Assembly: GCA_013791885.1 (NCBI GenBank)
Contig: VMSZ01000007.1
Location: 1-64,000, forward strand
DNA from: Sulfurimonas sp.
Lineage (GTDB): Bacteria; Campylobacterota; Campylobacteria; Campylobacterales; Sulfurimonadaceae
Direction of reading: 5' to 3'
Length of the DNA stretch: 64,000 nt
This document shows positions 1-64,000 of this stretch, piece after piece. Both the position numbers and the translations under genes were made by a program. Below the pieces are notes generated by a model, which saw only the letters and a program-made list of their open reading frames with translations, was not told the origin of the DNA and searched no databases. Position 1 is the first letter of the stretch; each line of letters opens with the position of its first letter.

Positions 1-237
1 AAAATGTTAAAGTCGCGTTTATACGAACTAGAGATAGAGACACAAAAAGCTGAAAAAGACGGGGTAGCTAAAAGTGAAATAGGCTGGGGACACCAGATTC
101 GCTCTTACGTTATGCAACCATACCAGCAGATAAAAGACAGCAGAAGCAATGAAGCCTACTCAAATGTAACAGCCATTCTTGATGGAGATATTGACGAGAT
201 GATAGAGGGTGTTCTTATCGCCCAGAATCGTTCTTAG
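1..237 (+). CDS. prfB: Peptide chain release factor 2, C-terminal part
   Basis: The 5' end lies outside the window; the reading frame is open from base 1 to the TAG at 235-237. The visible 78 or so residues match the C-terminal domain of RF2: an [11 protein letters not shown] segment followed by Q-P-Y and V-K-D-like residues, then the [10 protein letters not shown] tail typical of RF2 rather than RF1. RF2 ends translation at UGA and UAA by triggering hydrolysis of peptidyl-tRNA on the ribosome; the GGQ and SPF motifs would lie upstream of the window. Its last 23 bases overlap the convergent gene that ends at 215. Confidence 0.93.
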
Positions 238-556
238 GTTTTATAAAACTGTATCCTAGAAATCCCGCACCCAAAACCATGGCAATTATGGTCAGATAGC
301 GCATCTGTTTTTCCTGAGTGCTTTTTAGCTCTTCCAAGATCTTTGCAGAACTCTGCGTTTTAGGCTTTACTGCGGCATTATTTGAACCGGCCATACTGGC
401 TTCCATACGTGCTACATTTGCTGCTGCAATCTCCATCTCACTCACTCCTTCTTTTGGAGCTGCCCAAAAATGAATTGTAAAACCTACAATCAACATAAGC
501 CCACCTCCTAAACGCAATAAAACTGTTTTATGCTTTAAAAAAAAATTCAATATCAA
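215..556 (-). CDS. Hypothetical small membrane protein with two helices
   Basis: 113 residues, no family recognised. One hydrophobic helix lies at about residues 12-31 and a second at about 87-104, separated by a polar, Ala/Ser/Lys-rich stretch of some 55 residues that contains many M-E-A and S-S-A runs and could be a flexible or coiled linker. The C-terminus is basic (K-P-K-N-D-S-G-R). The 3' end overlaps prfB by 23 bases in tail-to-tail orientation, so the two mRNAs are complementary there. The function is unknown; the membrane location is inferred from hydrophobicity only. Confidence 0.6.
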
Positions 557-600
557 CCCTTCTATGCTTTTTATAATACAAATTATGTCAAAATCGCTCT

Positions 601-1314
601 ATGAATTTACTTAAAGAATTTGCACTAAACGACAAGTGTTCCTACCTCAAAGACAAAGAAACAATAACACATTACAAGATTATAGATAACTGTTCCCAAA
701 AAAACTGCCAAGATTTAATTGAGAGAGGATACAGAAGATTTGGCAAGATGTATTTTAGACCTATATGCACAGACTGTCATGAGTGCCAAAGCATTAAGAT
801 AGATGTTGATAATTTTTCTTTTTCAAAATCTCAACGACGTGTTTTAAAAAAATCTGCTCATATACAAACATACATACAGCAGCCAACACTAAGCAAAAAA
901 CATTTAGAGCTCTTTAACAAGTATCATCTTAGTATGAGAGATAAGAAAGGATGGGATTATCAAGAAACTACTGCTCAGCACTATCACAACTCTTTTGTCA
1001 GCGGACATAATGAGTTCGGATATGAGATTTTGTATTTTGATAAGGATAAACTTATAGGAGTTGACCTAATTGATATTTTAAAAGACGGGTTATCTTCTAT
1101 CTACTTTTACTATGACCCCGATTACAGTGATTTGGCTTTAGGAAAATTATCTTTGTATAATCAAATATTATTCGCAAAACAAAAAGCTAAAAAATGGATT
1201 TATCTAGGCTACTATGTTGAGGCCTGTCCGTCTCTTTCCTACAAATCACACTATAAACCCTACCTTACTCTCCAAGGAAGACCAAGTGAATTTGAAGATT
1301 TTGAATGGCTTTGA
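601..1314 (+). CDS. bpt: Aspartate/glutamate leucyltransferase (N-end rule)
   Basis: 237 residues, the usual size of bacterial protein transferase Bpt. It transfers leucine from Leu-tRNA to proteins with N-terminal Asp or Glu, tagging them for ClpS-ClpAP degradation in the cytoplasm. Visible signatures are E-R-G-Y-R-R-F-G-K-M-Y-F-R-P (residues 41-54), the Cys cluster C56-x-x-C59-x-x-C62, and the C-terminal acetyltransferase-like fold with Y-Y-D-P-D-Y and L-G-Y-Y-V. The stop codon directly abuts the stop codon of the convergent gene at 1315 with no spacer, so no terminator separates the two. Confidence 0.9.
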   Translation: MNLLKEFALNDKCSYLKDKETITHYKIIDNCSQKNCQDLIERGYRRFGKMYFRPICTDCHECQSIKIDVDNFSFSKSQRRVLKKSAHIQTYIQQPTLSKKHLELFNKYHLSMRDKKGWDYQETTAQHYHNSFVSGHNEFGYEILYFDKDKLIGVDLIDILKDGLSSIYFYYDPDYSDLALGKLSLYNQILFAKQKAKKWIYLGYYVEACPSLSYKSHYKPYLTLQGRPSEFEDFEWL

Positions 1315-1980
1315 TTATTTAGCAAGCTCTTTCATTTGACTTTCTCTTATTTCACTTTTTTTCTTATCCAACTCTTTTTGAAGAGACTCTTCTAAATTTT
1401 TTTGCTCTATTTCATCTTGTTTTCTAATTCTTTGAATCTTTTCTTTTTGGCGTTGTTGCTTAGATTTGTAAAGCTTTTGATTAGCTGCAGCTTCTCTTCT
1501 AAGATGCTTATCTTCATTGATAAAGTTCTGAATTACTCCCTCAGGGTTTACCTCCTCAACATGTCCGATATAGTAATTAATTATTTCATCTTTATATCTA
1601 GAAGTATCTATAAGCCCGCTGTTAATCAGACTTGAAAAAAGCTCACTATCTCCATCGCTCATAGAAGTTCTCAACTTAATGTGTGCACTTCGAACATAAT
1701 AATCGTTCTCTTTGGAGAGATCTCTTAATTTATTTAAATATGTCAGTTTATCAATAGATTTATCCCCCTGTTCTATTGCATGACCTATTTTCTTAGTTGC
1801 GTAGACTTCTTGTGCATAGATATCAATTTTATCTTTTTCATCTGCATAACTCGAAATTTCTTTCAATTTAATAATATTACCGACATTATTATAAACACCA
1901 TCACCTAAAACTGAATATATTGTTGGATTTGCAGCCAAAAGGAGAGTCGTGAAGAAGTATAAAGTTATAAAAAGTTTCAT
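1315..1980 (-). CDS. Hypothetical exported protein, charged C-terminal coiled coil
   Basis: No known family recognised. I chose the ATG at 1980, which gives 221 residues: a GGA lies a few bases upstream of it, and the protein then begins with a compact signal peptide (M-K-L-F, a hydrophobic core rich in T, L and F, then L-L-A-A-N). An ATG at 1992 would add four residues without a visible ribosome binding site. The middle is helical and hydrophilic; from about residue 155 to the end it is almost entirely K, E, Q and R with heptad-like spacing, suggesting a long coiled coil. A periplasmic location is inferred from the signal peptide. Confidence 0.65.
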   Translation of the reverse strand: MKLFITLYFFTTLLLAANPTIYSVLGDGVYNNVGNIIKLKEISSYADEKDKIDIYAQEVYATKKIGHAIEQGDKSIDKLTYLNKLRDLSKENDYYVRSAHIKLRTSMSDGDSELFSSLINSGLIDTSRYKDEIINYYIGHVEEVNPEGVIQNFINEDKHLRREAAANQKLYKSKQQRQKEKIQRIRKQDEIEQKNLEESLQKELDKKKSEIRESQMKELAK

Positions 1981-2026
1981 TTTCAATTCCATATCATTTT
2001 ATTTTTTTTAATTATATCAAATTATA

Positions 2027-2269
2027 ATGCTACAATTTCACATGATTCAAAAAATACGTACTGAAATAATTTATTACTTAATAATATTGGTTTTGTTGGC
2101 TCTGCTTCAACATTCAGATTTAATGTTTTCGCCGCTTGAGAGGTTTACAAAGATGCAACTTCATGCAAATTATCTGCATCCGTTTCTTTATGCGTTTATA
2201 GTTTATAGTGTTATTGGGTTATTCAGAGGAATCGCAAAATTTATACTTTTTGTAAAAAATAAATTTTAA
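2027..2269 (+). CDS. Hypothetical small membrane protein
   Basis: 80 residues, or 75 if translation starts at the second ATG (2042). There are two hydrophobic helices, at about residues 15-28 and 52-74, joined by a segment with L-E-R-F-T-K-M and L-H-A-N-Y-L-H-P-F. It sits alone between the divergent exported protein gene and the fusA terminator. No family is recognised. The short spacer of 46 bases to the divergent gene leaves room for only overlapping promoters. Confidence 0.5.
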   Translation: MLQFHMIQKIRTEIIYYLIILVLLALLQHSDLMFSPLERFTKMQLHANYLHPFLYAFIVYSVIGLFRGIAKFILFVKNKF

Positions 2270-2310
2270 AGCTAAACATATAGTCAACTAAGAAGAGTAG
2301 AGAAAGAGGT

Positions 2311-2335
2311 AAATACTTCCTGAGAGGAAGTATTT
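2311..2335. terminator. Hairpin after fusA
   Basis: A perfect 10-bp inverted repeat (AAATACTTCC with GGAAGTATTT) with a 5-base loop lies 12 bases past the fusA stop, and 42 bases past the stop of the plus-strand gene ending at 2269. No long T-tract follows on either strand, so it may act as a bidirectional terminator of moderate strength or as an mRNA 3' stabiliser. Confidence 0.6.
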
Positions 2336-2346
2336 AAGAAGCTAGA

Positions 2347-4437
2347 TTAGCCGTTACGTTTTTTGATAATTTCTTCAGAAACATTTTTAGGAACTTCTTC
2401 ATAGTGATCGAATTCCATAGAATATGTAGCACGTCCTTGAGTAGCAGAACGAAGGTCAGTTGAGTAACCGAACATTTCAGCAAGTGGAACAAACGCATCA
2501 ACAATTTTGTTTCCTGAACGGTCACTCATATTGTTAACTTGTCCACGACGACGGTTAAGGTCACCGATAACATCACCCATGTAATCTTCAGGAACTTCAA
2601 CTTCAACTTTCATCATTGGCTCTAAGATTGATGGTCTAGCTTTTCTACAACCCTCTTTGAAACCCATTGAAGCAGCAAGTTTAAACGCCATCTCATTCGA
2701 GTCAACATCGTGGTATGAACCATCGTAAAGTGTAACATCAATGTCTTCCATTGGGTAGCCGGCAAGAACACCGTTAGCCATAGACTCTTTACAACCTTTT
2801 TCAACTGCTGGAATATATTCTTTAGGAACAGTTCCACCCTTGATATCATTGTGGAATACGAAACCTGTACCAGCATCACCCGGCTTGATTGTTAAGTAAA
2901 CGTGACCAAATGCACCACGACCACCAGATTGTTTCGCATATTTGTACTCTTGGTTAACTTGGTCTTTAATAGATTCACGGTAAGAAACTTGTGGAGCACC
3001 AACTTCAGCTTCTACTTTGAATTCTCTTTTCATACGGTCTACAAGAATTTCAAGGTGTAACTCACCCATTCCCGAGATAATAGTCTGGCCAGTCTCTTCA
3101 TCAGTATTTACTCTGAATGATGGATCTTCAGCAGCTAGTTTACCTAGTGCAATACCCATTTTTTCTTGGTCAGCTTTTGTTTTTGGCTCAACTGCAACAG
3201 AAATAACCGGTTCAGGGAATACCATTCTCTCAAGAACAACTGTATCATCCGGATCACAAAGTGTATCACCAGTAGTTGTATATTTAAGACCAACAACAGC
3301 ACCGATTTCACCAGCGTAAATTTCTTTAACTTCTTCACGTTTGATAGCGTGCATTTTAACAATACGGCCAATTCTCTCTTTTTTATCTTTAGTAGAGTTA
3401 TGTACGAATGAACCAGCTTCTAATGAACCACGGTAAACACGGATAAAAGTTAACGTTCCAACAAATGGATCCGTCATGATTTTAAACGCAAGAGATGCAA
3501 ATTTACCATTGTCAGTTGATGGAACAACAACTTCGATTTCTTCATCGTCCATCATAGTTCCCTTGATAGGAGCACATTCAGTTGGAGCTGGAAGGTAAGC
3601 AACAACAGCGTCAAGTAAAGTTTGAACACCTTTGTTTTTAAATGCAGTACCTGCAGTCATTGGAACAATGTGCATACCAAGTGTAGCAGCTTTAATACCA
3701 GCGATGATTTCATCTTCAGTTAATGCTTCACCTTCTAAGTATTTTTCAGCAAGTTCTTCATTCCCATCTACTTCAGAAATTGACTCAATCATTTTTTCAC
3801 GGTATTCTGCAGCTTTGTCTGCCATATCAGCAGGAATTTCTTCTACGTGATAGTTAGAACCCATTTCAGCATCAATATCCCAAACGATAGCTTTCATTTT
3901 TACAAGGTCAACAATACCTGTAAAACTGTCTTCAGCACCGATTGGTAATTGTATAGGAACTGGATTCCCTTTTAAACGAGTACGGATTTGATCTTCAACT
4001 TGGTAAAAGTCAGCTCCCGTTCTATCCATTTTGTTAACAAATACGATTGACGGTACGCCATAACGATTTCTTTGTCTCCAAACAGTCTCTGATTGAGGCT
4101 GAACACCACCAACAGCACAGAATACTGATACAGCGCCATCAAGTACACGCATTGAACGTTCAACTTCAATAGTGAAGTCAACGTGGCCCGGAGTATCGAT
4201 AATATTTATCTGTTTTCCAGCCCACTCACAAGTTGTTGCAGCAGAGGTAATTGTAATACCTCTTTCTTGTTCTTGTTCCATCCAGTCCATAGTAGCAGCA
4301 CCATCATGAACCTCACCAATTTTGTGTTCAACACCTGTGTAGAAAAGAATTCTTTCTGTAGTTGTTGTTTTACCCGCATCAATATGCGCAGCAATACCAA
4401 TATTTCTTACATCTTCTAGTTTATGCGATCTTGCCAT
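2347..4437 (-). CDS. fusA: Translation elongation factor G
   Basis: EF-G is the GTPase that drives tRNA-mRNA translocation and, with RRF, ribosome recycling. I place the start at the ATG at 4437 ([12 protein letters not shown]), giving 696 residues, in the normal range; an upstream in-frame ATG at 4485 would add 16 residues that EF-G lacks. The P-loop A-H-I-D-A-G-K-T-T is at residues 16-24, followed by D-T-P-G-H and N-K-M-D-R, then domains II-V with the typical G-G-R-G-A-F-G-H-V segment of domain IV. It is the last gene of the long tRNA-tuf-rpoBC-str run, 136 bases after rpsG, with a hairpin in the gap. Confidence 0.97.
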
Positions 4438-4529
4438 TTTAATAATGCCTTCAAGTGATTTTTTATAGAGTTGGACCTCTTTCATAAAAGCGCAGTTGCG
4501 TTTTCACAAAAGAGGTCGTCATATGGAGC

Positions 4530-4548
4530 CCTAACCTAAAAGGTTAGG
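4530..4548 (-). other. Hairpin between rpsG and fusA
   Basis: A perfect 7-bp stem (CCTAACC with GGTTAGG) with a 5-base loop sits in the 136-base spacer between the rpsG stop and the fusA start. It is not followed by a T-tract, so it is more likely a processing or stability element than a terminator. Confidence 0.45.
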
Positions 4549-4573
4549 ATAGTCCAAAGTGGTTACTTAAAGA

Positions 4574-5053
<480 letters not shown>

Positions 5054-5151
5054 TTACTTCAATTTTTTCAAATTTACTCAAAATAAACCACTCAAGGTTT
5101 ATCCTGTAGTTAGCTTGAACATTCGGCCTTGAGGCCTTCTGTCAATAATGA

Positions 5152-5529
5152 CTACTTAACTTTAGGTCTTTTTGTTCCATATTTAGAACGAGCAACTTTA
5201 CGGTCTTTAACACCAGCTGTATCAAGTGCACCACGTACGATATGATACTTAACACCAGGTAAATCTTTGATACGACCACCACGTACAAGTACGATTGAGT
5301 GTTCTTGAAGGTTGTGACCCTCACCACCGATATAAGAAATAACTTCAAAACCTGAAGTTAAACGAACTTTTGCAACTTTTCTTAAAGCCGAGTTTGGTTT
5401 TTTAGGCGTTGTTGTGTAAACACGTGTACAAACGCCACGACGTTGTGGACATGAAACTAGAGCTGGTGATTTTGATTTTTTAACCACACGTTTACGCTCA
5501 TTACGAATCAGTTGATTGATTGTAGGCAT
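5152..5529 (-). CDS. rpsL: 30S ribosomal protein S12
   Basis: 125 residues. S12 sits at the decoding centre and controls accuracy. The N-terminus M-P-T-I-N-Q-L-I-R and the two decoding loops, [11 protein letters not shown] and the K-D-L-P-G-V segment (site of the RimO methylthiolated Asp in other bacteria), are intact. The Lys residues changed in streptomycin-resistant strains are wild type. It is first in the rpsL-rpsG-fusA group, 171 bases after rpoC, with a hairpin and a -10 element in that gap. Confidence 0.97.
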
Positions 5530-5583
5530 ACAATTCCTTTACTTAATTTTTCCAGTAGAATTTAATCCCCTAAATTTTAGGGA

Positions 5584-5589
5584 ATTATA
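5584..5589 (-). promoter_or_regulatory. Candidate -10 of an rpsL promoter
   Basis: A consensus TATAAT on the minus strand lies 55 bases before the rpsL ATG. No good -35 is visible at 16-18 bases, which is common for sigma-70 promoters in this class. Just downstream, CCCTAA and TTAGGG (5568-5582) form a short inverted repeat near the expected transcript start. Confidence 0.45.
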
Positions 5590-5659
5590 GACACGAAATA
5601 ATACAGAGATTGTAATTAAAGTTTGCTTATTTTAAGTGTGAATTAAGAGATTGAGGAAA

Positions 5660-5686
5660 CAGTATGTGAATTAATCTCACATACTG
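5660..5686 (-). terminator. Hairpin after rpoC
   Basis: A perfect 10-bp stem (CAGTATGTGA with TCACATACTG) with a 7-base loop begins 15 bases past the rpoC stop. On the minus strand it is followed by TTTCC, only a weak U-tract. It probably separates rpoBC from rpsL-rpsG-fusA, with some readthrough likely. Confidence 0.6.
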
Positions 5687-5700
5687 CTAGGGAGTTTTTA

Positions 5701-14359
<8,659 letters not shown>

Positions 14360-14463
14360 CTACCTCGATGAGTTGTTATTTAGGAGCTTAATTTTAATAT
14401 TAAGCAAATGAATATCTAGACGTCTCTAGATACATTTATTTACAGTGCTTATAAACGACATAA

Positions 14464-14507
14464 GGGCACTTTTACAAAAGGACCAAAATCCCATCGTAAA
14501 AGCGCCC
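14464..14507 (-). other. Long stem between rplL and rpoB
   Basis: 12-base arms 14464-14475 and 14496-14507 (GGGCACTTTTAC against GTAAAAGCGCCC) pair with a single A-C mismatch around a 20-base loop. It directly follows the rplL attenuator hairpin and its T-tract. In E. coli an RNase III processing site occupies this same position; a similar role here is inference. Confidence 0.55.
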
Positions 14508-14532
14508 AAAAATTGAGGGCAAGAGCCCTCAA
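14508..14532 (-). terminator. rplL-rpoB intrinsic attenuator
   Basis: On the minus strand, TTGAGGGC and GCCCTCAA form a perfect 8-bp stem with a 4-base loop, followed at once by TTTTT. It starts 14 bases past the rplL stop and has the form of a rho-independent terminator. Since rpoBC have no other obvious strong promoter, it likely acts as a partial terminator that lowers rpoBC expression relative to L7/L12. Confidence 0.75.
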
Positions 14533-14545
14533 GGTAAAGTTGAAA

Positions 14546-14917
14546 TTATTTAATTTCTACTTTTGCACCAGCTTCTTCAAGCTCTTTTTTAGCTGCTTCA
14601 GCAGTTTCTTTATCTACACCCTCTTTGATTGTTGAAGGTAAGTTTTCTGTTGCATCTTTAGCTTCTTTAAGACCTAAACCTGTAAGAGCACGAACAACTT
14701 TAATTACACCGATTTTTTTATCGCCAGCATCAGTAATGATAACGTTAAATTCAGTTTGCTCTTCAGCAGCTTCAGCACCACCTACAGCACCACCAGCCAT
14801 TGCAACCGGTTGAGCAGAAACTTGAAATTTCTCTTCAAATTCTTTTACTAATTCAGAAAGTTCTAATACAGAAAGTCCTGAGATAAATTCTAATACATCT
14901 TCTTTAGTTATAGCCAT
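14546..14917 (-). CDS. rplL: 50S ribosomal protein L7/L12
   Basis: 123 residues. L7/L12 forms the multi-copy stalk that recruits and activates translational GTPases. The N-terminal dimerisation helix (about 1-30), an Ala/Gly/Met-rich hinge (about 38-52) and the C-terminal domain with E-K-T-E-F-N-V-like, K-I[18 protein letters not shown] are all present. The start has a GGAG upstream. It follows rplJ by 43 bases and precedes the rpoB attenuator. Confidence 0.97.
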
Positions 14918-14960
14918 GATATGACTCCTTGTTTTTATTATAATTTTGTTTTAAAAGCTA

Positions 14961-15443
14961 TTAAGCTTCAGTTTCTTTTTTCTGTCTTAGTGCATCAAGT
15001 CCGATTGTAAAGTTTCTGATTGGTGCAACCCAAGTAGCAGCAAGCATAGATAGTAACTCTTCACGGCCTGGAAGTTTAGAAAACGCTTCAACTTTCGCAG
15101 CGTTTGCAGCTTCACGATCAATGTATGCAGATTTAACTACAAACTTATCGCTTTTTTTAGCAAAGTCAAATACTATTTTAGAAGTAGCAACAGAATCTTC
15201 ACCCCATACAAGAATGTTAGTGTCTTTCAACACAACACCAGTAAGCTCAGCGTTTGTAAGTGCAACAGTTGCTAAAGTGTTTTTAACAACCTGTACTTTT
15301 GCGTCTTTTGTTTTTGCAAGTATTCTAAGTTCTTCTAATTGAGGAACTGTTAAACCTTTGTAATCACAAAAAACTACCGCTTGAGCAGTTTTGAACTCAT
15401 TTGAAAGTACTTCAATAATTTCAGCTTTTTTAGTTTTTGTCAT
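14961..15443 (-). CDS. rplJ: 50S ribosomal protein L10
   Basis: 160 residues. L10 anchors the L7/L12 dimers to 23S rRNA through its C-terminal helix and, bound to L12, represses its own mRNA in other bacteria. The C-D-Y-K-G-L-T-V segment (about 26-33), V-V-K-N-T-L-A and the L-L-S-M-L-A-A region are typical. The ATG has an AAGGAG 7-8 bases upstream, located at the foot of the predicted L10 leader (15455-15535), which would make repression at this site plausible. Confidence 0.96.
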   Translation of the reverse strand: MTKTKKAEIIEVLSNEFKTAQAVVFCDYKGLTVPQLEELRILAKTKDAKVQVVKNTLATVALTNAELTGVVLKDTNILVWGEDSVATSKIVFDFAKKSDKFVVKSAYIDREAANAAKVEAFSKLPGREELLSMLAATWVAPIRNFTIGLDALRQKKETEA

Positions 15444-15454
15444 AAAAATATCTC

Positions 15455-15535
15455 CTTTCCAGACAACACTTCAAGCAGGTCAAGGATTTCTCCTTAATTA
15501 AGCAAAACGCCCACTGTCTTTAGTCCATAAAATGC
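15455..15535 (-). promoter_or_regulatory. Candidate L10 autoregulatory mRNA leader
   Basis: The 157-base rplA-rplJ spacer can fold so that AGACA (15515-15519 on the minus strand) pairs with TGTCT (15461-15465), enclosing an AAGGA/TCCTT hairpin with a GAAA loop at 15482-15495. The A-A-A-G-A-C-A-G start and closing T-G-T-C-T just before the rplJ ribosome binding site resemble ribosomal protein L10 leaders of other bacteria. The resemblance was judged by eye. Confidence 0.5.
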
Positions 15536-15564
15536 AGTTACGAAGTAAAATAAGTAACTTTATC

Positions 15565-15584
15565 ATGCCCTACGAATAGGGCAT
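15565..15584 (-). other. UUCG-tetraloop hairpin after rplA
   Basis: On the minus strand ATGCCCTA and TAGGGCAT form a perfect 8-bp stem closed by a TTCG loop, an exceptionally stable RNA tetraloop, 16 bases past the rplA stop. No T-tract follows, so it may be an mRNA stabiliser or processing signal between rplKA and rplJL. Confidence 0.55.
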
Positions 15585-15599
15585 TAAAAATTATTATAA

Positions 15600-16292
15600 T
15601 TATCTAATGTCTAGTAAAGCAGCAATATCAAGTTTAACAGCTGGACTCATTGTTAATGAAAGAGCAGCATTTTTAATATAACGACCTTTAGCAGTAGCTG
15701 GTTTGTGTTTGTTGATTGCACCAACAAAAGCACTTAAGTTTTCTGCAATTTTATCTGCTTCAAAACTTACTTTACCGATACCGGCATGAATGTTACCTTT
15801 TTTGTCAACACGGAAAGCAACTTGGCCACCTTTAACGTTAGCAACTGCAGTAGCAACATCTGGAGTAACAGTACCAGTTTTAGGATTAGGCATTAAACCT
15901 TTTGGCCCTAGAATACGACCAATTTGTCCAACAAGACCCATACAATCCGGTGCAGCAACAACTACATCAAAATTGAATATACCATCTTTAATTTGTTGTA
16001 CTAAATCATCAGTACCAACAATATCAGCACCAGCAGCCAACGCTTCATCAGCTTTAGCACCTTTAGCAAATACTGCTACACGAACTGTTTTACCTGTACC
16101 ATGTGGTAGTACGATAGCACCACGAACCATTTGGTCAGCATGTCTTGGATCAACATTTAAATTTAATGCAATTTCAACTGTTTCATCAAATTTAGCGCTT
16201 TTTAACTCTTTTACTAAAGCAGACGCATCGCTTACTGAATATACTTTCGTATTGTCTATTTTTTCAACTAATTGTTTATATCTTTTACTCAT
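15600..16292 (-). CDS. rplA: 50S ribosomal protein L1
   Basis: 230 residues. L1 forms the mobile stalk at the ribosomal E site. I use the ATG at 16292 (M-S-K-R-Y-K-Q), which has AGGAG 9 bases upstream; a TTG two codons earlier lies only 3 bases from that AGGAG. The signature block with G-L-M-P-N-P-K-x-G-T-V and the N-terminal M-S-K-R-x-K are intact. It follows rplK by 63 bases. Confidence 0.97.
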
Positions 16293-16355
16293 TTTCAAAT
16301 TCTCCTAAAATTCTTCCACATTATTTTACATCACTGTGGTTACGATATTTAAATA

Positions 16356-16781
16356 TTAATCTATTACTTCAATACCCATTGAACGAGCTTGACCAGCAAT
16401 TGTATTTGCAGCCATTTCTTTATCATTTGTATTTAAGTCTTGGATTTTCATCTCAACAACTTCCATTAATTGTGCACGAGTAATCTTAGCTATTTTGTTT
16501 TTAAGAGGATTCTCGCTTCCTTTCTTAATACCAGCAGCTTTCATTAAAAGCGCAGACGCAGGCGGTTGTTTAGTGATAAATGAAAAACTTTTATCAGTAT
16601 AAACAGTAATGATAGTTGGAACTTTAAACCCCATCTGAGATTTTGTTTTTTCATTAAATGCTTTTGTAAATTCCATGATGTTAACACCACGTTGTCCTAA
16701 AGCTGGTCCTACTGGTGGTGCCGGTGTTGCTGCACCAGCATTGATTTGTAGCTTGATATAGCCTGCAACTTTCTTTGCCAT
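16356..16781 (-). CDS. rplK: 50S ribosomal protein L11
   Basis: 141 residues. L11 is part of the GTPase-associated centre and binds 23S rRNA near the L10-L12 stalk. The N-terminal hinge [16 protein letters not shown] (about 20-35) is fully conserved, as is the C-terminal rRNA-binding half. It starts 20 bases after the nusG stop, the usual nusG-rplK-rplA order. Confidence 0.97.
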
Positions 16782-16801
16782 GTTTGTTTCCTTTTATTGA
16801 G

Positions 16802-17329
16802 TTAAATTATTTTTTCTACTTGCGTATAAGAAATATCTACAGGTGTAGCTCTTCCAAATATCGATACATTAAGTTTTAGAGTACCATGCTCTAAATCATA
16901 CTCATCCACTGTTCCTGTAAAGTTTGCAAATGGTCCATCAACGATACGAACTGTCTCACCACTATCAAAATATACTTTAGGTTTCGGAGCTGCACGATTA
17001 TTAACGCGGTCAAGAATAACGTTAATATCATGTTCGCTTAATGGTGTTGGCGTATTAGCCTCTCCAATAAACCCTGAAACCTTTGGTATAGATTGAATCA
17101 TATGCTGAATTTTTGTATTTAAATCTATTTTAGCAAATACATATCCAGAATATAAAGAACGTTCTGTCACTTTTTTCTTTCCATCTTTAACTTCAATTAC
17201 ATCTTCAGTTGGAACTATAACTTCTACTATAGAGTCTTGTAAACCATACTCTTCTATCATATTAAGGATAGCCGCTTTTACTATTCTGTCATTACCATAA
17301 GTCTGGATTGAATACCATTGGTGTGCCAT
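16802..17329 (-). CDS. nusG: Transcription antitermination factor NusG
   Basis: 175 residues, with an N-terminal NGN domain (W-Y-S-I-Q-T-Y near residues 5-11, then E-x-x-V-P-T-E) and a C-terminal KOW motif (G-E-T-V-R-I-V-D-G-P-F-A-N-F-T-G, about 122-137). It binds the clamp of RNA polymerase and couples it to Rho or to ribosomal S10. It lies 9 bases after secE, as in most bacteria. Confidence 0.96.
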   Translation of the reverse strand: MAHQWYSIQTYGNDRIVKAAILNMIEEYGLQDSIVEVIVPTEDVIEVKDGKKKVTERSLYSGYVFAKIDLNTKIQHMIQSIPKVSGFIGEANTPTPLSEHDINVILDRVNNRAAPKPKVYFDSGETVRIVDGPFANFTGTVDEYDLEHGTLKLNVSIFGRATPVDISYTQVEKII

Positions 17330-17338
17330 AACTTCTCC

Positions 17339-17518
17339 TTAACCTAAAATTGCAGATATAACTGATGACATAAACAAATCAACCAGCGCCAAAAATGCAG
17401 CTATTACAGCAACAACGATAAGAACAGCAATATATGCTTGCTTTACCTGCCCCTTTGTAGGGAAGATAACCTTAGCTAATTCTGTTTTTGCATTTCTGAT
17501 ATGTTTACTTAAATCCAT
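17339..17518 (-). CDS. secE: Preprotein translocase subunit SecE
   Basis: 59 residues, the short single-span form. SecE clamps the two halves of SecY in the inner membrane. A basic, amphipathic N-terminus (with A-K-T-E-L-A-K-V-I-F-P-T-K) precedes one membrane helix at about residues 31-55. The start is the ATG at 17518; a longer frame to 17617 would read through the tRNA-Trp gene and is not credible. secY is 40 kb away in this window. Confidence 0.93.
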   Translation of the reverse strand: MDLSKHIRNAKTELAKVIFPTKGQVKQAYIAVLIVVAVIAAFLALVDLFMSSVISAILG

Positions 17519-17584
17519 TATTACATTCCCATAACTACATTTATTATAAATAAAGCTTCTAAGCTGTACTAATAATAAATGATG

Positions 17585-17660
17585 TGGCAGGCGTGGAGGG
17601 ATTCGAACCCCCAACACCCGGATTTGGAATCCGGTGCTCTACCATTGGAGCTACACGCCT
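17585..17660 (-). tRNA. trnW: tRNA-Trp (anticodon CCA)
   Basis: 76 bases with an encoded CCA end. Acceptor AGGCGTG/CACGCCT pairs perfectly, the T loop has GGTTCGAAT, and the anticodon loop reads CCA flanked by a 5-bp stem. It sits between rpmG and secE, an arrangement also common in this class and in other bacteria, and is presumably cut out of the tuf-rpmG-secE-nusG transcript. Confidence 0.97.
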
Positions 17661-17720
17661 ACTTATATATAAAAAGAGCTGACTCTTCTTAAAACTTAAA
17701 TGACTACGAAAAGAGTGAAA

Positions 17721-17873
17721 CTAAAGTTTCATCTCTTTGTGTATAGTGTGTTCACGACAAAATTTACAAAATTTTCTCACTGTGAATTTCTCAGTGTGAG
17801 TTTTTTTGTTTCTTGTAGTATGGTAGTTACGACGTGTACACTTTTCGCAACCTAAATGTATTGTTTCTCTCAT
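17721..17873 (-). CDS. rpmG: 50S ribosomal protein L33, zinc-binding form
   Basis: 50 residues, found by translating the minus strand between tuf and tRNA-Trp. It begins M-R-E-T-I-H-L-G-C and carries two Cys pairs, C9-x-x-C12 and C36-x-x-C39, so it is the zinc-binding (C+) form. The C-terminus is H-K-E-M-K-L. L33 contacts the E-site tRNA on the large subunit. An AAAGG ribosome binding site lies upstream, 44 bases after the tuf stop. Confidence 0.95.
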   Translation of the reverse strand: MRETIHLGCEKCTRRNYHTTRNKKTHTEKFTVRKFCKFCREHTIHKEMKL

Positions 17874-17898
17874 GTTATTAGCCTTTTAAAGGATTAAT

Positions 17899-17923
17899 GC
17901 ATATTCGCGTTAGCGAATTATGC
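17899..17923 (-). other. Hairpin over the tuf stop codon
   Basis: On the minus strand GCATAATTCGC and GCGAATATGC form a 10-bp stem with one bulged A and a 4-base loop, spanning the tuf stop. There is no T-tract. It may mark the mRNA end or processing point between tuf and rpmG. Confidence 0.4.
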
Positions 17924-19117
17924 AAGAATCTCAGATACAACACCAGCACCAACAGTTCTACCACCCTCACGGATAGCGAATTTAGTACCTTTTTCCATAG
18001 CGATCGGGTGTATTAAATCAACAGTAATACTTACGTTATCACCTGGCATAACCATCTCAGTACCTTCTGGTAATGAAATTGCACCAGTAACGTCTGTAGT
18101 ACGTACATAGAATTGTGGACGGTAGTTAGTAAAGAATGGAGTATGACGTCCACCTTCGTCTTTACTTAATACATAAATCTCAGCTGAGAATTTAGTATGT
18201 GGAGTAATAGATTTTGGTTTACATAAAACTTGACCACGCTCAACAGCATCTTTAGTGATACCACGAACTAGAATACCACAGTTATCACCTGCAACACCCT
18301 CAGTCATTTCTTTACGGAACATTTCGATACCTGTTACAGTAGTTGATTGAGTGTCTCTGATACCGATAATTTCGATAACGTCACCAATTTTTACTGTACC
18401 ACGTTCAATACGTCCAGTTACAACTGTTCCACGACCTGAGATTGAGAAAACGTCCTCAACTGGCATTAGGAAAGGTTTATCAGTTTCACGCTCTGGTTGA
18501 GGGATATATCTATCAACTTCAGCCATTAATTTTTGAATTTTTGCTGACCACTCGCCAAGAGTACCAGTTTTTGCTTCTTCAAGAGCTTTCAATGCTGAAC
18601 CAGCTACGATTGGAGTATCGTCACCTGGGAAATCATACATATCCAATAGTTCACGAATTTCCATTTCTACTAGTTCTAGTAGTTCTTCATCGTCAACCAT
18701 ATCTTCTTTGTTCATGAAAACAACGATGTATGGTACACCAACTTGTTTTGAAAGAAGAATGTGCTCACGTGTTTGTGGCATCGGACCATCAGCTGCAGAA
18801 ACAACTAATATAGCACCGTCCATTTGAGCAGCACCAGTAATCATGTTTTTAACGTAGTCCGCGTGACCTGGACAGTCAACGTGTGCATAGTGACGATTAT
18901 TAGTCTCATACTCAACATGTGAAGTAGCGATAGTGATACCACGTTCTCTTTCTTCTGGAGCATTATCGATTGCATCGTAATCCATCATTTTTGCACCATT
19001 AGTTACTGCTAGTACAGCTGTAATTGCTGCCGTTAATGTAGTTTTACCATGGTCAACGTGACCTATTGTACCGATGTTACAGTGAGGCTTATTACGCTCA
19101 AACTTTTCTTTTGCCAT
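17918..19117 (-). CDS. tuf: Translation elongation factor Tu
   Basis: 399 residues. EF-Tu delivers aminoacyl-tRNA to the ribosome as a GTP complex. The G1 motif G-H-V-D-H-G-K-T is at residues 19-26, followed by D-C-P-G-H and N-K-E-D, with domains 2 and 3 complete. A strong GGAGGA ribosome binding site precedes the ATG. The gene follows four tRNA genes, as in the E. coli tufB operon, and is followed by rpmG, tRNA-Trp, secE and nusG. Only one tuf copy is in this window. Confidence 0.98.
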
Positions 19118-19152
19118 TGTGTCCTCCGACTTAATTTGTGAATAGAAATGGA

Positions 19153-19158
19153 ATTATA
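19153..19158 (-). promoter_or_regulatory. Candidate -10 of a tuf promoter
   Basis: A TATAAT preceded by a T-rich run lies 36-41 bases before the tuf ATG, with no clear -35, the form described for sigma-70 promoters in Campylobacter and Helicobacter. It would allow tuf to be transcribed apart from the tRNA genes. Confidence 0.45.
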
Positions 19159-19216
19159 CCCAAAAATTATTCAATTATTGCTTAATCAAAACATAACATT
19201 TATTTTTTGCTGTTTC

Positions 19217-19291
<75 letters not shown>

Positions 19292-19438
19292 ATAAATATA
19301 GATGTATTTATAAGCAATAATTGCATAATTTTTTTACAATGATATTAGTTAAATGATTAGATTTCTATATAAATATTTCTATTGCATATAGTAGTATGAA
19401 GTAAAGATGAATTTGTACTTCAGCTTCCAGATTTTCAA

Positions 19439-19515
19439 TGGAGCGGGTGAAGGGACTCGAACCCTCGACCCTCAGCTTGGAAGGCTGACGCTCTAGCCAA
19501 CTGAGCTACGCCCGC
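19439..19515 (-). tRNA. tRNA-Gly (anticodon TCC)
   Basis: 77 bases with encoded CCA. Acceptor GCGGGCG/CACCCGC-type pairing, anticodon loop CTTCCAA within TCAGC/GCTGA, giving anticodon UCC (GGA and GGG codons). It is third in the Thr-Tyr-Gly-Thr-tuf order. The following 147 bases (19292-19438), before the next tRNA, are AT-rich and show no gene. Confidence 0.95.
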
Positions 19516-19529
19516 ATGTGCCATTGAAA

Positions 19530-19614
19530 TGGTGGTGAGAAGAGGAGTCGAACCTCTGAACCCGTAGGGAGCGGATTTACAGTCCGCCGTCGTTGGCCAC
19601 TTGACTATCTCACC
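19530..19614 (-). tRNA. tRNA-Tyr (anticodon GTA)
   Basis: 85 bases, class II with a long variable arm (CTCCCTACGGGTTCAG region) and encoded CCA. Acceptor GGTGAGA/TCTCACC pairs fully; the anticodon loop is CTGTAAA with anticodon GUA for tyrosine codons. It lies 14 bases from tRNA-Gly. Confidence 0.96.
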
Positions 19615-19671
19615 ATGAGATATATAATCTAATAATCTGGTCTAACACTGTTTCTAATATTCGAAATTCAA

Positions 19672-19748
19672 TGGTGCCGACACGAGGATTCGAACCCCGG
19701 GCCTGCTGATTACAAATCAGCTGCTCTAGCCAACTGAGCTATGTCGGC
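19672..19748 (-). tRNA. tRNA-Thr (anticodon TGT)
   Basis: 77 bases with encoded CCA. Acceptor GCCGACA/TGTCGGC is perfect; anticodon stem CTGAT/ATCAG holds TTTGTAA-type loop with anticodon UGU. It is the first gene of the tRNA-tuf operon, 18 bases downstream of a consensus -10 element. Confidence 0.96.
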
Positions 19749-19765
19749 ATCGAATTTGAGCCAGA

Positions 19766-19794
19766 ATTATAGTGCAAAACATTTTCATTGTCAA
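19766..19794 (-). promoter_or_regulatory. Consensus sigma-70 promoter of the tRNA-tuf operon
   Basis: On the minus strand TTGACA (19794-19789) and TATAAT (19771-19766) are separated by exactly 17 bases: a perfect match to the sigma-70 consensus at all twelve positions. The expected transcript start is about 10 bases before tRNA-Thr(UGU). It is the strongest promoter visible in the window, fitting stable RNA and EF-Tu output. Confidence 0.9.
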
Positions 19795-19803
19795 GACTTT
19801 TAT

Positions 19804-20583
19804 CTAAAAGTTTATAATTTCTTCATCTTTTAGAATATTCATCTCATACAGGGCCCTATTCTTGGCGATTTCTTCTTTTATTTTTTCTAAAAAAATCGGT
19901 TTCATATGGTTAATGTAAAACCTTATATCATCTCTTTTTAGATTTTTCAACTCTTCAAACAAAATTTTTGGTGTCATATGCTTGCTCTCTTTCGCCAGTC
20001 TTTGCATATTAGACGTAAAAGAGCATTCAAGTATGGCAGTTGTAATAGTATGATTATTTTCTATTTCAGAAATTACATCCGCTAAAGAGTAAGTGTCTGC
20101 TGAGATTATTACACTACTTTGATTTTTTCTATATACATAACCGCAACTAGGAACCGTGTGGTCTGTTTGTATTGCTTTTATAAATTCATTTTCTCCAAGG
20201 GCGTACTCCACACCTAATTCTATTTCAGTATACGTTACACTCATTCCAGAAGAGTCGTGTAACTTTATCTTTGCAAAATCAGGCCAGATAATATCATTCA
20301 AGAAATGTTTTTTAATTGCTGCTATGGTTTGAGGAAGTGCCATAATATTCAGTGGCTTTACTCTACTGCCATAGTAGTTATCCAAAATATAGGCTATATC
20401 TGTTATGTGGTCAAGGTGCGAATGCGTAAGCCAAATGTTTTCAATAGAAGTAGATGAAGCTTCCAAAGTATTGAGCAAATTCCCCGCATCAATAACGTTT
20501 TTTGCATTCAAATAAAAAGAAGTTGTTCCAAATCCCTTAGCATTACTTCCGTAAGCGCCCAATATCTTTATTTTATTTTCCAT
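19804..20583 (-). CDS. Metallo-beta-lactamase fold phosphodiesterase, class II cAMP type
   Basis: 259 residues. The metal-binding motif T-H-S-H-L-D-H-I is at residues 53-60, followed by an Asp/His pattern (Q-T-D-H-T-V near 140 and S-A-D-T near 163) expected of this fold. The form H-x-H-L-D-H with nearby D-A-G resembles class II 3',5'-cyclic-nucleotide phosphodiesterases more than RNase Z or glyoxalase II. Function is inferred by family; the substrate is not certain. It is divergently oriented from yaaA, 96 bases away, with a shared AT-rich promoter region. Confidence 0.75.
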   Translation of the reverse strand: MENKIKILGAYGSNAKGFGTTSFYLNAKNVIDAGNLLNTLEASSTSIENIWLTHSHLDHITDIAYILDNYYGSRVKPLNIMALPQTIAAIKKHFLNDIIWPDFAKIKLHDSSGMSVTYTEIELGVEYALGENEFIKAIQTDHTVPSCGYVYRKNQSSVIISADTYSLADVISEIENNHTITTAILECSFTSNMQRLAKESKHMTPKILFEELKNLKRDDIRFYINHMKPIFLEKIKEEIAKNRALYEMNILKDEEIINF

Positions 20584-20679
20584 TTGCTCTACACTTATTA
20601 CTTTAAACTCAAGTCCTTATTGACTAAGCTAAAGTATAATTTTCATTGATTATATCATTAAAAAATAAAAGGTTTATCT

Positions 20680-21408
20680 ATGCTAAAAATTCTATTTTCC
20701 CCATCAGAGGGAAAAATAAGTGGCGGAAACGCAGAGAGAAAAGAGCTTCTTGGTTCAAACTCCGCAAGAGAAGAGATTTTAGACACATATAATGCCATCG
20801 TAAAGAATGAAAATGAAAAAGAGATTGTGGAGCTATTTGGACTAAAAAAATTTGATGATTGCAAACCATATCTGCAAGATTTATCTTCTGCACCGCTTAT
20901 GTGTGCCATAGAGCGTTACAGCGGCGTAGCATACGACTATCTGGATTATCCTTCGCTTGAAAAAAATGCACAAGAGTATCTCAAGAAAAATACAATTATT
21001 TTCTCAAATTTATATGGAGCGATTTTAGGCTCAGATACCATTGCTAACTACAAAGTCAAGCAGGGAAACTCAATAGGTACCATTGAACCAGATAAATTTT
21101 ACAGAGACAGATTTTCATATCAGCTAGATTTGTATCTTGCCAAGGATGAGATTTTAGACCTGCGTGCTGGTTACTACGACAAATTTTACAAAGTAAACAA
21201 AAACTATACGACACTTAAATTTTTAAAAGACGGTAAAAGTGTCAGTCACTGGGCCAAAGCTTACAGAGGTAAAGTTTTGCGAGAACTCGCCCTTCACAGT
21301 ATTAATTCTATAAAAGAGTTTATGTCACTTGAAATAGAGGGATTAAGCGTCGCAGAGATTAAAGTAATCAAGAATAAAACTGAAATCGTATATAATATCT
21401 CAAACTAA
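20680..21408 (+). CDS. yaaA: YaaA family peroxide-stress protein
   Basis: 242 residues, a normal length for YaaA (DUF328). It begins M-L-K-I-L-F-S-P-S-E-G-K, with later Y-S-G-V-A-Y-D-Y-L and the conserved F-Y-R-D-R-F-S-Y-Q-L-like and S-H-W-A-K-A-Y-R-G-K blocks. In E. coli YaaA limits free iron and DNA damage under hydrogen peroxide stress and binds DNA; the exact activity is less clear in this class. An AAAAGG site precedes the ATG. The SpoU methyltransferase gene follows 45 bases later. Confidence 0.85.
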   Translation: MLKILFSPSEGKISGGNAERKELLGSNSAREEILDTYNAIVKNENEKEIVELFGLKKFDDCKPYLQDLSSAPLMCAIERYSGVAYDYLDYPSLEKNAQEYLKKNTIIFSNLYGAILGSDTIANYKVKQGNSIGTIEPDKFYRDRFSYQLDLYLAKDEILDLRAGYYDKFYKVNKNYTTLKFLKDGKSVSHWAKAYRGKVLRELALHSINSIKEFMSLEIEGLSVAEIKVIKNKTEIVYNISN

Positions 21409-21453
21409 GAGAGACTTTCAAAGATTACAAGTCTTAGAAAAAGGGACATTATA

Positions 21454-22203
21454 GTGCAAGATTCACAAGAGTATTTAGATAAAAAAGCGTATTTTGAAAA
21501 AATAATTACACTGTATGGCAGAAATGTAGTCATTGAAATTTTACAAGACTCAACCGTAGAAATTCATAAACTTCATATGGCAAACTCGAACAAACAAGAT
21601 GGAGCAATTTCTGAAATACTTGCACTTGCTAAAAAACGCGGCATTGAGATTAGCTACCATGATAAAACAGCGCTCAGCCGTATCAGTAAAAATGCCAAAC
21701 AAGACCAAGGTGTAGCCATAGATATACTCGCAAAACTTTATACAAATGCAAAAGAGATTAAAAATCTTGACTCTTTTAAACTCATCGCCCTTGATGGCAT
21801 ACAAAATCCTCAAAACCTTGGGATGATTGTCCGCTCATGCGCAGCAGGAGACATTGACGGTATTATTTTGCCGAAAAAAAGCTCTGCTAAAATCTCTCCT
21901 CTTGTCATCAAAGCAAGTGCGGGAACACTTTTTAAGCTTCCAATTTACTACTGTAATGGATTAGAAGATGTTTTGTCAGATTTGCAAGATACAAAAATTT
22001 ATGCGCTCTCTTCTCATGCCAAAAATAGTATTTATGACTTAAACGCAGCGAAAAAGTCTATCTTTGTTTTGGGAAATGAAAGCGAAGGTGTAAGCCCGGA
22101 AGTTGAAAAACTTTGTAACGACAAAATCAGTATTCCTATGAAACGCGGTGTCGAATCTTTAAATGTAGCTGTGACAGCCTCACTTATTGCGTTTATGCGG
22201 TAA
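21454..22203 (+). CDS. SpoU/TrmH family RNA 2'-O-methyltransferase
   Basis: 249 residues, GTG start with AAGGG 8 bases upstream. It has the three SPOUT knot motifs: motif 1 with N-P-Q-N-L-G-M-I-V-R-S (residues 118-128), motif 2 L-G-N-E-S-E-G-V-S-P-E-V (206-217) and motif 3 M-K-R-G-V-E-S-L-N-V-A-V (229-240). It has the RlmB-like arrangement with an N-terminal substrate-binding domain, so 23S rRNA G2251 methylation is a reasonable but unproven guess. A second SpoU gene is at 29359. Confidence 0.88.
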   Translation: MQDSQEYLDKKAYFEKIITLYGRNVVIEILQDSTVEIHKLHMANSNKQDGAISEILALAKKRGIEISYHDKTALSRISKNAKQDQGVAIDILAKLYTNAKEIKNLDSFKLIALDGIQNPQNLGMIVRSCAAGDIDGIILPKKSSAKISPLVIKASAGTLFKLPIYYCNGLEDVLSDLQDTKIYALSSHAKNSIYDLNAAKKSIFVLGNESEGVSPEVEKLCNDKISIPMKRGVESLNVAVTASLIAFMR

Positions 22204-22219
22204 AAAGTGCTGCATACTT

Positions 22220-22242
22220 TACCCAGCCGCTTTTGGCGGGTA
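22220..22242. terminator. Convergent hairpin after the SpoU gene
   Basis: TACCC-A-GCC and GGC-GGGTA pair around a 6-base loop with one bulge in the 45-base gap between two convergent stop codons. No long T-tract is present on either strand; it is a weak bidirectional terminator candidate. Confidence 0.4.
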
Positions 22243-22248
22243 AAATGT

Positions 22249-22515
22249 TTACTCAGCTAATTTCTCAGGTGTCAACCCTACTTCTTCCAAATAATGACGC
22301 AAACCAACAACCTCATCCTTCGACAAATTCCCTGAATGGTGCATCCCCAGAACATACTCTTTTGAGCCACAAAATATCTTTAACTTATTTGTTTTCGTCT
22401 GCTCTACTTCACAGCCAAAATGTTCCAACGCAGCAACCAATTTCCTAGAATCCAAATCAGAGGCGACAGGATGTTCAAACACTTTTTCTATTTTTTTAAT
22501 ATGCTTATGAGCCAT
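22249..22515 (-). CDS. HicA-like small RNA-binding-fold protein, no HicB partner
   Basis: 88 residues. The order K-K-I-E-K-V-F-E-H-P, then L-V-A-A-L-E-H-F-G-C-E-V, a basic strand K-L-K-I-F-C, then M-H-H-S-G and a C-terminal helix with L-R-H-Y-L-E-E-V-G-L matches the alpha-beta-beta-beta-alpha layout of HicA/YcfA-like proteins (mRNA interferase fold). The extended N-terminal I-E-K-V-F-E-H-P is typical of a solitary subfamily found without an antitoxin. No HicB-like gene is adjacent: the flanking genes are SpoU and pirin. Toxin activity is therefore doubtful. Confidence 0.6.
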   Translation of the reverse strand: MAHKHIKKIEKVFEHPVASDLDSRKLVAALEHFGCEVEQTKTNKLKIFCGSKEYVLGMHHSGNLSKDEVVGLRHYLEEVGLTPEKLAE

Positions 22516-22575
22516 ATAATTCCTTTGTACTTTTCACAATTATACTCCTGGACTTCTTTAAAAAAAGCTTTAAAT

Positions 22576-23280
22576 TCACGCTTCTTTCATTTCAATAAAT
22601 AAAAAGTGGGAGTTCTCTAAAGCTTCTATCGTAAGAGAACGCTCATCCATAATTTCTAAAGCATCTGAATCTTCTAAAGTTATCCCATTAACGAAAGAAC
22701 TTCCCTCAATCTGTACAAAGTAAATTTGTCTGCCTTCTTCCAAATGATAATCTAAAGAATTCCCCTTTTCTAACTCGCTTACATATATGTTTACATCTTG
22801 ATGAAGTTTTATTTTAGAAGTTGCGCTTTGCGAAGAAACAATAGGCAAAAATTTGTTTCTTCTATTTTCTAGAGTATATCTATGTGAACCATAGAGTTTA
22901 GGCAAGTCGTTTTTTGGAGGAATTATCCACATTTGAAGCAGTCGTATATCGTCATTTTTATTCAAGTTGTACTCACTATGAGCTATTCCACTTCCGGCAC
23001 TCATGTACTGAACTTCACCGCGTTTGAGAGTTTCGGAATTGCCTAGAGAATCCTTGTGTGTTAATTCGCCGCGAATAATATAGGTTACTATTTCCATATT
23101 TTTATGAGGGTGCATATCAAAACCGCTCTGTGAGCTGATAATATCATCGTTTAAAACTCTTAACACTCCAAAGTTTCTGTTGTCATGATTAATATATTCG
23201 GCAAAAGAGAAGTGAAAACGACTCTTTAGCCAGCCTTTGCTTGAGACATACATACTATCTTTTGGTATTTTTTTGAACAT
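22576..23280 (-). CDS. Pirin family protein (YhhW type)
   Basis: 234 residues, a bicupin. The N-terminal cupin has the metal-binding H-P-H-K-N-M-E-I (about 57-64) and, after G-E-L-T-H-K-D-S, the G-I-A-H-S-E-Y-N segment (about 98-105), giving the three His and one Glu that bind iron. YhhW relatives show quercetin 2,3-dioxygenase activity in vitro; the natural substrate is unknown. It is followed on the same strand by the HicA-like gene and preceded by the YceI gene with a 23-base gap, so it may be cotranscribed with YceI. Confidence 0.88.
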   Translation of the reverse strand: MFKKIPKDSMYVSSKGWLKSRFHFSFAEYINHDNRNFGVLRVLNDDIISSQSGFDMHPHKNMEIVTYIIRGELTHKDSLGNSETLKRGEVQYMSAGSGIAHSEYNLNKNDDIRLLQMWIIPPKNDLPKLYGSHRYTLENRRNKFLPIVSSQSATSKIKLHQDVNIYVSELEKGNSLDYHLEEGRQIYFVQIEGSSFVNGITLEDSDALEIMDERSLTIEALENSHFLFIEMKEA

Positions 23281-23303
23281 TTTTATACCTCTAAGAAAAC
23301 AAA

Positions 23304-23873
23304 CTACTTACTTTGAATACCTTCTATATTGATTTCTAATTTCACATCTTCACTCACAGCCACACCGCCAGTCTCTAAGATTTGATTCCATTTGATGTTG
23401 TAATCAAGTCTGTTGATTTTGCCGCTAAGAGTGAGCCCTGCTCTAGTATTTCCCCATGGGTCTTGCATAACACCGCCAAACTCGTAATCTAGTACAACAT
23501 CTTTGGTCACATCTTTAATAGTAAGTTTTCCGTAAGCCTTATCGCCTTTAACACTCTCAAGCACAAAAGTGATTTTTGGGTACTTTGCCGCATCAAACAA
23601 GTCTGCTGAGCGCAAATGATTGTCTCTTTTCTCAATGTTTGTGTTAATAGACGCAACATCTATCTCGGCATTCATCGCTGTAAGGAGATTTGTTTTGTCA
23701 TCTAACTCAAAACTGCCCTTAAATTTATTAAACTCTCCATTTACCGTGCTTATCATCATATGTTTGACTTTAAAGCCAACATTCGTATGAGAAACATCTA
23801 CATTAAATGCAGCTCCAAACAAAGAACCAGCACTCAAAAACACAACTATTAACAGGTAAGCAAAAGCTTTCAT
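23304..23873 (-). CDS. YceI family periplasmic lipid-binding protein
   Basis: 189 residues with a clear signal peptide (M-K-A-F-A-Y then hydrophobic, ending near L-F-G-A-A). The mature part is a lipocalin-like barrel of the YceI family: F-N-V-D-V-S-H-T-N-V-G-F-K-V-K-H at the start, F-K-G-S-F-E-L-D and K-Y-P-K-I-T-F in the middle. YceI proteins bind polyisoprenoids in other bacteria. Its AAAGGATG ribosome binding site is one arm of a 7-bp inverted repeat (23878-23884 with 23901-23907), and a TATAAT -10 lies at 23908-23913. Confidence 0.9.
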   Translation of the reverse strand: MKAFAYLLIVVFLSAGSLFGAAFNVDVSHTNVGFKVKHMMISTVNGEFNKFKGSFELDDKTNLLTAMNAEIDVASINTNIEKRDNHLRSADLFDAAKYPKITFVLESVKGDKAYGKLTIKDVTKDVVLDYEFGGVMQDPWGNTRAGLTLSGKINRLDYNIKWNQILETGGVAVSEDVKLEINIEGIQSK

Positions 23874-23994
23874 GATACATCCTTTAAAAGAAATTTTTAT
23901 AAGGATGATTATACTCCTATGAGCTATTTAATCCATATGATAGTTTTTAATTAGTTGTTGCGTTTAAGTAGTTTCATATAACAATTTATTATAT

Positions 23995-24315
23995 CTATGA
24001 GTTCATAATCTCATAAGGGCGTTTTATTTCGCGGATAACCTCACCAACGCTCATATGACGTGACTTTCTCAAAAACTCTTTTCCATCCAAAAATACCAAA
24101 ACAGTGGGAATAGTAAAAACACTAAAGTGCGCGGAAGTTTCCTGTTCTATAGAAGTATCAATGCTTATAACTTCAAAATTTTTAAAATTTCCCTCTATTG
24201 CTTCAAGCAGTTTAGGCTTGAGTGCATGACACACATTACATGTCGGTGCAGAGAAATACAGCATTACCGCTAAGTTTTCATTAATTGTCTGGTTAATATT
24301 TTCTATTGTTTGCAT
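23995..24315 (-). CDS. Thioredoxin-like protein
   Basis: 106 residues, one thioredoxin domain without a signal peptide, hence cytoplasmic. The active site is C26-N-V-C29 rather than C-G-P-C, preceded by Y-F-S-A-P-T; the cis-proline is in F-T-I-P-T. The altered C-x-x-C suggests a different redox potential or partner than main thioredoxin. It is divergent from the AEC transporter gene, 45 bases away. Confidence 0.85.
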   Translation of the reverse strand: MQTIENINQTINENLAVMLYFSAPTCNVCHALKPKLLEAIEGNFKNFEVISIDTSIEQETSAHFSVFTIPTVLVFLDGKEFLRKSRHMSVGEVIREIKRPYEIMNS

Positions 24316-24360
24316 CTATAAAGCCTTTATTTGTGAAGAGGAATTATAATATAATCCCTT

Positions 24361-25269
24361 ATGAGTTCCATACTATTTTCCATATTAGGCGTATATATTT
24401 TTATCGTCATCGGTTTTATTGCTAAAATGAGCTTTAAAGAGCAGATGGATGATAAGACGATTACTCTTGTTAATGTCTATTTCTTACAAGTATTTCTAAC
24501 TTTTTGGGGATTGCTCATTCGTCCCATAGACATTACCCTGCTTTATGCTCCCTCTGTTTACTTATTAATTGTGCTCATTGTTGTGCTTATGGCTGCGTTT
24601 GGTGCGAAGTTTTTGTTTGAAAATAAAAAAGAGTATTCCATTGCCACAGTCGCCGCCATCATAGGAAACACTGGAAATTTAGGCATTCCTATAAATATTG
24701 CCATCTTTGGCGAAGCTTCCATACCGTACACGACAGTCGTCAATCTTGTCAATGTTTTTGTGGTTTACACTATCGGCGTTTTTTACTACTCGCGTGGGAG
24801 TTTTGATACAAAAACATCTCTTCTTAACATCGTTAAAATACCTATTCTTTGGGCTGCAATAATCGCCATAGGTCTCAGTCTTTATGGATATGCACCCTCA
24901 GAGACAGTCTTAAGTACGCTCATGATGGGCGCCTATGCCTCTATGACGATGCAGCTCTTTTTATTTGGAATGTATTTATATGGTACGAAAATAAATGAGA
25001 TTAGTAAAACCTTGGTTCTATGGGTTCTTGCGTTTAAATTTTTGCTGCTTCCGCTTGTTGCGTTTGCTGTCCTTTATTTTTTAAACTTGGAACCTATGAT
25101 AAAAGGGATTATCTTCATAGAGATTATGATGCCTCTTGCTATTGCAAATGTAAACTTGGCATCGCTATATGATTGCAGTCCTAGGATTGTTACTGCTTTG
25201 GTTTTTGCTTCATCTATTCTATTTTTAGGAGTGATTTTTATTGCTGTCAAACTTCTTGCGTTTTTGTAA
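24361..25269 (+). CDS. AEC family transporter
   Basis: 302 residues with about ten hydrophobic helices, split into two halves, as in auxin efflux carrier (AEC) proteins such as malate permease MleP. G-N-T-G-N-L-G-I-P-I-N-I-A-I-F-G (about 101-116) is the conserved crossover region. It likely exports or imports a small organic anion across the inner membrane; the substrate cannot be read from the sequence. The 3' end is 6 bases from the stop of the convergent heme lipoprotein gene, with no terminator between. Confidence 0.85.
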   Translation: MSSILFSILGVYIFIVIGFIAKMSFKEQMDDKTITLVNVYFLQVFLTFWGLLIRPIDITLLYAPSVYLLIVLIVVLMAAFGAKFLFENKKEYSIATVAAIIGNTGNLGIPINIAIFGEASIPYTTVVNLVNVFVVYTIGVFYYSRGSFDTKTSLLNIVKIPILWAAIIAIGLSLYGYAPSETVLSTLMMGAYASMTMQLFLFGMYLYGTKINEISKTLVLWVLAFKFLLLPLVAFAVLYFLNLEPMIKGIIFIEIMMPLAIANVNLASLYDCSPRIVTALVFASSILFLGVIFIAVKLLAFL

Positions 25270-25275
25270 TAAAGA

Positions 25276-27273
25276 TTATTTCACCTCATACGTTTGCGGA
25301 TATGCAAAAATTGGCAGATAATTCGGGTCATAGTTCTCTGCGTTTTCATCTATAAGAGTCGGTACTTTGCCCACTCCCCAAAGAATTGTCTCCTCTGTAT
25401 GATAAGGTCTATCGGTAATCGTCTCGCCAAATTCGTATGCAGTGGAGTCTATGTGCGTAAAGCTCTCATTTGCATCTCTGTAGTATTTGTAAGTAAAAAT
25501 AGTTTTGCCAAAATAATCTTTTCCTTTTGTAAAACGCTGCGTTTTAACTATTTTTCTATACCCCTGCGCAGCTTTTAGCGACTCATCAAGCGTCGGGTAA
25601 AGAAGCGGCGCTTGGATGTAGTCTTCTTGGGTGAGGTACTCTTTTTTGGCGGTAAATTCTCGAATGAGGGAGAGTCTTGTTTCTTGAATCTCTCTGAGTT
25701 GTGCGACATTTTCAAAGGCTAAAGCAGGAAAATCAGCACTATATCCGTTTAATTTCGTAATACTGTTTTTAAGATACGCTTCCATGGAGCTTGGCATATC
25801 TCCGTAGAGGGAAGCCCCGACAACATGGTTCAAAAATTTTCGATACTCTCCGATGTTGGCATCACGGTTTATAGGGTCGCCTCTGTGCGCATTTCCTGCA
25901 GTCTCATCGTTTTTTGCAGAAACATTTTTTTCATATCCCAGATAATCCATCTCTCTCCAGCCTAAATCGCCCGCAAATTTGCGTGAAAATGACCAAACCG
26001 TGTCGATAGTATTGCCCGTTCCTGAGGTGAATTGAGCTGGTTCGAAGCTGTATTTTGAACTATGGCACCCTACGCACTGCATGAGTTCCTGGGGTGTTTG
26101 TCCTCGAAGTGATCCGTTTGCATCTTCTATAAACGCACTCATCCACCATCCTGCACCATTGTCTATCCACGTCTCTTTTTCATTGTAATAAAGTGGTGCA
26201 TTTTCCTCTTTTATAACAGCTTCGTTTGTGTAGTGCATAAACCATTTGAACATGTAGCGAATTTCTTTGACACGAGCAGAGCGTGTCCCGGGGAATTTTG
26301 AAGTTACTCCGTCTGCTTCTACGTCCACGTAATGAAGCGGATGTGCAAACTCTGTTTTAAGCGGAAAAAGACCTCTGTGGAGCGGTTCATCACTAGCTTT
26401 TCCTACATAATGTGTTACGTCATTTTGGATTCTGTCTTGGATAGCTTGTTCCAAAAGCTCTAGATTTTGCTTGTAGATATCAAGACTGAAAGTGCCGTTG
26501 CTCTCTTGCATAAACTTGGCATCAAGACGGATATAAATACCGCTCACACTTCCCGTATGCGGTGTAAAAATACCATAAGGCATAAAGTTTACGGCTCTCC
26601 ATCCTGTATTATGACCTTTTTGGTCGCTAAAGATGGCTTCATCACCATTTGTTGTTCGTACAAATCCGTCATCCTGAGCAGGCAAAGCGCTAGGGTTGAG
26701 TGCGGGAAAGAGACGAAATGCATCATCTTTTATGCCGCTATTGCTTACTTTGGCATCGCCTCTTTTTTTGTTGTATGCCGCTTGCCAGTTGTCGGTTTGG
26801 ATGTAGCTTTTCATGTCCCAAGCATCTGCATCGATGCCAAGTTTTGCAAAGGCTTCGTCTAACTTGTGCGGCGTTATAGTGTTTTCCCACGGGTTGATAT
26901 TTGGAGAGACGCTAAATCTGTCTGCAGGTCCAAAGGCGTATTCGAGTTGAAGATTGCCTATGTACTCATCAAAACCTGCTTGTGCCAAAGTACTTCCCAG
27001 CTTTTGTTTGGCCGCTGCGTTTGAGTGGCAAAAAAGACAGGCATTTTGTGTACCAAAAGAAGTTTCAATATAGCACTGCGCAGGGATATTTGCATAAGGA
27101 TTGCTAAAAAGAATGCGGCTGCGAAGTTCGCTTATCATGGGTGCCGGCGTAAACGTTGCGTTTTGTTCTTCATCAAGCGTTTGTGCTGTTGTATTATCGT
27201 CGGAGCCGCAACTTACAAAGGTTAATCCGCTTACAAAAAGTAAAATAAAAAGAGTGAAGGAGTATTTTTTCAT
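25276..27273 (-). CDS. Large lipoprotein with two c-type heme motifs
   Basis: 665 residues. A lipobox (F-V-S-C, Cys 22) ends the signal peptide, so the protein is expected to be lipid-anchored in the periplasm. C-L-F-C-H at residues 79-83 and C-V-G-C-H near residue 400 are the only two C-x-x-C-H motifs, far apart, suggesting a two-domain diheme protein. No named family recognised; the long stretches between the hemes lack known motifs. It follows the phoX-like gene by 73 bases on the same strand with a weak hairpin between, so cotranscription is likely. It may pass electrons, or process a substrate, alongside the phosphatase; that is inference. Confidence 0.7.
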   Translation of the reverse strand: MKKYSFTLFILLFVSGLTFVSCGSDDNTTAQTLDEEQNATFTPAPMISELRSRILFSNPYANIPAQCYIETSFGTQNACLFCHSNAAAKQKLGSTLAQAGFDEYIGNLQLEYAFGPADRFSVSPNINPWENTITPHKLDEAFAKLGIDADAWDMKSYIQTDNWQAAYNKKRGDAKVSNSGIKDDAFRLFPALNPSALPAQDDGFVRTTNGDEAIFSDQKGHNTGWRAVNFMPYGIFTPHTGSVSGIYIRLDAKFMQESNGTFSLDIYKQNLELLEQAIQDRIQNDVTHYVGKASDEPLHRGLFPLKTEFAHPLHYVDVEADGVTSKFPGTRSARVKEIRYMFKWFMHYTNEAVIKEENAPLYYNEKETWIDNGAGWWMSAFIEDANGSLRGQTPQELMQCVGCHSSKYSFEPAQFTSGTGNTIDTVWSFSRKFAGDLGWREMDYLGYEKNVSAKNDETAGNAHRGDPINRDANIGEYRKFLNHVVGASLYGDMPSSMEAYLKNSITKLNGYSADFPALAFENVAQLREIQETRLSLIREFTAKKEYLTQEDYIQAPLLYPTLDESLKAAQGYRKIVKTQRFTKGKDYFGKTIFTYKYYRDANESFTHIDSTAYEFGETITDRPYHTEETILWGVGKVPTLIDENAENYDPNYLPIFAYPQTYEVK

Positions 27274-27322
27274 GGAGTTTGCCTGATTTTAATTTTTGTA
27301 GATGGATTTTTTGGAGCAGGGC

Positions 27323-27342
27323 AAAGAGGCAAAAGCCTCCTT
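27323..27342 (-). terminator. Hairpin between phoX and the heme lipoprotein gene
   Basis: On the minus strand AAGGAGGC and GCCTCTTT pair over 8 bp (one G-U) around a TTTT loop, directly after the phoX stop. The 3' arm ends in TTT then GCC. It may be a partial terminator that lowers expression of the downstream gene. Confidence 0.45.
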
Positions 27343-27346
27343 GAAA

Positions 27347-29221
27347 TTATTTAAGACCCGGCATTCCGCCGATGTAACCGAAGTTTGCATCATATTTATC
27401 AATTTGTGCGCCAAGAACAGCTTTAAGGTCAGCCGGAGTTGTACCAGTAAAGTCCGCATGGTGCTGTGAGTTGCTCATGATGTATGAGTGACCATTCATG
27501 TTGTCAACTACTTGAAGACCTGTAGACTCTCCGCCGGCTACGACAGATGCGATTCTTGAGAGTTTTTTCGAATCAACATTGTATGCCCATACGAAGTTAT
27601 TCGTGTGCGTTCCACTGTCTTCTCCAACAAATAAAGTTCTCATTTTTTCAGAGAAAGCGATGTTGTCCGTGTTAGCGATTTTGTTTGGATTACAAGTATT
27701 TCCAACTGCATCAGCAGCAATTTCTTCCCCTACTAAACCAACAGGAGCCATAATGCTCACACCAACATATTCAGAGTCGATAGCATTGCCGTCTGTATCA
27801 TTTTGATCACTAGCAAGAGTAATCTCATACGTAGCACCACAGTTGTTTTTTACAACTCTGATATGGTCTGTTGCAAAACTGTCATCTTGGAGCATCCCCT
27901 TATCTTGGTAACTTATAGCCATATAAGCTTTTTTAGATGCTTCATCGATTGCGATACCTTCCATTTTGTTCCACTCAGTTGTAGCACCTAGCATAGAAGC
28001 ATAACGGCGTGGTTCAAGAAATGCAGCAGCTTTTTCCATGCCTGCTTTTAATTTCAAATACTCTTTACCCGTGTGTCCTGCTTTGATGATTGTATAACCA
28101 GTCGTATCAGCACCTTCACTTACTTCAGTTGGTGTAAGATAGTCAAAAATATCAGCAAATGTAAGAGTGTCTGCAAGTGTTTTAACTTCTGCTTCGGTAG
28201 CATGACCTAGTTTTACCCAGCTCATAGTCCCCTCGGCCGTTGTGCTTCCATCAGCATTCGTTTGTGTAAACTTTTGCGCATACAGTGTACCTGCAGAGAG
28301 GTCATTTACTGCATCAGCTACAAACATAACTAAAAAGACGTTCGTGCCGTCATCACCGTAAAGTGCAGTTTTACCATCGCCAAATACCTTAGCCATCTCC
28401 CAAGTACCTTTACCCATTGCATAACGTTTATTAAGAACGTATGAGCCATCAGCTTTCACTTCAACTTCTTGGTTGTATCCATAGTGATACGGATTTGCAG
28501 TTTTGGTGTTTTCCCAGTAAAGTTCCGTCATGGCTGTAATACCTTTTGCAGCAGTTCCCGCGTTTTTAGTACCACTGGCGTCTGTGTAGTAAAGATCATA
28601 ATCCTCTTCTCCGCCTAAGTGTGTGTTCCATGGAGTTTGTGAACCAAAACAGAAAATCCATCCGCCCTCAACGCTTGAGTGGTCAATTGCCTTTTGTTCA
28701 ACTGCTTTGAGTTTACCGTCTGCAGCTTGTTCGATGTTTGTAAGAAGCATATTCATAGGCATTCTTGAAGGTGCTTTTGAACCATCGGCAAGAATCCAAT
28801 CATACTCTAAGTGTGAAACCATAAAAAGTTTTCCATCCACATTTAAGAGTGAGTTTGCATCCGGAGTTTCAGCGATAACAGGCGCTCCGTCTTTGTCCAT
28901 CAGAGGTTCCATTTTGTAGTTATAAAGTTGCCCTGCAGCATTTGGATTTGTTCCTACTTTATCTTTAACACCAAAGAGTGTTGTGTACTCAAGAGGATAA
29001 TCCTTGTACTCTGTAGCACTTGTGTAAACACGCGCTTTAGCTGTAGAGAATGATCTGCTCATGTCAGCAATGTTTGATGGTGCTTCCATACCGATAAACT
29101 CTACTGCCGTTGCAGCCACTGCCTCTTGCACGGCAACAGCGTCCTCATCATTAGTGCCACAGCCAACAAAACCTAATCCAAGTACCGCAACAGCGGCAAG
29201 AGAGATCCATTTCTTTTTCAT
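27347..29221 (-). CDS. phoX: PhoX-type (DUF839) alkaline phosphatase, lipoprotein form
   Basis: 624 residues. The N-terminus is a lipoprotein signal (hydrophobic run, then F-V-G-C with Cys 21) and has no twin-arginine motif. The PhoX core shows Cys 191 followed by T-P-W-N-T-H-L-G-G-E-E (196-206), K-G-T-W-E-M-A, and E-P-R-R-Y-A-S-M-L-G-A-T-T-E-W-N-K-M-E-G, matching the metal-binding blocks of PhoX, which uses iron and calcium to hydrolyse phosphate monoesters. Usual PhoX enzymes are Tat-exported, so a Sec lipoprotein form is unusual. The upstream region carries six 11-bp spaced half-sites resembling a PHO box. Family call is firm, enzymatic activity inferred. Confidence 0.82.
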   Translation of the reverse strand: MKKKWISLAAVAVLGLGFVGCGTNDEDAVAVQEAVAATAVEFIGMEAPSNIADMSRSFSTAKARVYTSATEYKDYPLEYTTLFGVKDKVGTNPNAAGQLYNYKMEPLMDKDGAPVIAETPDANSLLNVDGKLFMVSHLEYDWILADGSKAPSRMPMNMLLTNIEQAADGKLKAVEQKAIDHSSVEGGWIFCFGSQTPWNTHLGGEEDYDLYYTDASGTKNAGTAAKGITAMTELYWENTKTANPYHYGYNQEVEVKADGSYVLNKRYAMGKGTWEMAKVFGDGKTALYGDDGTNVFLVMFVADAVNDLSAGTLYAQKFTQTNADGSTTAEGTMSWVKLGHATEAEVKTLADTLTFADIFDYLTPTEVSEGADTTGYTIIKAGHTGKEYLKLKAGMEKAAAFLEPRRYASMLGATTEWNKMEGIAIDEASKKAYMAISYQDKGMLQDDSFATDHIRVVKNNCGATYEITLASDQNDTDGNAIDSEYVGVSIMAPVGLVGEEIAADAVGNTCNPNKIANTDNIAFSEKMRTLFVGEDSGTHTNNFVWAYNVDSKKLSRIASVVAGGESTGLQVVDNMNGHSYIMSNSQHHADFTGTTPADLKAVLGAQIDKYDANFGYIGGMPGLK

Positions 29222-29269
29222 ATATGTCGTCCTTTATTTTTTAATGGACGAAGTTTAGACTTGAAGTAT

Positions 29270-29330
29270 TACGAAAATGAATCAATCCGATGACGAAGTA
29301 ACATCAAATTGGCAACATAAGAGTGACGAA
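29270..29330 (-). promoter_or_regulatory. Six-unit 11-bp repeat array, PHO box-like operator of phoX
   Basis: Read toward phoX on the minus strand, six hexamers start exactly every 11 bases: TTCGTC, TATGTT, TTTGAT, TTCGTC, ATTGAT and TTCGTA. All have G at the fourth place and a pyrimidine at the third. The array lies 49-109 bases before the phoX ATG, in the only intergenic space. PhoB-family regulators bind direct repeats with 11-bp period, so PhoB-like control under phosphate limitation is proposed. Confidence 0.6.
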
Positions 29331-29358
29331 AATTCGATCCTATGCCTGTAGCAGTATT

Positions 29359-30135
29359 TCAATGTAAAAATTTATACATGAGTATCGAAGCGGCCACCCC
29401 GACATTCAGGCTTCTGATTCCTTCTGCCATTTCTATGAGTACACAAAGATCACATGCAGATATTATCTCTTCACTCAAACCTTTTCCCTCAATCCCCATC
29501 AGAAGCACCCACTTTTTCGGAACTTCAAATTTTGCCAATGAAATAGACTCAGGGATTACCTCTGCGGCGACAACTGTATAGCCTAAATTTTTTAGCTCTA
29601 AAATAGTGTCAAAAATATTTTCATAGCTGTTTATTTTTAATTTGCTTGCATGTCCCATAGAAACGCGAAGAGCACGTCTTGAGTAAGGATGGGGTGAGTG
29701 TTTTGAGATAAGATAGGAGTTTACACCAAGAGCCGCCGCACTTCTTGCAATGGAACCGATGTTTTCATTTGAAGTTATGGCATCGAGCATAATAATGGTA
29801 TCGTCCATCTCACTCAAGGGTGTCAAAGCCGGTCTTATACCGTGCATCATACAGTTATGGTGCAGAGTATGTCCGACTATACTTTCAATAACTTTTTTCT
29901 CAGCCACATAAAGATTCGATATCTCTTTTTGTGCAATTAAATCTTCAAACTCTTCATAATACTCTTTTGTAGCAAGAATACTTTTAATTTCCAAAGATGT
30001 ATTTAAAAGCTCATTCACCACTTTTGGAGAGTCTGCGACAAAACTGTTGTCACCCTCAAAAGCATTCTCTCTGAACTTATGATAAATCTCTAATTCAGGC
30101 AGATTTATATCGTCGATTTTTATAAGATTTGTCAT
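29359..30135 (-). CDS. SpoU/TrmH family RNA methyltransferase
   Basis: 258 residues from the ATG at 30135 (M-T-N-L-I-K-I). An ATG at 30162 would add nine residues but lies inside a TGCTATAAT promoter element, so transcripts from that promoter would not contain it. The SPOUT core is complete: D-A-I-T-S-N-E-N-I-G-S-I-A-R-S (motif 1), L-M-G-I-E-G-K-G-L-S (motif 2) and E-M-A-E-G-I-R-S-L-N-V-G-V-A (motif 3). It is likely a tRNA or rRNA ribose methyltransferase, target unknown. It differs clearly from the other SpoU gene at 21454. Confidence 0.87.
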   Translation of the reverse strand: MTNLIKIDDINLPELEIYHKFRENAFEGDNSFVADSPKVVNELLNTSLEIKSILATKEYYEEFEDLIAQKEISNLYVAEKKVIESIVGHTLHHNCMMHGIRPALTPLSEMDDTIIMLDAITSNENIGSIARSAAALGVNSYLISKHSPHPYSRRALRVSMGHASKLKINSYENIFDTILELKNLGYTVVAAEVIPESISLAKFEVPKKWVLLMGIEGKGLSEEIISACDLCVLIEMAEGIRSLNVGVAASILMYKFLH

Positions 30136-30160
30136 GAAGTATTTTGTCTCTTTTTGCGTC

Positions 30161-30169
30161 ATTATAGCA
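30161..30169 (-). promoter_or_regulatory. Extended -10 promoter of the second SpoU gene
   Basis: TGCTATAAT on the minus strand is a consensus extended -10 element. It covers the upstream candidate start codon at 30162 and predicts a transcript start near 30154, some 20 bases before the ATG at 30135. No good -35 is seen, as expected for an extended -10. Confidence 0.6.
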
Positions 30170-30180
30170 TTTGCCGGCTT

Positions 30181-30372
30181 TTAAGTATCAGCAGCCTCTT
30201 CTTCAAGCTTGTCATAAGCAAGCTTGCGAATCCAATCGTTAAACTTTATCTCATTTTGAATGCAATACGCGCCAAAAGTTTGCAACTCTTCTAGGGTGAG
30301 CATGAGCTCTACTTCTACAAGTTTTACATCCTCACCTTTGAGTGCTTCTATCGTTTTATACTGCGTTTGCAT
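30181..30372 (-). CDS. Small hypothetical protein coupled to selO
   Basis: 63 residues from the ATG at 30372, which shares one base with the selO stop (TAATG), the pattern of termination-reinitiation. A start 18 codons earlier at 30426 would overlap selO by 55 bases and is less likely. The sequence is soluble, helical and acidic at the end (E-E-E-A-A-D-T), with V-E-V-E-L-M-L-T-L-E-E-L-Q-T-F-G in the middle. No family recognised. Its tight link to selO suggests a shared operon. Confidence 0.6.
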   Translation of the reverse strand: MQTQYKTIEALKGEDVKLVEVELMLTLEELQTFGAYCIQNEIKFNDWIRKLAYDKLEEEAADT

Positions 30373-31811
30373 TATGAGGAGCAGCTCAGTTTGAGATTTT
30401 TTGCTTTTGGCGGTGTTGGCTTGCAAAGATATTCAAGCTCTTCATGTTCGTCAAAAGGATTGTGTGCAACTTTGAGTAAATCTTCTATCATAAAAAAGCT
30501 CCCTTGTTTTGCTTCGTCTATAGCTTCTTGGAGAATGTGGTTTTTTAAAATATATTTCGGATTGATTGCCAACATTTGCGTCTGTCTCTCTTCTTGGGAT
30601 AGAGTCTCTTTCTCAAGCCTTTTATCATATTCATCAAGCCACTCGCTCAGAGGAGTTTGTAATTCTACCAATGCAAGCAGCTCACTTTTGTCTCCTGAAT
30701 ATCGTGAGAGTGTTCTAAAAAATCTCGTGTAGTCAACCGGAAAACTTTGCAAAGAACCCAGCATATATTTAACCAGCTCCACATCTTTTTCATCTCTCTC
30801 ATACAGTCCCATTTTTTTATACATAATGCCAAGGTACTCATTTTCATAAGTCAATCCAAAACACTCATCAAGAGTTTTTATTGCGTTTTCATAATTGACA
30901 ATAGGCGAGAGTGCTTTTGCCAACTGAGCCAAATTCCAATGTGCAATGCCCGGCTGATTTTTAAAACTGTAGCGCCCTTCTACGTCTGTGTGGTTGCAAA
31001 TATAGTTCGCGTCATAATCATCCAAAAATGCAAAAGGCCCATAGTCTATAGTTCGTCCGTCTATAGACATATTGTCCGTGTTCATAACCCCGTGATTAAA
31101 GCCGACACTTTGCCATCTTGCTACTGTTGTCGCTGTATTTTGCACTATCTCTTTATACATTTTAAGATAGAGATTTTCTACACCTTTAAGATGCGGGAAT
31201 GATTCTTCTATCACGTAATCAGCCAGCATTTGCAAATGTCCCTGCTTACTTCCTCTTCCAAAATACTCAAAAGTACCAAAACGCACCCAGGTCGGGGATA
31301 AACGCAGCACTATTGCTCCCTTCTCCCACTGCTCACGGGCAACATCCGTATCGCTGCCGATGAGTGCTAAAGCACGTGACGTGGCAATGCCAAGACCGTG
31401 CATTGCTTCGGACATCAAGTACTCCCGAATGCTTGAACGAAGTACGGCGCGTCCGTCCCCCTGACGAGAATACAGCGTTTGTCCTGAACCTTTAAGTTGG
31501 AGGTTTTGTCCATTTACTTTACCAAGATTTATCGCCCTGCCATCGCCCAAACGCGGGACAAAATAACCAAACTGATGCCCTGCATAGCACATGGCGAAAG
31601 TTTCTGAACCTTCAAGTTTATGAGAACCGTTGACTATGTTGACAATATGCTCATCAAGTGAAACATCATCTGCAACACCTAAAAGCTTTGCTGCGTTTTG
31701 TGAAGTAGAGATAAGAAAAGCTTTTTTAAGCGGAGTCGGTTCAACCTTGTCATAAAAAATTGAATCAAGTTCTAAATAAGGTGTGGTGAGTTTTAAGTTT
31801 GAAAATTTCAT
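30372..31811 (-). CDS. selO: Protein adenylyltransferase SelO (YdiU/UPF0061)
   Basis: 479 residues, the usual length. SelO is a pseudokinase-fold enzyme that transfers AMP from ATP to hydroxyl groups of proteins, linked to redox stress responses. Visible blocks are Y-A-G-H-Q-F-G (76-82), L-G-D-G-R-A (88-93), K-G-S-G-Q-T-L-Y-S-R-Q-G-D-G-R-A (107-122) and the M-N-T-D-N-M-S-I-D-G-R-T-I-D-Y-G-P-F active-site segment with its Asn and Asp. The tail is S-C-S-S, with the Cys near the end that in eukaryotic SelO pairs with selenocysteine. A small gene follows with TAATG overlap. Confidence 0.93.
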   Translation of the reverse strand: MKFSNLKLTTPYLELDSIFYDKVEPTPLKKAFLISTSQNAAKLLGVADDVSLDEHIVNIVNGSHKLEGSETFAMCYAGHQFGYFVPRLGDGRAINLGKVNGQNLQLKGSGQTLYSRQGDGRAVLRSSIREYLMSEAMHGLGIATSRALALIGSDTDVAREQWEKGAIVLRLSPTWVRFGTFEYFGRGSKQGHLQMLADYVIEESFPHLKGVENLYLKMYKEIVQNTATTVARWQSVGFNHGVMNTDNMSIDGRTIDYGPFAFLDDYDANYICNHTDVEGRYSFKNQPGIAHWNLAQLAKALSPIVNYENAIKTLDECFGLTYENEYLGIMYKKMGLYERDEKDVELVKYMLGSLQSFPVDYTRFFRTLSRYSGDKSELLALVELQTPLSEWLDEYDKRLEKETLSQEERQTQMLAINPKYILKNHILQEAIDEAKQGSFFMIEDLLKVAHNPFDEHEELEYLCKPTPPKAKNLKLSCSS

Positions 31812-31837
31812 GTCAGGTTTGTAACATGAGTGGGTTT

Positions 31838-31868
31838 AAAAAAAACCAGCCCTAAAAAAATGGACTGG
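31838..31868 (-). terminator. Intrinsic terminator after tkt and its small partner gene
   Basis: On the minus strand CCAGTCC and GGGCTGG pair over 7 bp (one G-U) around a 9-base loop, followed by eight T residues. This is a textbook rho-independent terminator, 27 bases past the stop of the 50-residue gene. Confidence 0.85.
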
Positions 31869-31894
31869 ATTTAAGAGTTTAGATTAAGAAATAT

Positions 31895-32047
31895 TTAGTG
31901 TTTCTTTTCAAGTTTCCATTCATATCCGAAATGATCCGAAGAGTTTGGATTATTTTTATAATGAAGCACGGAAGGATCCGTGACATACAAAGAGCCAAGA
32001 GTGAAAATTAACAAATCTATTAAAATAACAATCAGAACAATTCTCAT
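31895..32047 (-). CDS. 50-residue single-span membrane protein after tkt
   Basis: A small gene in the gap between tkt and selO: ATG at 32047, stop at 31895. A GGGGAG lies 10 bases upstream of the start. The protein has one membrane helix at about residues 3-21 (M-R-I-V-L-I-V-I-L-I-D-L-L-I-F then G-S-L-Y-V) and a polar tail ending W-K-L-E-K-K-H. It starts 35 bases after the tkt stop and ends just before a strong terminator, so it is the last gene of the tkt transcript. No family recognised. Confidence 0.65.
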   Translation of the reverse strand: MRIVLIVILIDLLIFTLGSLYVTDPSVLHYKNNPNSSDHFGYEWKLEKKH

Positions 32048-32082
32048 CCGATACACTCTCCCCAGAGTTTTACTTTATGAAA

Positions 32083-33999
32083 CTATATTTTACTCACAAT
32101 CGCATCGACGCTAAAGCCGAACTTTTCAAATAGCTGTTCTGCCGGAGCTGATGCACCGAAGCTGTCCATTGCAATAACTTCATCTGCAAGTCTATACCAC
32201 TCAAGACCACGAGCAGCTTCAATAGCAACCTTTTTCGTATCTGCTTTAATAATACTGCTCATATAAGCTTTATCTTGTTCAATAAAAAGATCGTAACAAG
32301 GAACTGAAACAACGTTTACTTTTACCCCAGACTCATTCAATTTAGCTTTTACATTTAGTGCAAGTTCAACTTCACTTCCTGAAGCCATAAGTGTCAAAGT
32401 TGCGTTTTCGTCACTAGAAAGCAAATAACCGCCACGGCTAACTTCACCAGCCACAGCTTTTGGAAGCAGTGCAAGATTTTGACGGGAACATACAAACGCA
32501 GAAGGAGATTTTTTCATCTCTAACGCAGTTTTCCAAGCTTCAACATTTTCGGCACCATCAGCCGGACGCCATACATAAAAGTTTGGAAGTGCACGAAACT
32601 GTGAAAGATGCTCAATCGGCTGGTGTGTCGGGCCATCTTCACCTACGCCGATACTGTCATGCGTCCAGATAAAAAACTGCTGAATTCTAGTGAGTGCCGC
32701 TATACGAGCAGCAGGTTTCAGGTAATCTGAAAAAACAAAGAAGGTCGCTGAAAAAGGCATAAGCGGGCCATAAAGAGCCATTGCGTTTACAATAGAAGCC
32801 ATAGCATGTTCACGGATACCAAAGTAGATGTTTCTCCCTTTTGGAAATACACCCATGTCATTGAGGTTTGTTTTATTTGACGGGCTTAAATCTGCTGAGC
32901 CGCCCAAAAAGCTAGGAAGTGCTTTTGCAATTGCGTTCATTATTTTACCGTTTGTGTTTCTTGTCGCGTCAGCTTTGTCAAATTCCGGCCACTGAATACG
33001 AGAAAAATCAGGATTTTGCAATGCTGCAAGTGCTTCGTTTTGTTCCATCAACGGAAGTGTTTTTTGTCTGTGAATCCATTCACGCTCTAACAAATCACCC
33101 TTTTCAATTGCACATCTAAATCTAGCCATAACATCTTCATCTACATGAAAACTTTTCTCAGGGTCGAATCCGGCTGCTTTTTTCGCTTCTGCTATAACGT
33201 CAGCACCAAGCGGAGCGCCATGAGAGTGGTGAGAACCTTCAAGCTTACCGGCACCTTTCGCAATTACGGTATTTGCAATAATAAGTGTCGGTTTTTTATT
33301 TGCTTTTGCAGTTGTTAAACATGCATCAATCTCATCAAAATTATGCCCGTCACACTCTAAAACATCCCAAGCCTGTGACTCAAAACGCATACGAATATTT
33401 TCAGAAATACTCAAATTTGTTGAACCTTCTATTGTAATACGGTTTGAATCATAAATAAGGATAAGATTATCAAGTTTGTTGTGACCTGCGATTGAGCAGG
33501 CCTCATAAGAAATACCCTCTTCCAAGTCGCCGTCACCGCATAAGCAGTAAACATTATGGTCAATCAATTCTGCAGTCTCAGAGTTTGTCTGAGCGCCGAC
33601 GAATTTAGAAGCCATAGAAAAACCGACTGCGTTTGCAATTCCTTGACCAAGTGGTCCAGTTGTAATTTCAACACCTTCCGTATGTCCAAACTCAGGGTGA
33701 CCCGGAGTTTTAGAATCCAATTGACGAAAGTTTTTGAGATCATTTAATTCTAAACCGTATCCCCAAAGATAATAAAGCGAGTAGATAAGACCTGTTCCAT
33801 GACCGCCTGAAAATACCAGTCTGTCACGGTTTAGCCAATGAGGATTTTTAGGATTGTGATTTAAGTGCTCACTTAAAACAACAGCGATATCTGCAAGCCC
33901 CATAGGTGCACCCGGGTGACCTGAATTTGCCGCCTGTACCATGTCAGCTGCTAAAAATCTTATCGAATTTGCCATTTTTTGACGCATAGAATTACTCAT
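32083..33999 (-). CDS. tkt: Transketolase
   Basis: 638 residues. Transketolase moves two-carbon units between sugar phosphates in the pentose phosphate and reductive cycles, using thiamine diphosphate. The N-terminal A-N-S-G-H-P-G-A-P-M-G block, the G-D-G-D-L-E-E-G-I-S-Y-E-A thiamine-binding motif (about 152-164) and D-G-P-T-H-Q-P-I-E-H in the pyrimidine domain are intact. An AAGGAAAA site precedes the ATG. It follows the prenyl synthase gene with a 129-base spacer containing three inverted repeats, and is followed by a small membrane protein gene. Confidence 0.96.
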   Translation of the reverse strand: MSNSMRQKMANSIRFLAADMVQAANSGHPGAPMGLADIAVVLSEHLNHNPKNPHWLNRDRLVFSGGHGTGLIYSLYYLWGYGLELNDLKNFRQLDSKTPGHPEFGHTEGVEITTGPLGQGIANAVGFSMASKFVGAQTNSETAELIDHNVYCLCGDGDLEEGISYEACSIAGHNKLDNLILIYDSNRITIEGSTNLSISENIRMRFESQAWDVLECDGHNFDEIDACLTTAKANKKPTLIIANTVIAKGAGKLEGSHHSHGAPLGADVIAEAKKAAGFDPEKSFHVDEDVMARFRCAIEKGDLLEREWIHRQKTLPLMEQNEALAALQNPDFSRIQWPEFDKADATRNTNGKIMNAIAKALPSFLGGSADLSPSNKTNLNDMGVFPKGRNIYFGIREHAMASIVNAMALYGPLMPFSATFFVFSDYLKPAARIAALTRIQQFFIWTHDSIGVGEDGPTHQPIEHLSQFRALPNFYVWRPADGAENVEAWKTALEMKKSPSAFVCSRQNLALLPKAVAGEVSRGGYLLSSDENATLTLMASGSEVELALNVKAKLNESGVKVNVVSVPCYDLFIEQDKAYMSSIIKADTKKVAIEAARGLEWYRLADEVIAMDSFGASAPAEQLFEKFGFSVDAIVSKI

Positions 34000-34027
34000 T
34001 ATTTTTCCTTAATTTTATTTCATAAAA

Positions 34028-34119
34028 TGAAGGAAACCTTCATTTATAATGTCCGCAGATGAACAAGTCCATCTGCTTCGCTTGCCGCTGTGGCACTAAA
34101 GCTTGACACTTGCGTGTCA
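34028..34119 (-). other. Three perfect inverted repeats between ispA and tkt
   Basis: Within 129 bases lie TGACAC/GTGTCA with a 4-base loop (34104-34119), GCAGATG/CATCTGC with an 8-base loop (34055-34076) and TGAAGG/CCTTCA with a 3-base loop (34028-34042). None has a long T-tract. They may separate the ispA and tkt messages or form a structured tkt 5' leader. Confidence 0.45.
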
Positions 34120-34128
34120 GATTTATCC

Positions 34129-34974
34129 CTATTTATGTCTATTTATGTACTTCATTAGTAGAGGTGACAATTCACTTTGTAAATTCTCATCAAAACTATG
34201 CAGTTCACCACTCAACTCATCCGCTAGTGTATTCGCTTCAAACATTGCGTTTTCCAGTCCTAAAATAGTAACAAAACTATTTTTATTTTCATCGTTGTTT
34301 GTTAGTTTTCCAGCCTCCGCAGAACTTTGGGTTACATCTAAAATATCATCTTGAATTTGAAACAATAAACCAAGTTTTATTCCAAAATCATAAAGCTTTT
34401 CGCCCAAGACTTCATTGCCTATAATAATTGCACCCATTTTCAGTGAAGCAGCAATCAGCTTGGCTGTTTTGTTCGTATGAAGGATTTTGATATCTTCTAT
34501 TTGCAGAGGCTTATTTTCAAAATAGCAATCTATTGCCTGGCCTAAAACCATACCGTTTAAACCACCGTTAGATGCGAGCTCATGAATCAAATCTACCCGC
34601 GTTGCATCAGAAAAAGGAGCTTTGCTTAAAACCTCAAACGCATAAGTATTGAGTGCATCACCGACCAAAATAGCCGTCACTTCATCAAACATCACATGCA
34701 AGGTCGGATTGCCGCGACGAAGAGGAGAGTCGTCCATAGCCGGGAGATCATCGTGAATAAGTGAGTACGTATGAAGAAGCTCGATTGCATAAGCCGCATG
34801 ACGTGCACTCTCCAAAATAAGAGGATTATATGCGTTTACTACACCGAGTAAAAGTGCCGGACGAAAGCGTTTACCACCAGCAATAAGCATAGCACGAAGT
34901 GCCCGCTCATACGTAGGATGAATACTTTTTGAGCTCGGTAAATTTTCCAATAAAAATGTTTCAAAATTTTGCAT
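34129..34974 (-). CDS. ispA: Polyprenyl (farnesyl) diphosphate synthase
   Basis: 281 residues. It condenses isopentenyl diphosphate with allylic diphosphates. The first Asp-rich motif D-D-L-P-A-M-D-D is at residues 75-82 and the second D-D-I-L-D at 209-213; G-K-R-F-R-P at 34-39 binds diphosphate. The extra two residues in the first motif and its length fit the short-chain (C15/C20) IspA subgroup. The start is 62 bases from the PDZ protein stop. Confidence 0.92.
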   Translation of the reverse strand: MQNFETFLLENLPSSKSIHPTYERALRAMLIAGGKRFRPALLLGVVNAYNPLILESARHAAYAIELLHTYSLIHDDLPAMDDSPLRRGNPTLHVMFDEVTAILVGDALNTYAFEVLSKAPFSDATRVDLIHELASNGGLNGMVLGQAIDCYFENKPLQIEDIKILHTNKTAKLIAASLKMGAIIIGNEVLGEKLYDFGIKLGLLFQIQDDILDVTQSSAEAGKLTNNDENKNSFVTILGLENAMFEANTLADELSGELHSFDENLQSELSPLLMKYINRHK

Positions 34975-35037
34975 GCGGAATAGTATACTTTTTCTATTTA
35001 AAACATCATTAACGTTTTGCCTAAATTTCTCAAGTTT

Positions 35038-36018
35038 TCACTCTATATTGACAAAAAACTGGAAACCTTCTCTCTCCAAAAGTAAAGATGAAAATACTTT
35101 AGAATCGGCTAAATACTTTTGCAGGTCTTCTTGAGTTTTTACGGCTACACCGTTAACTTCTATAAGCTTATCACCCAGACACAAGCCATAATTTGCAAAA
35201 TCTTTTTTCAGGTCAATAATTTGCAATTGCTTATCGAAATACAATCCTTTTTCTTCTAAAAAGGTATCGCTTATACAGCCGCCGCCATGGCGTTTATATG
35301 TCACAGCGGTAAATGCTTGCGTTTTGCCGTCGCGTTTAACTTTGAATTTTTGTATCGAACCGATTTTAGCAAAAAGAATCTGACGCATGAATGTTGCTGC
35401 TGAACTGACCTTTTTATCAGCAAAGGAAAGTAAAACGTCGCCTTTTTTAAAGGGATTATTTTTAATAAAAGGATTCACGGCACTCACAAAAACTTTGCCT
35501 TTTTCTTCTTTGACACGTATGCCGACATCCCCATAACTCACATCTTTCGTGTTAATAAATCTTTGAATATACTCTTTTTCTATTATTCCCTGAGGTGTTA
35601 CTATCGCCTCAAGTGAGCAACAGCTGCTTGTAATAACACTCGGATACAAAATCGGTTCACTAAACTGCGCCAAAGAGTTTAAACCTATCTGTCTTTTTAT
35701 TATTTTTCCCTCAACCGGATTTTTCAAACTAACCGACGCAATGCCGAGCTGCTCTTGCACATTTATCCGAAAAGGATATGGAAAGCCTTTTGTATCTTCT
35801 ATGAGATAGAGGGATAAGAACGGGTCATATTTTAAAATTTTTTCTTTTGGAGGAGTAGTTGTGTAAACAACTCTTTGATGTTTTGTTACAGGAATGTAAA
35901 TGGAGCACTCTCTGAGTGTCTGTGAGTCAAGAACTTTTTGTTTACAGGAGTCATAACCGCCCTTGCAGGCGTAAAGGTTTATAAAAAGAAGATTAAGGGC
36001 TATAAATAGGCGAAACAC
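35038..36018 (-). CDS. Periplasmic protein with two PDZ domains
   Basis: 326 residues with a short signal peptide (to about residue 17, then C-K-G-G-Y-D-S-C). Two PDZ-like domains can be seen: one at about residues 165-240 (I-R-V-K-E-E-K-G-K-V-F-V-S-A-V-N-P-F then F-K-K-G-D-V-L-L-S-F) and one at about 262-325 (G-L-C-L-G-D-K-L-I-E-V-N-G). No protease catalytic residues are evident, so a scaffold role in the envelope is likely. It begins directly after the YbaB gene stop (no gap) and belongs to the panD-ybaB run. Confidence 0.7.
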   Translation of the reverse strand: MFRLFIALNLLFINLYACKGGYDSCKQKVLDSQTLRECSIYIPVTKHQRVVYTTTPPKEKILKYDPFLSLYLIEDTKGFPYPFRINVQEQLGIASVSLKNPVEGKIIKRQIGLNSLAQFSEPILYPSVITSSCCSLEAIVTPQGIIEKEYIQRFINTKDVSYGDVGIRVKEEKGKVFVSAVNPFIKNNPFKKGDVLLSFADKKVSSAATFMRQILFAKIGSIQKFKVKRDGKTQAFTAVTYKRHGGGCISDTFLEEKGLYFDKQLQIIDLKKDFANYGLCLGDKLIEVNGVAVKTQEDLQKYLADSKVFSSLLLEREGFQFFVNIE

Positions 36019-36321
36019 CTACTTCGCTCCAAATGGATTCATACCGCCAAGCATACCCATAGCACTGCTTTGCTGGTTTTGTTGCACCATCTTATTAGCA
36101 TCGTTGAACGCACCTATAAGAAGTATTTGCAGTGACTCTTTATCTGACATAAGCGAATCATCTATGTTAATATCAAGGACTTCGCCCTTGCCGTTCATGG
36201 TAACTTCTACCATGCCGCCGCCGCTTTTTACTTTGAAAGTTTTAGATTCAAGCTCAGCCTGAAGTTTTGCTGCGTTTTGCTGCATCCCTTCAAACATTTT
36301 GCCCATATCGCCAAAATTCAT
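36019..36321 (-). CDS. YbaB/EbfC family nucleoid-associated protein
   Basis: 100 residues. The N-terminal helix M-Q-Q-N-A-A-K-L-Q-A-E-L, then V-K-S-G-G-G-M-V-E-V-T-M-N-G-K-G-E-V and the D-D-S-L-M segment are typical of YbaB, a dimeric DNA-binding protein often found next to dnaX-recR in other bacteria. Here it lies between panD and the PDZ protein gene, one base after panD, so translational coupling is likely. Confidence 0.9.
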   Translation of the reverse strand: MNFGDMGKMFEGMQQNAAKLQAELESKTFKVKSGGGMVEVTMNGKGEVLDINIDDSLMSDKESLQILLIGAFNDANKMVQQNQQSSAMGMLGGMNPFGAK

Positions 36322-36322
36322 A

Positions 36323-36688
36323 TTAAATCTCGTCTAAAATTTCATCTATGTCATTCTCTTCATTGAGAAGAACAACTTTTGGTTTATACGTCTCTAAATC
36401 TTTTTCATCATACGTTGCATATGCTACGATTATTATTTTATCGCCCTTATGAACTTTACGAGCAGCTGCGCCATTTAAACAAATGTCACGTTTCCCGCGC
36501 TCGCCTAAGATAATATAAGTTGAAAATCTTTCACCATTATTGATGTTTAAAATCTCGACTTTTTGTCCTATTCTCATATTTGCAGCTTGCATGAGTTCTT
36601 CATCTATTGTAATAGAGCCAACGTAATTTAAGTTTGCATCTGTAACTGTAGCACGATGAATTTTGCTGTACAACATTTCAATTGTCAT
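36323..36688 (-). CDS. panD: Aspartate 1-decarboxylase proenzyme
   Basis: 121 residues. PanD makes beta-alanine from aspartate for pantothenate and CoA synthesis. It cleaves itself at Gly24-Ser25 to form the pyruvoyl cofactor, and this G-S pair is present at exactly those positions after Y22-V23, in line with the E. coli enzyme. The N-A-A-A-R block, R-F-S-T-Y and the Lys9 region also match. The start M-T-I-E-M-L gives the right spacing to the cleavage site. panB and panC are not nearby. Confidence 0.94.
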
Positions 36689-36699
36689 TAAACTTTTCC

Positions 36700-37074
36700 T
36701 TATCTACCCATCTGCTTTTTCATTTCAGCAGGGCTTATTGGAGCATCCCACAATTCTGAATTGATGACATACTCTTCAACTACATTGCCGCCAATAATAT
36801 GCTCTGCAATAATTCTATCGATTTTTTCTTTTGTAAGACCTACATACATTGTATGACCAGGTTCTACTAGCATTACAGGACCAGAAGAACAACGATTCAT
36901 ACATGCACTTCGAATAGGTTGCACCGTTCCTATAATACCTTCTTTCATCAGTGACTGAGCAAGATGCTGAAACAAGTCTTGCGTTTGCGGCGTCACACAT
37001 GATGGTTTTGGCATTCCCGGAGGAGCCGATTGTTCACATTTAAATATATAAAAAGCTGGTTGAGGGATTCCCAT
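36700..37074 (-). CDS. 2Fe-2S ferredoxin-like (thioredoxin fold) protein
   Basis: 124 residues from the ATG at 37074 (M-G-I-P-Q-P-A-F-Y), which has AAGGA 9 bases upstream; a longer reading frame to 37134 lacks support. The four iron ligands are a Cys near 13 and another near 25 in the K-C-E-Q-S-A-P-P-G and P-S-C-V-T segments, and the later [10 protein letters not shown] pair near 58-62. This is the pattern of 2Fe-2S ferredoxins with a thioredoxin fold, often involved in electron transfer. It lies 11 bases upstream of panD. Confidence 0.85.
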
Positions 37075-37214
37075 AAATATAATCCTTAAATTTTTGACGC
37101 AATTATACCCAAATATAACTCTAAGCAAAGGCATTATTACAAGTAAGTTCTAATCTTTAAGCTTGCGTGCATCTTTTTGGATATAATTTTGCAAAATAAA
37201 AAAGGAACCTACAT

Positions 37215-37745
37215 TTGAAAAAAATAGCAATTATTTTACTTCTTATCTCATCTCTTTACGCGGATGCTAAAATCTACACCGGTGCGGCTTATGGTTATTT
37301 AAATGAAAGCTTTTCAAACAAAGAAGCAAAAGCGAATGCAGTGGATGTCGCTAAAATAAAGATTGGCTATGGGGAGAGAGAAGGTTACGCTGTTGAATTT
37401 ACAGTTGATTACTCTAATACAGATTCAGATTATTTATCTACCAAGGATTCCCCTCGCTATGCAATCAACATTGACCTCGTTAAAGCATTTGACTTTGACA
37501 TCTATATTAACCCTTTCTTTAAAGCCGGCATAGGAACAGGATATCTTGATAGCAGTGAACACGGGAATTTAACCTTTGGTTCTTTTAAAGTTGGGGCAGG
37601 AACTTTTATACCGGTGACTGAACATTTTGATTTTGAAATCGGCTATGAATATAAATATATCTCGTATGAAAAGCTACAAAATGCAGAAGAGTCCGAACTC
37701 TCAGATGTCAATATTGTTTACGCAGGCTTTAACGTTAGATTTTAA
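37215..37745 (+). CDS. Small outer membrane beta-barrel protein
   Basis: 176 residues, TTG start with AAGGA 8 bases upstream. A signal peptide (M-K-K-I-A-I-I-L-L-L to L-Y-A-D-A) precedes alternating aromatic and polar strands and a C-terminal phenylalanine (A-G-F-N-V-R-F), the BAM signature. It has the size of an 8-strand OprF-like or OmpW-like barrel. A similar gene of 177 residues is at 50161, with the same layout and ending A-N-L-R-F. Function unknown. Confidence 0.8.
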   Translation: MKKIAIILLLISSLYADAKIYTGAAYGYLNESFSNKEAKANAVDVAKIKIGYGEREGYAVEFTVDYSNTDSDYLSTKDSPRYAINIDLVKAFDFDIYINPFFKAGIGTGYLDSSEHGNLTFGSFKVGAGTFIPVTEHFDFEIGYEYKYISYEKLQNAEESELSDVNIVYAGFNVRF

Positions 37746-37754
37746 TCTGACGTT
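37731..37754. terminator. Bidirectional hairpin between the barrel gene and murE
   Basis: AACGTTAGA and TCTGACGTT pair over 9 bp (one G-U) around a 6-base loop. It overlaps the last codons of the barrel gene and the stop region of the convergent murE. AAAGTTT follows on the plus strand and several T residues lie in the loop. Confidence 0.55.
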
Positions 37755-39051
37755 AAAGTTTAATATTTAAAAGTTCTCGAACAACTTCTCTGTCATCAAA
37801 AGGGAATTTTTCATCATATATAATCTGATACGTTTCATCCCCTTTTCCTAGGATAACTACAACTTCATCGCCGTCTTGATCATCAAGCGCCATCTGAATG
37901 GCTTTTTTTCTGTTGAGTTCTACTTTTACATTACTTTTATCTTCAATACCGGCTAAAATATCTTCAACTATAAGTTCAGGGTCTTCATGACGCGGATTGT
38001 CACTTGTGATGTAGATTTTTTTTGCAAGACTCACGGCAACTCGTCCCATAAGCGGGCGTTTTGTTTTGTCTCTGTCACCGCCTGCTCCAAAAACTACAAG
38101 AAGTTCTTTCTCTTTGAGCGCGTTTAGTACCTGCTGCATTCCGTCTGGGGTATGGGCAAAATCCACAATAACATTCGGAGCTTCGCAGACCTGTTCCATT
38201 CTCCCGCTCACACCTGCAAAATTATCTACAACTTCTGCAACTTCTTCAAGTTTTTTGCCTGTTAAAATCTGTACACCGCTTATAGCAGCCATCAGATTGT
38301 AAAGATTAAAAAAGCCGTGAAGTGAAGCTGTAAAAGGGACAATATCTTTAAAATGCTGGATAATGCCGCTTGAGGCATCATTGAGTGAATAGGCCATAAG
38401 CTTGAAAGTCGCAGGGTGTTCTATGCCGTAAGAAAAAGCATTTTTCATGTTAAACGCAGCCCTTGGCTCATCTTTATTGATAAGTTTTTTACCCTCATCT
38501 GAAAAAAAGCTGTTTTTAACAGCAATGTACTCTTCTATCGTTTTATGAAAATCAAGATGGTCCTGAGTAATATTTGTCAAAATTTTCAATTCAAAATTTA
38601 AACCTTCTACTCTTTTTTGCACAATCGCGTGTGAACTTACTTCCATAATAAAGTATTCGCATCCGGCTTCTACGGCTTGATAAATATGTTTGTATGTATT
38701 TAAAACTGAAGGTGTTGTTAGCGTTTTTCCCTCAGCTACGCTGTCGTTCATGAAAAAACCGCGAGTACCCTGCATAGCTGCTTTATAACCTAAATCAAGT
38801 AAAAATGAGTACATTGCGCTTGCAGTCGTAGTTTTACCGTTTGTGCCGGTTATACCTACAATTTTTATTTTATCAATGCCAAAAAGTTTTGCTATATCTG
38901 CTATTTTAATAATTGAGTGCGCATTGTTATCCATTGCGTTTTGAAGATATTTTTCATTCTGGGTTGTGAGTACGAAAGCTGTCTGCTTATCGCACTCCCC
39001 AGAGTTTTCAGTTACATATTTAAAATCTTGATTTGGTAATTCAATTTTCAC
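37753..39051 (-). CDS. murE: UDP-N-acetylmuramyl-tripeptide synthetase
   Basis: 432 residues, GTG start with an AAGGG 7-8 bases upstream. It adds the third peptide residue to peptidoglycan precursors. The ATP site is G-I-T-G-T-N-G-K-T-T-T-A at residues 66-77; G-G-D-R-D-K-T-K-R-P and the D-N-P-R-H-E-D-P motif of diaminopimelate-specific MurE are present, so meso-diaminopimelate is the likely substrate. The N-terminal domain is shorter than in E. coli (432 against 495 residues). It overlaps the upstream gene by 11 bases. Confidence 0.94.
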   Translation of the reverse strand: MKIELPNQDFKYVTENSGECDKQTAFVLTTQNEKYLQNAMDNNAHSIIKIADIAKLFGIDKIKIVGITGTNGKTTTASAMYSFLLDLGYKAAMQGTRGFFMNDSVAEGKTLTTPSVLNTYKHIYQAVEAGCEYFIMEVSSHAIVQKRVEGLNFELKILTNITQDHLDFHKTIEEYIAVKNSFFSDEGKKLINKDEPRAAFNMKNAFSYGIEHPATFKLMAYSLNDASSGIIQHFKDIVPFTASLHGFFNLYNLMAAISGVQILTGKKLEEVAEVVDNFAGVSGRMEQVCEAPNVIVDFAHTPDGMQQVLNALKEKELLVVFGAGGDRDKTKRPLMGRVAVSLAKKIYITSDNPRHEDPELIVEDILAGIEDKSNVKVELNRKKAIQMALDDQDGDEVVVILGKGDETYQIIYDEKFPFDDREVVRELLNIKL

Positions 39052-39634
39052 TAAGTTTGCCCTTTTTAGATAATTTCTTCAATAATTTTCTCAGGAGTTT
39101 ATCGCCTGGGTAAACGCCAAGAGCACTTTCCAAATAAGTAAGTGCCATCTCTGCGAAACCATGATCTATTAAATTATCTAAAAAGTGTATAAAATCTTCT
39201 TTTTGCGTAATAATGACTTTTGTAGAAAACATGATGTTTTCAAAAGTTTCTTTAAAATCTTCACCACTGTCAATAATGGCCTTAAAATCTTCATAAAGTA
39301 TGCCGTCTTCAAATTCTAATCTGTCACGTAATGGCTGTGCAAAAACCTGACTTAATTTTTCTAAAGAACCGTCCATACTTTTAAGTATTTCAGTCATGAT
39401 GCTGTCTGCTTCTTCCTGATCTTGTTCTTTCAATATTTCATAGTAATCAAACAGAGCTTCAGCTCCGCCTTCTCCGCTCATGGCCATCTCAGAGAGTATA
39501 ACGCCGTTATACGCCTCTTTGGAATTAGGATAATCTTGAAGAACAATAGCAAACTGCTTTAATGCATTTTCAAAATCAGCCTTAGAAAAGCTATCTTTTG
39601 CCAATGTTAATGTTTTATGTTTACTAACGCTCAT
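39041..39634 (-). CDS. Hypothetical TPR-like protein
   Basis: 197 residues, soluble, largely helical. The start K-A-D-F-E-N-A-L-K-Q-F-A-I-V-L-Q-D-Y-P-N-S-K-E-A-Y-N-G and the end M-A-L-T-Y-L-E-S-A-L-G-V-Y-P-G-D-K-L-L look like tetratricopeptide helices. It shares its last 11 bases with murE and follows the NifU-like gene by 13 bases, making a three-gene unit NifU-like, TPR-like, murE. It probably mediates protein contacts; no specific role can be assigned. Confidence 0.7.
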   Translation of the reverse strand: MSVSKHKTLTLAKDSFSKADFENALKQFAIVLQDYPNSKEAYNGVILSEMAMSGEGGAEALFDYYEILKEQDQEEADSIMTEILKSMDGSLEKLSQVFAQPLRDRLEFEDGILYEDFKAIIDSGEDFKETFENIMFSTKVIITQKEDFIHFLDNLIDHGFAEMALTYLESALGVYPGDKLLRKLLKKLSKKGKLSEN

Positions 39635-39647
39635 ATTTTTCCTCTAT

Positions 39648-39923
39648 TTAAAGTTTATCTATGTCGTTTTCCATACCTATCGGTACATTTACGACACAAA
39701 GTTCTGGATGAATATCCATCCTTAGTTGTCTTTCAACTCCATATTTGAGTGTGTTGCCACTACTCCCACATCCTATACATGCACCTTTTAGCTGCACATA
39801 TACATTGCCGCCTTTGACTGTAATAAAAGCGATATCCCCACCATCTAATGCTAATGATGGACGCACCTTGTCAATTACATTCGAAACTGGCTGCATAAGC
39901 TCTTCATCAGAAAATGGAATCAT
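39648..39923 (-). CDS. NifU C-terminal domain (Nfu-like) iron-sulfur protein
   Basis: 91 residues, only the NifU C-terminal domain: V-R-P-S-L-A-L-D-G-G-D-I-A at about 18-31 and the C-I-G-C motif within G-A-C-I-G-C-G-S-S-G near residue 51. Such Nfu proteins carry a labile 4Fe-4S cluster to target enzymes. AGGA lies upstream of the ATG. It heads the small unit that ends with murE. Confidence 0.92.
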   Translation of the reverse strand: MIPFSDEELMQPVSNVIDKVRPSLALDGGDIAFITVKGGNVYVQLKGACIGCGSSGNTLKYGVERQLRMDIHPELCVVNVPIGMENDIDKL

Positions 39924-40006
39924 AAAAAATCCTCGTAATTTAAATTATCATAAAATAGGACAATATCGCTTAACAAGCCATAAAATAAATAATTAGCTTG
40001 TTTCTT

Positions 40007-41224
40007 TTAGTCTTTGTAAGACAATACTTCATGGACATAAGTCGGTTTTCTCATACCGACTAAAATAGTATCTATATCTTTTTGCTCTAATAAAAAACGC
40101 AAAGCACACTCTTGAAGTGTGCTGTAACAACTCATGAATTTCTCTTTAAGTTGGCGTTTTGTATTGTTTGCACATTCATGTGCAACCATCTTTCTATATT
40201 CAACAAAGAACATATCAATAAAGTTTAACATAGTCTCTCTGTTTTGTTCATCTATATTTTCAAGAACTGTTTTAAGATGTGGCAATATCTGTCCATATAA
40301 AAATTGATCAAAATCTCCAACCCAGCCAAACTTGTGCTTATTACTGTCAAGCTCTTCGAAAAGGTTAAACATAGGTCTAAGAGTTTCGTTGTCACATACA
40401 TCCAAAAGTTCATTAAGATGATGATAATAATCTTTACTCTCATCATACTCAGCCAAGCGAAACATTTGTCCTTTATACTCTGCGTTTAAAGGTCTGTTTA
40501 CTAGAACTCTCAATCCATTTTTCTTCGCCCAAGCAGCACATTTAAGCCCTTCTTGCTCTAAGATATTTATTGGTAGTTGCAGTGTTGTAAAACTGTGTTT
40601 ACTATTTCCAACAGAATCTGCTGCGTTTTGTGCTAAGGTCAGTAAATCTTCATACGGTAAAAAGTCAGCATCTTTATGCGATTTTGAAAAGCTGTTTGAG
40701 CTAATACCGTAAGAGCCAATTCTACCTTTTGTAACTTCCTCTTCAAGGCCGACAAAAGCATCATAAAGCCTTTGATACATCACATCAAGCATCGCATCCT
40801 TATCCATCTCTTTATTTATCGCATCTAAAATGTAATACTCAGGGTTATGAATAAGATAACAATCAAGTGAAGTTCGCTCAAGACGTTTAAGGGATTCACT
40901 CAGTTGATGTTGCATAAATGTTTTTGAAATTGAGTGGTAGCAATCAGGAGAGTACTCGACTACGTCATCAAAAGGATTTTCTTGATGACGTAGCATGTTT
41001 GTGTTTTGAATGTAACCGTATTTGCTAACTATCTCTACTGCGTTTTTCTCATACTCATCAAAACTTCGAAACGCAAGTGCAATCGCACGTTCTGCGCCGC
41101 CATCCATATAGTTTGAAGAAGTATCTATCATTGTAATACCTGAAGCTATAGCTTCTTTTAAACTTTCGATATGCTGTGGATTATAGTCACTGATTCTATA
41201 AGTTCCAAATGCGAAATTACTCAT
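40007..41224 (-). CDS. Aldo/keto reductase family protein
   Basis: 405 residues. The N-terminal half has the aldo/keto reductase barrel pattern: F-G-T-Y-R-I-S-D near the start, M-I-D-T-S-S-N-Y-M-D-G-G with the catalytic Asp and Tyr, and D-C-Y-L-I-H-N-P-E-Y with the catalytic His region. Near the C-terminus, I-D-T-I-L-V-G-M-R-K-P fits the NADPH-binding end. It is longer than typical family members (about 320), with an insert around residues 280-355 rich in helix. Substrate unknown. Confidence 0.82.
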   Translation of the reverse strand: MSNFAFGTYRISDYNPQHIESLKEAIASGITMIDTSSNYMDGGAERAIALAFRSFDEYEKNAVEIVSKYGYIQNTNMLRHQENPFDDVVEYSPDCYHSISKTFMQHQLSESLKRLERTSLDCYLIHNPEYYILDAINKEMDKDAMLDVMYQRLYDAFVGLEEEVTKGRIGSYGISSNSFSKSHKDADFLPYEDLLTLAQNAADSVGNSKHSFTTLQLPINILEQEGLKCAAWAKKNGLRVLVNRPLNAEYKGQMFRLAEYDESKDYYHHLNELLDVCDNETLRPMFNLFEELDSNKHKFGWVGDFDQFLYGQILPHLKTVLENIDEQNRETMLNFIDMFFVEYRKMVAHECANNTKRQLKEKFMSCYSTLQECALRFLLEQKDIDTILVGMRKPTYVHEVLSYKD

Positions 41225-41273
41225 ATTGTCTCTCTTTAAAGTATTTTAGAATTGGGAAGTTGAAAAGGAAAGA

Positions 41274-41298
41274 GACAGTGAAGGAGAACTTCACTGTC
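41274..41298 (-). terminator. Terminator after rplQ
   Basis: A perfect 10-bp stem (GACAGTGAAG with CTTCACTGTC) and 5-base loop lies 13 bases past the rplQ stop, followed on the minus strand by TCTTTCCTTTTC. It most likely ends the alpha operon. Confidence 0.75.
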
Positions 41299-41310
41299 GG
41301 TTGTGTCGAA

Positions 41311-41661
41311 TTATACTAATTCAACAAACGCCATTGATGTAGCATCACCACGACGAATACGAGTTCTGATAATTCTAGTATATCCACCTGGACGGTCAAC
41401 ATACTGAGGAGCTATCTCATTTACTAGTTTTTTAGTAGCTTCTTTGCTTTGAAGCGCCGCGAATACTGCTTTATGAGCATTTGAATCATTCTTACCAGCT
41501 ATAGTGATAAGTTTTTCAACATAAGAACGTAGTTCTTTTGCTTTCATTGCAGTAGTTTCAATCTTACCATGTTCTATTAACGAAATACTTAGGTTCTTAA
41601 GTAAAGCAGCACGATGTGAGCTTGTACGACCTAGTTTACGGTATCCATGACGGTGTCTCAT
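41311..41661 (-). CDS. rplQ: 50S ribosomal protein L17
   Basis: 116 residues. L17 binds near the tunnel exit of the large subunit. The start [17 protein letters not shown] and the end [11 protein letters not shown] are diagnostic. It follows rpoA by 20 bases and is the last gene of the operon, ahead of a strong hairpin. Confidence 0.97.
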
Positions 41662-41681
41662 CTGTTATTCCTCTATTTAGC

Positions 41682-42674
41682 TTATAAAGCTTCTATTTTC
41701 TTTTTTAATGCAGCAACAACATCATCTGCAAGATCGCCACCAACTGCAAAACCATACTCTTGCACTTTTTCTACGATCTCATCATACGATTTTTTGCCAA
41801 GGTTTTTCACATTTTTTAAGTCATTAATACTCATCAATGCTATTTCGCCAATCAGTTTAATATTTGAGCGATCAAGACAGTTAAAACTTCTTGCACTTAA
41901 TCCTAAACTATCAATGTTTGTAGATAATTTCTTAACATCAGGATTTTCTTCAACTCTCTCAATTGTAGTAGGAGATTTGATACTGATTTCAGAATTAAAT
42001 ACTGCTAATTGAGCATACATAACTTCTAAAGAGTTTCTAAACGCATCTACCGGTGAAATCTGTCCATCAGTTCTAATGTTTATAATTACTCTCTCAAAGT
42101 TAGGATTATCTTCAACAAGTACATTTTCAATTCTGTATGTTGCACTGCGAACCGGAGTAAAATATGCGTCCAATGCTATGTATCCATCTTCTAATTCAGT
42201 ATAAGTATCTTCACTTGGTACATATCCTATACCTTGCGCGATTTTTATAGTGAAATTAAGAGTTGCATCTTCATTTAAAGTTGCAAGTGGAGCATTTGGA
42301 GTTACTATTTCTACTTCATCATTGTTTAAATCTGCACCAGTAATTACACATGGACCAGCAAATGAGTAGTTTACATCCGATTCAGTAGCATCACCATTTA
42401 ATTTAAAGCGAATCTCTTTAAGATTTAAGATAAAGTCTGAAATATCTTCAAGCATACCACGAACAGAGTCAAACTCATGCTTAGCACCCTCGATTTTTAT
42501 AGCAATTGGTGCATAACCAACTGAGCTACTTAATAGAAAACGGCGAAGTGGATGTGCTAAAGAAATAGCATATCCTGTTTCAAAAGGGTATGCCATTATA
42601 TTAGCTTCATTCTCACTAATCTGTTCTACCTCAAATTCTTTAGGAGCAAGTGGAGTAGTTTTAATTTTTTTCAT
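41682..42674 (-). CDS. rpoA: RNA polymerase subunit alpha
   Basis: 330 residues with two domains: the N-terminal dimerisation domain (about 1-235; [17 protein letters not shown] near 33-49) and the C-terminal domain with helix-hairpin-helix motifs ([11 protein letters not shown] and [10 protein letters not shown]), which binds UP elements and activators. It lies between rpsD and rplQ as in the common alpha operon order. Confidence 0.97.
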
Positions 42675-42699
42675 TCTTTAACGCCCTTTTAATTATTTA

Positions 42700-43326
42700 T
42701 TATTTCGAGTAAAGCTCAACGATTAAACGCTCTTCTACCGGAATAACAACTTCTTCACGTTCTGGTAAACGAGTAAATATACCAAATACTTTATCAGCAT
42801 CGATATCAACCCATGGAGCTATACCTGTTTGGTTAGTTAATTCAATAGCACGTGTGATTTGAGCATTTTTCTTGCTTGATTCACGAACTTCAACTTTTTG
42901 ACCAGGTTGTACACGGTATGAAGGAATATCCAATTTCTTACCGTCTACTAAGATGTGACCATGAGTTACAAGTTGACGAGCGAAACGACGAGTCGATGCA
43001 AATCCCATTCTGTAAACAACATTGTCTAATCTTTGTTCGATAAGTGTTACAAGGTTTGTACCTGTATTACCTTCACGACGTTTAGCTTCAACGAATATAG
43101 CACGGAATTGTTTCTCAGAAACACCATACATAAATTTCGCTTTTTGCTTTTCATTTAACTGTAAACCATACTCAGATACTTTTTTACGACGTTGACCGTG
43201 TTGACCCGGACCGTATGGACGTTTGTCTAAAGCAGACTTACCTGCTAAACGACGCTCACCTTTAAGGTTAAGGCTTACACCAAATCTTCTTTCGATTTTT
43301 TCTACTGGACCTCTATATCTTGCCAT
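42700..43326 (-). CDS. rpsD: 30S ribosomal protein S4
   Basis: 208 residues. S4 starts assembly of the 16S 5' domain and in E. coli represses the alpha operon through its leader. The S4 core [20 protein letters not shown]-like segment and G-H-I-L-V-D-G are intact. No Cys-based zinc motif is seen in the N-terminus, so it is the zinc-free form. It follows rpsK by 11 bases. Confidence 0.97.
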
Positions 43327-43337
43327 CAGTAATCTCC

Positions 43338-43730
43338 TTAAACTCTACGACGCTTAGGTGCGCGACAACCGTTGTGTGGTAATGCAGTAACGTCTTTCAT
43401 AAACGTAACGCGGATACCTTCGATAGCACCTACAGCTTTAGTTGCTGTTTCACGACCTGAACCAGGACCTTGAACTTTAATACCAAGTTCTTTAATACCA
43501 TGTACTTGAGCTTTTGCTACTGCATCTTCAACCGCTGCTTGCGCTGCGAATGGAGTAGATTTTTTACTACCTTTGAAGCCTAAGCTCCCAGCAGAACTCC
43601 AAGCAATCATGTTGCCCATTTCATCTGTAATTGTTACAAGTGTATTGTTAAATGATGCAGAGATATGAACGATACCACGAGCAATATTTTTCTTTACTAC
43701 TTTTTTTCTAACAGCTTTTCTTTTTGCCAT
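43338..43730 (-). CDS. rpsK: 30S ribosomal protein S11
   Basis: 130 residues. S11 lies on the platform near the E site. [15 protein letters not shown], the G-S-G-R-E-T-A block and the basic end [13 protein letters not shown] are typical. It follows rpsM by 10 bases. Confidence 0.97.
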
Positions 43731-43740
43731 CTGCTAATCC

Positions 43741-44103
43741 TTACGCTGCGCCGACAGTTTTACGTTTACCCTTACGAGTACGCGCATTTGTCTTAGTTTT
43801 TTGACCACGACATGGAAGACCACGACGGTGACGTAGACCTCTATATGAACCTAAATCCATAAGTGCCTTGATATCCATAGCTACTTTTTTACGTAAATCA
43901 CCCTCAACCATATGGTTAGCACGGATTTCGTTTGTTATAGCAGCAACATCTTCTTCGTTTAATTCGAAAACTCTTTTGTTATAGTCAATGCCTGTAGCGT
44001 CTAAAATTAGACGAGAAGCGTGAAGACCAATCCCATAGATGTACGTTAGACCGTACTCTACTCTTTTTTTCTTAGGTAAATCGACACCAGATATACGAGC
44101 CAT
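43741..44103 (-). CDS. rpsM: 30S ribosomal protein S13
   Basis: 120 residues. S13 contacts the P-site tRNA and the large subunit through bridge B1. The start [10 protein letters not shown] and the [19 protein letters not shown] block are diagnostic. It begins 2 bases after the rpmJ stop. Confidence 0.97.
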
Positions 44104-44105
44104 GC

Positions 44106-44219
44106 TTATCCTTGTCTCTGTTTATGTTTTTTAACTTTGCAGATTACTCTAACAATGCCTTTTCTTTTGACAACTTTACAATCGTCACACATCTTCTTAA
44201 CTGAAGCTCTTACTTTCAT
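44106..44219 (-). CDS. rpmJ: 50S ribosomal protein L36, zinc-binding form
   Basis: 37 residues, found by translating the strand upstream of rpsM. It begins [11 protein letters not shown] and has C11-x-x-C14, C27 and H32, the zinc ligands of the C+ form. In most bacteria rpmJ directly follows infA; here infA is 12.4 kb away, and rpmJ is instead the first gene of the alpha operon behind a separate promoter. A GAAAG site lies before the ATG. Confidence 0.95.
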
Positions 44220-44389
44220 TGAAAGTTCCTTCTATTTTAATCTAATAAAATCCGAACAAGTCCGGCTTTTATTCAGTTACTAAAGCTTCACCATATAGGT
44301 GAGAAATAATTAACTTCTTAAAGCTAGCCTATTTGGTTGTACTTTTACTTTGCTGCATTGAGGCGAACAAGCGGTTTGCCAATACTTTT
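44220..44389 (-). promoter_or_regulatory. Long structured leader of the rpmJ-alpha operon
   Basis: About 170 bases of predicted untranslated leader before rpmJ. It holds GGCAAAC/GTTCGCC with a 5-base loop and one mismatch (44362-44380), TCACC/GGTGA with loop (44288-44302) and CCGGA/TCCGG-type hairpin at 44252-44265 followed by ATTTTATT, which looks like a weak attenuator. No reading frame is convincing. Autoregulation by S4 or another operon protein is possible but not shown. The remaining 44425-44539 bases hold no gene that I can see. Confidence 0.45.
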
Positions 44390-44395
44390 GTCTTT

Positions 44396-44424
44396 ATAAT
44401 ATATATAAAGATAGAAATACTCAA
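44396..44424 (-). promoter_or_regulatory. Sigma-70 promoter of the rpmJ-alpha operon
   Basis: TTGAGT (44424-44419) and TATTAT (44401-44396) on the minus strand are 17 bases apart, five of six matches at each hexamer. The predicted transcript start near 44389 gives a leader of about 170 bases. It would make the alpha operon independent of the distant spc genes. Confidence 0.65.
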
Positions 44425-44539
44425 CTATTATGTTAAAACAGCAAAGCGGACTGGGATTATACATAAATAAATGTAAAAGATTTATTAAGTTTAAATATTT
44501 CACTCTGCTTTCTTCAACTTAAAGTATTAAATATTCTCA

Positions 44540-44884
44540 TTAATCCCATACAACACTCACTCCATACTCCGGATTTAAAGTTATAAATTTATTATAATAA
44601 ATTTTTTTGCCATACTTTTTACTCAAAAGTTCGACTTCCAAACTTTCATCTTCAAGCAGAGTTCTTACTTCTTTGTAGGAGAGCCATTTCCCATATTTCG
44701 CTAATGAGTTTTGCCATATTCTAAAATCGCATGTTGCGTTTTGGCTAAGTTCATACATCTCGCCGTCTTCTGTAACCCATGAAGCGTTTGAGCAAACATA
44801 CAGCTTCACTTTTTTTCCTCGTACTTCTTTTTCTTGAATTTCAATCTGGCCATCATCACAATACGGACATTTTCCCAAAATCAT
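44540..44884 (-). CDS. Zinc-ribbon protein similar to topoisomerase C-terminal fingers
   Basis: 114 residues. The N-terminus has G-K-C-P-Y-C (Cys 6, Cys 9), then K-L-Y-V-C-S-N (Cys 31) and a later A-T-C-D-F (Cys 52), as in the zinc ribbons at the C-terminus of type IA topoisomerases and related proteins. After the ribbon there is a helix and strands (K-E-V-R-T-L-L-E) reminiscent of C-terminal topoisomerase-associated domains. It is a stand-alone gene; nucleic-acid binding is inferred. Confidence 0.6.
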   Translation of the reverse strand: MILGKCPYCDDGQIEIQEKEVRGKKVKLYVCSNASWVTEDGEMYELSQNATCDFRIWQNSLAKYGKWLSYKEVRTLLEDESLEVELLSKKYGKKIYYNKFITLNPEYGVSVVWD

Positions 44885-45070
44885 CTTTACTCTCTTTTTT
44901 TATAGTACGTAAATATATTCTATCTGTTGCAAGTGCACTGTTTTTATTTCAAAATGCAATATAAATAGAATTTAACTTAAATAAATATTATGTTTTTTTA
45001 TTAATTTTATAGATAATTTATATTTTATTAATAATATTCGACTTATACTTTCCTGGTATGGAGGTGTTCT

Positions 45071-46321
45071 ATGAACACAGATAATAAAAAACTTTTAGTC
45101 AAAACATTTATTCTTATGATAAGTGTATATGTGATTGTGTTAGGCATAGCATATGCCTTATTTAAAGGCTATGCCATTGAAGAGAATGAATCAAAACTTC
45201 AAGACTTGGTGATGCACAACAAAGCACTTCACACCTATGTTGAAGAGCAACTCAAACCCGTTATTTATAAGCTTAAAGAAGAGGGTAAAATAGAAAAAGA
45301 TTATTTTGACCCAAAAATTCTCTCTTTTACCTACATGTCACGCAAGATTATGGATGAATACAACAAGCAAAGAACGTCCAATAACATTGAAACAATTGCT
45401 TATAAATTTGCTTCGCAAAACCCTCGAAATCCAATTAATAAAGCAAATGAAAATGAAGAAAAAATATTAAAAATATTCAATGCTAAAGAGATTAATAAAT
45501 ATCATGAGCATTTAAAAGAACAGGGGAAAGAATATATTTTTTATGCCATGCCTGTTACAACGAATGTAGAATCCTGTATGCGATGTCACAGTGATCCAAA
45601 ATATGCCCCAAAATCCTTGCTTGAGCTTTACGGTGATAAAGCAGGCTTTTATGAAAAAGTTGGAGACATCCGCGCCTTTATGTCTGTTACTATGCCTCTT
45701 GAGGTTGAGCTTAAAAAAACGGTCCGAATGATTACACTCTTTGCGTTTACTCTGTTTGCCTTGTTATTGGCAGTATTTTGGATTATCTTTTATTTTATCA
45801 GACAGCTTGATACCAGAGATAAAAAGCTTCTAGAACAGGCGAACAAAGATGCACTTACGAAAATATACAACAGACATGTTTTTAATCAAGACATAGAGAA
45901 GCTGAATCCTCAAAGAAAAAATATCGGTCAATTTCTTATTATGCTGGATATTGACCATTTTAAAGATGTCAACGACACTCATGGACACCCTACCGGCGAT
46001 ACTGTTTTAATACGACTCAGTGAGATTATCTCAAAAAATATCCGTGATCACGATAAGTTTTACAGAATAGGCGGTGAAGAATTTGCCATCATTTCTCTGC
46101 ACTCAACGCTCAATGACGCCCTTGAATTTGCTGAACGCCTTAGAGAAGAGATTAAAGCAAGCTCTTTTGAAAAAGTTGGCTCACTGACTGTGAGTATCGG
46201 CATTTCACAACTTCGCGTAGGTGATACAGGTAGTAAACTTTTTGACAGAGCGGACAAAGCACTTTACAATGCAAAAAAGAACGGCCGAGACCAAGTACAA
46301 GCTTACATGGACCTTGAGTAA
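45071..46321 (+). CDS. Heme-binding (DUF3365) membrane diguanylate cyclase
   Basis: 416 residues. Layout: membrane helix (about 10-32), periplasmic DUF3365/Tll0287-like domain with the c-heme motif C169-M-R-C172-H173, a second membrane helix (about 220-244), and a cytoplasmic GGDEF domain with R-I-G-G-E-E-F (active site 334-338). An inhibitory site R325-x-x-D328 lies exactly five residues before G-G-E-E-F. It should make cyclic di-GMP in response to redox state or a gas ligand at the heme. The ribosome binding site GGAGGTG is very strong. It heads a plus-strand run with the SPL-like and NnrS genes. Confidence 0.88.
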   Translation: MNTDNKKLLVKTFILMISVYVIVLGIAYALFKGYAIEENESKLQDLVMHNKALHTYVEEQLKPVIYKLKEEGKIEKDYFDPKILSFTYMSRKIMDEYNKQRTSNNIETIAYKFASQNPRNPINKANENEEKILKIFNAKEINKYHEHLKEQGKEYIFYAMPVTTNVESCMRCHSDPKYAPKSLLELYGDKAGFYEKVGDIRAFMSVTMPLEVELKKTVRMITLFAFTLFALLLAVFWIIFYFIRQLDTRDKKLLEQANKDALTKIYNRHVFNQDIEKLNPQRKNIGQFLIMLDIDHFKDVNDTHGHPTGDTVLIRLSEIISKNIRDHDKFYRIGGEEFAIISLHSTLNDALEFAERLREEIKASSFEKVGSLTVSIGISQLRVGDTGSKLFDRADKALYNAKKNGRDQVQAYMDLE

Positions 46322-46347
46322 TTAAATATTTTGCTAAAATTTCATCC

Positions 46348-47598
46348 ATGAATGAATATACGGATAAATTTAGCAAAGCTATAGCAAATACATTTTTTAC
46401 AAAGCTGCCTTCTGGGGAACAAAAGTTTATTAAAGATAAATCTTTTCTTTTCAAGTTTACATACCAAGAGCTTAAACAGATAACTGACATGGCAAGAGAC
46501 TTGGGAATGTGGAATGAAAAAAGCATCATCGAAATCTTTCCTGAACACACCCAAAGAAAAGTAGTTTTTACACGGCTCAGAGAAGCTTACGAAGCCATAA
46601 GAAACGCACCAAACTCTTACAAAAACTTTGAACTTAAAAATGTCCCTAAAGAGCAAAAATATACTTTTAAAACGCAACCTAAAGAAGGGTTTGGTTTAGG
46701 CCTCTGTCCTGTTGCCAGCGAGAAAACACGCTGCTGTAATCTTTTGACACTTGATGCGGTTGAGAGTTGCGGCTTTGATTGTTCCTACTGCTCCATTCAA
46801 TCTTTTTACAATCAAAACACCATCACCTTTGACAGCGGTTTTAAAGACAAACTTCTTGGGCTCAATCTTGACCAGAATAAAACATACCATATCGGCACAG
46901 GGCAAAGTTCTGATTCGCTCATGTGGGGAAATCGTGAAGGTATTTTGGATGCACTTTTTTTGTTTGCGAAAAACAATCCCAATGTTATTTTAGAATTTAA
47001 AACAAAATCTGACAATGTAAAATATTTCCTAGAAAATGAGGTGCCAAAAAATATTCTCTGCACCTGGTCACTCAACACTCAAACAATCATTGACAACGAA
47101 GAACATCTCACAGCCTCTTTAGAAAAACGCATAAACGCAGCGAGAAAAATTGCGGACAAAGGAGTAAAAGTAGGTTTTCACTTTCACCCTATTGTTGAAT
47201 ATGAAAATTATCTTGACGAATATCAAGGTGTTTATGAACAACTTATCTTAAAATTTCAAGCTCAAGAGGTTGCTCTTGTAAGCTTTGGAACACTGACTTT
47301 TATAAAACCGGTTATAAAACAGCTGCGTGAACGTGAGTTTAGGACAAAAATAACGCAGATACCCCATGAAGATGCAAGCGGAAAGACTTCTTATCCGCAT
47401 GAAACAAAAGTATCAATGTTCAAGTCTGCGTACGAAAGTTTCAAGCCGTGGCATCAAAATGTCTTCTTTTATCTGTGCATGGAAGAGCACTCTATGTGGA
47501 AAGAAGCTTTTGGCTACCAATATGCTACAAACAATGATTTTGAGAGAGCTATGCTTTACGCCTACTCTCAAAAAATCGGCCAAGACTATTTAATGTAA
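46348..47598 (+). CDS. Spore photoproduct lyase-like radical SAM protein
   Basis: 416 residues. The radical SAM cluster motif C141-G-F-D-C145-S-Y-C148 is present, preceded by another Cys group (C120, C129, C130), and the TIM-barrel-like region contains H-I-G-T-G-Q-S-S-D-S-L, similar to the SPL family. SPL repairs the thymine spore photoproduct in Firmicutes; this class does not form spores, so the substrate here is probably different, perhaps another DNA or RNA lesion. It starts 26 bases after the cyclase gene and 8 bases before nnrS. Confidence 0.8.
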   Translation: MNEYTDKFSKAIANTFFTKLPSGEQKFIKDKSFLFKFTYQELKQITDMARDLGMWNEKSIIEIFPEHTQRKVVFTRLREAYEAIRNAPNSYKNFELKNVPKEQKYTFKTQPKEGFGLGLCPVASEKTRCCNLLTLDAVESCGFDCSYCSIQSFYNQNTITFDSGFKDKLLGLNLDQNKTYHIGTGQSSDSLMWGNREGILDALFLFAKNNPNVILEFKTKSDNVKYFLENEVPKNILCTWSLNTQTIIDNEEHLTASLEKRINAARKIADKGVKVGFHFHPIVEYENYLDEYQGVYEQLILKFQAQEVALVSFGTLTFIKPVIKQLREREFRTKITQIPHEDASGKTSYPHETKVSMFKSAYESFKPWHQNVFFYLCMEEHSMWKEAFGYQYATNNDFERAMLYAYSQKIGQDYLM

Positions 47599-47606
47599 GG
47601 ACAACT

Positions 47607-48806
47607 ATGGGCTATTCCGCCACAAAAGAGAAAACAAATTATTTTCTCTCACAACCTCATCAACCTTTTTTTATATTGGGAATACTAAACGCAGTCCTTA
47701 TGATGTTACTCTTTGGCTTGAGCTATAAGGGTTTCATAACTCTCGAGATGTCTAATTTGCAATTTCATGTTTATTCGCTTATATTTACTTTTTTTACCAA
47801 TGTTTTCACTGGCTTTTTATTTACTACTTTCCCAAGATTTTGTCAAACGCAGGTCATTAACCAAAAATACTATCTTAATGTTTTCTATCTTTCTGCTTTT
47901 GGCTCTTTACTTTTTTTACTCGGAGCTATTTCAAACTATCTGTTGATGATTGTTGGCATGGTTTTTTTATTTCTTTCTCAAGTTTTTATCGTTGTAAAAT
48001 TACAGGAAATCTACCTCAGCGGAACCGCTCATGACAAAAAAGATGCTTTTTGGATTTTAACTGCAAACTACTTTGGTCTTTTGGGACATTTTTTATTCAT
48101 CTTCATTGCCTTTGCAGGTGTGTTAAGTTTCTCTTTGTACCTTTTTAACGTTACTATCACCCTCTCGTTTTATCTTTACCTCATATTTTTGGCTTTTAGC
48201 GTGGCACAAAGAATGATTCCTTTTTTCTCCCACTCTTTTGCACAAAAGAACGAAAATTTTGTCAAAATAATTTTTGTTCTTTTGGTGTCAAAAACGCTTA
48301 TGAGCAGCTTTGATGTCAAAAGTGTTGAGATAATAATCGATCTGCTTCTTGGTTCCTATTTACTTCTGGAATTTCGCAGATGGGAACTTCCCCTTTTTAC
48401 ATCTGCCCCTATTCTTTGGGTACTTCATTTAGCACTTTTTTGGCTGCCTGCTGCATTTTTACTCTCTGCTCTGAGCTTAATTGGCGAACTGTTTTTAGAC
48501 ATCTCTTTTTATTTCTTCAACATCCATCTCTTAGCCTTAGGGTTTTTGACAACTGTTCTGATTGGTTTTGGAACACGAGTAACACTAGGTCACTCAGGTC
48601 AACCGCCACATGCCGACAGACTTGCTGCAAATATATTTTGGTTTATTCAAATAGTCGTTGTTTTACGTGCCTTGTTTAGCTTCAACGTTGCGTTTGGATG
48701 GGGAGCAGACTTTTTGTTTGACATCTCGTTGAGTGCATGGCTAATTTTATTTTTAGTTTGGGCTGGAAGATATGGGAAAGTTTTAGTTTTTGGGAGTAAA
48801 CTCTAA
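47607..48806 (+). CDS. NnrS family membrane protein
   Basis: 399 residues with about twelve hydrophobic helices. Typical NnrS features include R-M-I-P-F-F near residue 207, H-L-L-A-L-G-F near 310 and R-V-T-L-G-H-S-G-Q-P-P near 325. NnrS is a heme- and copper-containing inner membrane protein tied to nitric oxide tolerance in denitrifiers. Placed after the heme-sensing cyclase, it suggests a nitric-oxide or redox theme, though the NO reductase genes are not in the window. Confidence 0.9.
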   Translation: MGYSATKEKTNYFLSQPHQPFFILGILNAVLMMLLFGLSYKGFITLEMSNLQFHVYSLIFTFFTNVFTGFLFTTFPRFCQTQVINQKYYLNVFYLSAFGSLLFLLGAISNYLLMIVGMVFLFLSQVFIVVKLQEIYLSGTAHDKKDAFWILTANYFGLLGHFLFIFIAFAGVLSFSLYLFNVTITLSFYLYLIFLAFSVAQRMIPFFSHSFAQKNENFVKIIFVLLVSKTLMSSFDVKSVEIIIDLLLGSYLLLEFRRWELPLFTSAPILWVLHLALFWLPAAFLLSALSLIGELFLDISFYFFNIHLLALGFLTTVLIGFGTRVTLGHSGQPPHADRLAANIFWFIQIVVVLRALFSFNVAFGWGADFLFDISLSAWLILFLVWAGRYGKVLVFGSKL

Positions 48807-48828
48807 GGCCTACTCTTAGACAAAAGTT

Positions 48829-49068
48829 TTAGTAAACGCGGTTTCTGGCAACTTTCAAGTATCCCAGATTTTTTTTGTCTACGGCCAAATCTAAGATATG
48901 CAAAAGTGCACCTTTATGTGTGTCAGCATACTCTTTAATGATGTTTGTCGGGTTTTTATGGTGAAGAGCCCCATACTCTCTTTGAATTAAAAAATCTCCA
49001 AAAAGAGTCGGGTATACGTCTATTTTGTAGTAATTCACACGTTCTTTTGTGCTTTTAAATAAAATCAT
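48829..49068 (-). CDS. Small stand-alone WGR-like domain protein
   Basis: 79 residues. Y-Y-K-I-D-V-Y-P-T-L-F-G-D-F-L-I-Q-R-E-Y-G, then a helix and L-G-Y at the end match the WGR domain, which in PARP proteins and bacterial relatives binds nucleic acid; the W of the name is replaced (R-E-Y-G). No enzymatic domain is attached. It converges with nnrS with a 22-base gap. Role unknown. Confidence 0.6.
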   Translation of the reverse strand: MILFKSTKERVNYYKIDVYPTLFGDFLIQREYGALHHKNPTNIIKEYADTHKGALLHILDLAVDKKNLGYLKVARNRVY

Positions 49069-49147
49069 ATTTGCTCACTGTTGTAGTATTGTGAAATTAC
49101 AGCAAGAAATATTCCAATAAATTTATTTTTACGTAGAAGAACTGTGA

Positions 49148-49390
49148 CTAGTGAGTGCCACAACCACCGCCACAACAGCCGTTGCTTGTAGAATCATTCA
49201 TTGCAATTACGAAAGTATCACCCACTTCTTGAACTTTAAACTGGTGCTTTCCACAAAAATCATCATTCATTGTGTCTCTCATCTCTAAAGTTTTCATAAG
49301 AGCCTCATCTTTTGTTGGCATCGCAATATTGTTTTGCAAGTCACTTCTTTTGAAACAACCGCACTCTTTTTCTACTATTATTTTAAACAT
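49148..49390 (-). CDS. Small cysteine-rich hypothetical protein
   Basis: 80 residues. It has C-G-C-F near the N-terminus (Cys 10, Cys 12), F-C-G-K-H-Q-F near residue 45, and a C-terminal C-C-G-G-G-C-G-T-H. These six Cys and the His could bind a metal ion or form disulfides; there is no signal peptide, so metal binding in the cytoplasm is more likely. The family is not known to me by name. The ATG has AAGGAGT upstream. Divergent from the MOSC gene, 123 bases away. Confidence 0.65.
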   Translation of the reverse strand: MFKIIVEKECGCFKRSDLQNNIAMPTKDEALMKTLEMRDTMNDDFCGKHQFKVQEVGDTFVIAMNDSTSNGCCGGGCGTH

Positions 49391-49513
49391 TTTAACTCCT
49401 TTTATTTTATTATTTTTCGAATATTATCGTAATGGTCTTGTAGTATACTTAGCGCTATAAAAAGAGTTATTCTTTTAAGATACGATGAAAATTCCAAGTT
49501 AAAGAGAGTATGT

Positions 49514-50047
49514 TTGAAGCGCTATGAAACAGAAGTAAAGCTCCACAATATCTTCACATCCCCCGCACATAATTACTTCACAAGAGAAAAATTTGATGTT
49601 GGCACAAATCCTACAATTATGCACACCTCGGTTCTTCTAGAAAAAAATAAAGGACTCTGTGGAGATAGGTTTGAGCATGCCACATACCCCATAACCTTTT
49701 TCTCTCTCGAAGTTGCTAAGGAAGTTTGCAACTCATTAAAATTAGAACTTGATCTGAAACTTTTTAGAAGAAATTTCATTATAAGCGGAATCAATTTAAA
49801 TGAACTCATAGGAAAAAAATTTCTCATAGGCGATGTCGAGTTTGAAGGTTTATCCCACTGTGCACCCTGCCCCTGGATGAACGCAGTCATGAAAAAAGGG
49901 GCATATACACTCATGATAGGTCGAGGAGGTTTACGGGCAAAAGTTATACAAGGCGGCATTTTGGAACTTGGTGAACAGGTGCTCATGTCAGAAAACAGAC
50001 TCACTAAAAATCCGCTTGAGGCTTTAAGTAAAGCAATAATTCCCTAA
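49514..50047 (+). CDS. MOSC domain protein
   Basis: 177 residues, TTG start (T-T-G A-A-G C-G-C) with GAGAG just upstream. MOSC domains transfer sulfur for the molybdenum cofactor; the conserved Cys here lies in H-C-A-P-C-P-W-M-N near residue 118, and G-D-R-F-E-H-A-T-Y-P-I near residue 55 gives the conserved H-R-like block. Stand-alone bacterial MOSC proteins (YiiM-like) reduce N-hydroxylated compounds; that is the likely type here, the exact role unknown. Confidence 0.75.
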   Translation: MKRYETEVKLHNIFTSPAHNYFTREKFDVGTNPTIMHTSVLLEKNKGLCGDRFEHATYPITFFSLEVAKEVCNSLKLELDLKLFRRNFIISGINLNELIGKKFLIGDVEFEGLSHCAPCPWMNAVMKKGAYTLMIGRGGLRAKVIQGGILELGEQVLMSENRLTKNPLEALSKAIIP

Positions 50048-50160
50048 AATGTAATAATTTCTAAAGAGAACTAAGGGATATTTACAAAATACTGAAACAA
50101 TAAGATATAATTTAAAACGCAGATAAATATTTATCTACAATAATCTATAAAAGGAAAAAA

Positions 50161-50694
50161 ATGAAAAAGATACTATTAGCTGGCTTACTTGTTACGGGAT
50201 TAATGGCGGTGGAGAATGAGAACTATTTTGGTATTAATGCCGGGAATGCCAAATTGTCTTACAGTACAGATACAGCAAATGCTGATACGGATGGAGCACA
50301 TTACACTGCAACAGTAGGGCATTATTATGGGAATGATGGTCGTATCTCAGCCTCTTATACCTACATAAACAGAGAAAACAGTGTTGATGCAGCGGATTTG
50401 TTTTCAATAGCTTACGACTTCATGCTTCCTTTAGCTGAAGACAAATTTTCACTTTATGCAGGACCGGTCATAGGATATACAAGCTACAAAGAATCCGCAA
50501 ATACCCTAAATCTTGACTTAAGCGGTTTTCACTATGGTGCACAAGCAGGCGCAATCTTTCGTGTTGTTGACAGTGTAGAAATAGAAGCAGGATACCGTTT
50601 CTTAATGGAAACAGGCAGTGACACAGTTGCTGACGTAGAAATTAATGCTGACGATGTTAGAATGTGGTATGTTGGAGCTAATCTTCGTTTTTAA
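50161..50694 (+). CDS. Small outer membrane beta-barrel protein
   Basis: 177 residues with signal peptide (M-K-K-I-L-L-A-G-L-L-V-T-G-L-M-A). Eight or so amphipathic strands alternate with short loops (Y-F-G-I-N-A-G-N, Y-T-A-T-V-G-H-Y-Y-G, F-S-L-Y-A-G-P-V-I-G-Y) and the C-terminus is W-Y-V-G-A-N-L-R-F, a BAM signal with terminal Phe. It resembles the barrel gene at 37215 in length and pattern. An 11-bp-stem terminator follows, then a run of nine C residues. Confidence 0.8.
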   Translation: MKKILLAGLLVTGLMAVENENYFGINAGNAKLSYSTDTANADTDGAHYTATVGHYYGNDGRISASYTYINRENSVDAADLFSIAYDFMLPLAEDKFSLYAGPVIGYTSYKESANTLNLDLSGFHYGAQAGAIFRVVDSVEIEAGYRFLMETGSDTVADVEINADDVRMWYVGANLRF

Positions 50695-50699
50695 TCGTA

Positions 50700-50730
50700 A
50701 TTCGTTTCCACATTTCACATGGAAACGAAT
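50700..50730 (+). terminator. Strong hairpin terminator after the barrel gene
   Basis: ATTCGTTTCCA and TGGAAACGAAT form a perfect 11-bp stem around a 9-base loop, starting 5 bases past the stop codon, followed by ACATTT. It should end the barrel gene transcript. Confidence 0.75.
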
Positions 50731-50736
50731 ACATTT

Positions 50737-50745
50737 CCCCCCCCC
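50737..50745. repeat. Run of nine C residues
   Basis: A homopolymer of nine C lies between the barrel-gene terminator and the promoter region of the next gene. Such tracts are rare in an AT-rich chromosome and are a source of slipped-strand length change in Campylobacter. It is intergenic here, about 118 bases before the next ATG. Confidence 0.8.
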
Positions 50746-50803
50746 GCTCAACAACTTCCAAACTTTAACACTCCCTCCAATCAATACCACACCATAAAAC
50801 AGC

Positions 50804-50809
50804 TATAAT
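50804..50809 (+). promoter_or_regulatory. Candidate -10 for the cvfB-like operon
   Basis: TATAAT lies 54 bases before the ATG of the CvfB-like gene, with no good -35. It is 59 bases downstream of the C-tract, so the tract sits about 50 to 60 bases upstream of the -10. Confidence 0.45.
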
Positions 50810-50862
50810 GTCATCAACCTTCTAAGAAAACTTAGAAATGACGGAAATACCAAGGAAACGCA

Positions 50863-51714
50863 ATGAAACAAAGCGAATATTTAGAATTAGGACTTATCAA
50901 CTGCCTTAGAGTTGACAGACATACGCCTCATGGCGTTTTTATTATGGCACAAGACGGCAAAGATGTGCTCTTGCCTCAGTCTTATGTCACAGATGCAATG
51001 GTTGAAGACTCTCTTGTGGAAGTCTTTTTATACACCGACTCCGAAGACAGACTTATAGCAACGACACTTACTCCAACAGCCATGCTTGATGAATATGCAG
51101 TTTTTGAAGTAGCAGACATTGCTCCTTTTGGTGCGTTTATGAAATGGGGACTTGCAAAAGATTTGCTCGTTCCAAATATGTTCCAGAAAACACCATTTAA
51201 ACTCGGAGAAAAGAGATTTCTCAAAGTTATTTATGATGAGAGAACACACCGCCTTGTGGGAACAGAAAAACTGGGCGAATTTTTCCATAGACGTGTTAAA
51301 GGCTTAAATCCAAACGATGAAGTAAATATACTCGTCATCTCAGAAACTCCGCTTGGCTTCAAATGTATAGTTAATGACAAATACGAAGGTCTGATTTATC
51401 ACACAGAAATCTTTGAACCGATACATCTTTGTGATGAAAAAAAAGCATATATAAAAACCATACGAAAAGATGGAAATATTGACCTTGTTTTACGAAAACC
51501 GGGAAGCAAAAAGAGCGGCGGCTCTGCCCAAAAAGTTCTTGAACTCATAAAAGAAAACAATGGTATCATGCCATACAACTACAAAAGCGATGCGGAGCTT
51601 ATTAAAGATGTTTTTGGTTTGAGTAAAAAAGATTTTAAACGCGCACTTACTTCTTTGCAGGATGACGGCAAGATAGCAGTCAAAGACAGCGGTATCTACA
51701 TAAAGAATTCATAA
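50863..51714 (+). CDS. CvfB/YitL-like S1-domain RNA-binding protein
   Basis: 283 residues. Three S1-like OB domains can be followed: about 5-65 (L-R-V-D-R-H-T-P-H-G-V-F), 70-135 (V-A-D-I-A-P-F-G-A-F-M-K-W-G-L-A-K-D-L-L-V-P) and 145-215, then a winged-helix end (about 220-283). This is the CvfB/YitL layout; in Staphylococcus CvfB affects virulence gene expression through RNA. Its last base overlaps the start of the next gene (TAATG). Confidence 0.85.
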   Translation: MKQSEYLELGLINCLRVDRHTPHGVFIMAQDGKDVLLPQSYVTDAMVEDSLVEVFLYTDSEDRLIATTLTPTAMLDEYAVFEVADIAPFGAFMKWGLAKDLLVPNMFQKTPFKLGEKRFLKVIYDERTHRLVGTEKLGEFFHRRVKGLNPNDEVNILVISETPLGFKCIVNDKYEGLIYHTEIFEPIHLCDEKKAYIKTIRKDGNIDLVLRKPGSKKSGGSAQKVLELIKENNGIMPYNYKSDAELIKDVFGLSKKDFKRALTSLQDDGKIAVKDSGIYIKNS

Positions 51715-51920
51715 TGGCAGTTAAGAAAAAAAGCGTAGAACTTATTGATCAGAAAATATCCTATACAATCGCTCCTCTTTTTTATAAAGTACTGCGTTTT
51801 TACCCTGAAACTATGACGGTAGATGTCATGGTTGAAGAAAACGGAGCAAAAAAAGGGATGCAAAAACTCCCCTTTGCACATCTTCCAAAAGAGATAAAGA
51901 AACTTATTAAACCAAATTAA
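51714..51920 (+). CDS. Small hypothetical protein coupled to cvfB-like gene
   Basis: 68 residues, soluble and basic at both ends. The pattern K-K-K-S-V-E-L-I-D-Q-K-I-S-Y and L-P-F-A-H-L-P-K-E-I-K-K-L-I-K-P-N is not one I can assign to a family. TAATG overlap with the upstream gene points to translational coupling. It is separated from trpB by 37 bases. Confidence 0.7.
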   Translation: MAVKKKSVELIDQKISYTIAPLFYKVLRFYPETMTVDVMVEENGAKKGMQKLPFAHLPKEIKKLIKPN

Positions 51921-51957
51921 CTATAATATTTCAAAATATTGAATACTAGGAGTTGAA

Positions 51958-53175
51958 GTGGCAAAATCTTACTTAGAAACGCATCCCGATGAAAATGGTT
52001 TTTTTGGAAAATATGGAGGTTCTTTTATACCTCCTATTTTAGAAAAACCCTTTGCAGACATTACTCAAGCCTATCAGGAACTCAAAAACTCTCCTGCATT
52101 TATTGAAGAGCTAAAGTACGTTAGGAAGCATTATCAGGGTCGTCCTACTCCTATCTCATTTGCCAAAAACCTCACAGAGTATTGCGGCGGCGCAAAAATT
52201 TATCTTAAACGCGAAGACCTGAACCACACAGGTGCTCATAAGCTCAACCATTGTATGGCTGAAGTAATTTTGGCGAAGTACCTTGGAAAGAAAAAAGTCA
52301 TAGCCGAAACAGGTGCCGGACAGCATGGTGTTGCACTTGCAACGGCTGCGGCCTATTTTGGACTTGAGTGCGAAATTCATATGGGTGAAGTTGACATTGC
52401 CAAAGAGCACCCAAATGTTGTAAGAATGAAAATATTGGGTGCGAAAATTATACCCGCAACACATGGACTAAAAACACTCAAAGAGGCTGTTGACTCTGCG
52501 TTTGAGAGTTATGTTCCCCAAGCTGACGAAGCCATTTACTGCATAGGCTCTGTTGTGGGACCGCATCCTTTCCCAATGATGGTAAGAGATTTCCAATCAA
52601 TTATAGGTTTTGAGGCAAAAGAACAATTTTTAGAACATGAAGCAAACTTGCCCGACAACATCGTGGCATGTGTTGGCGGCGGTTCAAACGCAATGGGGAT
52701 TTTCTCTGCGTTTATTGAAGATGAAGCTGTCAATCTTTATGGCGTTGAACCTATGGGCAGAGGCGATAAAATAGGCGAACACGCTGCCACACTTACCTAT
52801 GGAAGCGAGGGTGTAATGCACGGCTTTAACTCCATAATGCTTAAAGATGAAAATGGTGAACCTGCTCCTGTTTACTCCATTGGTTCAGGTATTGACTATC
52901 CTTCAGTTGGACCTGAACATGCCTACCTAAAAGAGATTGGCAGAACAAAAGTTGGTCTGAGTAACGACGAAGAAGCTGTCGCTGCGTTTTACAAACTCTC
53001 TCAGCTTGAAGGAATTATTCCAGCTTTAGAATCTGCACATGCAGTTGCGTTTGCTATGAAATTAGCCGCTTCATTGCCAAAAGATAAAACTATACTTATT
53101 AACCTAAGTGGCAGAGGCGACAAAGATATAGACTTTGTAGTAGAAAATTATCCTATACCGAATGCAAAGTTCTAA
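51958..53175 (+). CDS. trpB: Tryptophan synthase beta chain
   Basis: 405 residues, GTG start with AGGAG 6 bases upstream. It joins indole and serine using PLP. The Schiff-base lysine is K95 in T-G-A-H-K-L-N-H, the catalytic Glu is E117 in A-E-T-G-A-G-Q-H-G, and the phosphate loop G-G-G-S-N-A-M-G is at 240-247. The sequence belongs to the TrpB1 type that normally pairs with TrpA, but trpA and other trp genes are not adjacent. Confidence 0.96.
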
Positions 53176-53207
53176 ACTTATCTTAGCATTCCATTACAAT
53201 AGATTTT

Positions 53208-53984
53208 ATGATTAAGAGCATCATAGAAAATATAGGTGGCAAAACGATAGACGCCTTTGTCTCCATATTTTCTGCCTTAAAAATTACTTTTCTCTCTGTT
53301 GTATTTTTATTTTTTCCGACAAGTTACAAACAACAGGCACGGGAGACTCTTGTCAAGCAGATTTATTTCACCGCTTTAGAACCGCTCGCTCTGTTCCTCT
53401 TTTTAGCATTTTTATTTGGGACATCCATTCTTGGAGCTATTATTTCGCTTATCATTGAGTACAATCTTCAAGATAAAATCGGTTTAACCATTATTAAATT
53501 TTCGATTAATGAATTTGCTCCCTTCTTTACAGCGCTTTTTATTGCCCTACATTCAGGTGCCCACATAAATGTAAATCTTATGCAAAAAAAACAGGATAAC
53601 AAGCTTGAGACCTCTACGGAATCACTTATGCAGATTTTACTTCCAAGAGTTCTTGCAGGTATGTTCAGCACTCTTATATTGAGCGCACTCGTCGCAACCA
53701 TAGTTTTAATGAGCGGATATGTTTTCACTCTTTTTTATCTCAATATGGAACTCAATGGCTACATTTACACACTTATGCGTGCCATTGAACCGAGTGATTT
53801 GTTTGTTTTTATAACCAAAACTCTTTTATTCGGATTTTTAAGCATGTTTATACCTGTCTATCTTGCAATCAAAAGTCAAAATAAGCCAGAACTTCTGGCT
53901 AATACTCTTTTGAAAAACATGCTCAAACTCCTGGTTGTTCTATTTTTCATAGAAGTGCTATCATTAGTCTTACAATCATTGTAA
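53208..53984 (+). CDS. MlaE-like ABC permease of an MCE lipid transport system
   Basis: 258 residues with five or six hydrophobic helices and an amphipathic N-terminus, matching the MlaE/YrbE permease family (the E-F-A-P-F-F-T-A-L-F-I-A-L-H-S-G-A region near 105-120 replaces the usual E-x-x-P-x-x-x-x-x-x-x-A-G-R/ S block). It would form the membrane part of a transporter moving phospholipids between membranes. The MCE gene follows 10 bases later. No ATPase (MlaF) gene is nearby. Confidence 0.75.
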   Translation: MIKSIIENIGGKTIDAFVSIFSALKITFLSVVFLFFPTSYKQQARETLVKQIYFTALEPLALFLFLAFLFGTSILGAIISLIIEYNLQDKIGLTIIKFSINEFAPFFTALFIALHSGAHINVNLMQKKQDNKLETSTESLMQILLPRVLAGMFSTLILSALVATIVLMSGYVFTLFYLNMELNGYIYTLMRAIEPSDLFVFITKTLLFGFLSMFIPVYLAIKSQNKPELLANTLLKNMLKLLVVLFFIEVLSLVLQSL

Positions 53985-53993
53985 AGGATTTTT

Positions 53994-54908
53994 GTGTCAT
54001 ACAATAAAATGAAATTCACAGTTGGCCTTTTTGTTCTTGGTTTACTTTTTGTCATCATGTTTTTTTTCTATATTTTGCTTAAAGAAAAAGGCAGTTTTCA
54101 AGAGAGATACAGCTTTTACTTTCACACCTACAGCGCGGCTTCTTTTTACATTGGTATGCCTCTAAAATTTTCCGGTTTTAATATCGGAACAATTGATGAT
54201 ATTGCCCTGCAAGACGACGGCTCTGTCAATATGACGTTTTCAGTCAATGAAAAAAATAGAAAGTGGATCAGCAAAGACAGTGTACTGCTGCTAAGAAAAC
54301 CCCTCATAGGTGCGCCGCATATAGAACTGTTCACAGCTCTAGACAACCCTCTGTTAGAAACAAATTCAAGATTGACACTTATCATGAGCGATGATATTGA
54401 TGACATGATCTCTAAACTTGAACCTGCCATCGATAAAGTAATCCATATTATTAACAATATTGACACTATTACCTCCTACATCGCTAAAGATGATTCGGAA
54501 CTTGTCCTCACCCTGCAAAACATTCGTAAACTTAGTGATAAACTCATAAATGACGATTCGCTGCTAACAACTCTCACAGGAGATAAAAAAGCTACTAAGG
54601 ATATTATCAACTCTCTCGCAAACATCGACAAAATAATGAAAGATATACAGAAAATAACAGCAACTCTTCATCAAGATATTGTTCAGCCTTCATCTTCCGC
54701 TGTGCATGAGTTAGATACAATACTAAAAGATATAAAGCAAAAACTTAATACACTTGATGCCACCGTAAACGCAATCGGAGGCTATGATAAAGATTTAATC
54801 CATCTTAAAGAGCAAATATCTGTTGGAGTTGTGAAATCAAATCAGATTATGGACAAAATAGATTCTTTTATGGAAAACGAAAAATCATCGGAGGTTGTAC
54901 TACCATGA
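53994..54908 (+). CDS. MlaD-like MCE domain protein
   Basis: 304 residues, GTG start with AAGGA 5-6 bases upstream. One N-terminal membrane helix (about 8-30) is followed by an MCE domain (about 38-120) with the F-Y-I-G-M-P-L-K-F-S-G-F-N-I-G-T-I-D-D segment, then a long helical region to the end. MCE rings form the periplasmic part of lipid transporters. It overlaps the lipoprotein gene by 4 bases (ATGA). Confidence 0.82.
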   Translation: MSYNKMKFTVGLFVLGLLFVIMFFFYILLKEKGSFQERYSFYFHTYSAASFYIGMPLKFSGFNIGTIDDIALQDDGSVNMTFSVNEKNRKWISKDSVLLLRKPLIGAPHIELFTALDNPLLETNSRLTLIMSDDIDDMISKLEPAIDKVIHIINNIDTITSYIAKDDSELVLTLQNIRKLSDKLINDDSLLTTLTGDKKATKDIINSLANIDKIMKDIQKITATLHQDIVQPSSSAVHELDTILKDIKQKLNTLDATVNAIGGYDKDLIHLKEQISVGVVKSNQIMDKIDSFMENEKSSEVVLP

Positions 54909-55561
54909 AAAATATAATTTTACTTTTGCTAACAAGTTTCATTTTTATGGGCTGTTCTTTTACGCAAAAGCCGAACAAATGGGAATATGAGAGTGCCGCT
55001 GCGTTTGAGTCATACAAAAAAAACTTTTTAAGCCAAAGAGACACGCTTGCAAAAAATGACTTCAACAGAGCCGTAGAACATGCAAAATCTGGTTCAGATT
55101 TTAATCTTTTAGCAACTATCTATCTTGGTGAATGTGCATTAAATATCTCTGTCGGCATTCAAAACAAGTGTGAAAATTATCTTGCCATCAAAGATTTAAC
55201 GACAGACCTATCATTAGAGCCCTATTATAACTTTATCGCTGCGACGCTAGAAAAAGAACAAATTCCACTTTTGCCTGCAATTTACCAAAACTATGTTTGG
55301 CATGTTAGGTACCAAGAGTATTCTAAAGCCCAGCAAGACATTGCAACGATGACAAAAATGAGTTCAAAATTTTTGGCAGCCGCACTTATGAAAGAGAATC
55401 TTGACAATAAAATGCGAGAGAGAATGATAGAATTAGGTTCATACTATGGGTACAAAAGAGTTGTACTTTTTTGGTTAGAAGAGTCGAAAAAATGGACAAA
55501 AAATAAAAAAGAGTTAGAACTCTTAGATAAAAAAATTTCTATATTAAATCAAACAAACTAG
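54905..55561 (+). CDS. MCE-operon lipoprotein
   Basis: 218 residues with a lipoprotein signal peptide (hydrophobic run then F-M-G-C, Cys 17). The mature part is helical and TPR-like (repeats such as A-K-S-G-S-D-F-N-L-L-A-T-I-Y-L-G near 62-77). It is the third gene of the MlaE-MCE-lipoprotein unit, so it may dock the system to the outer membrane; no named family. Confidence 0.65.
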   Translation: MKNIILLLLTSFIFMGCSFTQKPNKWEYESAAAFESYKKNFLSQRDTLAKNDFNRAVEHAKSGSDFNLLATIYLGECALNISVGIQNKCENYLAIKDLTTDLSLEPYYNFIAATLEKEQIPLLPAIYQNYVWHVRYQEYSKAQQDIATMTKMSSKFLAAALMKENLDNKMRERMIELGSYYGYKRVVLFWLEESKKWTKNKKELELLDKKISILNQTN

Positions 55562-55569
55562 GAAACACA

Positions 55570-55692
55570 ATGAATGAAGCTGTTGAAAAAGCTGCAAGCG
55601 GCGGAGATATGCTTATATGGGTAGTTATGTTTAGTATTATGGTCATCGGTGTCGGTTATTTGGCTTGGATAAATAAGGATATAGAAAGGTAA
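55570..55692 (+). CDS. 40-residue single-span membrane protein
   Basis: A small gene directly after the MCE lipoprotein gene: ATG at 55570, TAA at 55690-55692, AGGA 7 bases upstream. It has one hydrophobic helix (about residues 14-33, ending G-V-G-Y-L-A-W) and a charged tail D-I-E-R. The 8-base spacing suggests it belongs to the MCE operon. No family recognised. Confidence 0.6.
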   Translation: MNEAVEKAASGGDMLIWVVMFSIMVIGVGYLAWINKDIER

Positions 55693-55800
55693 ACCACCCC
55701 GGCACAAGGCTGAGATAGTTTAGTATTTGCTCATGGAATCAGCATAAGCTATACAGGAGAATCGTAAGGTCAATTATATATGCAAATAGTTACAAAAGTG
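55693..55800 (+). other. Structured non-coding spacer, possible RNA element
   Basis: After the 40-residue gene comes a GC-richer stretch (ACCACCCCGGCACAAGGC) with two competing pairings: GCTGA (55709-55713) with TCAGC (55739-55743) and ATAGTTTA (55715-55722) with TAAGCTAT (55745-55752). They interleave, so they either form a pseudoknot or exclude each other. No reading frame fits. The next gene starts at 55860. Confidence 0.35.
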
Positions 55801-55859
55801 TTAACAGACTTTTAACTCTTTTTAGTTACTATACAAAATCTATAATTTATAGGCTGAAT

Positions 55860-56285
55860 ATGAAAGAAAATTTTTCAAATGATTACCCAAAATTTCAAGC
55901 AAAAATTGCAAATTTTGTATTGTCCCAAAACTTTACTGCACGAGTTGAAGAGTATGAAGAGTTGTTTAACCAAATGTCTTCTATATCTCCAGATGATATG
56001 AGAACTTATGCTCAAAAATCACCTGCTTTTTTAGATGCACGAAATAAAAGTTTATCTTTGATGGAGCAGATACTTACTATTCACAGAGAGCTCAAAACAC
56101 TCTTTGAACTCAATGAAGATGAGCTAGGTTTAAAATATAACTATAGTCTTGAGACTATAGACAAAGAGATAGCAGAGAAATTAAAAAAGTCTGCATATCT
56201 TTTGCACCAATATGAAATAGCATCTGAAGCTGGCAGAAAAGCAATAGAAATTGCTGACAATCCATTCTTAGCACAAGCACTTTAA
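55860..56285 (+). CDS. Hypothetical helical protein before chorismate mutase
   Basis: 141 residues, soluble, almost all helix: K-F-Q-A-K-I-A-N-F-V-L-S-Q-N-F at the start, then long amphipathic helices (L-S-L-M-E-Q-I-L-T-I-H-R-E-L-K-T-L-F-E-L). No motif recognised. A TATAAT lies just before the start (55841). It is followed 9 bases later by the chorismate mutase gene, so the two are likely cotranscribed. Confidence 0.65.
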   Translation: MKENFSNDYPKFQAKIANFVLSQNFTARVEEYEELFNQMSSISPDDMRTYAQKSPAFLDARNKSLSLMEQILTIHRELKTLFELNEDELGLKYNYSLETIDKEIAEKLKKSAYLLHQYEIASEAGRKAIEIADNPFLAQAL

Positions 56286-56294
56286 GGAGCAGAT

Positions 56295-56588
56295 ATGAAA
56301 AAATGTAATTCACTAACAGAAGTTAGACAGGAAATAGATAAGATTGATTCACAATTAGTAGAGTTAATTTCTGAGAGAAGTCATTTAGTCCGTCAGGCGG
56401 CATCTTTCAAAAATAGTATTGATGAAGTGAAAGCTGATGACAGAATGGATTTTATTATTCAAAAAGTACGCCACAAAGCCATAGAACTTGGAGTGTCTCC
56501 AAATATGATTTCGGAACTTTTTACAATTATGATTAATGACATGGTTGAACTTGAAATTGCAGAGTTTAGAAACTCAGGGAAGTTTTAA
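56295..56588 (+). CDS. Chorismate mutase (AroQ type)
   Basis: 97 residues, the size of a lone AroQ domain. It starts M-K-K-C-N-S-L-T-E-V-R-Q-E-I-D-K-I-D-S-Q-L-V-E-L-I, the conserved R-x-x-I-D-x-x-D/S-x-x-L-V-x-L-L helix, followed by R-S-H-L-V-R-Q-A-A-S-F-K with the second active-site Lys. It turns chorismate into prephenate for phenylalanine and tyrosine. Isochorismate pyruvate lyase (PchB) is a related possibility. It meets the convergent infA through a shared terminator. Confidence 0.85.
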   Translation: MKKCNSLTEVRQEIDKIDSQLVELISERSHLVRQAASFKNSIDEVKADDRMDFIIQKVRHKAIELGVSPNMISELFTIMINDMVELEIAEFRNSGKF

Positions 56589-56600
56589 AACGAAGAAGCT

Positions 56601-56624
56601 TCAAAAAGGCAAAAGCCTTTTTGA
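56601..56624. terminator. Bidirectional terminator between chorismate mutase gene and infA
   Basis: TCAAAAAGGC and GCCTTTTTGA form a perfect 10-bp stem around an AAAA loop, with A-rich and T-rich arms, 3 bases past the infA stop and 12 past the chorismate mutase stop. It works in both directions and ends the spc transcript at infA instead of leading into rpmJ. Confidence 0.85.
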
Positions 56625-56626
56625 GA

Positions 56627-56845
56627 CTATTTGTATCTGTAAGTGATACGCCCTTTATCAAGAGAGTATGGTGTTAGTTCAAGCTTTACTTTATCACCTG
56701 GAAGTATTTTAATATAATTCATACGCATTTTACCTGCAATATGGCATAAAATAATATGTCCATTTTCTAACTCTACACGAAATGTTGCATTTGGTAAAGC
56801 TTCAATAATCTTGCCATCTACTTCGATAACATCTGATTTAGCCAT
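56627..56845 (-). CDS. infA: Translation initiation factor IF-1
   Basis: 72 residues, an S1-like OB fold. It blocks the A site during initiation. The start [11 protein letters not shown] and the core [14 protein letters not shown] and [13 protein letters not shown] are diagnostic. It follows map by 21 bases and is the last gene of the spc run, before a strong terminator. Confidence 0.97.
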
Positions 56846-56866
56846 TCTTAGTCCTTCAAATAACTC

Positions 56867-57625
56867 TTAAGCAAGAGATAAAATTTCAGCTTTACCGTTG
56901 ATAACTGCAACAGTATGCTCATAGTGTGAGCCGCGTAAACCATCGGCACTAACAACATCCCACTTATTTTCTAAAATAATTGGTTTTGAATTTTTCTGAC
57001 AAATCATAGGCTCAAGACAAAAAACCATTCCGTTCTTTATCTTTGGACCAGCCTTAGCGTTTTGTCCATTTAAATAATTTGGTATTTCAGGTTCTTCATG
57101 GGGCTTTTTACCAATCCCATGTCCACAAAAGTTATGTAATGGAACAAACCCGCGTGAGATAATAAACTTTTCCATTAATAGAGAAAGCTCTTTAAATCTC
57201 ATACCCTCTTTAATATTCTCGATTGCATGATACAAAGTATCTTTTGCACAAGCAATCAATGCTTCATCTTCTTCACTAATTTTACCGACAGCGGCAGTAA
57301 TCGCCGCATCACCAAAGTAACCATCAAGCTCTGTACCAATATCATAGCCGATAATATCACCCTCTTGGAGTTTATAATCAGTTGGAATACCGTGGATTAT
57401 TACTTGATTAAGTGAAGTACAAACAGCACTTGGAAAACCGTATAGACCTTTAAAAGAAGGCTTTGCGCCATGAGAGCGGATAAAATCCTCAGCCATAGCA
57501 TCAAGTTCTTTTAAAGAAACTCCGACTTTTGTGTTTGCATGAAGAAGCTCTAAGGCGCCGCCGACAATCTTGTTCGCAGCTCTTAGTTTTTGAATTTCGT
57601 CAGTTCTTCTAAGCGCAATGGCCAT
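56867..57625 (-). CDS. map: Methionine aminopeptidase, type I
   Basis: 252 residues. It removes the initiator methionine from new proteins. The metal ligands are visible: the G-Y-D-I-G-T-E-L-D-G-Y-F-G-D-A-A block with two Asp, the G-H-G-I-G-K-K-P-H-E-E-P with His, and C-L-E-P-M-I and H-T-V near the end with the two Glu-type ligands. It lies 2 bases after secY, between secY and infA. Confidence 0.96.
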   Translation of the reverse strand: MAIALRRTDEIQKLRAANKIVGGALELLHANTKVGVSLKELDAMAEDFIRSHGAKPSFKGLYGFPSAVCTSLNQVIIHGIPTDYKLQEGDIIGYDIGTELDGYFGDAAITAAVGKISEEDEALIACAKDTLYHAIENIKEGMRFKELSLLMEKFIISRGFVPLHNFCGHGIGKKPHEEPEIPNYLNGQNAKAGPKIKNGMVFCLEPMICQKNSKPIILENKWDVVSADGLRGSHYEHTVAVINGKAEILSLA

Positions 57626-57627
57626 TT

Positions 57628-58890
57628 TTATAGACCAACCGCACTTAAAGTTTCATATTTACTCATATATATCTGAGCTTCAATTTTTCTCATCGTATCT
57701 AATGCAACCTGGACAACAATCAAAACTGCTGTTCCACCGAAAAAGAAGCCCACACCCATTGCATGAATAATCATAAAAGGAAGCGTAGCAACCAAACCAA
57801 GATAAAGAGCACCAGTAAAAGTCAATCTACTTGCAGTCTCATTTAGGAATTCTCTCGTAGCATCACCGGTACGAATACCTGGGATAAATCCGCCTTGGCG
57901 TTTTAGATTATCTGAAATATCTTTTGCATTAAATGTAATCGATGCGTAGAAAAACGCGAAGAAAACAACAAAAAGAAATGTCAGTAATTGAAAGAAATAG
58001 CCATTTGGATTCAGTAAATCAGAAATAGCCTGAACAGTAGGATTAGTACTACTCGATAAAACTGTCATTGGAAACATTAATATTGCAGAAGCAAAAATTA
58101 CCGGAATAACACCGGCTAAATTCACTTTAATAGGAATGTAATTCATAACTCTTTTATTTTGATTCTGCATCATAGTCTTTTTAGCATATGTAATAGGAAT
58201 ACGACGCTCACCAAGTTCAACATAGATTATCACTGCAACAGTAGCAAATATTAAAGCCAAAATAGCTATAAGAGTCATGAAGCCCATAGCTCCAGTATTT
58301 ATCATAGTTACTGTTTGACCAATTGCACTAGGTATTGCAGACACAATACCGGCAAAGATAATAAGTGAAATACCATTACCTATACCGCTTTGAGTGATTT
58401 GCTCACCTATCCACATAAGAAGCATAGTCCCTGCAAGCATAGAAACCGCAGATAATAAGATAAATGTAGAGTGATCAGCCAATATAGCACTATTGCCGCT
58501 AGGTCCAGTTAAGCTTTGAAGTCCAACACTTACACCAATAGCTTGAATAATAGTTATTACGATAGTCGTATAACGAATTATTTGCATATATTTAACCATA
58601 CCGTCACGTTCTTTTTTCATTTGACCAAGAGTTGGAAATGTTGCAGCTAAAAGCTCCATAATAATTGAGGCGGTGATATAAGGCATGATGCCGAGTGAAA
58701 TGATAGAAAGTCTCTCAACAGCGTTTCCGCTGAACATATTAAAAAGACCTAATGCGTCTGATTGGTGTGAATCAAAAAATGAAGCAATAACAGCAGTATC
58801 AACGCCAGGAACTGGCACGTATGCCAGTAGGCGGTAGATAAATAAAAACCCTATCGTAATAAGTATCTTATTAACTAGATTTTTATTCAC
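57628..58890 (-). CDS. secY: Preprotein translocase subunit SecY
   Basis: 420 residues with ten membrane helices. It forms the protein-conducting channel with SecE and SecG. R-L-L-A-Y-V-P-V-P-G-V-D, G-I-M-P-Y-I-T-A-S-I-I-M-E and the G-I-G-N-G-I-S-L-I-I-F block are typical. It follows rplO by 2 bases. Confidence 0.97.
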   Translation of the reverse strand: MNKNLVNKILITIGFLFIYRLLAYVPVPGVDTAVIASFFDSHQSDALGLFNMFSGNAVERLSIISLGIMPYITASIIMELLAATFPTLGQMKKERDGMVKYMQIIRYTTIVITIIQAIGVSVGLQSLTGPSGNSAILADHSTFILLSAVSMLAGTMLLMWIGEQITQSGIGNGISLIIFAGIVSAIPSAIGQTVTMINTGAMGFMTLIAILALIFATVAVIIYVELGERRIPITYAKKTMMQNQNKRVMNYIPIKVNLAGVIPVIFASAILMFPMTVLSSSTNPTVQAISDLLNPNGYFFQLLTFLFVVFFAFFYASITFNAKDISDNLKRQGGFIPGIRTGDATREFLNETASRLTFTGALYLGLVATLPFMIIHAMGVGFFFGGTAVLIVVQVALDTMRKIEAQIYMSKYETLSAVGL

Positions 58891-58892
58891 AA

Positions 58893-59291
58893 TTATTTAC
58901 CTGTAGTAATAACGTTTTCGTCTTTAATTTTCGATGCTAAATCTTTTGCAGATGCACCTACTAGTTTAACCATCTTAACTGATGAACTGATTTTGTGAAC
59001 ACTACGGATAGTTTCCATAGTTATTTCAGCTAATTCAGCAACAGCACTGATTCTTTCTACGTTTATTACATATGGTTTTACATTACGAGTTGTAAATCCA
59101 ATTTTTGGTAAACGTTTTGCAAGTGGTTGTTGTCCACCTTCAAAATTTCTTTTTCTTTTGTAACCTGTACGAGATTTCTGACCTTTTTGACCACGAGCTG
59201 CAGTCTTACCAGTACCAGAACCTTGTCCACGACCAACACGTTTACGTGTAGCCGTTGAACCTTCTGCAGGTGTTAAATTTTCAATACCCAT
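58893..59291 (-). CDS. rplO: 50S ribosomal protein L15
   Basis: 132 residues. L15 binds 23S rRNA late in assembly. The N-terminal [19 protein letters not shown] basic loop and [13 protein letters not shown] are diagnostic. It follows rpsE by 3 bases. Confidence 0.97.
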
Positions 59292-59294
59292 TCT

Positions 59295-59735
59295 CTATCC
59301 TTTAATACGAGACAGTGCTTCAACAGTAGCACGTACAAGTGTGTTTGGATTGTTTGAACCGATTGATTTTGTAAGTATATCTTGTATACCTGCAAGCTCA
59401 AGAACTGGACGAGCAGCTCCACCGGCGATAACCCCTGTACCCTCAGATGCTGGCTTTAATAAAATGCGGCTTGCATTATATTTATGCTCAATATCATGAG
59501 CTATTGTAGAACCTTTAATTTTAACAGTTGTTAAATTTTTGAAAGCACTATCAACAGCTTTTTTAATTGCATCAGGAACCTCTTTTGCTTTACCAACGCC
59601 ATATCCAACAGTACCTTTTTTGTTTCCTACTACGATAAGAGCAGTAAAACGAAAACGACGTCCACCTTTAACAACTTTAGTAACACGACCAATATTAACT
59701 ATTGATTCTTCAAATTCTTCTCTATTGATTTCCAT
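59295..59735 (-). CDS. rpsE: 30S ribosomal protein S5
   Basis: 146 residues from the second of two adjacent ATG codons (59735), 5 bases from AGGGG; the first ATG at 59738 would leave only 2 bases. S5 lies at the mRNA entry channel and helps decoding. [23 protein letters not shown] and [11 protein letters not shown] are typical. It follows rplR by 5-10 bases. Confidence 0.96.
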
Positions 59736-59743
59736 CATAACCC

Positions 59744-60100
59744 CTAGAACTTAATTTCGTTTGCACGAAGTGCGTCACCAAATGCAGCAATTACGCCGTG
59801 ATATTGGTAACCATTACGATCAAATACAATTTCAGAAATGTTAGCTTCTTTTAGTTTAGCAGCAAATGCCTCACCAAGTGCAGCTGCACCTTCTTTGTTT
59901 GATTTATGACCAGTAGCCTTTGAGTGTAATGCTGCTACTGTAGTTGCAGTTGCATCATTAATAGCTTGTACACTTAAATAGCGATTTGAACGAAATACAG
60001 AAACACGAGGAGCAGTTGCACATCCAGATATTTTTGCACGAATACGACGCTTACGTTTTAAACGATTCGCTACTTTGCTTTTTAATACTTTAGCATTCAT
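59744..60100 (-). CDS. rplR: 50S ribosomal protein L18
   Basis: 118 residues. L18 binds 5S rRNA together with L5. The basic start, [18 protein letters not shown] and [14 protein letters not shown] are diagnostic. It follows rplF by 13 bases. Confidence 0.96.
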
Positions 60101-60113
60101 CTATCATCCTCCC

Positions 60114-60650
60114 TTATTTTTTAGAAGTTTTACCGGCTTTACGCACGATAACTTCTTCAATATATTTAACACCTTTACCTTTGTAAGGCTCTGGTGGACG
60201 GAATGATCTAATTTCTGCAGCAGTTTGACCAATCGTTTGTTTGTCATGACCTGTTAAAGTGATAACATTCTTTTCAACCGCAGCTTCGATACCAGCTGGT
60301 AATTCATAATTAATATCATGAGAGAAACCAAGTTGAAGTTTAAGAATTCTACCTTCAGCAGCAGCACGGTAACCAACACCATTAATCTCTAATTTTCTAG
60401 TATAACCAGTTGTTAAACCAGTAACTATATTAGCAGATAAAGCACGGTAAGTTCCCCAGAAAGCTCTATGCTCACGAGAATCAGAAAGTGTACTGAAAGT
60501 TAAAACATTACCTTCAACACTAAAGCCTACATTGCCTTTAGTATCAAGATCAACACTATTTTTGCCTTTAGCAAAAGTTATAACATTACCATTTGTGCTT
60601 ACATTAACGTCCGCAGCAAATTCTACTGGATTTTTACCAATTCTTGACAT
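60114..60650 (-). CDS. rplF: 50S ribosomal protein L6
   Basis: 178 residues. L6 lies near the GTPase centre. The start M-S-R-I-G-K-N-P-V, the G-V-G-Y-R-A segment and the P-P-E-P-Y-K-G-K-G-V-K-Y block near the end are typical. It follows rpsH by 9 bases. Confidence 0.97.
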   Translation of the reverse strand: MSRIGKNPVEFAADVNVSTNGNVITFAKGKNSVDLDTKGNVGFSVEGNVLTFSTLSDSREHRAFWGTYRALSANIVTGLTTGYTRKLEINGVGYRAAAEGRILKLQLGFSHDINYELPAGIEAAVEKNVITLTGHDKQTIGQTAAEIRSFRPPEPYKGKGVKYIEEVIVRKAGKTSKK

Positions 60651-60659
60651 GTTATCTCC

Positions 60660-61055
60660 CTACCAAACCGTACACATAACTTCGCCACCAATGCCAAGCT
60701 CGTAAGCTTTATCATTAGCAAGAACGCCATGTGATGTACTAACAATAATAGTACCGTAACCGTTTTTAAAACGCTTAATCTCTTCTTTACCTTTGTATAC
60801 ACGACGACCCGGCTTAGAAATTCTCTTAAGTTCATTAATAACAGTTTTACCATTTTCATCATATTTAAGAGCTACTTTGATTGTTTTTTTAACGCCATCT
60901 TCGATAACGTTACAACTTTCAATATAACCTTTGTCCACTAAGATATTTGCAACAGCTTCAACACTCTTAGAGTGTACCAAAGTTGTAACAGCTAATCTTC
61001 TCATACCTGCATTACGAACACGCGTCAATGCATCTGATACTAAATCATTTATCAT
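60660..61055 (-). CDS. rpsH: 30S ribosomal protein S8
   Basis: 131 residues. S8 nucleates the 16S central domain and in E. coli represses the spc operon. [13 protein letters not shown] at the start and [14 protein letters not shown] near the end are conserved. A 70-base gap separates it from rpsN. Confidence 0.97.
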
Positions 61056-61125
61056 TCATAAATTCCTTTTGTTGCTAATCTACAATTTTTGTAGACTGCT
61101 AATTATTAGGAGTTTCTTCTTGGGC

Positions 61126-61311
61126 TTACCAAGAAGACTTTCTAACACCTGGGATTAATCCCTCGTTTGCCATTTTTCTAAAACATACACGGCAGATACC
61201 AAAGTCACGTAAAACAGAGTGTGGACGACCACAAATCTGGCAACGTGTGTACGCACGTACAGCAAACTTTGGAGTTCTTTTCGCTTTTGCAATCATTGAC
61301 TTCTTAGCCAT
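61126..61311 (-). CDS. rpsN: 30S ribosomal protein S14, zinc-binding form
   Basis: 61 residues, the short form with zinc ligands C-Q-I-C and C-R-V-C (about 24-27 and 40-43). The longer form without these Cys is not in the window. S14 lies in the head of the small subunit. Its ATG shares one base with the rplE stop. Confidence 0.97.
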
Positions 61312-61856
61312 TACTTGCTCCCTTTAGTAAAAGGCATACCCATTTTCTCTAAAAGAGCAAATGATGCCTTATCAGTTTGTGCAGTTGTAACCACTGTTAT
61401 ATTCATACCATGAATTTGCATAATAGAATCATAGTTAACTTCAGTAAAAATAAGTTGTTCTTGAAGACCGAAGTTATAGTTACCACGACCATCAAAACCA
61501 TTTCTAGGAACGCCACGGAAGTCTTTTACACGTGGAAGTGCAATAGACACAAGACGGTCAAAGAAATCATACATTTTTTCACCACGAAGTGTAACACGGA
61601 TACCTACAGGCATACCTTCACGAACTTTAAAACCAGCAACTGATTTCTTAGCTATTACAGTACTTGCTTTTTGACCGGCGATAGCAGTAATAGTATCTTC
61701 AATATTTTGGATAAGTTTGTTGTCTTTCATAGCAAAACCAGCACCAACAGAGATAATAATCTTATCTAACTGTGGTGTTTGCATAGGGTTTTTGATACCT
61801 AATTCAGCTTGTAATTCAGATTTTAAACCTAAATATTTTTCTTTTAAACGAGCCAT
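61311..61856 (-). CDS. rplE: 50S ribosomal protein L5
   Basis: 181 residues. L5 binds 5S rRNA and P-site t[28 protein letters not shown] and the R-D-F-R-G-V block are typical. It follows rplX by 4 bases. Confidence 0.97.
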
Positions 61857-61860
61857 CTAA

Positions 61861-62091
61861 TTATGCCTCCACTTTACGTACATTTGAAGCATCTATAGGC
61901 ATCTCTTTATTAACATGTCCGCCTTTAGTGTTCTCTTCAGTTGGCTTAACAGCTTTTTTAGCTATTTTACAACCCTCAACGATAACCTTGTTTTTCTTAG
62001 CTAATACTGCCAAAACAGTAGCTCTAGTCCCACGATCGTCGCCAGCGATGATTTCTACTAAATCACCTTTTTTGAAATTAAACTTTGCCAT
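61861..62091 (-). CDS. rplX: 50S ribosomal protein L24
   Basis: 76 residues with a KOW motif near the start (K-K-G-D-L-V-E-I-I-A-G-D-D-R-G). L24 starts large subunit assembly. The G-G-H-V-N-K-E-M-P-I segment near the end is typical, though the chain is short (about 100 residues in E. coli). It shares one base with rplN. Confidence 0.95.
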   Translation of the reverse strand: MAKFNFKKGDLVEIIAGDDRGTRATVLAVLAKKNKVIVEGCKIAKKAVKPTEENTKGGHVNKEMPIDASNVRKVEA

Positions 62092-62459
62092 TAAACAACC
62101 TCCGGTGCAAGAGAAACGATTTTCATAAATCCTGCGTAACGAACTTCACGACCGATTGGCCCGAAGATACGAGTACCGATAGGCTCTCTCTTGTCATCTA
62201 AAATAACAGCTGCATTGTCATCAAAACGAATAAGAGAACCGTTTTCACGTTGAATCTCTTTTTTTGTTCTAACGATAACAGCTTTTACAACTTTACCTTT
62301 TTTTACTTTTGCAGTTGGAATCGCTTTTTTTACAGAAGCAATAATAACATCGCCTACTGTAGCATAACGACGTTTTGAACCGCCAAGTACCTTAATACAC
62401 ATAATCTCTTTTGCACCTGTATTATCAGCTACATTCAGACGAGAAAAACTTTGAATCAT
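62091..62459 (-). CDS. rplN: 50S ribosomal protein L14
   Basis: 122 residues. L14 forms bridges to the small subunit. [16 protein letters not shown] and the G-S-K-R-R-Y-A block are diagnostic. It shares one base with rpsQ upstream and one with rplX downstream. Confidence 0.97.
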
Positions 62460-62707
62460 TATTCCGCTCCTGAAATTATGTTTTTAAGTCTAAAAGATTT
62501 AGTCTTAGAAAGTGGACGACATTCGATTGCAATAATCTCATCGCCTACTTTTACTTCATTACGCTCATCATGTACTAGGTACTTTTTGAAACGTTTTACA
62601 ACTTTGTGGTAGCGAGGGTGCATTACACGACGCTCAACAACTATTGATACTGTTTTGTCACCTGCAATTTTTACTACGTTACCTTGAATTTCACGTTTAT
62701 GTGTCAT
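62459..62707 (-). CDS. rpsQ: 30S ribosomal protein S17
   Basis: 82 residues. S17 binds the 5' domain of 16S r[22 protein letters not shown] and [10 protein letters not shown] are typical. It follows rpmC by 10 bases. Confidence 0.97.
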
Positions 62708-62717
62708 TGCCGTGCTC

Positions 62718-62906
62718 CTAGTTTGCTACTGCAGTAAGTGCAGTATTGATTCTAGCAATATCTTTTTTAGTAGTTCTTAACTCACTACTATCTTGCAATT
62801 GCATCATCTTTTGTTTAATTTTTAATGTAAAAAGTTCAGTTTTCTTCACTTTAAGCATTGCTTTTAGTTCAGCTGAATTTTTATCTGCTAAATCAGAATA
62901 TTTCAT
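62718..62906 (-). CDS. rpmC: 50S ribosomal protein L29
   Basis: 62 residues. L29 lies at the tunnel exit next to L23. M-K-Y-S-D-L-A-D-K and [13 protein letters not shown] fit the family. Its start overlaps the end of rplP by 14 bases. Confidence 0.95.
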
Positions 62907-63318
62907 TGTTCATCTCCGCAGTGATTATTTTAGTTTTGAATGGCAATTTGTGCATTGCAAGAGCTAAAGCTTCACGAGCAAGTTCTTCCGGTACACCGGC
63001 CATTTCAAAAATTATACGACCTGGCTTAATATTCATAACCCAAGTATCAACTCCACCCTTACCTTTACCCATACGAGTTTCAAGAGGTTTTGCAGTTAAT
63101 GGCTTAGCTGGGAATACACGAATCCAAATCTTACCATTTCTTTTAATGTGACGAGTTGCAGAAATACGAGCCGACTCTATTTGACGAGAGTTAATACGAC
63201 CTGCTTCAACTGCTTTAAATCCAATGTCACCAAAAGATAGTGTGTAACCTGAGCGTGCATAGCCACGGTTACGGCCTTTCATTACTTTACGATATTTCGT
63301 TCTTTTTGGCATCAACAT
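62893..63318 (-). CDS. rplP: 50S ribosomal protein L16
   Basis: 141 residues. L16 helps form the A site. [11 protein letters not shown], the [12 protein letters not shown] block and [11 protein letters not shown] are typical. It follows rpsC by 2 bases and overlaps rpmC by 14. Confidence 0.97.
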
Positions 63319-63320
63319 AA

Positions 63321-64000
63321 TTATTCAGCCTTTTCGTTATTTTCACGTCTTGGAGCACGTTTACGTGGACGCTCAGTTTTTTCTTCTTTGGCTTCTGCAG
63401 GGATTCCTTTAGTAAGTACTTCACCTTTGAATATCCAAACTTTTACACCGATACAACCGTATGTAGTGTGCGCTTCAGCAAAACCGTAATCGATTTTTGC
63501 ACGAAGAGTATGTAAAGGAACACGTCCCTCAAGGTACCATTCAGTACGAGCCATTTCAGCTCCGCCTAAACGGCCAGATACAGAAACTTTAATTCCTTTT
63601 GCACCTGAACGTTGTGCACCTTGCATAACTTTCTTCATAGCACGTCTAAACGCAACACGACGTTCTAATTGAGTAGCTACATTTTCAGCAACAAGTTGTG
63701 CTGAAGTTTGAGCTTTTTTCTCTTCTTTAATGTTTACAGAAACTTCTTTGCCTATTAAAGTCTGAATAGAAGTTTTAATTTTCTCTATATCAGCACCTTT
63801 TTTACCAATAATGATACCAGGACGTGCAGCAACGATAGTTACACGAAGTCTCTTAACTGTTCTTTCTATAATGATGTTAGCAACACCAGCATAGTAAAGT
63901 TCTTTTTTCAAATATGTTCTTATCTTGTGATCTTCACCTAAAGACGCAGCTGCAGTCTTAAAATTAGGGAACCAACGGCTCTCCCAATTGCGGTTTATAC
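63321..64000 (-). CDS. rpsC: 30S ribosomal protein S3, N-terminus outside window
   Basis: The frame is open to the window edge; the last visible residues toward the N-terminus are [10 protein letters not shown], so only about a dozen residues (the usual M-G-Q-K-V-N-P-I-G start) are missing. The TTG at 63911 is an internal codon. The KH domain [13 protein letters not shown] and the Arg-rich tail are present. S3 lies at the mRNA entry channel. It belongs to the S10 part of the cluster. Confidence 0.96.

Follow-up and report, generated by a model that had tools for sequence, protein, structure and literature searches.

The repeat array upstream of phoX in this Sulfurimonas genome (2.52 Mb, 75 contigs) is very probably an operator-promoter of the PhoB (PHO-box) type, a known kind of switch that is here worn but conserved. 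The window that we analysed, 64,000 nucleotides of this genome, had been annotated initially as holding six hexamers at exact 11-bp steps. All six were found in place on the minus strand, where six 11-bp units run from 29331 to 29266 (Table 1). The entire array lies within the 137-bp spacer (29222-29358) between the stop codon of the upstream gene and phoX. Our reading draws on the rank of the array with an independently trained matrix, the matches of a model built from orthologous promoters, the conservation of the 11-bp step in relatives, and the offset to a predicted -10 element.

The product of the downstream gene scored 57.5 bits against Pfam PF05787 (cut-off 24, partial coverage), making it a putative PhoX-family protein. 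Its nearest named relatives carry the label of Sulfurimonas or of related Campylobacterota, and comparison by sequence with solved structures gave no match. The gene that follows phoX (25276-27273, minus strand) codes for a protein of 665 aa that carries two CxxCH haem-binding motifs and matched neither Pfam nor NCBIfam.

Table 1. Features of the phoX promoter region in the window, and boxes before phosphate genes on contig C46.
Feature	Position	Strand	Sequence	Remarks
Units 1-2, distal PHO box	29331-29321, 29320-29310	minus	TTTCGTCACTC TTATGTTGCCA	unit scores -3.6, 2.5
Units 3-4, middle PHO box	29309-29299, 29298-29288	minus	ATTTGATGTTA CTTCGTCATCG	within R2 match 29306-29250
Units 5-6, promoter-proximal PHO box	29287-29277, 29276-29266	minus	GATTGATTCAT TTTCGTAATAC	within R2 match 29306-29250
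Predicted -10	29257-29252	minus	TAAACT	15 nt past G of GTAA in unit 6
phoX, putatively controlled gene	27347-29221	minus		624-aa PhoX-family lipoprotein-like protein
SpoU/TrmH-family RNA methyltransferase gene, upstream	29359-30162	minus		stop codon ends 28 bp before unit 1
pstS box (C46)			TTTCGTAATCC TTTTGTAACAT	
Porin box (C46)			TTTTGTAATCA TAATGTAACCA	
pstC box (C46)			GTTTGTAATAA TTATGTAACCA	
phoB2 box (C46)			TTCTGTAACCA TAATGATATAC	

The initial annotation considered the half-site to differ from TGTCA. This holds poorly, as the apparent difference arises mostly because the hexamer frame ends two bases early. With two bases added, units 1 to 6 read TTCGTCAC, TATGTTGC, TTTGATGT, TTCGTCAT, ATTGATTC and TTCGTAAT, and the core is a degenerate form of the TGTnAY type. 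Its first T is replaced by C in three units, and units 3 and 5 have GA where the core has GT. The array unit can be written TTCGTCAY/TTCGTAAY, a T-to-C variant of TGT(C/A)AY, and TTCGTCAC, TTCGTCAT and TTCGTAAT are each one substitution away from TGTCAY/TGTAAY. TTCGTAAY units are present too in the pstS boxes of the same genome and of its relatives; the usual box of the lineage is two copies of TTTGTAAYCAT. The array has at least two direct-repeat 11-bp units with a conserved core, as a PHO box should; an additional TTCGTC, starting at 29252, is off the 11-bp phase (23 bp). The array is not a wholly different half-site but a degenerate member of the lineage's TTTGTAAYCAT type.

To rank the array we used a unit matrix of 11-mers, built from 44 units in 22 pstS promoters taken from elsewhere in the genus and holding no phoX sequence. 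Across both strands of the 64-kb window, in the hexamer register, the five-unit array ranked 1 of 127,892 and the six-unit array 1 of 127,870. Shorter arrays ranked 4th (four units), 6th (three) and 85th (two), and the best single unit 143rd. The signal thus sits in the array and not in any single box. The best-scoring unit was unit 6 (6.5 bits); that no single 22-bp box is strong counts against the PHO-box reading. With a 41-nt matrix of box plus -10, trained on the pstS and phoB2 promoters of relatives, the promoter-proximal box came 11th of about 128,000 window positions. The best window match of that matrix was a PHO-like site with a good TATAAT at 55772-55842 (minus strand), in a spacer with no evident downstream minus-strand gene. 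Compared with 60 shuffles of the window's own phoX upstream sequence, the three-unit score was modest (z 2.4; reached by 2 of 60). The repeat could be a chance run within an A+T-rich spacer, given its degenerate units, its ordinary two-unit score and the many spacers that yield some regular run. We regard this as extremely unlikely, since the independently trained matrix places five and six units first, the orthologue model has the array as its top match in the genome, and the spacing is kept in relatives whose spacer has otherwise diverged.

Two checks were set in advance: whether matching arrays occur before other phosphate genes, and whether the 11-bp spacing is retained in orthologous phoX promoters. 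Both turned out in favour of the PhoB-type operator that the initial annotation had suggested. For the spacing we compared 20 phoX promoters (19 relatives and the window) using the unit matrix, which carries no spacing information. At step 11 the mean best three-unit score was 8.4; at every other step from 7 to 16 it fell between -7.6 and -10.5. Spacing and units are conserved before the orthologous genes of the 19 relatives. In 15 aligned phoX promoters, the G noted initially at place 4 of each hexamer was the most conserved column of the family (best other column, 0.47), being present in all 15 for units 4, 5 and 6 and in 13 for unit 3; we fixed the register of the final unit manually on its GTAA-like core, which favours that unit and not the preceding three. 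Core positions in these promoters matched the window at 67-80%, and the remaining positions at 27-56%. Exact TGT[ACT]A pairs were few in phoX promoters, those of other phyla included, and the Campylobacterota had none at step 11, because their units are degenerate.

The placement of the array resembles that of a class II PhoB promoter, with the -10 itself being predicted. By an automatic rule, TANNNT lay 15 nt past the last-unit G in 14 of the 20 phoX promoters, while all other offsets from 6 to 25 together gave three occurrences. The pstS promoter of the same genome has TATACT at this 15-nt offset, and E. coli pstS has TATTTT there, with its sequence and its place before pstS confirmed. TAAACT is a weak -10, a point against the PHO-box reading, and a plain sigma-70 promoter scan of the phoX spacer found no promoter.

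The second check concerned the rest of the genome, where contig C46 carries genes for a TonB-dependent receptor, a PhoB-like regulator, a porin-like protein, PstS, two Ppk2 proteins, a Na/Pi symporter, a PiT-like transporter, PstC-PstA-PstB and PhoU (the porin and PiT genes are named by features of their sequences, no family match exceeding the cut-off). A model of two-unit pstS-type boxes (R1), made from 24 promoters of relatives, all pstS except one, had its three best genome matches before pstS (8e-8), pstC (1.6e-4) and the porin gene (3.4e-4), with E-values that are rough owing to a shortened calibration; its search did not report the phoX site. A second model (R2) was made from 15 phoX promoters, all of them from relatives and none from the window. 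In the 2.5-Mb genome it placed the window's phoX site first (E 0.0024, equally rough from a shortened calibration), followed in order by two sites on contig C43, pstS, phoB2, a site on contig C40 and the porin gene, with pstC 14th. The motif is shared with pstS, pstC, the porin-like gene and the phoB paralogue, phoB2.

Another regulator of the OmpR family, which binds direct repeats of 10-11 bp, might occupy the array and couple the gene to some non-phosphate signal. The OmpR-type DNA-binding domain was matched 15 times in the genome, and the binding mode is common to such regulators. However, because the same unit, step and -10 offset recur before pstS, pstC, porin and phoB2, the motif is tied to phosphate genes, and we consider a regulator of this other kind improbable.

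Further PHO-type promoters were seen elsewhere. Those on contig C43 (L200:2200-2265 and 5700-5765) stand ahead of the gene for a secreted repeat protein of 1104 aa and of a DUF3450-ExbB-ExbB-ExbD-TonB operon, and suggest a TonB uptake system under phosphate control. One on contig C67 (C67:10913-10950; L201:1412-1450) precedes phosphoesterase-like and patatin-like genes, named from sequence, that possibly serve phospholipid recycling under phosphate starvation. The 15-nt offset is present at both C43 sites and at the C67 site. On contig C47 (C47:11733-11764; L181:1501-1532), the gene for a 227-aa protein that has no Pfam match is preceded by a strong PHO box of two units, which TATAAT follows at the 15-nt offset.

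Which regulator would read these boxes? The genome has a PhoB-PhoR-like pair on contig C59 (L116:836-2898): a response regulator that has PhoB as its best NCBIfam match and a histidine kinase that has PhoR, both below the curated cut-offs. A second PhoB, without an adjacent kinase, lies beside the pst island on C46 (L113:4045-4740) and is 57% identical to the first. We call the C59 regulator PhoB1 and the orphan C46 regulator PhoB2; both score under the curated PhoB cut-off, a further point against the PHO-box reading. A degenerate repeat, CGCAACCAAAATGCTTCAACATTATGCTAGAAT, with a 15-nt offset to TAGAAT, lies before phoB1-phoR (L116:2899-2960) and is a possible autoregulatory box.

PhoB2 forms a separate clade (support 100/98), and this second regulator copy is a new clue: wherever our search found phoX within the genus, PhoB2 was there as well (26 of 26 genomes). 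We noticed the association during the work and had not set it as a hypothesis. In an even sample of 60 genomes, PhoB2 occurred in 14 of 14 with phoX and in 5 of 46 without, three of these five being 65-82% complete. Among sampled genomes at least 90% complete, it was present in 14 of 14 with phoX compared to 2 of 27 without (Fisher P 3.4e-9, a value that ignores kinship and is too small because the genomes are related and the counts not independent). All 12 phoX genomes outside the 60-genome sample, used as a check set, carry PhoB2, and in one genome (G086) it lies directly upstream of phoX. TGAnAT half-units were found in 7 of 7 phoB2 promoters checked, 7 of 60 phoX units and 1 of 48 pstS units. 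These observations favour a sharper form of the PHO-box explanation, namely that PhoB2 specifically reads the operator, with or instead of PhoB1, in a sub-regulon that contains phoX. Against it stand the relatedness of the genomes, the nearly alike recognition helices of PhoB1 and PhoB2, and the TGA excess, which falls short of significance when phoX units are taken by themselves (P 0.07) and was rejected as a mark of the phoX box. We give this form slightly less than an even chance.

Whichever PhoB homologue reads it, the geometry of the array fits the PhoB binding mode, with three putative boxes in line, and from these sequence data we infer PhoB binding, activation and a phosphate response of phoX. 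On phosphate starvation, the phosphorylated PhoB homologue would line up head to tail on the 11-bp units, of which each 22-bp box has two. Units 5-6 would serve in place of the -35 element, recruiting RNA polymerase to TAAACT as the -10, and the transcript would have a short leader ahead of phoX. The weak units would be filled cooperatively, so that phoX may come on at deeper starvation than pstS. Control in Sulfurimonas might even be split, with PhoB1-PhoR acting on the strong two-unit pst boxes and PhoB2, which tracks phoX, acting on long weak arrays, the phosphatase being on only at deeper starvation; this we regard as speculative and rather unlikely.

We came across no published account of PHO boxes from Sulfurimonas or from Epsilonproteobacteria in full-text literature that covers few subscription journals, so that their absence from the literature is only weakly indicated. 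The array yields a box model specific to the lineage, which recovers coherent promoters (pst, porin, phoB2, phoX, the TonB-ExbBD operon and the phosphoesterase gene), and it shows the extent to which a PHO box can drift with its spacing kept. Because the orphan PhoB2 and phoX are so tightly linked, the idea that two PhoB proteins divide the labour can be tested directly.

How does the array compare with known systems? The PhosS/PhosR system of C. jejuni (Wosten et al. 2006), in the same phylum, is similar in having a PhoB-type regulator of phosphate genes and phoX and an 11-bp step; its pho box reportedly has the consensus GTTTCNAAAANGTTTC. The initial annotation judged the array to be unlike this site, and we agree: this consensus was matched exactly nowhere in the genome, and its near matches numbered 93, fewer than the 157 of a reversed control, so that it was not enriched and was rejected as the box of the array. 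The E. coli PHO box consists of CTGTCAT units of 11 bp, on which phosphorylated PhoB binds head to tail in tandem and recruits sigma-70 RNA polymerase (PMC4415409). The phoX array shares with it the 11-bp direct repeats and, with E. coli pstS, the 15-nt offset from unit G to -10. In contrast, at the position of the E. coli C most units of this lineage carry A (TGTAAY), while the array mixes GTCAY and GTAAT, and CG replaces TG in three units. Also close are the pstS PHO boxes of the genus, which have the same unit core, 11-bp step, 15-nt -10 offset and TTCGTAAY units, but whereas these boxes have two strong units, the phoX promoters have up to six weaker ones, in which strong and weak alternate.
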